A stretch of 36,144 nt of DNA from a virus (IMGVR_UViG_3300019935_000001:1-36144); one strand, 5' to 3'; shown: positions 1 to 36,144, counted from the first letter of the stretch. Numbers and translations: made by a program. The notes: a model not told the origin generated them from the letters alone.

Positions 1-12
1 CACTCCGGAGTG
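1..12. repeat. 12-bp perfect palindrome at window edge
   Basis: CACTCCGGAGTG is self-complementary. It could be the remnant of a hairpin belonging to whatever precedes the window. No T-run follows, so I do not call it a terminator. The rest of 1-174 is non-coding leader containing the first copy of the palindromic box. Confidence 0.3.
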
Positions 13-90
13 AAGTTTTAACCCTCTAAAATCAGTCAGTTAGCAAGCTAATTGGCAGATGAATGCCGGATGATTCTTCGCTCCATTTTA

Positions 91-112
91 TATGTCAGAA
101 CTGACTTACTTT
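91..112 (+). promoter_or_regulatory. Palindromic box copy 1, upstream of terS
   Basis: TATGTCAG-AA-CTGACTTA at 91-108 is the most divergent left arm of the 11-member family, but its arms GTCAG/CTGAC are perfectly complementary. The -10-like hexamer at the family position (base 17 of the box) is TACTTT at 107-112. The box lies 68 nt ahead of the terS start codon and is the only candidate promoter for the packaging genes in the window. Confidence 0.5.
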
Positions 113-157
113 AGCGGTCCGGGGATGCTCCGGGGTGCCGCTTCTGAACATTTTTTA
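113..157 (+). terminator. Possible hairpin in the terS leader
   Basis: AGCGG at 113-117 can pair with CCGCT at 138-142, with an inner CCGG/CCGG pairing and unpaired bases on both sides. A T6 run follows at 151-156, nine bases after the stem. TCCGGGG is directly repeated at 118-124 and 129-135. The predicted transcription start of box 1 (about 119) falls after the 5' arm, as in the better hairpins at 5711, 8809 and 18405. The stem is imperfect, so this is weak. Confidence 0.3.
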
Positions 158-174
158 ATCACCGAGGATGCGGC

Positions 175-846
175 ATGAGCCACCCGAAACAAACAACCAC
201 GAAGCGGATGTCACCGTCTGACTACGACAAAGCAAAAAGCATGTGGGCGAGCGGCCGGTTCCGCCTGCAGGACATTTCCGAAAAGTTCGATGTATCGATC
301 ACGGCCCTGACCAAGCGGTTCAAGAAAGACGGCATAAAAAAGGGCCAGGACAGTGATAAGCACCAGAAAGCCATCGACCAGGCCATGGAAAACTCCTTGG
401 TATCCGAGGCCGAAGACACTGCAAAGCTGATCCGCGAGCGGAAAGAGAACGTCCTGCGAGTCAGCGAACAGCTGGAGAAGCGTGCACTGTTCGTCATCGC
501 CAAGGCGACAAAGGAAGAGATGCCGCTGGCAGCCGTTCATGGCGACATCAAAACCCTGCTGGATGCCCAGAAGCTGATCTCCAACGGTTACGACATTGCC
601 TCCCGCGTATTGGGCATTGAGCGTCTGGAAGATCAGGACAAGCCGCTGCCAACCCTGCAGATCCAGGAAATGACGGCTGAGGACATCGCAGAGATTCGTG
701 ATGCTCAAAACCAGCAGCTGGCGGATCTGATCGAAGGTGACTTTGACCAGCTCAATAGCGAAGAGATCGTAATTGCCGAGGCCGAGCCGGACGATGATCG
801 CTACTCGCCTGCCCCTGCCCCACAGGGAGAGGAGGACATGAGCTGA
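175..846 (+). CDS. terS: Terminase small subunit
   Basis: This is the DNA-recognition subunit of the packaging motor, which selects phage DNA and presents it to the large subunit. The 223-residue protein opens with a basic helix-turn-helix segment (about residues 12-55) typical of small terminases. A charged helical middle suited to ring oligomerisation follows, then an acidic C-terminal tail (about 190-223) that probably contacts the large subunit. The start has a CCGAGG-type ribosome site, and the stop overlaps the next start as TGATG. Assignment rests on the HTH, the size and the position before terL; small terminases diverge widely in sequence. Confidence 0.8.
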   Translation: MSHPKQTTTKRMSPSDYDKAKSMWASGRFRLQDISEKFDVSITALTKRFKKDGIKKGQDSDKHQKAIDQAMENSLVSEAEDTAKLIRERKENVLRVSEQLEKRALFVIAKATKEEMPLAAVHGDIKTLLDAQKLISNGYDIASRVLGIERLEDQDKPLPTLQIQEMTAEDIAEIRDAQNQQLADLIEGDFDQLNSEEIVIAEAEPDDDRYSPAPAPQGEEDMS

Positions 847-2120
847 TGGTTTCTGGTGCAGCAGTGCCGATGGGCAACCAGCCGAAGCTCATGATGCACC
901 CAGATCAGGCGGCGGTGTTTCGTGATAAGCACCGCTTCAAGGTAGTGACGGCCGGTCGCCGCTGGGGAAAGACTCAGCTGGCAAAGACCTCTATCGTTGC
1001 CCGTGCAATCATGCCTCGCCGCAAGATCTGGTATGTGGCGCCAACGTATCGCCAGGCAAAGATGATCATGTGGGAAGAGATCAAGCAGGCGATCCCAAAG
1101 CGCTGGCTTGAAAAGGTTCACGAAACCGATCTCACAATCACCCTGGTCAACGGCACAATCATCGCGTGTAAGGGCGCGGACAAGCCGGATACTCTGCGTG
1201 GTGCCGGCCTTCACTTTCTGGTTCTCGACGAGTTCCAGGACTTTAAGCCTGACACCTGGGAGAAGGTTCTTCGACCGACTCTGGCCTCGACCATGGGTGA
1301 TGCGCTGTTCATCGGCACCCCAAAGGGTTACGCGAATCTGTATGAGGTGCACGTAAATGGCAGCGACGATCACGGCAAGCGCAAGAAGGCGTGGAAGTCC
1401 TGGCAGTTCCCTACCCTGTCATCCCCATTCATCCCAGAATCGGAGATCGAGCAGGCAAAGGAAGATATGGACCCCAAGTCCTTCCGACAGGAGTTTGAAG
1501 CCAGTTTTGAAACGATGTCGGGCCGGGTGTACCACCAGTTCGAGCGCCACACCCATGTGGGTAGCTTCCCGTTCAACCCCAAGCTGCCAATCTGGGTGGG
1601 TCAGGACTTCAACGTCGATCCAATGTCCACCGTGATCATGCAGCCGCAGACGAACGGCGAGGTCTGGGTGGTAGATGAAATCTTTCTCCACAACTCGAAC
1701 ACCCAAGAGGTGTGTGACGAGATCGAGCGCCGGTACTGGCGAAACATGGGCGGCAAGCAGATCGTCGTGTACCCCGACCCTGCAGGTGGAAACCGCAGCT
1801 CTGCCCGTGGCGAATCGGATCTCGACGTATTCCGGGAAAAGGGCCTGAAGCGGATCAAATACCGCCGGAAACACCCACCGGTGGCAGACCGTGTGAATGC
1901 CGTAAACCGGATGCTATGTGATGCCGCTGGTAACGTCCGGATGCGCGTTGATAAGAGCTGTCGAAACCTGATCACATCGCTTGAGCAGACCCTTTACAAG
2001 GAAGGCGGGCGCGAAGTTGATAAGTCGGCAGGTGCCGAGCACATGGCCGATGCCCTGGGTTACTGCATCGAGTTAGAGTTCCCAACCCGCCAGGTTCAGG
2101 TGGCTGGGCGCAATCTATAA
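846..2120 (+). CDS. terL: Terminase large subunit (ATPase and nuclease)
   Basis: This is the motor that cuts concatemeric DNA and pumps it into the prohead through the portal. Walker A is AGRRWGKT at residues 36-43. Walker B is FLVLDEF, with Asp128 and Glu129. The C-terminal RNase H-like nuclease shows acidic residues in GQDFNVDP (about Asp254) and YPDPAGG (about Asp311), with another acidic cluster near DKSAGAEHMADALGY close to the end. The 424-residue length is usual for the family. The start overlaps the terS stop; Met9 is an alternative start. The gene is followed by a strong hairpin at 2145. Confidence 0.96.
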   Translation: MVSGAAVPMGNQPKLMMHPDQAAVFRDKHRFKVVTAGRRWGKTQLAKTSIVARAIMPRRKIWYVAPTYRQAKMIMWEEIKQAIPKRWLEKVHETDLTITLVNGTIIACKGADKPDTLRGAGLHFLVLDEFQDFKPDTWEKVLRPTLASTMGDALFIGTPKGYANLYEVHVNGSDDHGKRKKAWKSWQFPTLSSPFIPESEIEQAKEDMDPKSFRQEFEASFETMSGRVYHQFERHTHVGSFPFNPKLPIWVGQDFNVDPMSTVIMQPQTNGEVWVVDEIFLHNSNTQEVCDEIERRYWRNMGGKQIVVYPDPAGGNRSSARGESDLDVFREKGLKRIKYRRKHPPVADRVNAVNRMLCDAAGNVRMRVDKSCRNLITSLEQTLYKEGGREVDKSAGAEHMADALGYCIELEFPTRQVQVAGRNL

Positions 2121-2135
2121 GCAAAAAATAGTCAA

Positions 2136-2185
2136 GACTTACTTGCAACCCCCCGTATGGCGGGGGTTGCATTAGTAAGTAAGTC
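2136..2185 (+). terminator. Strong hairpin after terL
   Basis: GCAACCCCC at 2145-2153 pairs with GGGGGTTGC at 2162-2170 around a short loop. The outer flanks GACTTACTT (2136-2144) and AAGTAAGTC (2177-2185) are also complementary, so the whole element can fold into a long stem with a small internal gap. There is no T-run, so termination would not be of the classical intrinsic kind. The right outer flank is part of box copy 2, which links hairpin and promoter. Confidence 0.6.
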
Positions 2186-2197
2186 CTGATTTACTAT
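2176..2197 (+). promoter_or_regulatory. Palindromic box copy 2, upstream of portal
   Basis: TAAGTAAG-TC-CTGATTTA lies at 2176-2193, with the -10-like TACTAT at 2192-2197. The box is 33 nt ahead of the portal start and directly follows the hairpin that closes terL. This suggests a stop-then-restart junction between the packaging and head genes. Confidence 0.65.
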
Positions 2198-2224
2198 CGC
2201 GCAAATCCACTGATTTGGCTGTTC

Positions 2225-3790
2225 ATGGACTCAAAGAAACTCTCGAAGCTGATCCAGCGCCGTCACCCGCAGTACAAAACTCTGCTGGGGCATTGGCAGT
2301 TCCTGGAGGCAACCTACTACGGTGGCCGCGGCTGGTTCTCAGAAAACATCTTCCAATACTACAAGGAAGGTAAAGATGAGTACGCAAACCGCGTAGCCCG
2401 TGCGTACCGCTTCAATCACACCCGCGAAGTCGTTGACCTGGTGAACAAGTACCTGTTCCGGGCCAAACCTGCTCGCCGTGAGAGTGCTCCTGAGTCCGTG
2501 AAACGCTTCTGGGAAAAGGCAACCATCTCTGGACTATCGATTGACGAGCTGATGCGTACCGCATCTATTAAATCGTCAATCTTTGGGCGCCCATGGATCG
2601 TTGTAGATTCCTCTGTTCAGGACAATGAGGGTGAACGATCGGTTGCAGATGACCAGGCCGGAGACGGCCGCATCTACGCATACCTGGTGAAGCCGGAAAA
2701 CGTCCTGGATATGTCCTACGACGATCAGGGCAACCTGAACTGGATTCTGATCCGCGAGCAGTTCCGGGATGATGAAGATCCGTTTGAAGATGATGGCTTT
2801 GTTAGCCACCGATACCGCCTATGGACTCGCTCAGATTGGTTCCTGATCACGCATACAGACCGTAAGCGAAAGGCGGTTGAGATTGCAGGTCAAGGCTCCC
2901 ATGACCTGGGCGAAGTACCAGCGATCCCGGTTGATAACCAGATTGGCGACGACAACTACGATTCCCCTGCTCTGATTGCAGACATCGCATACCTGGATCG
3001 TGCGTGCGCCAACTACGCCAGTAACCTGGATGCGATCATCCAGGATCAAACCTTTTCCCAGTTAGCGATGCCAGCTCAGGGGGTGCTACCCGGAGATGAG
3101 GCCCACGACAAGATGCTTGAAGTGGGTACCAAACGTGTTTTCACGTTTGATGGCGAAGGCGGTAAGCCTGAGTTCCTGTCCCCTGACCCACGCCAGGCCC
3201 AGCTGATCATTGAAGCGATCCAGCAGATCATCAATGAGATCTACCACAGCGTTGGCCTGGCAGGTGAGCGCACTAAGGCCGACAACTCGAAAGGTATCGA
3301 TAACTCTTCTGGCGTGGCCAAGAGCAAGGACTTTGAGCGAGTGAATGCTCTCCTTGTCTCAAAGGCTGACAGCCTGGAGCGTGTCGAAAATCGCCTTGTG
3401 CATCTCGTTTCTCTGTGGGCCGGTGAAGCGCCACCTGAGCACGATCTGGTTTCCTATTCGGAGGACTTCGACGTTCGTGAGCTGTACGACGAGTTTTACA
3501 TTGCCATGCAGCTGTCCCTGATCGACACCCCAGATGGTGTGCGCCGGGAGCAGATGAAGAAGGTAGTGGACAAGCTGTTCCCTCACATCGCCGAAGACAA
3601 GCGCAAACAGATGTTGGATGAAATCGAGAATTGGCAGTTCGCAAGTGATCGCGCAGCTGCCGATGCCGAATCCAACGTCAAATCCAAAGTTCAAGAGGAG
3701 GCGAGGCGTGACCGTGATGCCGCTGGAAACAAGCAGGCACGCACGAAGGAGCTGACCTCTGACTCACAAACCCCTGCTTTGACCGAGTGA
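2225..3790 (+). CDS. Portal protein
   Basis: This protein forms the dodecameric ring at the capsid vertex through which DNA enters and leaves. At 521 residues it has normal portal length. The N-terminal region is rich in aromatic and charged residues (YYGGRGWFSENIFQYY at about 31-46), followed by a mixed alpha/beta core. The segment near residues 355-380, with NSSGVAKSKDFERVNALL, resembles the stem/crown helices of SPP1-type portals. The C-terminus is a charged helix. Position directly after terL and before the scaffold supports the call. There is no fused head-morphogenesis or protease domain. Confidence 0.85.
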   Translation: MDSKKLSKLIQRRHPQYKTLLGHWQFLEATYYGGRGWFSENIFQYYKEGKDEYANRVARAYRFNHTREVVDLVNKYLFRAKPARRESAPESVKRFWEKATISGLSIDELMRTASIKSSIFGRPWIVVDSSVQDNEGERSVADDQAGDGRIYAYLVKPENVLDMSYDDQGNLNWILIREQFRDDEDPFEDDGFVSHRYRLWTRSDWFLITHTDRKRKAVEIAGQGSHDLGEVPAIPVDNQIGDDNYDSPALIADIAYLDRACANYASNLDAIIQDQTFSQLAMPAQGVLPGDEAHDKMLEVGTKRVFTFDGEGGKPEFLSPDPRQAQLIIEAIQQIINEIYHSVGLAGERTKADNSKGIDNSSGVAKSKDFERVNALLVSKADSLERVENRLVHLVSLWAGEAPPEHDLVSYSEDFDVRELYDEFYIAMQLSLIDTPDGVRREQMKKVVDKLFPHIAEDKRKQMLDEIENWQFASDRAAADAESNVKSKVQEEARRDRDAAGNKQARTKELTSDSQTPALTE

Positions 3791-3809
3791 CCGGTCAGGA
3801 GAAGAAGTA

Positions 3810-4709
3810 ATGCCACGTTCACTGTTTTTGCAAAATCAGGCCGCTCTGGCCGGTCGTATGTACATGGCCCCAGCGGGTGACCACGGTTCCGAAGATGGAG
3901 CAGGTGGCACCGGTGCGGGCGAATCCGGAGAAGGTTCCGAAGAAGGCGATGAACAGGGCGATGCTGATGCTGATGCCGATGCTGGCTCTGACGAAGACGC
4001 TGACGGCGATGAAGGCAACAAGCTGTCCGACAGCGAAGCCCGCCTTCTGAAGGACATGATGAAGAGCAAAAACCGTGCGAAGGCCGCCGAAGAAGAAGCT
4101 GGCAGCCTGAAGCAGCAGCTCGAAGCTCTGACCGAATCTTTGGGCGGCAAATCCCCTGAAGACATTGCAGCTCTGCTGTCTGCCGAGCAGGAAAGCGAGC
4201 GCAAAAAGCTGGAAGAGAAAGGCGAGTACAACCGTATCGTCGATCAGATGGCTGAAGAGAACAAATCCATCGTGGACGACCTGAACGTCACCATCGACCA
4301 GCAGAAAACCGAGATTGTCAGCCTGCACGCTCAGATCGAAGAGCTGACAGTCGGCCGTGCCTTCAGCGATTCCCAGTTTGTATCCGATGACCTGACATTG
4401 CCAATGTCTATCACTCGCAAGGAGTTTGGTACTCACTTCGAGCTGGTTGACGGCCAGGTGGTCGGTTTCGATAAGCCACGCGGTTCAAGCGACAGAACTC
4501 CGCTGGTTGATAACCAGGGCGCAAACCTGAGCTTTGATCAGGCTATCGCCCGCCTCGTCAAGGGCCACCCGGAAGCTACCCGACTGCTGCGCAGTAAGGC
4601 AAAGCCAGGCGCTAAGTCCACTTCTCAAGAGAAGCCGGGCATGAAGTCTGACCAGTCTGCAGTGAGCGGCCAGTCCCGTATCGAGCGTGCCCTGAACGGC
4701 AAAAAGTAA
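3810..4709 (+). CDS. Capsid scaffolding protein
   Basis: This is an internal scaffold for prohead assembly, placed between portal and capsid genes. The 299-residue chain has a very acidic low-complexity region at about 24-70, with an Asp-Ala repeat encoded by near-tandem GATGCT/GATGCC units at 3959-3984. A long heptad-rich coiled coil follows (about 78-175), and the C-terminus is basic (about 255-299), as expected for the capsid-binding end of scaffolds. No catalytic protease motif is visible. An AGGAG-type ribosome site precedes the start. Identification is from composition and position. Confidence 0.78.
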   Translation: MPRSLFLQNQAALAGRMYMAPAGDHGSEDGAGGTGAGESGEGSEEGDEQGDADADADAGSDEDADGDEGNKLSDSEARLLKDMMKSKNRAKAAEEEAGSLKQQLEALTESLGGKSPEDIAALLSAEQESERKKLEEKGEYNRIVDQMAEENKSIVDDLNVTIDQQKTEIVSLHAQIEELTVGRAFSDSQFVSDDLTLPMSITRKEFGTHFELVDGQVVGFDKPRGSSDRTPLVDNQGANLSFDQAIARLVKGHPEATRLLRSKAKPGAKSTSQEKPGMKSDQSAVSGQSRIERALNGKK

Positions 4710-4734
4710 CTCCGGTTATTTTTACCCAGATAAG

Positions 4735-4756
4735 TAAGTAAGACCTTACTTATATT
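4735..4756 (+). promoter_or_regulatory. Palindromic box copy 3, upstream of major capsid gene
   Basis: TAAGTAAG-AC-CTTACTTA at 4735-4752 is a perfect dyad, with -10-like TATATT at 4751-4756. An extra TAAG unit precedes it at 4731. The strong ribosome site TTAGGAGAAG and the capsid start at 4779 lie 28 nt downstream. This is the best dyad of the family and sits ahead of what should be the most abundantly made protein. Confidence 0.7.
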
Positions 4757-4778
4757 TTGTACTTAGGAGAAGTAAATA

Positions 4779-5684
4779 ATGCCACTTTTGCGTACTGTCG
4801 CAGAGAACCTGTCTAACAACGACCTGGTTGCAGGTGTAGTTGAAGAAGTAATCGACCGCGACTCGCTGTTCGCCCTGCTGCCGTTTACTAAAACGACTGG
4901 CAAGGCTTACGTGTACAACCGTGAAGGCACCCTGTCTGAAGGCCAGTTCATTGATGTGAACGCGACCGTTCCAGAAGGCGCGAGCACAGTTGTTGAAGTA
5001 ACCACTAAGCTGCGCGTCCTGGCCGGTGATGTGGACGTTGACAAGTTCCTGTCTGAAACCATGGATGACACCAATGCACAGAAGGCGATCCAGATCGCAA
5101 TGAAGGCAAAAGGTCTGGGCCGTGCATTCCGCCGTGCTCTGATCAATGGTGATTCTACGTCCAACGCCCTGGAGTTCGACGGCATCGACAAGCTGGTAAA
5201 AGACACCAGTAACGAGCTGGTTGTGGGTGCTAACGGTGCTGCCCTGTCTCTGTCCCACCTGGACGAGCTGCGCGACATGGTTCCAAACACACCAGATGCG
5301 TACATGATGCGCTCCGGTACTTTCCGTGCCCTGAAACAGCTGCTGCGTGCCGCTGGCGGTAACACTGCAGAAATGCTGCAGCTGGAGAACTTCGGTAAGC
5401 CAGTTCCAGCGTTCGACGGCGTGCCAATCATCATCAACGACTTCATCCCAGGTGACGTTGATCAGGGTTCCGCAACCGACACCTGCTCTATCTACGCCCT
5501 GCGCCTGAACGAAGTTGACGGCCTGCACGGCCTGTACGGTGGTGACACTGCAGGTATCCGTGTTGAAGACCTGGGCACAGTTCAGGACAAAGATGCTACT
5601 CGTACTCGCCTGAAGTGGTACGTGGGTCTGGCTCTGAAGAGTACTCAGTCCCTGGCTGCTCTGCGCGGTGTAACTAACGTGTGA
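4779..5684 (+). CDS. Major capsid protein, HK97 fold
   Basis: This is the shell-forming protein. Its 301 residues show the expected pattern for HK97-fold coats without a delta domain: a helical N-arm (residues 1-35), an E-loop-like beta region (about 40-75, TTGKAYVYNREGTLSEG), a spine helix (about 95-130), and an A-domain with MMRSGTFRALKQLLR and GVPIIINDFIP (about 170-225). The C-terminal strand LKWYVGLALKSTQSLAALRGV is typical of this group. The gene has its own box and strong ribosome site and is followed by a terminator. No cleavage of an N-terminal scaffold domain is expected because a separate scaffold gene exists. Confidence 0.9.
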   Translation: MPLLRTVAENLSNNDLVAGVVEEVIDRDSLFALLPFTKTTGKAYVYNREGTLSEGQFIDVNATVPEGASTVVEVTTKLRVLAGDVDVDKFLSETMDDTNAQKAIQIAMKAKGLGRAFRRALINGDSTSNALEFDGIDKLVKDTSNELVVGANGAALSLSHLDELRDMVPNTPDAYMMRSGTFRALKQLLRAAGGNTAEMLQLENFGKPVPAFDGVPIIINDFIPGDVDQGSATDTCSIYALRLNEVDGLHGLYGGDTAGIRVEDLGTVQDKDATRTRLKWYVGLALKSTQSLAALRGVTNV

Positions 5685-5689
5685 TAAAG

Positions 5690-5711
5690 TAAGTAAGAGC
5701 TTACTTTTTAA
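5690..5711 (+). promoter_or_regulatory. Palindromic box copy 4, upstream of 5751 gene
   Basis: TAAGTAAG-AG-CTTACTTT lies at 5690-5707, with -10-like TTTTAA at 5706-5711, starting 5 nt after the capsid stop codon. The predicted transcription start is about 5718, the last base of the 5' arm of the hairpin that follows. Confidence 0.6.
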
Positions 5712-5734
5712 CGGGGGCTAATGCCCCCGTTTTT
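5711..5734 (+). terminator. Rho-independent terminator of the capsid gene
   Basis: ACGGGGGC (5711-5718), loop TAAT, GCCCCCGT (5723-5730), then a T-run. Together with the last base of the stem this gives five T. It is a classical intrinsic terminator with a perfect 8-bp stem. Its 5' arm overlaps the -10/start region of box copy 4, so RNA started there would lack most of the stem and could escape. Confidence 0.85.
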
Positions 5735-5750
5735 GTATCTGGAGAAAGAA

Positions 5751-6191
5751 ATGCCACACGTAATTCTGAAAGGTAAAGGCTGGGAAGGCTTCAACGGCCT
5801 ATTTGGCCAGTATGAGTTCAAGGATGGTCGATCTGTTGAGGATCTGCCCACCCTGGAGGCGTCCCGGCTGGCGGCCATTGCCCCAATCGAAACAGAAGAG
5901 GGTCACAACCCTTCCCCATCCCAGCAGCTGATCGATATGCGCGATGTTCGGGCGTCTGACAAGCGAACTACAACCCGGCTTGTACGCGATGCGGAATCAG
6001 AGAAAGCCGCTCAGAAAGCAAATGAGTGCGATTCTGCAGTGCCGACTATCACTCGCGAACAGCTCGAAGCAATCGCAGATAAGCGAGGTATTAACGGCCT
6101 GCGTGAGGTGGCCTCCGAGTACGGTGTGACCTCGAAGTCTATTCAGGGCCTGATCGATGGCATCCTGGCAGTAGCCGAGAGCAAAGCCTGA
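5751..6191 (+). CDS. Putative head-tail connector or capsid accessory protein
   Basis: I choose the ATG at 5751 because GGAGAAAG precedes it. The in-frame ATG at 5721 lies inside the terminator hairpin. The protein has 146 residues. The N-terminal part (ILKGKGWEGFNGLFGQYEFKDGRS) looks like a small beta fold. The C-terminal 45 residues (TREQLEAIADKRGINGLREVAS) resemble the short helix-extension-helix modules found in phage head-completion proteins. It is coupled to the next gene by TGATG. The role is inferred from its place directly after the capsid gene. Confidence 0.5.
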   Translation: MPHVILKGKGWEGFNGLFGQYEFKDGRSVEDLPTLEASRLAAIAPIETEEGHNPSPSQQLIDMRDVRASDKRTTTRLVRDAESEKAAQKANECDSAVPTITREQLEAIADKRGINGLREVASEYGVTSKSIQGLIDGILAVAESKA

Positions 6192-6949
6192 TGGAAACCT
6201 TCATTGCCGACCGGGATCTCGATGTAGAGATCCAGTACAGCGACAGCGAAGGCACGGCGATCACTCCGGTTTCGGCTTCGTACTCCCTGATCGACGAGAT
6301 GGGCACGGCAATTCTGGATGGGGTCGTACTGGCCCCATCTGCGCCAACGGAGACGATCACGGTGCTGGGGGTCAACAACGCCTTGCTGCCGTCAGCAGTT
6401 CGCGGCTACCGTGAGCTTACTGTTACCTATGTCGATGATCAGGGCAAGGTTCGCGACTTCAACAAGACCTGGTTGATTGAATCCCGCACGACCCTCAGCC
6501 CGGGCCTGACCAGTTTTGCAACTAACGGGAGCATGATCCTGACGGCGGTGGGCCTGGCAGAGGTCGAGGAGTTCCTGAACGCACCGGTCAAGGAGCAGAT
6601 GGTCAGCCTGCATCAGGCGTACCGCAATATCGCTCAGCTGCCGGTGCTGATCACAATCAACGAGAAGGTCTACACCTCAACTGCAGAACTGGATGCACCC
6701 ACCCTCGCCTCTCTGGGCAGGCTCAACCTGGACACCCTGAAAACTGCGCAAGTTATTGAGGCCAACTTCCTCCTGGGCGGCAACCCAATGGAACAGCGCC
6801 GCAGAGATGGGATTCTGTCCGAGTCCATTGGTGAGGTCAGCCAGTTCTTCCGAACCAGTAAGCCCCTAGTGATGCCGGTGTGTCGAGAAGCCGCCCGAGT
6901 CCTGGGCAAATTTATGGCCCCGAGCGCCAAAACCCTGAGACGCGGGTGA
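6191..6949 (+). CDS. Putative head-tail connector (adaptor) protein
   Basis: I do not recognise the family with certainty. The first about 105 residues alternate short beta strands (DLDVEIQYSDSEGTAITPVSASYSLID), suggesting an immunoglobulin-like or beta-barrel domain. The following about 145 residues are helical (GLAEVEEFLNAPVKEQMVSLHQAYRNIAQLPV), as in the helical bundle of head-tail adaptors. A fusion of an accessory beta domain with an adaptor is a reasonable guess from its position between the capsid and head-closure genes. It is the last gene before box copy 5. Confidence 0.45.
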   Translation: METFIADRDLDVEIQYSDSEGTAITPVSASYSLIDEMGTAILDGVVLAPSAPTETITVLGVNNALLPSAVRGYRELTVTYVDDQGKVRDFNKTWLIESRTTLSPGLTSFATNGSMILTAVGLAEVEEFLNAPVKEQMVSLHQAYRNIAQLPVLITINEKVYTSTAELDAPTLASLGRLNLDTLKTAQVIEANFLLGGNPMEQRRRDGILSESIGEVSQFFRTSKPLVMPVCREAARVLGKFMAPSAKTLRRG

Positions 6950-6966
6950 TTGCCTGCGCTCTTTAG

Positions 6967-6988
6967 TAAGTAAGCTCTTACTTTTGTT
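6967..6988 (+). promoter_or_regulatory. Palindromic box copy 5, upstream of 7013 gene
   Basis: TAAGTAAG-CT-CTTACTTT lies at 6967-6984 and is a nearly perfect dyad. The hexamer at the usual -10 position, TTTGTT, is poor. The gene starts 30 nt after it. No terminator-like hairpin is visible here. Confidence 0.55.
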
Positions 6989-7012
6989 TGTAGCTATTGG
7001 TAACATTGCGAT

Positions 7013-7372
7013 ATGACTACGTTTCGATCCACGGAGAAGGCCACTTTGTCGGAGCTGACCGGCTATGACTGGCAGGGCCAGCCCGAGTACGGCACCGAAA
7101 AAGAGGTTCGCTGTTCAGTCATTTACTTTCAGATCGGCCAAGCGGATACATCTATCCGAGCTGACCGATCTGAAACTAAGGGTCGTGCAGAAGAGGCATA
7201 CGGGAAGATCCGCATCCTGGTTGAGCCGAGGGCCAGCATCCAGGCCGGTCAACGGATGAAGCTGGATGGGGAAACTCTGCGGGTGCTGACTGTTTTCCCT
7301 CGCCATGGCCTTGGCGGAAAACTGCATCACTACCAGGTGGACTTAGAAGTATGGCCAGACGAGCAAGAATAG
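7013..7372 (+). CDS. Head-closure (stopper) protein, SPP1 gp16 type
   Basis: This small 119-residue beta-barrel protein is likely to close the head after packaging and receive the tail. The pattern of strands with GKIRILVEPRASIQAGQRMKL and TLRVLTVFPRHGLGGKLHHYQVDLEVW resembles phage head-tail joining proteins of the gp16/HK97 gp9 kind, where a loop and the C-terminal strand bind DNA and the tail completion protein. It overlaps the next gene by 22 bp, the usual tight coupling for connector genes. Moderate confidence from fold pattern and order. Confidence 0.6.
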   Translation: MTTFRSTEKATLSELTGYDWQGQPEYGTEKEVRCSVIYFQIGQADTSIRADRSETKGRAEEAYGKIRILVEPRASIQAGQRMKLDGETLRVLTVFPRHGLGGKLHHYQVDLEVWPDEQE

Positions 7373-7863
7373 GCGCGACTTTCAAAGAGAACACCACGGT
7401 GAACCTGGCGCGACTCAACAAAGAGTGCCAGGCCAACCTGTTGGGTGTACTCAAAAAGTCAGCCTACGAACTGCGTGACCTGGCTCGGAGGAACGCGCCG
7501 GTCGATACCGGGGCCACTGAGGACGCCATCGTTGTAGAGGAGCCTCGCCGCAACGGCATCAATGGTGCCTACACATTCAATGTGGGTGTCAATCGCGAAC
7601 TGCACGAGCGACTCGCTTCCGAGCGAAAAATAAACTGGAAGCCACACCCGTACTTTGATGCGTGGCTGCACGAATCGGACTACGAGCTGGGTGAAAAGTC
7701 GAAAGAGAAAAACCGCAGGGTTCGACGGGAAGACCGCAGAGCCCGGGTAGGCAACAAGTTTCTGGAGCGTGCTTCCAACAGCTTGAAACCAAAAATCAGT
7801 CGAGAGGCCAACCGGGTGGCCAAACGCGCCATTGAGCGAAGAAAGGCCGGAGGAACGAAGTGA
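7351..7863 (+). CDS. Tail completion protein, HK97 gp10-like
   Basis: The segment KKSAYELRDLARRNAPVDTGATEDAIVVEE (first part at about residues 31-50) carries the hallmark A-x-NAPVDTG sequence of HK97 gp10-like proteins, which sit at the head-tail joint. The 170-residue product has a normal-sized beta core and then an unusually basic C-terminal extension (about residues 110-170, dense in Arg/Lys). That extension could contact DNA or the acidic surface of the connector. It overlaps neighbours on both sides. Confidence 0.78.
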   Translation: MARRARIGATFKENTTVNLARLNKECQANLLGVLKKSAYELRDLARRNAPVDTGATEDAIVVEEPRRNGINGAYTFNVGVNRELHERLASERKINWKPHPYFDAWLHESDYELGEKSKEKNRRVRREDRRARVGNKFLERASNSLKPKISREANRVAKRAIERRKAGGTK

Positions 7864-8249
7864 ATCTCGAACCGCTGGTTGATTACCTGGCTGCGCAGGG
7901 GATCGGCATCAAAGGGCAGACGTTGTTTGCTCAGGCGATGCCAGCCCGGGTGAAGTCTGGCGTATTAATTGTGACCAACTCCCCTATCGAGATACACCCG
8001 TATCAGCGCGGAAGACTGGACGGCACTTTTCAGGTGATCGTCCGGGGCAGCAGGTACGACCAGATTCATGACCTGGCCAGTCGGGTGCAGAATCTGTTTT
8101 ACGTTGAAGGGTTGGTTCTGGAGCAGATGCGCTTCCAGGTGATTCGTCCGCTACATCAACCCCTGATTTATCCACGCGCTGAAGGCGGCCAGCTGGAAGC
8201 GTCAGTCAATTTCAATTTCACATACGTTGATGAAGGAGTAACCCCCTAA
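7860..8249 (+). CDS. Tail terminator protein
   Basis: This 129-residue protein probably caps the tail tube and joins it to the head, as lambda gpU or SPP1 gp17 do. It contains the alternating pattern GVLIVTNSPIEIHPYQRGRLDGTFQVIVRGSRYDQIHDLASRV (shown by strand and helix order; only about residues 32-75). That pattern is common in minor capsid/tail-terminator families. It starts at GTG overlapping the previous TGA, and its stop overlaps the tube gene as TAATG. Its place between gp10-like and tube proteins is the canonical one. Confidence 0.65.
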   Translation: MNLEPLVDYLAAQGIGIKGQTLFAQAMPARVKSGVLIVTNSPIEIHPYQRGRLDGTFQVIVRGSRYDQIHDLASRVQNLFYVEGLVLEQMRFQVIRPLHQPLIYPRAEGGQLEASVNFNFTYVDEGVTP

Positions 8250-8776
8250 TGGGAGCTGAAAACATCAGTCTGGGCACCTGCAAGATTTCATACGATGGCG
8301 CTGATCTGGGCCTGACTGCAGGTGGTGTAGAGGTAGAGGTGACCACTTCTACTCACGAAACAAAAGTCGATCAGCTGGGCGAGTCCGTTGTTGATGAGTT
8401 CGTGACTGGCCGAAACGTGACAGTGCGAGCACCACTGGCCGAAACCACCATCGACAACCTGGTTAAGATCATGCCTGGCGCGTCCAAGGTGGTTGATAAC
8501 GTCGATGCAAACAAGATCCGTGTCGATGTAACGACTGGCATCGGTACATCCCTGCGTGACAATGCGAAAGAGTTGATCCTGCACCCGATTGCGTTGCCGG
8601 ACTCTGACGTTAGCGAGGACTTCATTGTTCCTCTGGCCGGTGTAGCTGGCGCCCTGAACTTTGCCTACAAGCTGGATCAGGAGCGTATCTACAACGCCGA
8701 GTTCAAAGGCTACCCGGATGAATCAAAAGCAGGCCTGATCTTCCAGATCGGCGACAAAACTGCGACCCCTGCTTAA
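8249..8776 (+). CDS. Major tail tube protein
   Basis: This subunit stacks to build the tail tube. The 175 residues are almost all beta and contain repeated Thr/Val strands (GGVEVEVTTSTHETKVDQLG, about residues 25-44; NVTVRAPLAETTIDNLVKIM), resembling the phage tube/Hcp fold. The N-terminus NISLGTCKISYDGADLGLT is like that of known tube proteins, which open with a strand describing the packing face. It is the last gene before box copy 6, immediately upstream of the tail chaperone genes. No C-terminal Ig-like domain is present. Confidence 0.82.
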   Translation: MGAENISLGTCKISYDGADLGLTAGGVEVEVTTSTHETKVDQLGESVVDEFVTGRNVTVRAPLAETTIDNLVKIMPGASKVVDNVDANKIRVDVTTGIGTSLRDNAKELILHPIALPDSDVSEDFIVPLAGVAGALNFAYKLDQERIYNAEFKGYPDESKAGLIFQIGDKTATPA

Positions 8777-8788
8777 CGGCCCTTTAGC

Positions 8789-8810
8789 TAAGTAATATCT
8801 GACTTATAAA
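8789..8810 (+). promoter_or_regulatory. Palindromic box copy 6, upstream of tail chaperones
   Basis: TAAGTAAT-AT-CTGACTTA lies at 8789-8806, with a good -10-like TATAAA at 8805-8810. The next start codon is 48 nt after the hexamer. This box would serve the longest unit in the window, from the tail chaperones through the J-like tip protein. The predicted start of transcription, about 8817, falls just after the 5' arm of the hairpin at 8809. Confidence 0.65.
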
Positions 8811-8830
8811 AGGCCCGCCACAGGGCCTTT
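8809..8830 (+). terminator. Hairpin between tube and chaperone genes
   Basis: AAAGGCCC (8809-8816), loop GCCACA, GGGCCTTT (8823-8830): a perfect 8-bp stem ending in only three T. It is probably a modest terminator that lowers read-through from the tube gene. The 5' arm overlaps the -10 element of box 6, the same geometry as at 5711. Confidence 0.6.
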
Positions 8831-8852
8831 CATACACACAAGAGGCAACAAA

Positions 8853-9197
8853 ATGACCATGGAACTGCTGAATCTCGACGAACTGGTATCCGCTAAACGC
8901 ACCGTGACGATCCACGGCACCGACTACACCCTTGCCAGCCAGACCCTCGACCAGATGCTGAATGCCATTCAGGCAACCAAAGCAGCGGAAGAGGCAGGCA
9001 CAGAAGGCTCCCCAGAGGACGTTCTGAAGAGCATGAAAAGCACCTGCATGTCACTGCTGCCGGATTGCCCAGAAGAGGAAATCGGTCGCCTGAGTATGCG
9101 CCAGATGACCGCCCTGATTGAGTTCGCTTCCCAGAGCGATCAGGAGGTGGAAGACGCCGTTTCTGGTGATGCCGCCGAGGGCACAACGGGAAAGTAA
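8853..9197 (+). CDS. Tail assembly chaperone (lambda gpG-like)
   Basis: This 114-residue, strongly acidic chaperone is thought to coat the tape measure during tail assembly. N-terminal beta strands (RTVTIHGTDYTLASQTLDQML) precede a helical part and an acidic tail (DQEVEDAVSGDAAEG). The reading frame ends just after a GGGAAAG slippery heptamer, with the stop codon directly behind it, and a continuing -1 frame runs to 9496, exactly as in lambda G/GT. The ribosome site is AGAGG at a suitable distance. Its place between tube and tape measure is diagnostic. Confidence 0.85.
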   Translation: MTMELLNLDELVSAKRTVTIHGTDYTLASQTLDQMLNAIQATKAAEEAGTEGSPEDVLKSMKSTCMSLLPDCPEEEIGRLSMRQMTALIEFASQSDQEVEDAVSGDAAEGTTGK

Positions 9198-9496
9198 CAG
9201 GGCTCGACTTCAAGTACCTGTTTGCTCGCTTCTGCCACTTCTACTCCATGTCCCCGAAAGAGGTTTTGGCCATGCCATGCGACCTCTTCTGGGCCCTCGA
9301 TAGTTGCATCTCTCGTGTCATGGCCGAGTCGGATCTTCGGGCAATCGGAGTCCGTCAGGCAGTTATGAGCGAAGAGGCAGTCCGCGAGCATAAACGCCAG
9401 CTGGTTCTCCAGCTGGGCGAGGTGTACGTGATCAAGCGGGATCGCATCGTCAAAGCGGAGCCCGGTGCGTTAAGCAAACTTCGGGCACTCATGTGA
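8853..9496 (+). CDS. Frameshifted tail chaperone (lambda gpGT-like)
   Basis: This product of programmed -1 frameshifting joins 8853-9194 to 9194-9496, giving about 214 residues. After the slip the protein reads on as VTGLDFKYLFARFCHFYSMS and ends near IVKAEPGALSKLRALM. The T part is helical and basic enough to bind the tape measure and tube subunits. No good start codon with a ribosome site precedes the T frame on its own; the first internal ATG, at 9248, would lose its beginning. In lambda only a few percent of ribosomes make GT; the rate here cannot be read from sequence. Confidence 0.82.
9188..9194 (+). promoter_or_regulatory. Programmed -1 frameshift slippery site GGGAAAG
   Basis: The 0-frame reads ACG GGA AAG TAA, and slipping back one base gives GGG AAA GTA. 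This is the same heptamer used by lambda G/GT, in the same phase and with the stop codon directly following. The -1 frame stays open for 100 codons. I did not find a clear downstream pseudoknot; lambda does not need a strong one. Confidence 0.88.
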
Positions 9497-9503
9497 GGCA
9501 GTA

Positions 9504-12500
9504 ATGAGCTTAGGCGATATTGAAATCAGGCTGAACCTGGACGCCCGGGACATGGAAACGAACGTGTTCCGGGCGGGGATGCTGATTAAGCATCTTGAAA
9601 AATCAGTCGTGAAGGCGGATCGGTCGATCCAGAGACACCAGAGCAGTCTGTACCGCTGGGGGCGCAATCTTCGTGATGTGTCTCTGACGTTGGGTGCCCT
9701 ACCCTTCGCATTGCAGACCCTCAACACCGCATTCAGTGCGACCATTGGCTATGTCATCCAAGCCAACGCTAAAATGGATCGTCTGAATACCCTGATGCTT
9801 GGCATGTCGGTTTCCACAACCGGTATGGCTGACGCACAGAGACAGGCCAACGAACAGATGGAGTACCTGTTCGATCTGGCTCAGCGTACCCCTTACAACA
9901 TCGACGCTCTGACCAACTCCATGGTTAAACTCAAATCCGTTGGCCTTGACCCAATGGATGGTCAAATGGAGGCACTGATTGACTCGGTGGCCCGGTTCGG
10001 CGGTACGTCCCAGCACCTGCAGCGCTCGTCTATTGCCATTCAGCAGATGATTGGTAAGACGGTCGTGTCGATGGAGGAGCTTCGCCAGCAGCTCGGCGAA
10101 GCAGTCCCAGACGCGATGATCATGATGGCCAAGGGCATGAAAATGACCGTTGGCGACCTGACAGCAATCGTCTCTCAGGGTGTTGTGGAAGCAAAGAACG
10201 CTATCGAGGCAATGACCAGTCAGATGTCGATCCAGAACCGAGGCGCTGCGCAAGCGATGTCGGAAACCTGGGATGGCATCATGGGTCGCATCTCGACTCA
10301 GTGGTTCCTGCTGATGCAGGAATTGGGTAACAAGGGTGGCTTCAAGCAGTTGCGGGAGGTTATGAGCGACTTGCTCAATGAGATGTCTGCACCAGGGGCG
10401 GTGCAGGCGTTCTCTGACATGGGTCGCGGCCTCAATGACCTGATGACCATTCTGAGAACAGCTGGCGGCTTTGTCGTCCGCTTTGCAGATGAAATCCAGA
10501 TGGTTATCGCTGCAGCTGTGGCTTGGAAGGTAGCCAACTCGATCCTGAACTCATCGATCACGAAAGGCATCACCGCCAGCGTTGGTGCTGCACATGGTCG
10601 ATTGGTCGAGTACAACGCCGAGCAAGCCAAGGGTCGCGCCGAGCTGGCCAAGCTGGATACCCATATTGCCCGATTCAATGCCTCCCACGGCCACATGGCT
10701 CAGGCGCAGGCCGGGTCTGCAGTTCAAGCGGCGCTGATGAACAAACGGATGGAGCTGCAGCAGCAGATCTCTGGCCGAGCAACATCCTCTGTTTCCTCAT
10801 ACGCAACTTCTGTGTCCAAATCCGCGGTAGCAATGGTCACCGCTCTGGGGCCGATGGCAGCCATGAGCGCAGCGCTATGGGCCATTGGGGCGGCAATTTC
10901 TCATGTGGTGAGTCAGCAGCAGGTTCATAACGAGCTTGTGCGAGAAGGGGTTCAGGCATACGACGCCAGTCGTCTGCAGGATTATCGCGACCACTTGAAG
11001 GGTCTTCAAAAGGATCTGGCCGAGGTAGAGAAGCGAGTACGCTCCGATGGCGGTTCAGCTGGCCCGGGCATGTCCTGGTATAGCAAAAGCCAGCTGGAAG
11101 CGGACAAGCAGCGCATCAATGCCCTGAAGATCGAGATTGCGGACGCAACCCGGAATATTGAGGCGTCCTCTGTATCGATCAATAGTCGCATTGGCGACCA
11201 GCTGTTCCAGCGTACTCAGGTTGTAACCCAGCGCTCCCAGCGCGACCTGGTAAAAGCGTTCTCTGCTACTTTCGACGAGATCTACACCCGCTTCTCTGAT
11301 GGTGCACTCTCGAAGGAAGCCTATGAGTTGCAGTTCAACGGGATTCTCGAATCGTACAAAACAGCCCTGGCCATGCCGTATGTCAAAGAGACTGACCGCA
11401 TGGCAGAAGAGCTGGAGAAGCTGATCGAGAAACAGAAGACCGGCATGGCGTCTGAGGGCGAGATTGCCCGGATGAACCAGCTGACCGTTGCAACCGAGAA
11501 GATGCGGGGCGAGATCGAAAAAATCCTGAAGCTGCAGGGGCCGAAGGATCTGGTACTGGTCACCTCTGACAAAAAGAAGAAGACCGATCTTGAGAGATAC
11601 CTGGATCGCGTCTCTGACAAACTGCAGAAGGTGCAGGCCAAGTCTGTCGATGCGAACCAGGAGCTGGCGCAGTTCGAGAATCGTCTGGCCCGTGGTGACT
11701 TTGAGCAGGTCGATAAGGGAATGGTTGACCGCATTCGGACGATGCTGCAGCAGATCCACGAAATCAACCAGGCCAACCAGCTGCGGAAGAAGGATCTCAA
11801 AGATCTGGAGTCCATGACAAAACAGCTGGCGAACCAGCAGGCCCGGATCGCAACCACTACTCGCCAGATAGCCGAGGGCGAAAACCCGTGGCTGAAGATG
11901 TCCACTGGCACCCGTCAGCTGAATAAAACCATTGAGTCTGTGAACGAGAAGATCGCTCTGTTGCGATCCTCTGGCAGTGATGTCACCGCGGAGGTTGAAA
12001 AGCTTCAGCAGACCATGGCCGATCTCCAGGTGCAGCAGGCACAGATGGACGTGTCAGCGAACATCACGAAAATGGTTTCGGCCACCAAGTCTCTGAACCG
12101 CGAACTGATGACCGAAAGGCAGCAGATCGAAGCCAACCATGAAGAGACGGTTGTTTGGCTGGACGCCTGGCAGGAGAAGCTGGCGCTGACCGGCCAACTG
12201 ACCGATGACCAGATCCAGAAGCTGGCCGAGTACCGGGGCGCGCTGAATCGTGATTTTGTCCGCAAGACCGAATCAGCAACAGGTTCCCTGTTGCGCGAGT
12301 GGTCTAACAAGTCTCAAGCAATGGACCGCGTCTGGGCTCGCTCCATGCAAAACATGAGTGGCACCCTGACCGACTTCCTGGTTAAGGGCAAAGGCGACTT
12401 CGGTTCGTTCCTGGAGGATCTGGCATACATGATCGTTCAGGCGCAGCTGAATAGCCTGATGGCTCAGGCATTCGGCGGTGGCAACATGCTGACCCAGCTG

Positions 12501-12926
12501 GGTAGCTCCATTGCTGGCCTGTTCTCTGCTGGCCCAGCCACAGCTGCAGCAGGCACATCCGTAACCGGTACATCCCCAACGGCCTCGTTTGCCACCGGCG
12601 GGATCATGACCGAGCACGGCAAAGCCACTCTGCGTCAGTACGCCAACGGCGGCATCGCCCACTCCCCTCAAATTGCACTGTACGGTGAAGGCTCCAGACC
12701 GGAAGCCTACGTGCCACTGCCTGATGGCCGGACTATCCCCGTGACCATGAAAGGCGGTGGCGGCGGCGATGTGCAGGTGAACATCATCAATCAGTCCGGC
12801 CAGCAGGTATCTCAGGGTGAAACCGAGAAGCGAATGGACGGCGAAAAAATGATCCTGGATGTCGTCCTGAAGGCGGCCACTCGCCCCGGCGCATTCCGGA
12901 CAGGTATGAAAGGAGCTATGTCGTGA
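9504..12926 (+). CDS. Tail tape measure protein
   Basis: This protein sets tail length and is thought to help pass DNA through the host envelope. The 1140 residues contain a tape-measure N-terminal domain (about 85-250, including LFDLAQRTPYNIDALTNSM and VVSMEELRQQLGEAVPDAM). A hydrophobic stretch (about 440-470, MVTALGPMAAMSAALWAIGA) could cross a membrane. Long coiled coils follow (about 480-880). A lambda-type C-terminal domain (about 885-990, around LREWSNKSQAMDRVWARSM) leads into a Gly/Ala-rich end. At about 0.15 nm per residue the tail would be near 170 nm, an inference from the general rule. Its stop overlaps the next start as GTGA. Confidence 0.93.
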   Translation: MSLGDIEIRLNLDARDMETNVFRAGMLIKHLEKSVVKADRSIQRHQSSLYRWGRNLRDVSLTLGALPFALQTLNTAFSATIGYVIQANAKMDRLNTLMLGMSVSTTGMADAQRQANEQMEYLFDLAQRTPYNIDALTNSMVKLKSVGLDPMDGQMEALIDSVARFGGTSQHLQRSSIAIQQMIGKTVVSMEELRQQLGEAVPDAMIMMAKGMKMTVGDLTAIVSQGVVEAKNAIEAMTSQMSIQNRGAAQAMSETWDGIMGRISTQWFLLMQELGNKGGFKQLREVMSDLLNEMSAPGAVQAFSDMGRGLNDLMTILRTAGGFVVRFADEIQMVIAAAVAWKVANSILNSSITKGITASVGAAHGRLVEYNAEQAKGRAELAKLDTHIARFNASHGHMAQAQAGSAVQAALMNKRMELQQQISGRATSSVSSYATSVSKSAVAMVTALGPMAAMSAALWAIGAAISHVVSQQQVHNELVREGVQAYDASRLQDYRDHLKGLQKDLAEVEKRVRSDGGSAGPGMSWYSKSQLEADKQRINALKIEIADATRNIEASSVSINSRIGDQLFQRTQVVTQRSQRDLVKAFSATFDEIYTRFSDGALSKEAYELQFNGILESYKTALAMPYVKETDRMAEELEKLIEKQKTGMASEGEIARMNQLTVATEKMRGEIEKILKLQGPKDLVLVTSDKKKKTDLERYLDRVSDKLQKVQAKSVDANQELAQFENRLARGDFEQVDKGMVDRIRTMLQQIHEINQANQLRKKDLKDLESMTKQLANQQARIATTTRQIAEGENPWLKMSTGTRQLNKTIESVNEKIALLRSSGSDVTAEVEKLQQTMADLQVQQAQMDVSANITKMVSATKSLNRELMTERQQIEANHEETVVWLDAWQEKLALTGQLTDDQIQKLAEYRGALNRDFVRKTESATGSLLREWSNKSQAMDRVWARSMQNMSGTLTDFLVKGKGDFGSFLEDLAYMIVQAQLNSLMAQAFGGGNMLTQLGSSIAGLFSAGPATAAAGTSVTGTSPTASFATGGIMTEHGKATLRQYANGGIAHSPQIALYGEGSRPEAYVPLPDGRTIPVTMKGGGGGDVQVNIINQSGQQVSQGETEKRMDGEKMILDVVLKAATRPGAFRTGMKGAMS

Positions 12927-13282
12927 AGACGTTTCCGACCCTGACCAGTAAGCCAGACACCCGGCACTACTCGGTTGACCGGGAAGACCCTGCTTTGCGA
13001 AATGAAATGGAGGGTGGCTACGTAAGTAGTCGCCCCCGCTTCACCCGCAAGCCACGCCGAACCTTCACCATCGGTTTCACCAATCTGAGTGACGACGACC
13101 TGAGCACTCTGAATAACTTCTGGGATGAAGTGCGCGGCGGATCTGTCGGCTTTGAATGGGTAAATGGATTCACCGGTGAGACGGTGCAGGTTCGATTCAA
13201 AAGCCACTGGGCAACAAAGTACACCGGTCGCGGAACGCACCGTGTATGGGATGTGACCGGTATCCAGCTGGAAGAGATGTAA
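12923..13282 (+). CDS. Minor tail protein, lambda gpM / DUF2460-like
   Basis: This small distal-tail protein (119 residues) joins the tube to the tip complex. The stretch RRTFTIGFTNLSDDDLSTLNNFW (about 47-69), followed by GGSVGFEWVNGFTGETVQVRF, is the usual core of gpM-like proteins, where a beta sandwich is organised around a conserved Trp. The GTG start overlaps the tape-measure stop. Order tape measure, M, L, K, J matches lambda. Confidence 0.78.
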   Translation: MKTFPTLTSKPDTRHYSVDREDPALRNEMEGGYVSSRPRFTRKPRRTFTIGFTNLSDDDLSTLNNFWDEVRGGSVGFEWVNGFTGETVQVRFKSHWATKYTGRGTHRVWDVTGIQLEEM

Positions 13283-13905
13283 TGCCAGAACTTATCAGTA
13301 TCGAGACGGCTATCGAGAAGAACCTGGTGTCGTCAGAAAACGTCATATTGATCGCGCTGGAGGTGTCAGTAATTGACCCATCTACGGGCCAAGAGGCAGA
13401 GGTTCTGCGACTGGTGCGAAACAACGAGCCGATCACCTGGCACAACAACCTGTACGGCCCGGTTGACTTTGAAATTGAGGTGAAGCACTCGGCGGGTGAA
13501 GTCCCGTCAGTCTCCCTGAATATCTCCGACTACACCCAGGCCGTTCAGCAGAAGATGCAGGAATACGGCGGTGGCGTGGGTTTCGGGGTGAAGATGATCG
13601 TCATCAACACCGGGAACATGCTGCAGCCGCCTGAGCTGGTCGAAACATTCATAGTGACCGGGGCATCTGCTGCCAACTACAAGGTGTCCTGGGCACTGGG
13701 GGCGCTCGATCCCAGCCGTCTGCGGTTCCCGCGCAGAACCCAATGGCGAGATCGCTGCAGCTGGCGCTTCAAGAGTGCCGAATGCGGCTACACCGGTACA
13801 GCTCCGTCATGTGATCTCACCCTGCAGGGCGACAACGGGTGCGGAGTAAAGGGCAACAGCCGGAACTTCGGTGGCTGCCCGGGCCTGGCGCGGAGATTTA
13901 AATGA
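13282..13905 (+). CDS. Minor tail protein, lambda gpL-like (Fe-S type)
   Basis: This distal-tail protein of 207 residues corresponds to lambda gpL. I place the start at 13282, where TAATG couples it to the previous gene; an upstream in-frame ATG at 13246 would overlap the M-like gene further without need. The C-terminal part holds Cys159, Cys168, Cys177, Cys187 and Cys199 around SAECGYTGTAPSCD and NFGGCPGL. Lambda gpL is reported to bind an oxygen-sensitive [4Fe-4S] cluster through four such cysteines, so one is likely here too. It overlaps the NlpC/P60 gene by 4 bp. Confidence 0.85.
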   Translation: MPELISIETAIEKNLVSSENVILIALEVSVIDPSTGQEAEVLRLVRNNEPITWHNNLYGPVDFEIEVKHSAGEVPSVSLNISDYTQAVQQKMQEYGGGVGFGVKMIVINTGNMLQPPELVETFIVTGASAANYKVSWALGALDPSRLRFPRRTQWRDRCSWRFKSAECGYTGTAPSCDLTLQGDNGCGVKGNSRNFGGCPGLARRFK

Positions 13906-14279
13906 GTTATTCCGACCTGATTGGAGCCCCTTTCCGCTACGGCGGGAGGGGGCCTGACGTATTCGACTGCTATGGCTTGGTTCGATTCCTGTACTTCCAG
14001 CGCACAGGGGTTTGGCCTGTCGATCACATCTCACCAGAAGACGGCTGTGGGGCAAAGATCACCGCGATGATGGTCGGCGATCTGTACCTGTGGGAAGAGT
14101 GCCAGCTGGAAGCCGGTGCCGTCCTTCTGTTCAAAGTACCCGGCAACCTACATGTGGGCACCTACATGGGTGACGGGCGATTCATTCACACCTGGGAGAA
14201 GTCTGGGGGCGTAACTATCGAGCGCCTGGAGGATTGGGAAAAGCGTTTGATGGGGGTATACGAATATGTTGGCGACTGA
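13902..14279 (+). CDS. NlpC/P60 tail-tip peptidase (gpK-like)
   Basis: This 125-residue cysteine peptidase is likely to cut a peptide bond in peptidoglycan at infection or to work in tip assembly. The catalytic Cys23 is in FDCYGLVRFLY, and the histidines are His84 (NLHVGTYMGDG) and His96 (RFIHTW), the normal C-H-H order. Unlike lambda gpK, there is no N-terminal JAB/Mov34 domain: the protein is NlpC/P60 alone. It lies between L and J genes and overlaps J by 14 bp. Confidence 0.88.
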   Translation: MSYSDLIGAPFRYGGRGPDVFDCYGLVRFLYFQRTGVWPVDHISPEDGCGAKITAMMVGDLYLWEECQLEAGAVLLFKVPGNLHVGTYMGDGRFIHTWEKSGGVTIERLEDWEKRLMGVYEYVGD

Positions 14280-17200
14280 AAATGGCCAGTTCAATGTGAT
14301 TGTGATTCGCAATCCATTTGATGTATCTGATCGTGCCATTCTGACTGCCGATTTTGAGATGAAGAGCGTTGCCCAGCTACTGAGTAGCGCCCGATCAGAA
14401 GTGGTTGCCTCACTTAATGGCGGCGTGGTGCCAGAGAGTGCTCTGTCCAGCACCTACCCGAAGCCGGGCGACAGTCTGGTTATTTGCCCTGTGCCACAAG
14501 GTAGCGGCGGAAAGAACATTCTGCGCCTGGTGGCAGTGGTCGCGTTGTCGGTGGTATCCGGCGGTATTGCGGCTGGGGCAGCTTGGGCATCAGGTATCAC
14601 CGGCGTGGTGGGAACCGGTGCGATGTCTGCGGCAATGGTGCAGATCGGTGGCACCCTGCTGATCAATGCCGTACTGCCTCCGGCCGCTCCAGATGCGAAC
14701 GCATTCAAATACAACAATGCGGACGACAGCCCGACATATGGCGTAGACGGCGCAAAGAACACCTCTGTAGAAGGAGTACCCTTTCCTCTTTGTTACGGCG
14801 AACATCGGATGGCTGGCAACATTGTGGGCCTGTTCACAGAGAACGTAGAGGACGATCAGTACCTACACATGCTGATCAATGCAGGCGAGGGTGAAATCGA
14901 AGGGATCCACAACATCCAGCTGGACGACCAGCCACTGAGTTACTTCACTGATGTAGAGGTTCGCACCCGAACAGGTACGGCCGATCAATCCTCAGTTGGC
15001 TGGTTCAACCGAACGGTTATCCCGCAGAGTGTCGGTGTAGAGCTGACGCAGGACTACGTGTCCCGGAACACAACCTCTGAGGTCGATGCGATCCGATTTG
15101 ACATAGTTGCCCCAGCGGGCCTGTTCCGGATCAAGGATAGCGGCAACCGTGGTGAGCATTCGGTCGAGATCGAAGTTGTTGTTGAGTCCCTGGATCTGCC
15201 CACACCGCACTCAGAGGTGAAGTCGTACACGCTGGCAGCCAAGACATCCAGCGCACTGCGCCGATCTGTGATGATCGACAATCTGCCTGAGTCGCGGTAC
15301 GCCTGCAAGATTCGCCGACTGAGCGAGAACTCCGAAGATACCAAGATCAGCGACAACGTTTCTGTTTCAGACATCAACGGGATCATTGAAGACCCTGTGA
15401 CGTACAAGCACACCGCCCTGCTGGCTCTGCGAATGCGGATGACAAACCAGCTGAGCCGGGTGCCGAATGTGTCGTTTCTGCATCAGGGCATCAAGGTAAA
15501 GGTCTGGAACGAATCAGCGCAGACATGGGAGATGAAGGCTTCCAAAAACCCAGCCTGGATTGCATATGACGGGATGACCAACAACCGGTACGGTGGCTCC
15601 ATTCCCGAGGTATCCATTGATCTGCCAATGTTTAAGCGCTGGGCCAAATTCTGTGACCAGGAGGGTCTGGAATTTAACGGTGTGATCGATGGAAACAATG
15701 GCCTGTGGGATGCGCTGCAGCCGGTGATGCGAGTTGGCCATGCCAAGCCTGTGATGATGGGAACCCGGTACTCTCTGTCTATTGAGATGCCAGACGAGCC
15801 TGTGATGATGTTTTCCCAGGCAAACATCATTCAGGACAGCTTCAACATCAGCTGGCTTGGCGTTGAAGATCGCGCCAATGAGATCGAGGTGTCCTACTAC
15901 GACCGCGACGACAACCACCGTCAGCGTGCCGTTCGACTGTACGATGATGACGCCTTGGCAAAGGGTGAAGTTCAGCGATTGACCTCCTTCACGCTCCTGG
16001 GGTGCACCAGTGAAGAGCAGGCCCACTACGAAGCCGAGCTGGCGCTAAACATGAACAAGTACATCACCCAGACGGTGACATTCGATGCCTTTATCGATGC
16101 CATTGCCTGTCGAATTGGTGATGTGGTGTACGTACAGCACGACATGCCCCAGTGGGGATACTCTGGCCGCGTGAGTCCGGGCTCGACAGTATCGAAGCTG
16201 CTGATTCAAGAGGAACTGGGAGACTGCGACACGGTGCTGGTTCGCAGCAGCGCCCAGAAGCGCTACGATGTGTCTGTAGCGTCCGTTGCTGGTGAGATCG
16301 TGTATCTGAGCGGGTATGACGGCGCGAAGCGTGTACGGCGTCTGAAGACACAGGGCGGGGACGATATTGGCGTCCTTGAGCCGATCTACACAGCAGGTAA
16401 GGGCTGGGGTGTCATTCTGGAAGCAGAGCACGCTTTTGCACTGACCCAATCTGTCGAGCTGTGGGATACCGACATTATGGAATCCCGCGATTGCTGGGTC
16501 GATGCTGACGGCAACATTAACCTGTACCAGCCCCTGGAGAACCAGCCCGAGGATTACGCGGACTACATGGCGGGCCGCGGCACCAAGGTCAAAAAGCCAT
16601 TCCGAATCCTGTCGATTTCAGGTAACGGGGAGATGATTCGTACCATCTCTGCTATCGAGTACAACGAATCCATGTACTCGAAAAACATCCCGTTCAAGAA
16701 GACTCCAAACTACGCCGATCTGGACAGCCTGCAGCACTCGTCGATAACCGGTGTAGAGGAGTCACTTCTGAGCCTGTCGGCCGGTGTGGATACAGAGATC
16801 ACGGTTCTGGTTGAGAATGATGACAGTGAGTACCTGGATACTCTGGTCGAGTTCTCGAAGGATGGCGGAAAGACATTCTCGGTGGCAGGCACAGCACGAT
16901 CCGAAGTGTCGTTTATGGCATCCACCGGTGATGTTCTGGTGATCCGAGCCACTGCCCGCAGTATTCTGGGCCAGGCCGCCAGCGTAGTGACTGCGCCGAC
17001 CACAACATACAGTGTGCAAGGTAAGGCAGCGCCTCCTGGCAATGTGCAGAACCTGGCATGGCGCGTGGTAATGGGCGGCATGGAGCTGACCTGGGACGCA
17101 GTGCCTGACATCGACGTTCGTGGGTACATTGTGAAGCGCGGTGCCAGCTGGGATGACAGCCGGTACGTGAACGAGCTGGTTCAGACAACAAACCTGTTCG

Positions 17201-18390
17201 TGCCGCTGACGGAAGAAACCAGCGGCACATACCACCTGCGTGCTATCGACCTGTCGGATGTGATGTCTGAGGGTGTTACCAGTGTCGCAATCGGTATGCC
17301 GACCCCTGACACCGTGACCGGATTCAATGCTGTCCGAAATGGCCCCCAGATTAATATCGTCTGGTCTGCTCTGCAGGATAGCAACGTGATGGAGTACGAG
17401 ATCCGGGAAGGCGTGTCCTGGCCAAGTTCTGAGCTGGTTGCCAAGATCGCGGGAACATCGCACATTGTACCAACCTTGGGCGTGGGGAACCGCACATTCT
17501 GGATCAAAGCTCGCCACCACTCTGGCGCCGAGTCGAACCTGGCGTCCTTCTCGGTAGTTGGCGAGCACATCCAGCAGCTGCGCAACGTGATCATGACTCA
17601 GGATCACAAGGGGCTGAGCTGGCCGGGAGTGAAGAAGGGAATTATCGAAGGCTCTGGTGGTTCCGACATTCACATGAAGCCAAACACCCAGTTCTCCGAA
17701 TACATTGCGACCGTAACGCTACCCAAAGAGTATGTGGCAAGAAACTCTGTAGAGGCCAATCTCCTGGCGGTGTCCGGAAACTCTGAAGCCTTTGATGATC
17801 TTGACTACCCGTTCGATGATCCACGCGCTGCTGTGGCATTTAGTGGAACATCAGACGCCTCGTCCGTGTCGATGACCAAGTTCATTGCTAAACGGGATTC
17901 TGCTCACCAGCGGGGCTTCCATGACATCTCCCTGCAGTCTGATCTGGGGGATCTACAGGGCTCACTGACAGCCGTGGCACACGGCATATCTCACGAGCCC
18001 GGTCGCGTATTGAATGGTGTCAGAATGAGACCAACGGCTCAGGCTTCATGGGAGGTAGGTCTACCCTCAACCTTCAACCTCACCGCGTGGCATACATTTA
18101 AGGATGCCTCGACAGAGGGGGAACTACTGATCTGGAAGGTTGAGTGCGGATCTGGCCACATGACTCTGAAGTATCTACCTGCTACTCACTTCTGGGTGCT
18201 GGAAGGTTCAGACGAAAACAGCGTCGCTGTGACTCTGAAGGCAACCGTTGGTACCGACCTACTCGTTGGCATTGTCCAGACAGTAGGTCAGCGAAAGCTG
18301 ATGGTCGGCGGTATGTCCGGGGAGTACGCATACGGCGTGACAGATACCGGGACGTTAGGGCCTGTTACCAAGGTCATTATGGGCTATTGA
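14266..18390 (+). CDS. Tail tip / host specificity protein (gpJ-like, with gpI-like N-terminus)
   Basis: This 1374-residue central tip protein recognises the host. Residues 1 to about 150 look like lambda gpI fused to J: a beta-grasp-like start, then a hydrophobic Gly/Ala segment (about 88-140, VALSVVSGGIAAGAAWASGI). The J core follows (about 150-850, with GEGEIEGIHNIQLDDQPL). Two fibronectin type III domains lie at about 923-1010 and 1013-1095 (each with a WDA/WSAL and Y-x-V/I-R pattern). A separate C-terminal region of about 270 residues is probably receptor-facing and variable. A hairpin-bearing box follows the gene. Confidence 0.9.
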   Translation: MLATENGQFNVIVIRNPFDVSDRAILTADFEMKSVAQLLSSARSEVVASLNGGVVPESALSSTYPKPGDSLVICPVPQGSGGKNILRLVAVVALSVVSGGIAAGAAWASGITGVVGTGAMSAAMVQIGGTLLINAVLPPAAPDANAFKYNNADDSPTYGVDGAKNTSVEGVPFPLCYGEHRMAGNIVGLFTENVEDDQYLHMLINAGEGEIEGIHNIQLDDQPLSYFTDVEVRTRTGTADQSSVGWFNRTVIPQSVGVELTQDYVSRNTTSEVDAIRFDIVAPAGLFRIKDSGNRGEHSVEIEVVVESLDLPTPHSEVKSYTLAAKTSSALRRSVMIDNLPESRYACKIRRLSENSEDTKISDNVSVSDINGIIEDPVTYKHTALLALRMRMTNQLSRVPNVSFLHQGIKVKVWNESAQTWEMKASKNPAWIAYDGMTNNRYGGSIPEVSIDLPMFKRWAKFCDQEGLEFNGVIDGNNGLWDALQPVMRVGHAKPVMMGTRYSLSIEMPDEPVMMFSQANIIQDSFNISWLGVEDRANEIEVSYYDRDDNHRQRAVRLYDDDALAKGEVQRLTSFTLLGCTSEEQAHYEAELALNMNKYITQTVTFDAFIDAIACRIGDVVYVQHDMPQWGYSGRVSPGSTVSKLLIQEELGDCDTVLVRSSAQKRYDVSVASVAGEIVYLSGYDGAKRVRRLKTQGGDDIGVLEPIYTAGKGWGVILEAEHAFALTQSVELWDTDIMESRDCWVDADGNINLYQPLENQPEDYADYMAGRGTKVKKPFRILSISGNGEMIRTISAIEYNESMYSKNIPFKKTPNYADLDSLQHSSITGVEESLLSLSAGVDTEITVLVENDDSEYLDTLVEFSKDGGKTFSVAGTARSEVSFMASTGDVLVIRATARSILGQAASVVTAPTTTYSVQGKAAPPGNVQNLAWRVVMGGMELTWDAVPDIDVRGYIVKRGASWDDSRYVNELVQTTNLFVPLTEETSGTYHLRAIDLSDVMSEGVTSVAIGMPTPDTVTGFNAVRNGPQINIVWSALQDSNVMEYEIREGVSWPSSELVAKIAGTSHIVPTLGVGNRTFWIKARHHSGAESNLASFSVVGEHIQQLRNVIMTQDHKGLSWPGVKKGIIEGSGGSDIHMKPNTQFSEYIATVTLPKEYVARNSVEANLLAVSGNSEAFDDLDYPFDDPRAAVAFSGTSDASSVSMTKFIAKRDSAHQRGFHDISLQSDLGDLQGSLTAVAHGISHEPGRVLNGVRMRPTAQASWEVGLPSTFNLTAWHTFKDASTEGELLIWKVECGSGHMTLKYLPATHFWVLEGSDENSVAVTLKATVGTDLLVGIVQTVGQRKLMVGGMSGEYAYGVTDTGTLGPVTKVIMGY

Positions 18391-18403
18391 TCCGCCTGTT
18401 AAT

Positions 18404-18425
18404 TAAGTAAGCCCTGACTTATAAT
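18404..18425 (+). promoter_or_regulatory. Palindromic box copy 7, upstream of fibre operon
   Basis: TAAGTAAG-CC-CTGACTTA lies at 18404-18421, with a perfect TATAAT at 18420-18425. The next gene begins 38 nt after the hexamer. This is the strongest -10 match of the set. It would drive the six genes from 18458 to 23971. Confidence 0.7.
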
Positions 18426-18437
18426 TTGGGCTTACTT
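18405..18437 (+). terminator. Hairpin merged with box copy 7
   Basis: AAGTAAGCCC (18405-18414) and GGGCTTACTT (18428-18437) are perfect 10-bp complements around a 13-nt loop that contains TATAAT. TTT at the stem end is followed by ACTAAT. RNA read through from the J gene could fold it. RNA started from the box (about 18432) would contain only part of the 3' arm. Confidence 0.55.
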
Positions 18438-18457
18438 TACTAATCTTCGGACAAATA

Positions 18458-18904
18458 ATGATCAACGATACTATGCGGATGCACGGCGCTGCCACCCTGC
18501 AACTTATCAAGGCCAACGGCGAAGTTGAAGTGACCCACAAGGACAATCTGATCGTAGATGTGGGGTTTGATTTCATCGCCGACTGTATCGGGAAAAGCTC
18601 CGGCCGCCCTGCCATTATGAAGTACGTTGGTATCGGTTCCAGCTCTGCTGCAGTTTCTGCCTCCAACACGGCTCTGGGCTCTCAACTTACTCGTCGTTCT
18701 GGTGCATATTCGCACACAGCAGGGACGAAGACTTTCACCATTGTTGAGACCTTCCCGCCCGGATCTGGCACTGGCGCCATCCAGGAGGCTGGTGTATTCA
18801 ATGCCTCGTCTGGCGGCACCATGTTTGACCGGGTGACCTTCCCTGTGATCAACAAAGGGAGCGACGACACCCTGACCGTGACCTTCACGTTCACGATGTC
18901 CTGA
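18458..18904 (+). CDS. Putative tail-fibre base or capping protein
   Basis: This 148-residue, mostly beta protein (NGEVEVTHKDNLIVDVGFDF; TFTIVETFPPGSGTGAIQEAGVF; DDTLTVTFTFTMS) has the pattern of small fibre-associated proteins found downstream of J in many siphoviruses. It may link a fibre to the tip or decorate it. I recognise the type but not a named function. It lies two bases before the next start. Confidence 0.45.
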   Translation: MINDTMRMHGAATLQLIKANGEVEVTHKDNLIVDVGFDFIADCIGKSSGRPAIMKYVGIGSSSAAVSASNTALGSQLTRRSGAYSHTAGTKTFTIVETFPPGSGTGAIQEAGVFNASSGGTMFDRVTFPVINKGSDDTLTVTFTFTMS

Positions 18905-18905
18905 T

Positions 18906-19988
18906 ATGACCACTGTCACTTCATCATTGGATAGAGCTGTCACCTGGGGCGAAGTGACGGACACCTGGGGCGGCAGTACGGTCCTGATGGGTCGTACATG
19001 GGGTCTGTTTGGTTCTAACCTAATTCAGTTGGGCCTTACAGACGGCCTGTCGGTTTCTGACACCTACACGGACCAAATCGGATACCTGCTGGGCATTCAC
19101 GAGTCCCTATCGGTCACTGATGCTGCTGCCAACATGGCCGCAATCAGTCTCGAAGAGCTGGTGACAATGGTGGATGCACAACCGGTTCATAGCGTAACCC
19201 GGTCGATTCATGAGGCCTTGAATGTGGCTGACCCTATCGACTTTACCGCGGATTACCACCGACTGTACCAAGAAGCTGTAGGCATTCTGTCGGTCAATGG
19301 CAACCATACAGAGCGCTCATTTGATAGCAGCTTTGGCATGGGTGGCGGCCAGGTAGCATCTCATATCCAGCCCAACTTTATTGAGTCCCTGCAGGTTGCG
19401 GACATTATCGGTCGAATCGCATCTTTTAGTATCTCTCTCAAAGAAGGTGTGGGAGTCAACAGCGCATACGGGAGCGCCATGACGCTCCCAGTAGCTGAGT
19501 CTCTCAGCATAGCCGATGCGTACCTTCGCAATGCCGACACGGTTGTCAGCGACCTGATTCTCAGCGCTGGCGACATATCAGAGGATACCTTCCTACAGTT
19601 CATGCGGCGAGCGAGCCCGGTGGGGTTCACCGAGTACGCTGAGTTCGTAGAGGGTGAGTACGAGTACCAGGAGGCCCTATTTCGAATCGTCATGGAATCG
19701 GCAGCCGAAGACCGTGCACTGGTTGACTCTCTGAAGATCCATATCGATGTCCCTGATGTGAATGAGGCAGGCAAGGTGACCGTCCCCGCCACATCAGGCG
19801 GCGCTACGGTGGCCTTCCAGCGTCACTTCAATGCAGAGCCGGAAGTAACTGTAACTCTCAAAGGCGGCACAGTTCTGGCTCTACCCAATGTGACCTCCTC
19901 TGATCAGAACGGCTTCACAGTCACACTCAAAGATACCAGCGGCAACCCGGTTTCGGGTACTGTCAGCTGGGTAGCACAAGGTTATTGA
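18906..19988 (+). CDS. Tail fibre protein with repeats and a lectin-like C-terminus
   Basis: This 360-residue protein contains about six irregular repeats of the type (E/D)(S/A/G)L-x-(V/I)-x-D: GLSVSD, ESLSVTD, EALNVAD, ESLQVAD, a variant EGVGVNS, and ESLSIAD, over about residues 48-200. The last 70 residues (VTVPATSGGATVAFQRHF to SGTVSWVAQGY) resemble the H-type-lectin-like fold seen at the ends of phage fibres, so carbohydrate binding is plausible. The next gene starts one base after the stop. Function is inferred from repeats, C-terminal pattern and position. Confidence 0.55.
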   Translation: MTTVTSSLDRAVTWGEVTDTWGGSTVLMGRTWGLFGSNLIQLGLTDGLSVSDTYTDQIGYLLGIHESLSVTDAAANMAAISLEELVTMVDAQPVHSVTRSIHEALNVADPIDFTADYHRLYQEAVGILSVNGNHTERSFDSSFGMGGGQVASHIQPNFIESLQVADIIGRIASFSISLKEGVGVNSAYGSAMTLPVAESLSIADAYLRNADTVVSDLILSAGDISEDTFLQFMRRASPVGFTEYAEFVEGEYEYQEALFRIVMESAAEDRALVDSLKIHIDVPDVNEAGKVTVPATSGGATVAFQRHFNAEPEVTVTLKGGTVLALPNVTSSDQNGFTVTLKDTSGNPVSGTVSWVAQGY

Positions 19989-21068
19989 ATGCAACAATAC
20001 ACATCTATCAACGGGGCTACGCTGATCACGCAGGCTCCGGGTAAGCTGATGGCGAACATCGATACCCTGCTGTCGAGCAATGAAGGTACGGTGTTCCCTA
20101 GCTCCAACAATGTGATGGGCCGGGTCTGCTACCGCAGCGACCAGAAGAAGCTGTATCTGATGACGGATGATAGTCCTGCCACCTGGAAGCTGATCTCTGA
20201 CTTGTCCAAAACCTACGTGACGTATGAAGACTGCAACACGGACTTCATCAACAAAAGCAAGGTTACCAGTTCACTGACCGACACCAGTACATCGAAGGTG
20301 GCATCAGCCAAGGCTGTGAAGACTGTCCAGGACAATCTGAACAGCCACACCACAGCATATGCCGACTTCGTTGGCCAGATCTCCAAGTCATCGGCTTCGT
20401 ACATCTTCTCCAACAACATCTCGCTGGTTCGGGATGCCGCCACCCTGACAGTCCAGGGCGGTGCAGTTGGGGCGGACAATGGCGAGCGAACGTCTGCCCT
20501 GCAACTGGGCCGTTCCAACTCCCGAGCCTTTAACGTGGTGACTCACGGCACAGGGTATACATTCTTAGGGTCAGGCGGCCTGACTTCCTCGCGTTTGCCC
20601 ACTCACAACGCCATGCGCTTTGCCTATGGATCGAACTCTGTGCTGTTTTACGGAACGGTGGATGTGAACGGCAGGCTGGATGCGAACTCCGGTCTGAATG
20701 TGAATGGCTCGACCGGCATGGATGGCAACGTGACCGTTGACGGCACCGTGGCGGTAACCGGCCAGATTTCATCGACAGGCAACATTACATCTGGCGGAAC
20801 AATCACGATGGCATCCGATGCCCGACTGAAGAGTGATATTGAAACCATTGAAGGGGCGCTGGACAAGGTAACTGGGATGCGCGGCGTGATGTACACGCTC
20901 AGGTCATCGGGCGAGCGCCGCCCTGGAGTCATTGCCGACGAGCTTGAAAAGGTACTTCCCGAGGCTGTTGATCGCTCTGGCGAATACAAGTCCGTTGCTT
21001 ACCAAAACCTGGCAGGGTTACTGATCCAGGCCATCAAAGAGCTTAATGACAAGGTGGAGGCCCGATAA
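19989..21068 (+). CDS. Tail fibre protein 1 with S74 intramolecular chaperone
   Basis: This is a trimeric fibre of 359 residues. The N-terminus (about 1-75, with GRVCYRSDQKKLYLMTDDSP at about 45-64) is shared with the next protein and is probably the attachment domain. A beta-helix-like middle is rich in Asn and Gly (VNGRLDANSGLNVNGST). From about residue 276 (SDARLKSDIE) there is a peptidase S74-type chaperone, with Ser276 and Lys281 placed as the self-cleavage residues, so the last about 84 residues should be removed after folding. Its stop overlaps the next start (TAATG). Confidence 0.85.
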   Translation: MQQYTSINGATLITQAPGKLMANIDTLLSSNEGTVFPSSNNVMGRVCYRSDQKKLYLMTDDSPATWKLISDLSKTYVTYEDCNTDFINKSKVTSSLTDTSTSKVASAKAVKTVQDNLNSHTTAYADFVGQISKSSASYIFSNNISLVRDAATLTVQGGAVGADNGERTSALQLGRSNSRAFNVVTHGTGYTFLGSGGLTSSRLPTHNAMRFAYGSNSVLFYGTVDVNGRLDANSGLNVNGSTGMDGNVTVDGTVAVTGQISSTGNITSGGTITMASDARLKSDIETIEGALDKVTGMRGVMYTLRSSGERRPGVIADELEKVLPEAVDRSGEYKSVAYQNLAGLLIQAIKELNDKVEAR

Positions 21069-22996
21069 TGGAGGCGTACCAAAATATTGCAAGTTCTGAC
21101 ACGGTAAAGGATAGCCGTAACGTTATTAACAATAATATTCTTACAGCGATCAGCCAGTCTGCTGCGACTTCGTTTCCAACCACTCATGTGCTGGCGGGCC
21201 GTACCTGCTACAGGACTGACGAGCTGATGCTGTATATCTGCAACGACGCGGACCCTCAGTCGTGGATGCCAATGTTCGACCTGGGCTCAGGTAAGTCGCC
21301 GAATGCGCAGAAGCTGGACGGGTACGACTACACCGCTTTTTTGCGCAAGGGCGACACTGCTGATCAGAATCTGGAATCCGACCGTATCACGTTGGGCGGC
21401 AGCGCTGTGGATGGCATGCGCCGCAGTACCGAAGGGGTCCATATTGAGCAGCACTCTTCCAGCTCGAAGCGGCTGTACATCAATTCCATCGGTAACGTGG
21501 ATCTACAGGCGGACTCGAACGAGAACGGGTCTGGCGGCGTAATCCGGTTCCATGTTGGTGCCAACCAGCTGGCCTATATCGACTCCAGTTACTTCACCTT
21601 TGCAGGCAAGTCGGGCTACGTCAAAGCCCGATTTGGGGCCGCCGGTTCTGACGACACATTCGTGGAGTTTCGGGACAACACTTCCGATACCTGGCGCCAC
21701 TTTGGCTTCGACGCCTCGGCTCAGGACTGGTACGCAGAGATCCCAGGCAATCGCTGGAAGCTGTGGCACCAGGGTAATGATGCTAACCTGGTGAAGAAGG
21801 ACCAGAAGAATGTGATTGTTGTCCCGGACTCCGTAGCCAACCAGACGATATATGCCAACAGTATAGAGATGTACCCTACAGGATCGGATACGCTAACTGC
21901 CGACCACTCTCATATAGGGAATCGAGTATATATCGCCTCAGATGCTTCAGGCGGGGATGCTGTAAACGAGCACCGCCTCTACGGTTCTTACACATATGTG
22001 GTCGCCAATGGGGACTCGGACATTGTTTACGGTACTTACAGCTACGGTCGCAGCAATGTGCCAGCTGGCGAGTCCTGCTCCGACGTTAGAGGAGGCTACA
22101 ACGTCGGTGTCGGAGCTGGCGAGGGCACTGTTAGCAATATTTATGGCTGCGTGAACTACGGCATCTCATCTAACATAGGTCCGGTTGGCAGCCTATATGG
22201 GTCTCACAACCGGGCTCAAGTTACCTCGGTAGCAACCGGATCTGTGACTTCGGCATACGGGGTCTACTCAGAGGTGGAGGTTGATGCGGCAAGCGTCAAC
22301 AACATCTATGGGGTTCGATCCGTCATAGACATTGATGGTGGAGCCACCGACAACGCTTACTTGTTTCACGGTGAATATCAAGGTTCCCTCTCTCCCGATT
22401 CCTACGGGATCTACATCGACTCTAACGTTGAAAACCATCTGGGGGGCAACCTACTGGTAGAGAATGGAATCCAAGTTAATGGCTCCGATTGGAACCGCAA
22501 CTTCCGCATTCGTGGTCCTGCTCCATGTATCTATTTTGATCAGGACGATGACTCAAATGACAAGGCAATGCTGGGCCTAAATGGCGAAGAGTTGTACCTA
22601 CTGGCAGACAAAAATGCAGACGGGGTATTTGATTCCACCTCTCCGTTCCCGATGCAGGTCAATATCAACACCGGTGTGGCTCTGTTCAAAGGATCAGTTG
22701 GTCAGGCATCCGATGAACGCCTGAAGGAAGATATTCAGCGTATTCTGAACCCGGTCGAGAAGATTCGACAGCTGGGTGGTTACACGTATACCCGTATTGA
22801 CACCGGTGAGCGCCAGACAGGTGTACTGGCTCAGGAAGTGAAACAGGTGTTGCCAGAAGCTGTGCGCCAGTTCGCAGATGACGGAATGATGACCGTTGCG
22901 TATGGGGAAATGATTGGCCTGGTTCTGGAAGGCGTTCGGGCACTGGACGAGCGGATCACCGCTTTGGAGGAGATAAATGTCACTCAAGGCCAATAA
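21068..22996 (+). CDS. Tail fibre protein 2 with S74 intramolecular chaperone
   Basis: This 642-residue paralogue of the preceding fibre shares an N-terminal module (GRTCYRTDELMLYICNDADP) and an S74 C-terminus starting at Ser548 (SDERLKEDIQ, Lys553), predicted to cut itself off. Between them, about residues 255-480 hold repeats with YG pairs (RLYGSYTYV, DIVYGTYSYG, NIYGCVNYG, SLYGSHN, SAYGVYSEV, NIYGVRSV) spaced about 15-30 residues, suggesting a beta-solenoid shaft. That part uses the ATA isoleucine codon more than its surroundings. The last residues form a helical region (LVLEGVRALDERITALEE). Confidence 0.86.
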   Translation: MEAYQNIASSDTVKDSRNVINNNILTAISQSAATSFPTTHVLAGRTCYRTDELMLYICNDADPQSWMPMFDLGSGKSPNAQKLDGYDYTAFLRKGDTADQNLESDRITLGGSAVDGMRRSTEGVHIEQHSSSSKRLYINSIGNVDLQADSNENGSGGVIRFHVGANQLAYIDSSYFTFAGKSGYVKARFGAAGSDDTFVEFRDNTSDTWRHFGFDASAQDWYAEIPGNRWKLWHQGNDANLVKKDQKNVIVVPDSVANQTIYANSIEMYPTGSDTLTADHSHIGNRVYIASDASGGDAVNEHRLYGSYTYVVANGDSDIVYGTYSYGRSNVPAGESCSDVRGGYNVGVGAGEGTVSNIYGCVNYGISSNIGPVGSLYGSHNRAQVTSVATGSVTSAYGVYSEVEVDAASVNNIYGVRSVIDIDGGATDNAYLFHGEYQGSLSPDSYGIYIDSNVENHLGGNLLVENGIQVNGSDWNRNFRIRGPAPCIYFDQDDDSNDKAMLGLNGEELYLLADKNADGVFDSTSPFPMQVNINTGVALFKGSVGQASDERLKEDIQRILNPVEKIRQLGGYTYTRIDTGERQTGVLAQEVKQVLPEAVRQFADDGMMTVAYGEMIGLVLEGVRALDERITALEEINVTQGQ

Positions 22997-23240
22997 CACC
23001 GAGGTTATCGGTGCTGATGGAAAGATTCACTGGGGCCGTCTGAAGTCAGTACCCGGTCTCGTGCAGGATGGGCAGATCCGAACCCAGGAGCCACCGTACC
23101 AGTACAACTGTGAGGGCTCCGGTACTTCGATCACCTACCGGACCACCGGTATGGAGTACATGCCCGGTAATAAGTACCGACTTCGCCAGATCAAGGTGAA
23201 GTCCACTTCTAACTGCAACTGTAACTGCGGGAATTTCTAA
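22977..23240 (+). CDS. Small tail-operon protein with Asn/Cys-alternating C-terminus
   Basis: I do not recognise this 87-residue family. It overlaps the fibre gene by 20 bp and has a strong ribosome site (GGAGGAGAT), so it is made with the fibres. Residues 10-75 look like short beta strands with Cys45 in the middle. The end is striking: N79-C80-N81-C82-N83-C84-G-N-F. This is either a metal site or a substrate for the oxygenase and radical SAM enzyme encoded 0.8 kb downstream. The 66 residues ahead of the Cys tail would serve as a leader if it is a precursor. The modification role is inferred, not shown. Confidence 0.55.
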   Translation: MSLKANNTEVIGADGKIHWGRLKSVPGLVQDGQIRTQEPPYQYNCEGSGTSITYRTTGMEYMPGNKYRLRQIKVKSTSNCNCNCGNF

Positions 23241-23971
23241 TGCTTCAGGTCGCGGTAACACCCGTAAAGGGCTATGGGAAAGGCGTCCGGTTATCGACTG
23301 ACGGTAACGGTCTGCTGGTTGAGGCGGTTGACGAAAACGGGGATCTGACCGCCAGTAACTATTTGAGCGAAGCGATTGTGCGTGGCTCGATGGGCCAGAA
23401 GGAGATCTCTGACGCCTCGAATATCTATGTGCGTGTACGGGACGATGGATCGGTTCATAGCATGTACAACAAGTTGGTGAATAGCTTCGATAGCAAGGAC
23501 TCCGGGTTCGTGCACATTGCAAAAATGGGCCATAAGGTGGGCGGGCAGATTCACATCCCCTACGCCGACAGTCCGCTGAGCGAGTGGGGGCTGCGCGTGA
23601 ACTATGATGCCGACGCTGGCGCAATTGCGGGGCCAGGTGTTGAGCTGATTGAGGTTCCACTGGGGGAGGATTCGTTCCATGCGCTTGCAAATCAAAACCT
23701 CCCCACGCTCAGGGTTTCTGATGTGGAAACTCAGGGGGATCACTATCGTGTGACGGTTCAAGTTGTGCGTTCAGGGAACGACGACAAGCGCTCTGGTGTA
23801 GCTATCTACGCGAAGAGTGATTCAGGATACATTGCTCAGAGAAAACTGCTCACAAACGAACTGGGGCGGGCACAGTTTAAGTGTGCCAGGTTACTGCTGG
23901 AGGACTCTGAAGAGTTCGTTGCAGAGTTTGGCTTCAAATTTTTGTCCAACATCACCAGTGTAAGCCTTTAA
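23240..23971 (+). CDS. Unknown tail-operon protein, possibly fibre-associated
   Basis: This 243-residue protein of unknown family is coupled to the Cys-tail gene by TAATG. It appears mainly beta (MLQVAVTPVKGYGKGVRLSTDG; VTVQVVRSGNDDKRSGVAIYAK) with a Gly-rich middle. Two domains are likely: about 1-145 and about 150-243, the latter immunoglobulin-like with an ending typical of secreted beta sandwiches (AEFGFKFLSNITSVSL). It has one cysteine (KCARLL). It could be an adhesin, a fibre chaperone or a partner of the Cys-tail protein. It is the last gene before box copy 8. Confidence 0.4.
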   Translation: MLQVAVTPVKGYGKGVRLSTDGNGLLVEAVDENGDLTASNYLSEAIVRGSMGQKEISDASNIYVRVRDDGSVHSMYNKLVNSFDSKDSGFVHIAKMGHKVGGQIHIPYADSPLSEWGLRVNYDADAGAIAGPGVELIEVPLGEDSFHALANQNLPTLRVSDVETQGDHYRVTVQVVRSGNDDKRSGVAIYAKSDSGYIAQRKLLTNELGRAQFKCARLLLEDSEEFVAEFGFKFLSNITSVSL

Positions 23972-23985
23972 TCGCCCTGCTATAG

Positions 23986-24007
23986 TAAGTATCTGCTTAC
24001 TTAGCAA
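23986..24007 (+). promoter_or_regulatory. Palindromic box copy 8, upstream of modification genes
   Basis: TAAGTATC-TG-CTTACTTA lies at 23986-24003. The right arm is intact and the left arm is partly altered. The hexamer TAGCAA at 24002-24007 is a weak -10, and the likely ribosome site AAGG overlaps it, only 15 nt before the ATG. The transcription start may therefore lie further upstream, or this copy may act only as an operator. Confidence 0.5.
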
Positions 24008-24016
24008 GGTATAGAA

Positions 24017-24814
24017 ATGCTTACTCTATTGGATGCAGCAAAACAGAACCTGGACTGGGGAGGCGCAACCGAAAGGTTGAACCCGGCCAGGTTCGATCCC
24101 AACCTGACAATTCCGAACCTGGATACGCGCGGCCTTTCCGAAGCGGTCACGGCTCTGACTGAATCCCAACCTTGCATTCCATGGCAATCCGCTCGGAACT
24201 CCAGCCTGTACGGCATGGGCCTGACATATGACCCGTCCAGTGGAAAGCCATACCTCGATTGCTTTGGCGATCCTTACTACCTTCGGTACTCCACCGATGA
24301 ATACTTCGATGCTGTAGAGGCTGACGACAAGCAGAGGGTTAGAGGTGGCTATCTGGACTGCCTACGGTACGACACCCTGACTCCAGCGGTATATGCCAAT
24401 CCACGACTGAGGCAGCTGTTCGAGAGCTTCCGGTTGCCTGTAGTGCGCAGCTCGTTGCGAATCATTGACGGCAATGCTGTTAGCCCATCCGCACCTTCGG
24501 GAGGCTACCACTGCGACGAGAGTCCTTTCGATTGCCTCCGGCTAAATATCTGCGTGGACACAAACGACAGTTTTGGCCTGCAGTATGAAGGGCGACCGCC
24601 AATGTTCCTGTCCGCTGGCGACCACCGGATCGTGATGACTCACAAGCGGCACCGGGCGTTCGTCGTTCGCCAGTCTGATTTTCAGCGAATCCATATTGTG
24701 ATCAGCGTGGTGCCATGGCTGAAGAAAACCCAGAGCGGCAACTGGGTACCAAACGAATACTTCGGGGAAATCCACCCCTTCGATATGGTCAAAGAGGGCC
24801 TTCTTCTGAAATGA
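24017..24814 (+). CDS. Putative Fe(II)/2-oxoglutarate oxygenase, aspartyl/asparaginyl hydroxylase-like
   Basis: This 265-residue protein probably hydroxylates a residue in a protein substrate, using iron and 2-oxoglutarate. The double-stranded beta-helix core is in the second half: His165 and Asp167 (GGYHCDESPFDCLRLNICV) are followed by AGDHRIVMTHKRHRAFVV with His212 as the distal ligand, and Arg224 (DFQRIHIVISV) placed to bind 2-oxoglutarate. The pattern is closest to aspartyl/asparaginyl beta-hydroxylases, though those often lack the acidic ligand. The N-terminal about 140 residues are not recognised. The stop overlaps the radical SAM start as ATGA, so the two are co-translated. Confidence 0.65.
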   Translation: MLTLLDAAKQNLDWGGATERLNPARFDPNLTIPNLDTRGLSEAVTALTESQPCIPWQSARNSSLYGMGLTYDPSSGKPYLDCFGDPYYLRYSTDEYFDAVEADDKQRVRGGYLDCLRYDTLTPAVYANPRLRQLFESFRLPVVRSSLRIIDGNAVSPSAPSGGYHCDESPFDCLRLNICVDTNDSFGLQYEGRPPMFLSAGDHRIVMTHKRHRAFVVRQSDFQRIHIVISVVPWLKKTQSGNWVPNEYFGEIHPFDMVKEGLLLK

Positions 24815-26091
24815 AATACCAACTCAAGATGGAGGCCCCTGATGGCCGCCATGAATATCTCGACTTCGATTCAAAGCTGGGTACGCTGACACGCAATGGT
24901 GTGCCGTTCGATACCTCAGATCTGCGCCAGTCCAGCCCCAACCCAGAGCAGATTCACAAGGTAAGTCCGGATAGCCCAGGCCGAAAGGTGAGCGCACCGA
25001 AGGTTTTGAAAATCCAGCTGGGGCTGAAGTGCAATTACTCTTGCTCCTACTGCAACCAGGCCTCAGAGGTACCCGGTGCCGTGGTTACCAACAAGCGTGA
25101 TGCCGTTGAGTTTCTGGCAAACCTGGACAGCTGGCTGCAGGAGCCTCCGGAGAGAATTGAGCTGTGGGGTGGCGAACCGCTGGTGTACCTGTCGAAGCTG
25201 AAGGTTCTGGTGCCAGAGATCCGCGATCGATTCCCGGATGCCCAGATCGGCATGATTACGAATGGCAGCCTGCTGAAAGATGAGACGGTTGACTTCATTA
25301 TCGATCACCAGATCAACGTCGGTATGTCACATGACGCATATGGCCAGGCACAGCGCGGAGATGATCCCCTGCAGGATGATCGGGTGCTGGCAGCAGTGCA
25401 CCGCCTGGTTGCAGAGCATGGCGATCGCTTCTCTATCAATTCGGTGATCACCGGTTCGAGCCTGGATATGGCCTCAACCATTCGGTACTTCCAGGCCATT
25501 TTCGGGCCAGGCGTTCAGGTGCTGTTTGAAGACGTTGTGAACTACCACGACGATGGCGCCATTGATTCTAACCAGATGACGAGCCAGCAGCTGGCCGAGC
25601 TGTCTGACAATGTGTTCTATGGTGTGGCCGGTGACAATCTGCTGGAGAGCCCAGGCGTCCAGTCAAAGATCGTTCGCTTCCTGGCTGGCCTGAATAGTGG
25701 CTTCTCCATGGATCAGGCGTATTCCAAATGCGGAATGGATCGGCCAGACCATATTGCGTGCGACCTGGCCGGCAACATCGTCACTTGTCAGAACGTGGGC
25801 GCCAGCGGCAGACATCTGGTTGGCAGCGTATACAAGATGGAGGGTGCCCGACTGACCAGCTCCCTGCACTTCTCACATCGAAAGAACTGCCAGGACTGCC
25901 CGGTGCTTCGCCTTTGTGGCGGCGGCTGCATGTACCTTCACGGCGATCACTTCCAGGCCAGCTGCAAGGCTCTTTACCAGTACAACATGGGTTATCTGCG
26001 AGCAGCACTGTACCTGTTGACAGGTCTGGCCCTGGTTGAAGTGACCCAGATCGGTCAGCCATCATTAATTCCTTGCATTTCTTCCGAATAA
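24811..26091 (+). CDS. Radical SAM/SPASM peptide-modifying enzyme
   Basis: I choose ATG 24811 (ATGA overlap with the upstream gene) over the in-frame 24715, giving 426 residues. The radical SAM cluster motif is CNYSCSYC (Cys74, Cys78, Cys81), and WGGEP at 119-123 is the usual second motif. The C-terminus is a full SPASM domain: Cys307-x13-Gly-x4-Cys326, then Cys360-x2-Cys363-x5-Cys369-x3-Cys373 and Cys385, enough for two more [4Fe-4S] clusters. SPASM enzymes typically modify peptides or proteins (sulfatase maturation, thioether and C-C crosslinks). The target is unknown; the Cys-tail protein upstream is the obvious candidate. It is oxygen-sensitive by nature. Confidence 0.92.
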   Translation: MKYQLKMEAPDGRHEYLDFDSKLGTLTRNGVPFDTSDLRQSSPNPEQIHKVSPDSPGRKVSAPKVLKIQLGLKCNYSCSYCNQASEVPGAVVTNKRDAVEFLANLDSWLQEPPERIELWGGEPLVYLSKLKVLVPEIRDRFPDAQIGMITNGSLLKDETVDFIIDHQINVGMSHDAYGQAQRGDDPLQDDRVLAAVHRLVAEHGDRFSINSVITGSSLDMASTIRYFQAIFGPGVQVLFEDVVNYHDDGAIDSNQMTSQQLAELSDNVFYGVAGDNLLESPGVQSKIVRFLAGLNSGFSMDQAYSKCGMDRPDHIACDLAGNIVTCQNVGASGRHLVGSVYKMEGARLTSSLHFSHRKNCQDCPVLRLCGGGCMYLHGDHFQASCKALYQYNMGYLRAALYLLTGLALVEVTQIGQPSLIPCISSE

Positions 26092-26113
26092 TAAGTAAGG
26101 ACTGACTTTTATA
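26092..26113 (+). promoter_or_regulatory. Palindromic box copy 9, upstream of lysis genes
   Basis: TAAGTAAG-GA-CTGACTTT lies at 26092-26109, beginning directly after the radical SAM stop codon. The -10-like element is TTTATA at 26108-26113 (or TATATA two bases on). It would drive holin, endolysin and the second holin-like gene. Confidence 0.65.
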
Positions 26114-26162
26114 TAAGGGTCTGTGTGCGATACATTAGGCGCTCTGTTACATGGAGCTGAAA

Positions 26163-26480
26163 ATGTCGGAAGAACAACTTGCCGCTCAGACCACCCTGCA
26201 GTGGACAAACGGGACATTTTGGAGTGTCGCGTTGATGTTCATTGCAGGCACTATCGGGCGTTCTCTGGTTAGCTCCGAACCGTTCTGCGCAAAGAAATTC
26301 TTTGGCGAACTGATCCTGTCCGGCTTGGCAGCGGTCGTACTGTACTCATTCAATGTCATGCAGGGCATGTCTCCAATCCAGATCGTCTTCTTTGGCGCCC
26401 TGGGTGGAATGGGTGGTATCCGCGTTGTCGAGTGGGTCATCAAATTTGCCAAAAAGTGCAGAGCCTCTGGAGTGCTGTAA
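26163..26480 (+). CDS. Holin, with possible dual start
   Basis: This 105-residue membrane protein should permeabilise the inner membrane to release endolysin. Three hydrophobic segments are visible: FWSVALMFIAGTIGRSLV, LILSGLAAVVLYSFNVM and IQIVFFGALGGMGGIRVV, then a basic tail (FAKKCRA). It resembles the class of phage holins with three helices. The ATG at 26163 is preferred because GGAG lies at 26153-26156. An in-frame ATG at 26151 (MELKM) has a poor ribosome site and would add four residues including Glu and Lys, reminiscent of the lambda S107/S105 pair. Confidence 0.75.
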   Translation: MSEEQLAAQTTLQWTNGTFWSVALMFIAGTIGRSLVSSEPFCAKKFFGELILSGLAAVVLYSFNVMQGMSPIQIVFFGALGGMGGIRVVEWVIKFAKKCRASGVL

Positions 26481-26903
26481 ATGGAAAACCACTACTCACG
26501 TATTTCTCGCCAGCGCCTGGACACCTGTCATCCTGAACTGCAGCTGCTGTTCGAGACTGTCCTGGAGTTTTTCGACCACTCGATCTACTCCGGGGCTCGT
26601 TCTCGGGAAGATCAGGAAACTCTGTTTCAGGAGGGCTCGTCCAAGCTGCGCTGGCCCGAGTCAAAACACAATAGCGTACCTTCCATGGCGGTAGACGCCG
26701 GGCCGTGGATCGAAGGTGTAGATCGGTGGGATGAACCCCAGTGTCGCCTGTTCGCAGGCTTCGTAATGGGTGTGGCAGCAATGCTCAAGGAATCCGGTTC
26801 CATGACCTACTCCGTGCGCTGGGGTGGCGACTGGGATCAGGACTGGAACATTCACGACCAGACATTTAATGACCTGGTTCACTTTGAACTTGTGGAGGAC
26901 TGA
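26481..26903 (+). CDS. Endolysin, M15 L-alanyl-D-glutamate-type peptidase
   Basis: This peptidoglycan endopeptidase has 140 residues. The zinc ligands are His63 and Asp72 (SKHNSVPSMAVDAGPW) and His134 (DLVHFEL), with Asp131 as the likely catalytic acid: the VanY/M15 pattern of phage T5-type endolysins. The Arg/Ser region before it (SGARSREDQETLFQ) is also usual in the family. There is no signal peptide, so release depends on the holin. It starts directly after the holin stop codon and overlaps the next gene as TGATG. Confidence 0.93.
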   Translation: MENHYSRISRQRLDTCHPELQLLFETVLEFFDHSIYSGARSREDQETLFQEGSSKLRWPESKHNSVPSMAVDAGPWIEGVDRWDEPQCRLFAGFVMGVAAMLKESGSMTYSVRWGGDWDQDWNIHDQTFNDLVHFELVED

Positions 26904-27355
26904 TGAACCCACTATTGATCTCGCTCGGCAGTACCCTGATCGACCGCATCTTGCCAGATGAAGCAGCGAAGGCCACCGCAAAGGCTGAGCTGATGCGGGC
27001 CGAGCAGGATGGTGACCTTCGTGAACTGGAGACGCGACTGCAGGTGATGCTGGCAGAAGCAAAGTCTGCAGATCCGTGGACATCCCGAGCCCGACCAACC
27101 TTTATGTACGTGTTCTACCTGATCCTGCTGGCGAACTGTTTCGTCATCCCAATTCTGGGACTGATGGTGGAGCCAGAGATATTGGTCGCCTACTACGCGA
27201 ACCTGGCCACTGGGCTTCAGGCCCTGCCGACCGAGCTATGGGTACTGTTCGGCACAGCCTTCACCGGCTATACCGTGTCCCGGTCGTATGATAAGAAGCA
27301 GGTGCTGCAGGGAGGGGCATCGACTGTTGAAAAGGTATTAGGGCGACTCCGGTAA
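26903..27355 (+). CDS. Second holin-like protein (3TM GTA-type holin family)
   Basis: This 150-residue protein begins with an amphipathic region (ISLGSTLIDRILPDEAAK) and a charged coiled coil. The segment DPWTSRARPTFMYVFYLILLANCFVIPILGLMV (about 57-89) then leads into further hydrophobic helices ending near LWVLFGTAFTGYTVSRSYDKK. This order, including the W-T-S-x-x-R-P start, is typical of the 3TM holin family found in phages and gene transfer agents. With the gene at 26163 it may act as a holin/antiholin pair. No spanin genes are visible beside it. A strong terminator follows. Confidence 0.72.
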   Translation: MNPLLISLGSTLIDRILPDEAAKATAKAELMRAEQDGDLRELETRLQVMLAEAKSADPWTSRARPTFMYVFYLILLANCFVIPILGLMVEPEILVAYYANLATGLQALPTELWVLFGTAFTGYTVSRSYDKKQVLQGGASTVEKVLGRLR

Positions 27356-27364
27356 TCGATGATT

Positions 27365-27389
27365 AAGGGTGCTAAGGCACCCTTTTTTT
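27365..27389 (+). terminator. Rho-independent terminator after lysis genes
   Basis: AAGGGTGC, loop TAAG, GCACCCTT, then further T: an 8-bp perfect stem with seven T in a row at 27383-27389. It is an almost exact twin of the hairpin at 28025, so the two bracket the gene at 27496. Confidence 0.92.
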
Positions 27390-27412
27390 ATGCTGTGTTA
27401 TTTATAGACTAA

Positions 27413-27459
27413 ATTTATGATAAATCTATATTGAGTTTATCCATAAACATGACTAGGCT
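27413..27459 (+). promoter_or_regulatory. Sigma-70-like promoter with two operator-like dyads
   Basis: TTGAGT (27431-27436) and TAGGCT (27454-27459) are separated by 17 bp, a plausible host-type promoter with a weak -10. Two palindromes overlap it: ATTTAT-G-ATAAAT at 27413-27425 and GTTTAT-CC-ATAAAC at 27435-27448. Their shared half-site TTTAT suggests two binding sites of one regulator. The palindromic box of the other units is absent here. Confidence 0.5.
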
Positions 27460-27495
27460 GTATGCAACTTCAAAGATGCTATTAAGGAAGGCGGA

Positions 27496-28005
27496 ATGAG
27501 CGACACTACAGATACGGTTATGGTCTACACCAGCAAAATGAAGCCAGTGATATTCTCAGAAGGCGGGAGCGGAGATTGGGCTGCAAATCGACAACGACTT
27601 TCGGCGTGCCAGTATGTTGTAGCTACAAAGAGCGATGCGCTGGCAGAACACTTCGGTGTGGATTACAGCCTAGAGCCTGGTGAGGGATTTCTGATTGGCA
27701 GAGTATCCGGAGTAGACGAAGTGCCGGAGTCAGGGAGATACGTCATCCGGTTTGAAGAGTACGCAGAGATCAACCTCAAGGACGCATGGCCGGGCAACCG
27801 GAACCCTGTGGCCTATGTGAAAATGTCCAACCTTGAGCGAGATCACCAGTTTGCCATTGAAGACCTTGAGTGGCAGTCATTTCCAACAGATCTGATTCAG
27901 GAAGTTGACAACACTCCGGCTCTGACTGTTGACCAGGCCAAGCGTGGCCTGGCAAAGAAGTTGGGAATAGACCCGGACTGCATCGAAATTCGGATTAACG
28001 CATAG
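27496..28005 (+). CDS. Unknown protein, isolated transcription unit
   Basis: I do not recognise this 169-residue protein. It has a strong ribosome site (AAGGAAGGCGG). The middle is beta-rich (EGFLIGRVSGVDEVPESGRYVIRFEEYAEI), and the last 26 residues form a small helix-turn element, LTVDQAKRGLAKKLGIDPDC followed by IEIRINA, a style of short C-terminal module seen in diverse bacterial and phage proteins. It is bracketed by twin terminators and has its own promoter-like region, so it is probably expressed on a different schedule from the late genes. A host-takeover or regulatory role is possible but unproven. Confidence 0.6.
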   Translation: MSDTTDTVMVYTSKMKPVIFSEGGSGDWAANRQRLSACQYVVATKSDALAEHFGVDYSLEPGEGFLIGRVSGVDEVPESGRYVIRFEEYAEINLKDAWPGNRNPVAYVKMSNLERDHQFAIEDLEWQSFPTDLIQEVDNTPALTVDQAKRGLAKKLGIDPDCIEIRINA

Positions 28006-28024
28006 GTTGGCCGCATATATTCCG

Positions 28025-28047
28025 AGGGTGCTAAGGCACCCTTCTTT
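28025..28047 (+). terminator. Terminator after the isolated gene
   Basis: AGGGTGC, loop TAAG, GCACCCT, then TCTTT: a 7-bp stem with the same sequence as the one at 27365 and an interrupted T-run. It probably ends the unit 27496-28005. Confidence 0.8.
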
Positions 28048-28082
28048 CATGCCTGTCATCCGGCGTCAGAGTAGGATCGAAT

Positions 28083-28170
28083 GCGGCAGTTTCCAAGAAG
28101 ATCTCTATATAATAACAATCACATTAATAATAACTTATATAAAGAAAGAGAATCGGCGAAAAACTGCCGC
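28083..28170. repeat. Spaced 10-bp inverted repeat around an A+T-rich core
   Basis: GCGGCAGTTT (28083-28092) and AAACTGCCGC (28161-28170) are exact complements 68 nt apart. The spacer is strongly A+T-rich (around TCTATATAATAACAATCAC and TAATAATAACTTATATAAAG). The 263-bp gap 28006-28268 otherwise holds only the terminator and box copy 10. A replication origin or a structured small RNA is possible. A short open frame across it looks spurious. Confidence 0.45.
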
Positions 28171-28234
28171 GCTCACTTCCTACTGGCAAAGTCTCCGGGT
28201 TAGTTTCAATTCCGGATAGTTCTGTTACTATAAG

Positions 28235-28256
28235 TAAGTCAGTTACAACTTACATA
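28235..28256 (+). promoter_or_regulatory. Palindromic box copy 10, upstream of 28269 gene
   Basis: TAAGTCAG-TT-ACAACTTA lies at 28235-28252, the second most divergent copy, preceded by an extra TAAG at 28231. The -10-like hexamer is TACATA at 28251-28256. The GTG start codon is only 18 nt on, and its AGGA ribosome site would lie upstream of the expected transcription start, so the start may be elsewhere. Confidence 0.45.
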
Positions 28257-28268
28257 CAGGACAGAGCA

Positions 28269-29057
28269 GTGAAAGAGATTTTCTTCGACTCACTCGAATA
28301 CGACATTGTGGCGATCTCCAGTATCGACCCAAAGTTGCTCGTGTGTGAGCCTGACCTGTATCAGACGAAGTGGTGGGACTACCGACTTCTGCACCCGGCT
28401 CAGGCGACATATCTATTTGCTGACGCATATACAGAAGCCGCCCGCGCATACGCCCAGCGCAACATCGATTTGGAATACGGAAAAGTCTTCAAGCCCTACC
28501 CGGGCCGCGATCTCTTCAGTAAGCCACAGCTGATGCTGCGTAAAGACGGCACCCCGCGCAAAGAGAAGGGAAAGGACAAGTACACAAAAGCTCCAGCGAA
28601 AACGACCATCGCTGGAATGTGGAAGGCTCGACAGATGTCAGATCGCCACGGTATCCCCTACCGCTTCTACTGTGACGCAGCAATAGAGTACACCGAAAAG
28701 GGTATCTGGCACCGACTGCCCGGCCCTCAGCAGCTCTACTCCACTAAAGTCAGCGAAGCTCAGGCGGACTGGCGAGAGGAGTCAATGGTGGACTTTATCG
28801 TTCGTCGCTGGAAAGAGTATTGCCAGAGAACCATCGTCTTCTCAGACAACCCGTACTTCCATGCTGACCGCAACACTAATGCTATCGACCAGGTACGGCA
28901 CCGGGCGAATCTGATGGGCCAGATCAAAGCCAGGCCTGATCCGAAGCTCGGACTGTCTCATGCCCTGTACGAAAAGCAGGTGCTGATAGAGGCAGAGTGC
29001 ATACGGTTCTTTGGTGAAAACATGGTTGAGAAGGCAAAGCGCTTTTCCAGTTACTAA
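28269..29057 (+). CDS. Unknown early-region protein
   Basis: The family of this 262-residue protein is not recognised. It starts at GTG with AGGA about 8 nt upstream. The N-terminal part is Trp/Tyr-rich (YQTKWWDYRLLHPAQATYLF at about 32-51). A basic segment, RKDGTPRKEKGKDKYTKAP (about 91-109), could bind nucleic acid, and a Trp/Arg-rich helical region follows (FIVRRWKEYCQR). It stands alone between box copies 10 and 11, ahead of the replication genes. No catalytic motif is evident. Confidence 0.65.
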   Translation: MKEIFFDSLEYDIVAISSIDPKLLVCEPDLYQTKWWDYRLLHPAQATYLFADAYTEAARAYAQRNIDLEYGKVFKPYPGRDLFSKPQLMLRKDGTPRKEKGKDKYTKAPAKTTIAGMWKARQMSDRHGIPYRFYCDAAIEYTEKGIWHRLPGPQQLYSTKVSEAQADWREESMVDFIVRRWKEYCQRTIVFSDNPYFHADRNTNAIDQVRHRANLMGQIKARPDPKLGLSHALYEKQVLIEAECIRFFGENMVEKAKRFSSY

Positions 29058-29076
29058 GTAATAGCTGACTTATATA
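29055..29076 (+). promoter_or_regulatory. Palindromic box copy 11, upstream of replication genes
   Basis: TAAGTAAT-AG-CTGACTTA lies at 29055-29072, with -10-like TATATA at 29071-29076; a perfect TATAAT also occurs at 29075-29080. Its first three bases are the stop codon of the preceding gene. It is the last copy found and would drive everything from 29117 to the window end. Confidence 0.65.
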
Positions 29077-29116
29077 TAATCATTCTACACACATTGAGAC
29101 ACACCGGAGACAGATC

Positions 29117-29416
29117 ATGACCTACGAAAACCGCCCTGCTGATAAGCCAGCTCACTCCCCGCGCCGCAAAACGTTCATCAATAAGAACCGCCCCAGCGGT
29201 CAGCGCCCCAAAGCGACCTTTTCGCACGACAGTGCGCTGAACGATTTGGTCGGTCAGAAGGTTCTGATTGTAACTATGTCCGACGCAGACATTACCGGAA
29301 CCCTGAAGGGCTACGACGCCTTTACTCTGACTGTGACAGGCGGTGATGGCAGCGACCACACGTACTTTAAGCACGCCCTGGAATCCTTCGGCAAAGCCCC
29401 GGCTGAGAAGCACTGA
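29117..29416 (+). CDS. Hfq-like Sm-fold RNA-binding protein
   Basis: This 99-residue protein has a basic, disordered start (PRRKTFINKNRPSGQRPK, about 15-32) and then an Sm-type barrel: ALNDLVGQKVLIVTMSDADI at 40-59, TGTLKGYDAFTLTV at 60-73 (Hfq has L-x-G-x-[IV]-x-x-[FY]-D-x-F here), and YFKHALESF at 83-91, matching the Y-K-H-A-I-S Sm2 signature of Hfq. It would form a ring and bind RNA, perhaps redirecting host or phage RNA regulation. Hfq residues for the proximal face are partly retained. It precedes the helicase by 8 bp. Confidence 0.7.
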   Translation: MTYENRPADKPAHSPRRKTFINKNRPSGQRPKATFSHDSALNDLVGQKVLIVTMSDADITGTLKGYDAFTLTVTGGDGSDHTYFKHALESFGKAPAEKH

Positions 29417-29424
29417 GGCGCATC

Positions 29425-30879
29425 ATGAGTACAGCAGTAGCTACAGAGACAACCCAGCAAATTGAGCAAAACATGGTTGCAGCTCTGGGCGATGCGATGT
29501 CAGGAGGTGGCGCTGCCGCCTCCGCTGACTCAGCTTCGCTCCAGCTAAACGAGTGGGATCAGGAAGGGGCTGCGTTCGACTTCGACGAAGACTTCCAGGA
29601 CAAGATCGCCGCGCTGACAGTTTGCGACCCGAACTTTATACGCCGTACCCGCGAGTGCGTGGAGCCCGGCCACTTTGAGAATGTCGGCAACGCCCTGCTC
29701 GTGAACCTGGCGCAGTCGTACTTTGATCGGTACAGCCGCCTGCCCGGCTCCAAAGCTGTTTGGGGTCAGGTAATACGTGAGGCAATTGTCAGTAAGCAGA
29801 TCCGTGCAAACTTCAAAGACGAGGTTGTGTCTGCGCTGAAGCGTCACGTTGGTTCTGACGTATCCGAGCCAGAATACTTTATCGATCAAATCAGCGCGTT
29901 CAGCCGTCACCAGGACATCATGGCCGGCTTAAACGAGTGTGTCGATCTGGCATCCCGCGGCGAGTTCGCTGCCATTGAACGCCGAATGCAAAAGGCATTT
30001 CTGAAAGGTGCGAAAGGTGAGTACCGGGAGTCCGATTACTGGGATGATCGTGATAAGCGTACCCAGACTCGTAAGGACAAGGCATCAGGTCTGATCAAGC
30101 CGTCCGGCATCCCGCTGGGTATTCCGAAACTTGACAACCTTTTGTATCACAAAGGTATCGGTCGCCGGGAAATGACGGTGCTCATGGCGGGTGCGAAGAA
30201 GGGTAAATCGATGGGCCTGGGCGACTGTGCCCTGCGCATCAACCGTCAGGGCTATAGCGTCCTGTACGTGACCCTCGAAGTATCGGTAGAGATCATCACG
30301 GACCGAATGGACGCGAACATTTCGCGTACTGACATGGACGATCTCGATCACCGCATCAACGATGTAGATAAGAAGATCGAGAGCGAGGCCAAAAAGAAGC
30401 GCGGCCATTTGAAGGTCGTCGAGTTCCCATCCGGATCTCTGACCCCGAACGCCCTGCAGTCCCTGATTGAGCGGTACAAAGCAGATGGCATCACGTTCGA
30501 TGCTCTGGTTGTTGACTACGCCGACATCATGGCTCCGGACATCTATACCAACAGCGAGACTGAGAACTCCAAGCAGGTATGGCTGGGTCTGCGAGCTATT
30601 GCCTCACGCGAGGATGTGGCTCTGCTGACCGCTACTCAGACCAACCGTGAAGGCTTTAAGTCTGATACGGCAAAGGCTGAGCACGCTGCAGAGGACTTTA
30701 ACAAGATCCGTATTGCCGACCTTGTTATCTCTATCAACCGAACCGATGAAGAGCGCGCTCGTGGTGAAGCCCGTCTGTTCTTCGCTGCCTCCCGCAACCA
30801 GTCCGGGGAGTTCACGATCCACGTTAAGCAGGACCTGGCGAAGATGTCGTTCATCGAATCGATCATAAAGATAGCCTGA
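29425..30879 (+). CDS. Replicative DNA helicase, DnaB-like
   Basis: This hexameric 5'-3' helicase should unwind DNA at the phage fork. It has 484 residues. Walker A is AGAKKGKSMG at about 255-264, and Walker B is DALVVDYADIM at about 361-371. TATQTNREGF (about 399-408) occupies the position of the DNA-binding/sensor motif of DnaB. The first 190 residues are a helical N-terminal region with an Ala/Gly-rich start. The gene is followed by the lipoprotein gene with TGATG coupling, and the primase comes next, as in many phage replication operons. Confidence 0.88.
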   Translation: MSTAVATETTQQIEQNMVAALGDAMSGGGAAASADSASLQLNEWDQEGAAFDFDEDFQDKIAALTVCDPNFIRRTRECVEPGHFENVGNALLVNLAQSYFDRYSRLPGSKAVWGQVIREAIVSKQIRANFKDEVVSALKRHVGSDVSEPEYFIDQISAFSRHQDIMAGLNECVDLASRGEFAAIERRMQKAFLKGAKGEYRESDYWDDRDKRTQTRKDKASGLIKPSGIPLGIPKLDNLLYHKGIGRREMTVLMAGAKKGKSMGLGDCALRINRQGYSVLYVTLEVSVEIITDRMDANISRTDMDDLDHRINDVDKKIESEAKKKRGHLKVVEFPSGSLTPNALQSLIERYKADGITFDALVVDYADIMAPDIYTNSETENSKQVWLGLRAIASREDVALLTATQTNREGFKSDTAKAEHAAEDFNKIRIADLVISINRTDEERARGEARLFFAASRNQSGEFTIHVKQDLAKMSFIESIIKIA

Positions 30880-31265
30880 TGAAGTCCAGATTTATCTGGT
30901 TACTGGCCCTGGTCATCTTGGCCGGGTGCGACCAGTTCAACAGTGAGCGCTCTGGTCAGGAATCAGAGCGCAATTACCACATCTGCTCAGACGACCCTAA
31001 CGAGATCGAGATCTGCGATGAAGATGGCAACGAGATCATCGACATCGATTTCGACCCGCCAACAAGGCCCGTGCGCAAATCGATGTCGAAACAGATCACG
31101 CGGGCCAAGCCGGTTAGCACTGTAAGGTCGCGAGTAGTAAAGCCATCGAGCAAAGTCAGGAAGCAGAAGAAAGATGCGATTGGACAGAGAGAGAGAAAGA
31201 AACGAGTTGGACGAGCTGTTCGACTTCATCGAAATGGAAGACTACCTCAGCGTAGAGGGCATTGA
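30879..31265 (+). CDS. Small lipoprotein, predicted inner-membrane retained
   Basis: This 128-residue protein begins with a type II signal: MKSRFIWLLALVILAGCDQF, lipobox LAGC with Cys17. The next residue is Asp, the +2 signal that keeps lipoproteins in the inner membrane in enteric bacteria. The mature part has an acidic segment (about 36-62) and a very basic tail (about 65-128). The gene starts TGATG-coupled to the helicase and its last 92 bp overlap the primase frame. A superinfection-exclusion or membrane-anchoring role is possible; I know no homologue. An outer-membrane spanin is unlikely given the Asp. Confidence 0.65.
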   Translation: MKSRFIWLLALVILAGCDQFNSERSGQESERNYHICSDDPNEIEICDEDGNEIIDIDFDPPTRPVRKSMSKQITRAKPVSTVRSRVVKPSSKVRKQKKDAIGQRERKKRVGRAVRLHRNGRLPQRRGH

Positions 31266-32295
31266 TTACAAAGTGACACCAGGTACGTCCGGTGTTCAGC
31301 TTAACCTGCGAGAGTGCCCGCGCTGTGGCGGTACGTCCTGGAAAGTCTACTTAAACATGGACACAGGCTTTGGCAATTGCTTCCACGGTGCCTGTGTAGA
31401 CGAGCCAGGGTTCAGCAAGTTCACCTTCATCAAGAACCACCTTGGTGTAACCAACGGCGAAACCATTCGCCACATCAAGCAGTACGTGGCCACCGTTGGC
31501 TGGAAGCCGAAGCGCTCCATCACGGTTGAGACTCAGAACACCCGAGAGATTAAGCTGCCAGCTCACTACCCGATCCCTATCCACGACGAGCACAACCTGA
31601 AGTACCTGTCTCAGCGACACATTCCTACCGAAGTATCCAAATACTTCGGGTGGCTCTACTGCCTGAGCGGCGGATTCGAGTACATCGCACCTGACGGCGA
31701 AACCCGAACTCAGGATTACAGCAAGCGGGTGCTAGTTCCGGTATACGACCTCGAAGGAAATCTGGTTACTTTCCAGGGTCGAGACATCACCGATGAGGCT
31801 AAACGCAAGTACCTGTTTCCACCTGGCCTCGCAGGCACTGGCCGCTATCTCTACAACGGACATAATTGTGTTGGCATGAAGAAGGTCGTTATCAACGAGG
31901 GTGCGTTTGATGTTGCAGCAACAAAGATGGCACTCGATACCGAAGTAGACCTGCGAGATGTAGGCGTGATCGGTACGTTCGGAAAGCACATTTCGGATGG
32001 CGAAGGCCAAAGTCAAACCAGTGCTCTTCTGGCGCTGAAAGCGGCCGGTCTGAAAGAGATCACCATGATGTGGGATAGCGAACCGAAAACCCTGGATGAC
32101 GCCTGCAAAGCAGCCAAGCATTTGAAGTCACTCGGGTTCAAAACCTTCCTTGCGATTTTGCCCCCCGGTCGTGACCCGAACGAGTGTGAGGCTCATGAGG
32201 TAGTGAGCGCGTTCAGGTCTGCAATGCTGTGCACATCGACCAATCTGACGAAGTTGCGCATCGGAATACTGCGTGGTTCTCCCGCAACCATCTGA
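31174..32295 (+). CDS. DNA primase, zinc-finger and TOPRIM type
   Basis: This protein makes RNA primers for phage DNA synthesis. Its 373 residues start with a zinc-binding domain: Cys48 and Cys51 (ECPRCGGTSWKV), then Cys69 and His71/Cys74 (GNCFHGAC). The TOPRIM domain follows, with KVVINEGAFDVAATKMAL at about 237-254 carrying the catalytic Glu, and MMWDSEPKTLDD at about 297-308 with the metal-binding acids. There is no helicase domain; the helicase is separate. I keep the ATG at 31174, preceded by AGGAAG; 31234 is an alternative that would reduce the overlap with the lipoprotein gene. Confidence 0.87.
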   Translation: MRLDRERERNELDELFDFIEMEDYLSVEGIDYKVTPGTSGVQLNLRECPRCGGTSWKVYLNMDTGFGNCFHGACVDEPGFSKFTFIKNHLGVTNGETIRHIKQYVATVGWKPKRSITVETQNTREIKLPAHYPIPIHDEHNLKYLSQRHIPTEVSKYFGWLYCLSGGFEYIAPDGETRTQDYSKRVLVPVYDLEGNLVTFQGRDITDEAKRKYLFPPGLAGTGRYLYNGHNCVGMKKVVINEGAFDVAATKMALDTEVDLRDVGVIGTFGKHISDGEGQSQTSALLALKAAGLKEITMMWDSEPKTLDDACKAAKHLKSLGFKTFLAILPPGRDPNECEAHEVVSAFRSAMLCTSTNLTKLRIGILRGSPATI

Positions 32296-32363
32296 TACTT
32301 ACCTGACGCAGATCAATAAAATTATCGCAGTTGATCAAAGCACAGACAGCAGAGAGACAGAAT

Positions 32364-32855
32364 ATGAAAGCTCAGAAAGTGCGCTTCGTGGTTGAGTGCG
32401 TCACGCTAACTTTGAAATCTACTGGCAAATTCGCTCGATTCACCGGGATCGAGGCAATGACTGATATACCGAGACACAAAGACAAGAGCCAGCTGTTTTG
32501 CTTATCGGTTACAGAAGGTGTGCATGGCGAAACAGACCACATTGACTGCACCACCAACGCTCATGGGGCAAACACATGGAAGCATTTCGCCCGCATGGAG
32601 AAGTCATATGTTCAGTCAGGCTATGAGATAGATAGTCGGACCATCTCTCAAAACGCGCACTCCGTAGATGACCTGGTTGATACGCTTCGCACGAGACACG
32701 ATTTCTATACGCTCGCCAGCAGCGACGAAGAGACTGTTGCGCAGATCCGGAAGGCAATGTCTCACCTCGATACAGAGGCAGAAGAGCCCGCTATCCAGCT
32801 CCCCGACATGGCAGATCGATACGGTCACATGGCAGACGGGGGTGCATTCGCATGA
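32364..32855 (+). CDS. Unknown early-region protein
   Basis: This 163-residue protein of unknown family starts at ATG 32364 behind AGAGAGA. A TTG codon 33 bp upstream in frame is less convincing. The first half is beta-like (VRFVVECVTLTLKSTGKFAR), with a His/Asp-containing middle (VHGETDHIDCTTNAHGANTWKHF; read only as a pattern) and an acidic helical end. It is coupled to the next gene by an ATGA overlap. Its setting between primase and ligase suggests a role in DNA metabolism or its regulation. Confidence 0.55.
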   Translation: MKAQKVRFVVECVTLTLKSTGKFARFTGIEAMTDIPRHKDKSQLFCLSVTEGVHGETDHIDCTTNAHGANTWKHFARMEKSYVQSGYEIDSRTISQNAHSVDDLVDTLRTRHDFYTLASSDEETVAQIRKAMSHLDTEAEEPAIQLPDMADRYGHMADGGAFA

Positions 32856-33493
32856 GTACCCAGATCCCCGCCGTTAACCTGGACATCTACGAAGAACCAA
32901 AAGAGAAGCCACCGTACCCGCTTGAAGCGAGTTCCTGGGGCACTAATTCATTTTGGCACCGCTGCGATCATACCGAGCAGAGCAGGAACTTCTCACTGTG
33001 CGTCATGGTTATGAGCATGGTTCAGGACGGCAAGAAGTGCAGACCGGGGTATGAAGATTGCTGGAAAGCAGTGGAGCAAGGTAGTTGCCCCGCTATTGCG
33101 ATGCGCCAGGAAGAAGTTGCTGCTGGGCAATCCCTGTACTACCTGCCCCGACTCAAGGTTAAAGCAGTAGAGCCATTAACGAAACGGTCACGGCCCGCAA
33201 CCTTCAGCTCAATGATGAAGCAGACCTCTGAGCCTGCACCCGACCCGAAGCCCGCTGTTAAGAAGCCGCAAGGCATTGTCAGTCTGGACATGAGCGAAGT
33301 GGTGAACGACCTGATGAAAGAGGAGGTAGCGGCAAAGTCCAAACCTGCTCGGTCTGAGGCAGCGAAGCCAGCTCGACCACCCAAAGAGAAGAAGGCAGAA
33401 GACAAGCCTGTCACCCAGCAACCAATCAAGCGACTGCCCGGTGAGACTCCACTGCAGTTCGTCAGACGCAAGAAAGCGGCTCTAGCCGCCTGA
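32852..33493 (+). CDS. Cys-rich N-terminus, basic C-terminus: unknown, possibly zinc-binding
   Basis: The 213 residues divide into an N-terminal region with Cys38, Cys50, Cys63, Cys70 and Cys79 plus His37 and His40 (FWHRCDHTEQS; KKCRPGYEDCW; GSCPAI) that may hold zinc, and a long Pro/Lys/Ala-rich disordered region (about 105-200). The protein ends in a short basic helix, PLQFVRRKKAALAA. The architecture suggests a scaffold or nucleic-acid-associated protein. The start overlaps the previous stop. No family is recognised. Confidence 0.55.
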   Translation: MSTQIPAVNLDIYEEPKEKPPYPLEASSWGTNSFWHRCDHTEQSRNFSLCVMVMSMVQDGKKCRPGYEDCWKAVEQGSCPAIAMRQEEVAAGQSLYYLPRLKVKAVEPLTKRSRPATFSSMMKQTSEPAPDPKPAVKKPQGIVSLDMSEVVNDLMKEEVAAKSKPARSEAAKPARPPKEKKAEDKPVTQQPIKRLPGETPLQFVRRKKAALAA

Positions 33494-33512
33494 ACACACA
33501 CTGGAGACAACA

Positions 33513-34868
33513 ATGAACCAAATGACCAATCCACTGGTAGCGACCAGCTCCGAAACAGTCTTTGACTGGCTGGAGCAGATCGCAAGTACCTCCTCAAAGA
33601 ATGCGAAGGAAGAGCTGCTGCGCCAGCACCTTGAGAACGATGCGTTCCGCATACTGATCAAGCAGGCTATCGACCCGTTTGTGACCTTCGGGGTAAAGAA
33701 GCTGCCGAAAGCCGAGCCGACCGGGGGAGAGCTGTTTGATAATCGCACGTTAGCGCTCTTAATCGATCTGAAGAGCCGCAAGCTAACCGGCAACGCAGCT
33801 CAGAGCGCTATTAAAGAAGAGCTGACGCGGCTACAGCCGAAGTCGGCGGAACTGCTGACCCGGATTCTGAAGAAGAGCCTGAAGGCCGGCTTCACAGCGA
33901 GCACAGCGAACAAGGCACGGCCGGGTCTGATCTACGTATTCAAATGCCAGCTGTCCCACAAGCTGACCGACTACGAGCACCAGGTCACAGCCAGCGAGCA
34001 AGAGCCGTGGTTCGCGGAGATGAAAGAGGATGGTGTTCGCGGATTTGCGCTGCAGCACCAGAACCCGGATGGTGAATTTTTCAGTCGATCCGGTAAGCCC
34101 CTGAATGCGAGCGAGGAGCTGAAGCAGGAGGTTCGCTTCTTCTATTCTATGTGGGCAGAGCACTGGGGTACGAAAGCAGGTGTCGTGATCGATGGCGAGC
34201 TGGTCGCATCTGAAGGGCTCTTCAATGATGTAGTTGGCGATGTTCACCGCAAGAGTGTGGGCGACACGATGGCCCTGAAGGTGATCGACCTGATTCCTTC
34301 TGACGAATTTGATAAAGGGCAGTCCGAGAAGGCTTACACGGAACGCCGCGAAATGCTGGAGCAGTTCCTTCTTCTATATAAGGACAAGTTTCCGCGAATC
34401 AGTATTATTGAGCGCTGGCCTGTCACCTCAGTGTCGGCAGCGTTCGAGCTGGCCCACGAGCTGATCGACCAGGGCCACGAGGGCATCATTCTAAAAGACC
34501 CTAACGGTCGATGGGCGAACAAGCGAACCAGTGCGTGGCTAAAAGTGAAGGACATCAATACTGCCGATCTGGTGGTCACATCTGTCGCCCCAGGTGAAGA
34601 GGGCAAAGAATTTGAGCATTGCATGGGCTCGGCCTTCGTAAATTTCGATTCGGTAGATAAGGACGGCAACCCGGTTACAGTTGAGGTGTCAGTCGGGGGC
34701 GGCTGGAAGTTGTCGGAGCGAGAGCACTACTGGCAGCACCCTGGAGATCTGATTGGCCAACTGATTGAGGTCGAATACCACATGTTGACGCCAGACGGCT
34801 CGATGCGCCACCCGCGGTTCAAGCAGATCCGCACGGACAAGCCAATCGAAGATGGCCAGGGCTGCTAA
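33513..34868 (+). CDS. ATP-dependent DNA ligase
   Basis: This protein seals nicks in phage DNA. It has 451 residues. Lys171 in EMKEDGVRG is the nucleotidyl-accepting lysine of the K-x-D-G motif. VVIDGELVA (about 225-233) is motif III, EGIILKDPNGRW (about 320-331) motif IV, and SAWLKVKD (about 340-347) motif V. An OB-fold domain follows, containing DLVVTSVAPGEEG and the final RHPRFKQIRTD. The first about 140 residues are a helical N-terminal extension seen in larger viral and cellular ligases. The ribosome site is TGGAG. Confidence 0.95.
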   Translation: MNQMTNPLVATSSETVFDWLEQIASTSSKNAKEELLRQHLENDAFRILIKQAIDPFVTFGVKKLPKAEPTGGELFDNRTLALLIDLKSRKLTGNAAQSAIKEELTRLQPKSAELLTRILKKSLKAGFTASTANKARPGLIYVFKCQLSHKLTDYEHQVTASEQEPWFAEMKEDGVRGFALQHQNPDGEFFSRSGKPLNASEELKQEVRFFYSMWAEHWGTKAGVVIDGELVASEGLFNDVVGDVHRKSVGDTMALKVIDLIPSDEFDKGQSEKAYTERREMLEQFLLLYKDKFPRISIIERWPVTSVSAAFELAHELIDQGHEGIILKDPNGRWANKRTSAWLKVKDINTADLVVTSVAPGEEGKEFEHCMGSAFVNFDSVDKDGNPVTVEVSVGGGWKLSEREHYWQHPGDLIGQLIEVEYHMLTPDGSMRHPRFKQIRTDKPIEDGQGC

Positions 34869-34879
34869 GGGGATTTACG

Positions 34880-35197
34880 GTGATCGCGCCAACTTCACGA
34901 AAGGCGGGTAAGTCAGTTAAAGGCTCCGCCACCAGGAAAGGGCACGCGACAATCTTCAAATCATTGCTTCGGGCTGGCGCCCGGGGCATGACCCTTGAAG
35001 AGCTTTCCATCGACACCGGGATGAAACTGCAGACCTGCTGCGCACGAAGGAACGAGCTTGGTAAAAAGCATTTCGTCATCGACAGCGGAACGCGCCGCCC
35101 AACGAACAGTGGCAGAACAGCAACAGTATGGGTGATTCCGAAAGGGGTAATAGTTGCCCTGAAGAAGCGTAGGGGCCTGGTCAAGGGCCTGGCGTAA
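34880..35197 (+). CDS. Winged-helix DNA-binding protein
   Basis: This small basic protein of 105 residues starts at GTG behind AAGGGG. Residues about 24-75 form a winged helix: ATIFKSLLRAGARGMTLEEL, then TGMKLQTCCARRNELGKKHF as the recognition helix region, and the wing VIDSGTRRPT. The ending, TVWVIPKG, closes the wing sheet. It may regulate phage transcription, possibly acting on the palindromic boxes, though monomeric winged helices do not prove this. Part of the replication operon. Confidence 0.65.
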   Translation: MIAPTSRKAGKSVKGSATRKGHATIFKSLLRAGARGMTLEELSIDTGMKLQTCCARRNELGKKHFVIDSGTRRPTNSGRTATVWVIPKGVIVALKKRRGLVKGLA

Positions 35198-35237
35198 GTA
35201 TAAGCTCCGCAGCATTACAGAGTAGGAGACAGAAGTG

Positions 35238-35837
35238 ATGCTGGTACGTGAGCTGGAAGGACTTTATCAACAGAACTTCGCCGGTGACTTGGCTCAGATG
35301 CAAATCTGGAATCAGGAAGTCGGCGAAATATCAGGCATCAAATTGACAGCGGCCTTCGCTCAGTTGAAGAACCGCATCGGGCAAGAGAGAGCAGCTCACG
35401 CAATGAGATACCTGACACATGCGATTCGTCGCGCTGTGTATTTTGGGTATGCAGAGGACAGAGAGGTTTGCTTTGAAGAGCGCAAACCAGTGCTGTCCCT
35501 TGCTAAGTTTACCTGCCATCTTGAAGCCATGAGCACCATTGAAAAGCGCATGTTCCTGTTCGCCCTCGGAAGCAACATGAGTATCCGGGACGTAACCGGG
35601 CTCACATGGAGCAGTGCTCTGGCCATGCAGAGATCCCGTAAGCTGAACCACATTGCGAATGACATTCTCAATACGTCCGTGCGGCACATGAAGCTGAATC
35701 TGGTCTTTTGGGTTACAGCCACCGGGGGACGGGCAATACCATGCTACGACGCAGACAACTCGATTCTCGACATAATCGATTCGGACTGGGAAGAGTACGC
35801 AAGCCAGTTTGCCAGTCTGCCACACCGGCCCTTTTGA
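35238..35837 (+). CDS. Unknown helical protein
   Basis: The ATG at 35238 follows TAGGAGACAG; a GTG three bases upstream is also possible. The 199-residue product is helical. Part of it (STIEKRMFLFALGSNMSIRD and VTGLTW, about 97-122) faintly resembles the tyrosine-recombinase catalytic core, but the Arg, His-x-x-Arg and Tyr residues are absent, so it would be inactive if related. Another reading is a transcription- or replication-associated protein. Neither is secure. Confidence 0.55.
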   Translation: MLVRELEGLYQQNFAGDLAQMQIWNQEVGEISGIKLTAAFAQLKNRIGQERAAHAMRYLTHAIRRAVYFGYAEDREVCFEERKPVLSLAKFTCHLEAMSTIEKRMFLFALGSNMSIRDVTGLTWSSALAMQRSRKLNHIANDILNTSVRHMKLNLVFWVTATGGRAIPCYDADNSILDIIDSDWEEYASQFASLPHRPF

Positions 35838-35846
35838 GGAGCGTAG

Positions 35847-36144
35847 ATGTACAACACCGAAGTAAACACGATGTTCATGGACTCGGCTCAATGCTGGCCA
35901 GTCACCGCACAATATCACTTTGCGGGCGAGCATCAGTTCTTCCTGTTCAGTAACTGGGCTGACGGGGAGGATCTGTCTGGCGTCAAAGTCGGCTACTCGC
36001 AAAATGCTGAGTCGATCAACCTCGCTATCGAAGTGGCCGGCCGATCCATGTCCACACCGTATTGCTCGATCCGGGGGATCACCGGTGATCTGATTGCTTC
36101 TGCCAACATGCGATTCGTGTTTGTGAGCAACCAGAACGGGATGA
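35847..36144 (+). CDS. Unknown protein, cut by window end
   Basis: An open frame starts at ATG 35847 behind GAGGAGCG, 9 bp after the previous stop, and runs off the window with no stop (99 codons). The visible part has mixed strands (QYHFAGEHQFFLFSNWADGE and IRGITGDLIASANMRFVFVS). No family is recognised. It belongs to the same operon by spacing. Confidence 0.6.
   Translation, partial: MYNTEVNTMFMDSAQCWPVTAQYHFAGEHQFFLFSNWADGEDLSGVKVGYSQNAESINLAIEVAGRSMSTPYCSIRGITGDLIASANMRFVFVSNQNGM

Follow-up and report, generated by a model that had tools for sequence, protein, structure and literature searches.

The window analysed here covers bases 1 to 36,144 of a virus record 102,731 bases long and contains a four-gene cassette next to its fibre genes. 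This cassette is best read as a RiPP-like system for the maturation of the cysteine tail of a phage tail-region protein, with both the chemistry and the role in the virion being inferred. On genomic grounds we strongly infer that an alternating X-Cys tail is the substrate, and it is highly probable, judged from sequence analysis, that the radical SAM/SPASM enzyme of the cassette would modify it. The original prediction had assigned the modification of a Cys/Asn tail to two enzymes, this one and a 2OG oxygenase. For the radical SAM enzyme this is supported by co-occurrence in both directions; the oxygenase was found to be only an accessory, present at about half of the loci.

Two fibre genes are located upstream of the cassette, the second of which carries a C-terminal S74 chaperone domain. 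Four co-directional genes follow 3' of the fibres, all on the + strand: an 87-aa protein as the putative substrate (22977..23240), a conserved cassette partner of 243 aa here named P2 (23240..23971), a 2OG-Fe(II) oxygenase-like protein of 265 aa (24017..24814) and the radical SAM/SPASM enzyme of 426 aa (24811..26091). Holin and endolysin genes are found downstream of the enzyme unit. The start of the P2 gene overlaps the stop codon of the 87-aa ORF by one base. The radical SAM gene overlaps the oxygenase stop, its ATG at 24811 lying inside the sequence ATGA, in agreement with the overlap from which translational coupling had been proposed. A longer ORF from 24715 was considered as well and is an unlikely start of the gene; ATG 24811 is preferred.

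A box of 17 bases, TAAGTANNNNCTKACTT, is present in the window in 8 exact copies on the + strand; with up to one mismatch allowed, 0.02 would be expected. The enzyme unit has one copy ahead of it (23986..24002, + strand) and the next one directly after it, before the lysis genes (26092..26108, + strand). Since these copies lie directly before the oxygenase and directly after the radical SAM gene, the two enzymes form a unit of their own, as had been suggested. We infer that the box is a promoter, putatively a phage promoter element. Sigma-70-type promoters were not found in the cassette region, leaving the repeated box as the better candidate.

The 87-aa protein consists of a short N-terminal module (MSLKANNTEVIGADGKIHWGRLK) and a C-terminal tail, and its ORF indeed terminates in SNCNCNCGNF, the Asn-Cys end that had been described. 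The DNA for the core of this tail is located at 23211..23227 on the + strand; AAYTGYAAYTGYAAYTG has this single exact occurrence in the window (0.00 expected in shuffles) and in the whole 102.7-kb record. The protein did not match any family in Pfam, PHROG and NCBIfam profile searches, and no matches among named phages were obtained when the 87-aa protein, P2 and the oxygenase were used as tblastn queries. Back-translated single-sequence scans with the 87-aa protein and the oxygenase did not find relatives either; the relatives of both were placed by neighbourhood clustering. A homologue is the NC-tailed protein of 83 aa at L046:5963-6211; compared without their tails, the two score 10.5 SD higher than shuffled sequences. 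That the 87-aa protein is a virion component is inferred, as virion proteomics are not available.

The radical SAM/SPASM enzyme possesses all the features that had been claimed for it, namely CNYSCSYC, WGGEP and an intact SPASM cysteine set. Membership of the radical SAM superfamily is established by PF04055 (33.9 bits with a cut-off of 29.5) together with the CX3CX2C motif, whose cysteines C74, C78 and C81 are kept in 99-100% of 80 relatives. For the SPASM subfamily we required TIGR04085 above its cut-off and the pattern CX9-15GX4C...CX2CX5CX3C...C. Both were fulfilled (30.3 versus 27 bits; C307-x13-G321-x4-C326, C360x2C363x5C369x3C373 and C385), and the seven SPASM cysteines at positions 307, 326, 360, 363, 369, 373 and 385 are present in 97-100% of the 80 relatives. 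Additionally, the enzyme matches phrog_1802 (E 5e-50).

Dozens of NCBIfam peptide-maturase models matched the enzyme, each far under its cut-off. The equivalog tests were not met for PapB (62.8 bits, cut-off 340), SCIFF (50.7, cut-off 425), Nif11 (62.7, cut-off 518.7) and the anaerobic sulfatase maturase (35.8, cut-off 349). In a scan of 27 diverse members, PapB (ranthipeptide) and Nif11 maturases ranked among the best-scoring NCBIfam models every time. The nearest solved sequences are 8vpo, 5wgg, which we take to be the SCIFF maturase CteB, and the anaerobic sulfatase maturases 4k37 and 4k36. Because the enzyme stays far below every named maturase cut-off, a bond type cannot be transferred from any of these.

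The link between enzyme and tail was analyzed from both sides. IMG/VR was scanned with the radical SAM alignment, resulting in at least 562 relatives, of which 80 loci were kept. Among the matches listed these comprised 47 non-redundant loci, 38 of them with at least 5 kb upstream, and an alternating-Cys protein was found at 36 of these 38. One of the 36 (L317) rests on a weak downstream match and possibly should not be counted. With redundant loci included the number was 63 of 67, again among the matches listed. Enzyme homologues without a Cys/Asn-tailed neighbour had been set beforehand as the observation that would refute the proposal; with 36 of 38 having such a neighbour this criterion was not met. 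No obvious tail was seen at the L296 group and L015, while the apparent exception L294 carries a small protein ending in CDCANCSMK. In a pattern test of 70 loci the motif was detected on the sense strand in 64, on the antisense strand in one and in the reversed sequence in none (among the matches listed). A chance origin of the motif is ruled out by the antisense and reversed-sequence controls and by the shuffles with 0.00 expected.

Starting from the motif, DNA encoding NCNCNCNC was found at no fewer than 120 viral loci and at least 117 loci in bacterial genomes. As comparable cases we considered those with NCNCNCNC not more than 25 residues from the stop and with 3.5 kb or more of sequence following downstream. 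The enzyme was encoded downstream on the same strand at 59 of 60 such viral loci among the matches listed, with a median gap of about 1.3 kb. In bacterial genomes, in contrast, it was beside the motif in none of 7 comparable cases and in none of the at least 117 loci (59/60 versus 0/7, Fisher p 9e-9). The p-values for co-occurrence are only indicative, as the counts were made among the matches listed and include related contigs. After removal of similar enzymes 52 independent loci remained, and 49 of them had an NC-type tail (among the matches listed). Most of this set had been chosen for the tail, so the enzyme-first figures are the unbiased ones. Altogether the test for a RiPP-like linkage was met, i.e. 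a maturase consistently linked to a ribosomally made substrate whose core motif is conserved.

The tails were compared in 64 non-redundant proteins with 334 X-Cys units among the matches listed. The residue preceding Cys was Asn in 266 units (80%), Ala in 29, Asp in 19 and Gln in 8. Nothing follows the X-Cys run in 30 of the 64 proteins and at most 17 residues follow in 58 (among the matches listed). Five of the six remaining, non-redundant carriers (L003, L016, L017, L037 and L129) have a Hint (self-cleaving) domain of the Hint/intein-like autoprocessing type 3' of the run. The support for this is above the Pfam cut-off in L016, below it in L129, and consists of a Hint-like start motif alone in L003, L017 and L037. 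These domains suggest cleavage in some relatives, which could expose the same type of C-terminus. The 87-aa protein of the window lacks Hint, its tail running to the stop codon.

The carriers vary widely in length, from proteins of less than 100 aa up to long ones that match tail fibres strongly, such as a tail fibre of 616 aa (L032; phrog_5073, E 2e-48). Furthermore, the N-terminus of the window's 359-aa fibre (19989..21068, + strand) is related (31% identity over 138 aa, E 2e-11) to that of an Achromobacter phage JWF protein that bears both an NC tail and a Hint domain, and NC tails are thereby connected with the tail-fibre apparatus.

The gene between the tail protein and the oxygenase had been listed as one of unknown function. 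It is present as described, but P2 has to be regarded as a conserved member of the cassette, because its family occurs at 43 of the 52 independent radical SAM loci among the matches listed, P2 not having been selected for. In the AlphaFold2 model (pLDDT 96) residues 154-243 are predicted to form an Ig/Big-1-like domain resembling adhesin and phage Chi neck domains. No fold match was found for the N-terminal part, and a search of the P2 sequence profile against solved structures found none. Over the whole length only uncharacterised phage proteins matched the fold. P2 is probably a virion or docking partner.

The oxygenase carries H165, D167, H212 and R224 exactly as claimed, and none of these residues varies across 11 homologues of 23-40% identity. 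Its family has no match in Pfam. The model (pLDDT 85) resembles the non-heme hydroxylase 7v4p (Z 15.1, rmsd 2.5, 164 aligned) and peptide-bound AspH (Z 11.7, rmsd 3.9, 166 aligned). With the HxD...H triad and the distal Arg placed in a predicted double-stranded beta-helix, sequence and model together satisfy the test for the 2OG-Fe(II) superfamily. At least one of four 2OG families, three of them backed by Pfam, was present at 28 of the 52 independent loci among the matches listed, 2OG genes being unselected. Most of them are no more than 2.5 kb away from the radical SAM gene, and at some loci three 2OG oxygenases are found in a row. As several unrelated families are involved and only about half of the loci have one, the oxygenases are accessory, which leaves the radical SAM enzyme as the core modifier. 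A signature of Asn as the oxygenase target was looked for in the composition of the tails and not seen: Asn makes up 82% with and 76% without an oxygenase, so that Asn is not singled out.

The loci of the two Achromobacter phages JWF and 2-1 have a tail and a radical SAM gene, while neither P2 nor an oxygenase was detected there. The gene product gp029 of JWF, considered as an oxygenase by its position, belongs to a separate family without an oxygenase match. The distribution of the cassette genes gives an order of indispensability, with the tail and the radical SAM enzyme followed by P2 and then by the oxygenases.

A possible course of events can be outlined. The fibre operon would yield the 87-aa protein carrying the C-terminal acceptor NCNCNC. 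The radical SAM/SPASM enzyme, expressed separately from the boxed unit, would act on this acceptor. Where present, the AspH-like 2OG oxygenase may add oxygen to the tail; hydroxylation of Asn is inferred as the most plausible added modification. The likeliest radical SAM chemistry would be an oxidative crosslink in which the sulphur of a Cys is joined to a carbon atom of the residue next to it, i.e. a thioether. At the end of a fibre or of the tail tip, such bonds could make the exposed, thiol-rich tail rigid and stable to redox changes, without free thiols. A thioether is favoured because the acceptor is dense in Cys and the nearest profiles include thioether formers. In the absence of a mass spectrum or a structure the chances for this bond type are about even.

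SPASM enzymes are also known to oxidise Cys or to form carbon-carbon bonds, and radical SAM enzymes more widely epimerise residues. The same substrate may accordingly undergo another chemistry, either alternating D/L epimerisation or a Cys oxidation of the formylglycine/thioaldehyde type, which we regard as less likely and still worth serious consideration. A helix of alternating D and L residues would fit well with the strict alternation seen in the tail; the epimerase YydG, however, is a weaker profile match and aligns over the radical SAM core only. For Cys oxidation one may point to 4k37 and 4k36 among the nearest solved relatives and to the annotation of the JWF enzyme as an anaerobic sulfatase-maturating enzyme, whereas the sulfatase-maturase model reaches only 35.8 of 349 bits and the tail lacks a CxPxR-type site. 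Neither objection makes the respective chemistry impossible.

Two further explanations do without a modified tail. The NC tail could stay unmodified as a ligand for a metal, an Fe-S cluster or disulfides, with the radical SAM enzyme and the oxygenase acting on P2 or another protein of the operon. Alternating Cys can bind metal, and P2, found at 43/52 loci among the matches listed, falls only a little short of the tail in its conservation within the cassette. Nevertheless, we consider this improbable, given that P2 was not detected at loci such as those of JWF and 2-1, where tail and enzyme persist, and shows neither a conserved Cys-rich segment nor any other invariant stretch that could serve as acceptor. 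It is also conceivable that an auxiliary radical SAM gene, viperin-like or metabolic, came to lie at a fibre hotspot by coincidence and is unrelated to the Cys tail. The host-recognition cluster of pelagimyophages, as far as the parts of the source available to us go, holds radical SAM cassettes without a functional link (PMC7029224). Such a coincidence is contradicted by the two-way co-occurrence with its strand and sequence controls and by the 52 independent loci (among the matches listed). Moreover, the SPASM domain is kept throughout, and viperin structures, like YydG, match over the radical SAM core only. Hardly any weight remains for this explanation, and modification of the tail by the radical SAM enzyme is the reading we retain.

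Several known systems resemble the cassette in part. The SCIFF/ranthipeptide maturases (CteB, 5wgg; PapB, NF047865) likewise combine a radical SAM domain with a seven-Cys SPASM domain, and their genes adjoin a Cys-rich ribosomal substrate. Their substrate, however, is a small leader/core peptide and not the strict X-Cys C-terminus of a phage tail protein, and the phage enzyme scores far below their equivalog cut-offs. Anaerobic sulfatase-maturating enzymes (4k37) have the SPASM architecture and modify a Cys of a full-length protein, but at a single site instead of a repeat acceptor. AspH acts on Asp or Asn between cysteines. It and related 2OG hydroxylases share the predicted double-stranded beta-helix fold and HxD...H...R with the window oxygenase; at about 10% identity the resemblance to AspH is one of fold only.

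In pelagimyophages, radical SAM genes have been described beside tail fibres in a hypervariable host-recognition cluster, and an aspartyl/asparaginyl beta-hydroxylase was reported as core (PMC7029224). In the accessible portion of that paper these cassettes are linked neither to an Asn-Cys tail nor to protein maturation. A search of full-text literature, with subscription papers and bioRxiv outside its scope, gave nothing on NC-tailed phage proteins, and prior work is not excluded.

Peptide natural products and a small number of enzymes are the settings in which radical SAM maturases are known. While peptide maturation by radical SAM enzymes is thus established, the setting in phage tails is new as far as the literature was searched. 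With at least 562 candidate stretches encoding a relative in one viral collection, such maturases appear to accompany phage tail modules recurrently as an accessory. Should the tails be modified, this would be an unrecognised way of finishing the surface of a virus particle, and many environmental phages would carry a post-translationally built surface that is missed by sequence-based structure prediction, with consequences for host recognition, virion stability and structural annotation. That the matured tail contacts the host is a guess from its location. We only tentatively propose, with doubts outweighing confidence, that there may be a new class of virion tips finished by chemical modification, namely alternating X-Cys C-termini that dedicated radical SAM/SPASM enzymes and oxygenases mature. 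Their modified repeat, either a ladder of thioethers or a helix of alternating D and L residues, would contact or enter the host envelope, and they would have arisen on many unrelated fibre proteins in many lineages of tailed phages.

For peptide-crosslinking chemistry the loci provide a large and naturally varied set of paired enzymes and putative substrates with a very short and simple acceptor, the X-Cys repeats. Among named phages only the Achromobacter phages JWF and 2-1 possess a close relative of the enzyme, the annotation being that of a radical SAM or an anaerobic sulfatase-maturating protein. As JWF is an isolated phage, the system is directly testable there.

The 17-base box TAAGTANNNNCTKACTT is repeated on the plus strand of the window at positions 4735, 5690, 6967, 8789, 18404, 23986, 26092 and 29055, with a degenerate copy at 2176. 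Near the cassette that encodes the NC-tailed protein, P2, the oxygenase and the radical SAM/SPASM enzyme, the copies lie in front of gene units and look like a promoter family specific to the phage.

Among the viral loci compared with the cassette, a Hint-like start motif followed the Cys run immediately or after a short gap in L016:6772-8223, L017:6838-8280 and L003:6373-7227 as well as in L037 (275 aa), L129, L258, L281, L289 and L290. The C-terminus of the Cys tail may be generated or activated through autocleavage, a logic comparable to that of hedgehog. A further family of 230-240 aa (cluster 8; L016:8210-8932 and relatives in 12 loci) had no Pfam match; in loci resembling Achromobacter phage JWF its gene was located ahead of the radical SAM gene.

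A 543-kb contig carried a tandem array of five radical SAM genes (L015:6668-13075) without a nearby Asn-Cys tail. The radical SAM homologue L002:1718-3016 had Ser at the third cluster Cys position (CNYSCSYS), representing either an inactive copy or a sequence error. A second, weak radical SAM match elsewhere in the window's full phage record (G000:C1:69011-69313; 15.9 bits) fell below the cut-off.

Long Lys-Cys repeats (KCKCKC...) replaced Asn-Cys in 235-264-aa proteins of L302, L309 and L321; in these loci the radical SAM gene lay 6-7.5 kb further downstream. The phages of L060, L075, L082, L114 and L131 each carried three consecutive small NC-tailed paralogues, as if offering several different tips; these paralogues shared the N-terminus GNGxxTFGDGTxLxS.
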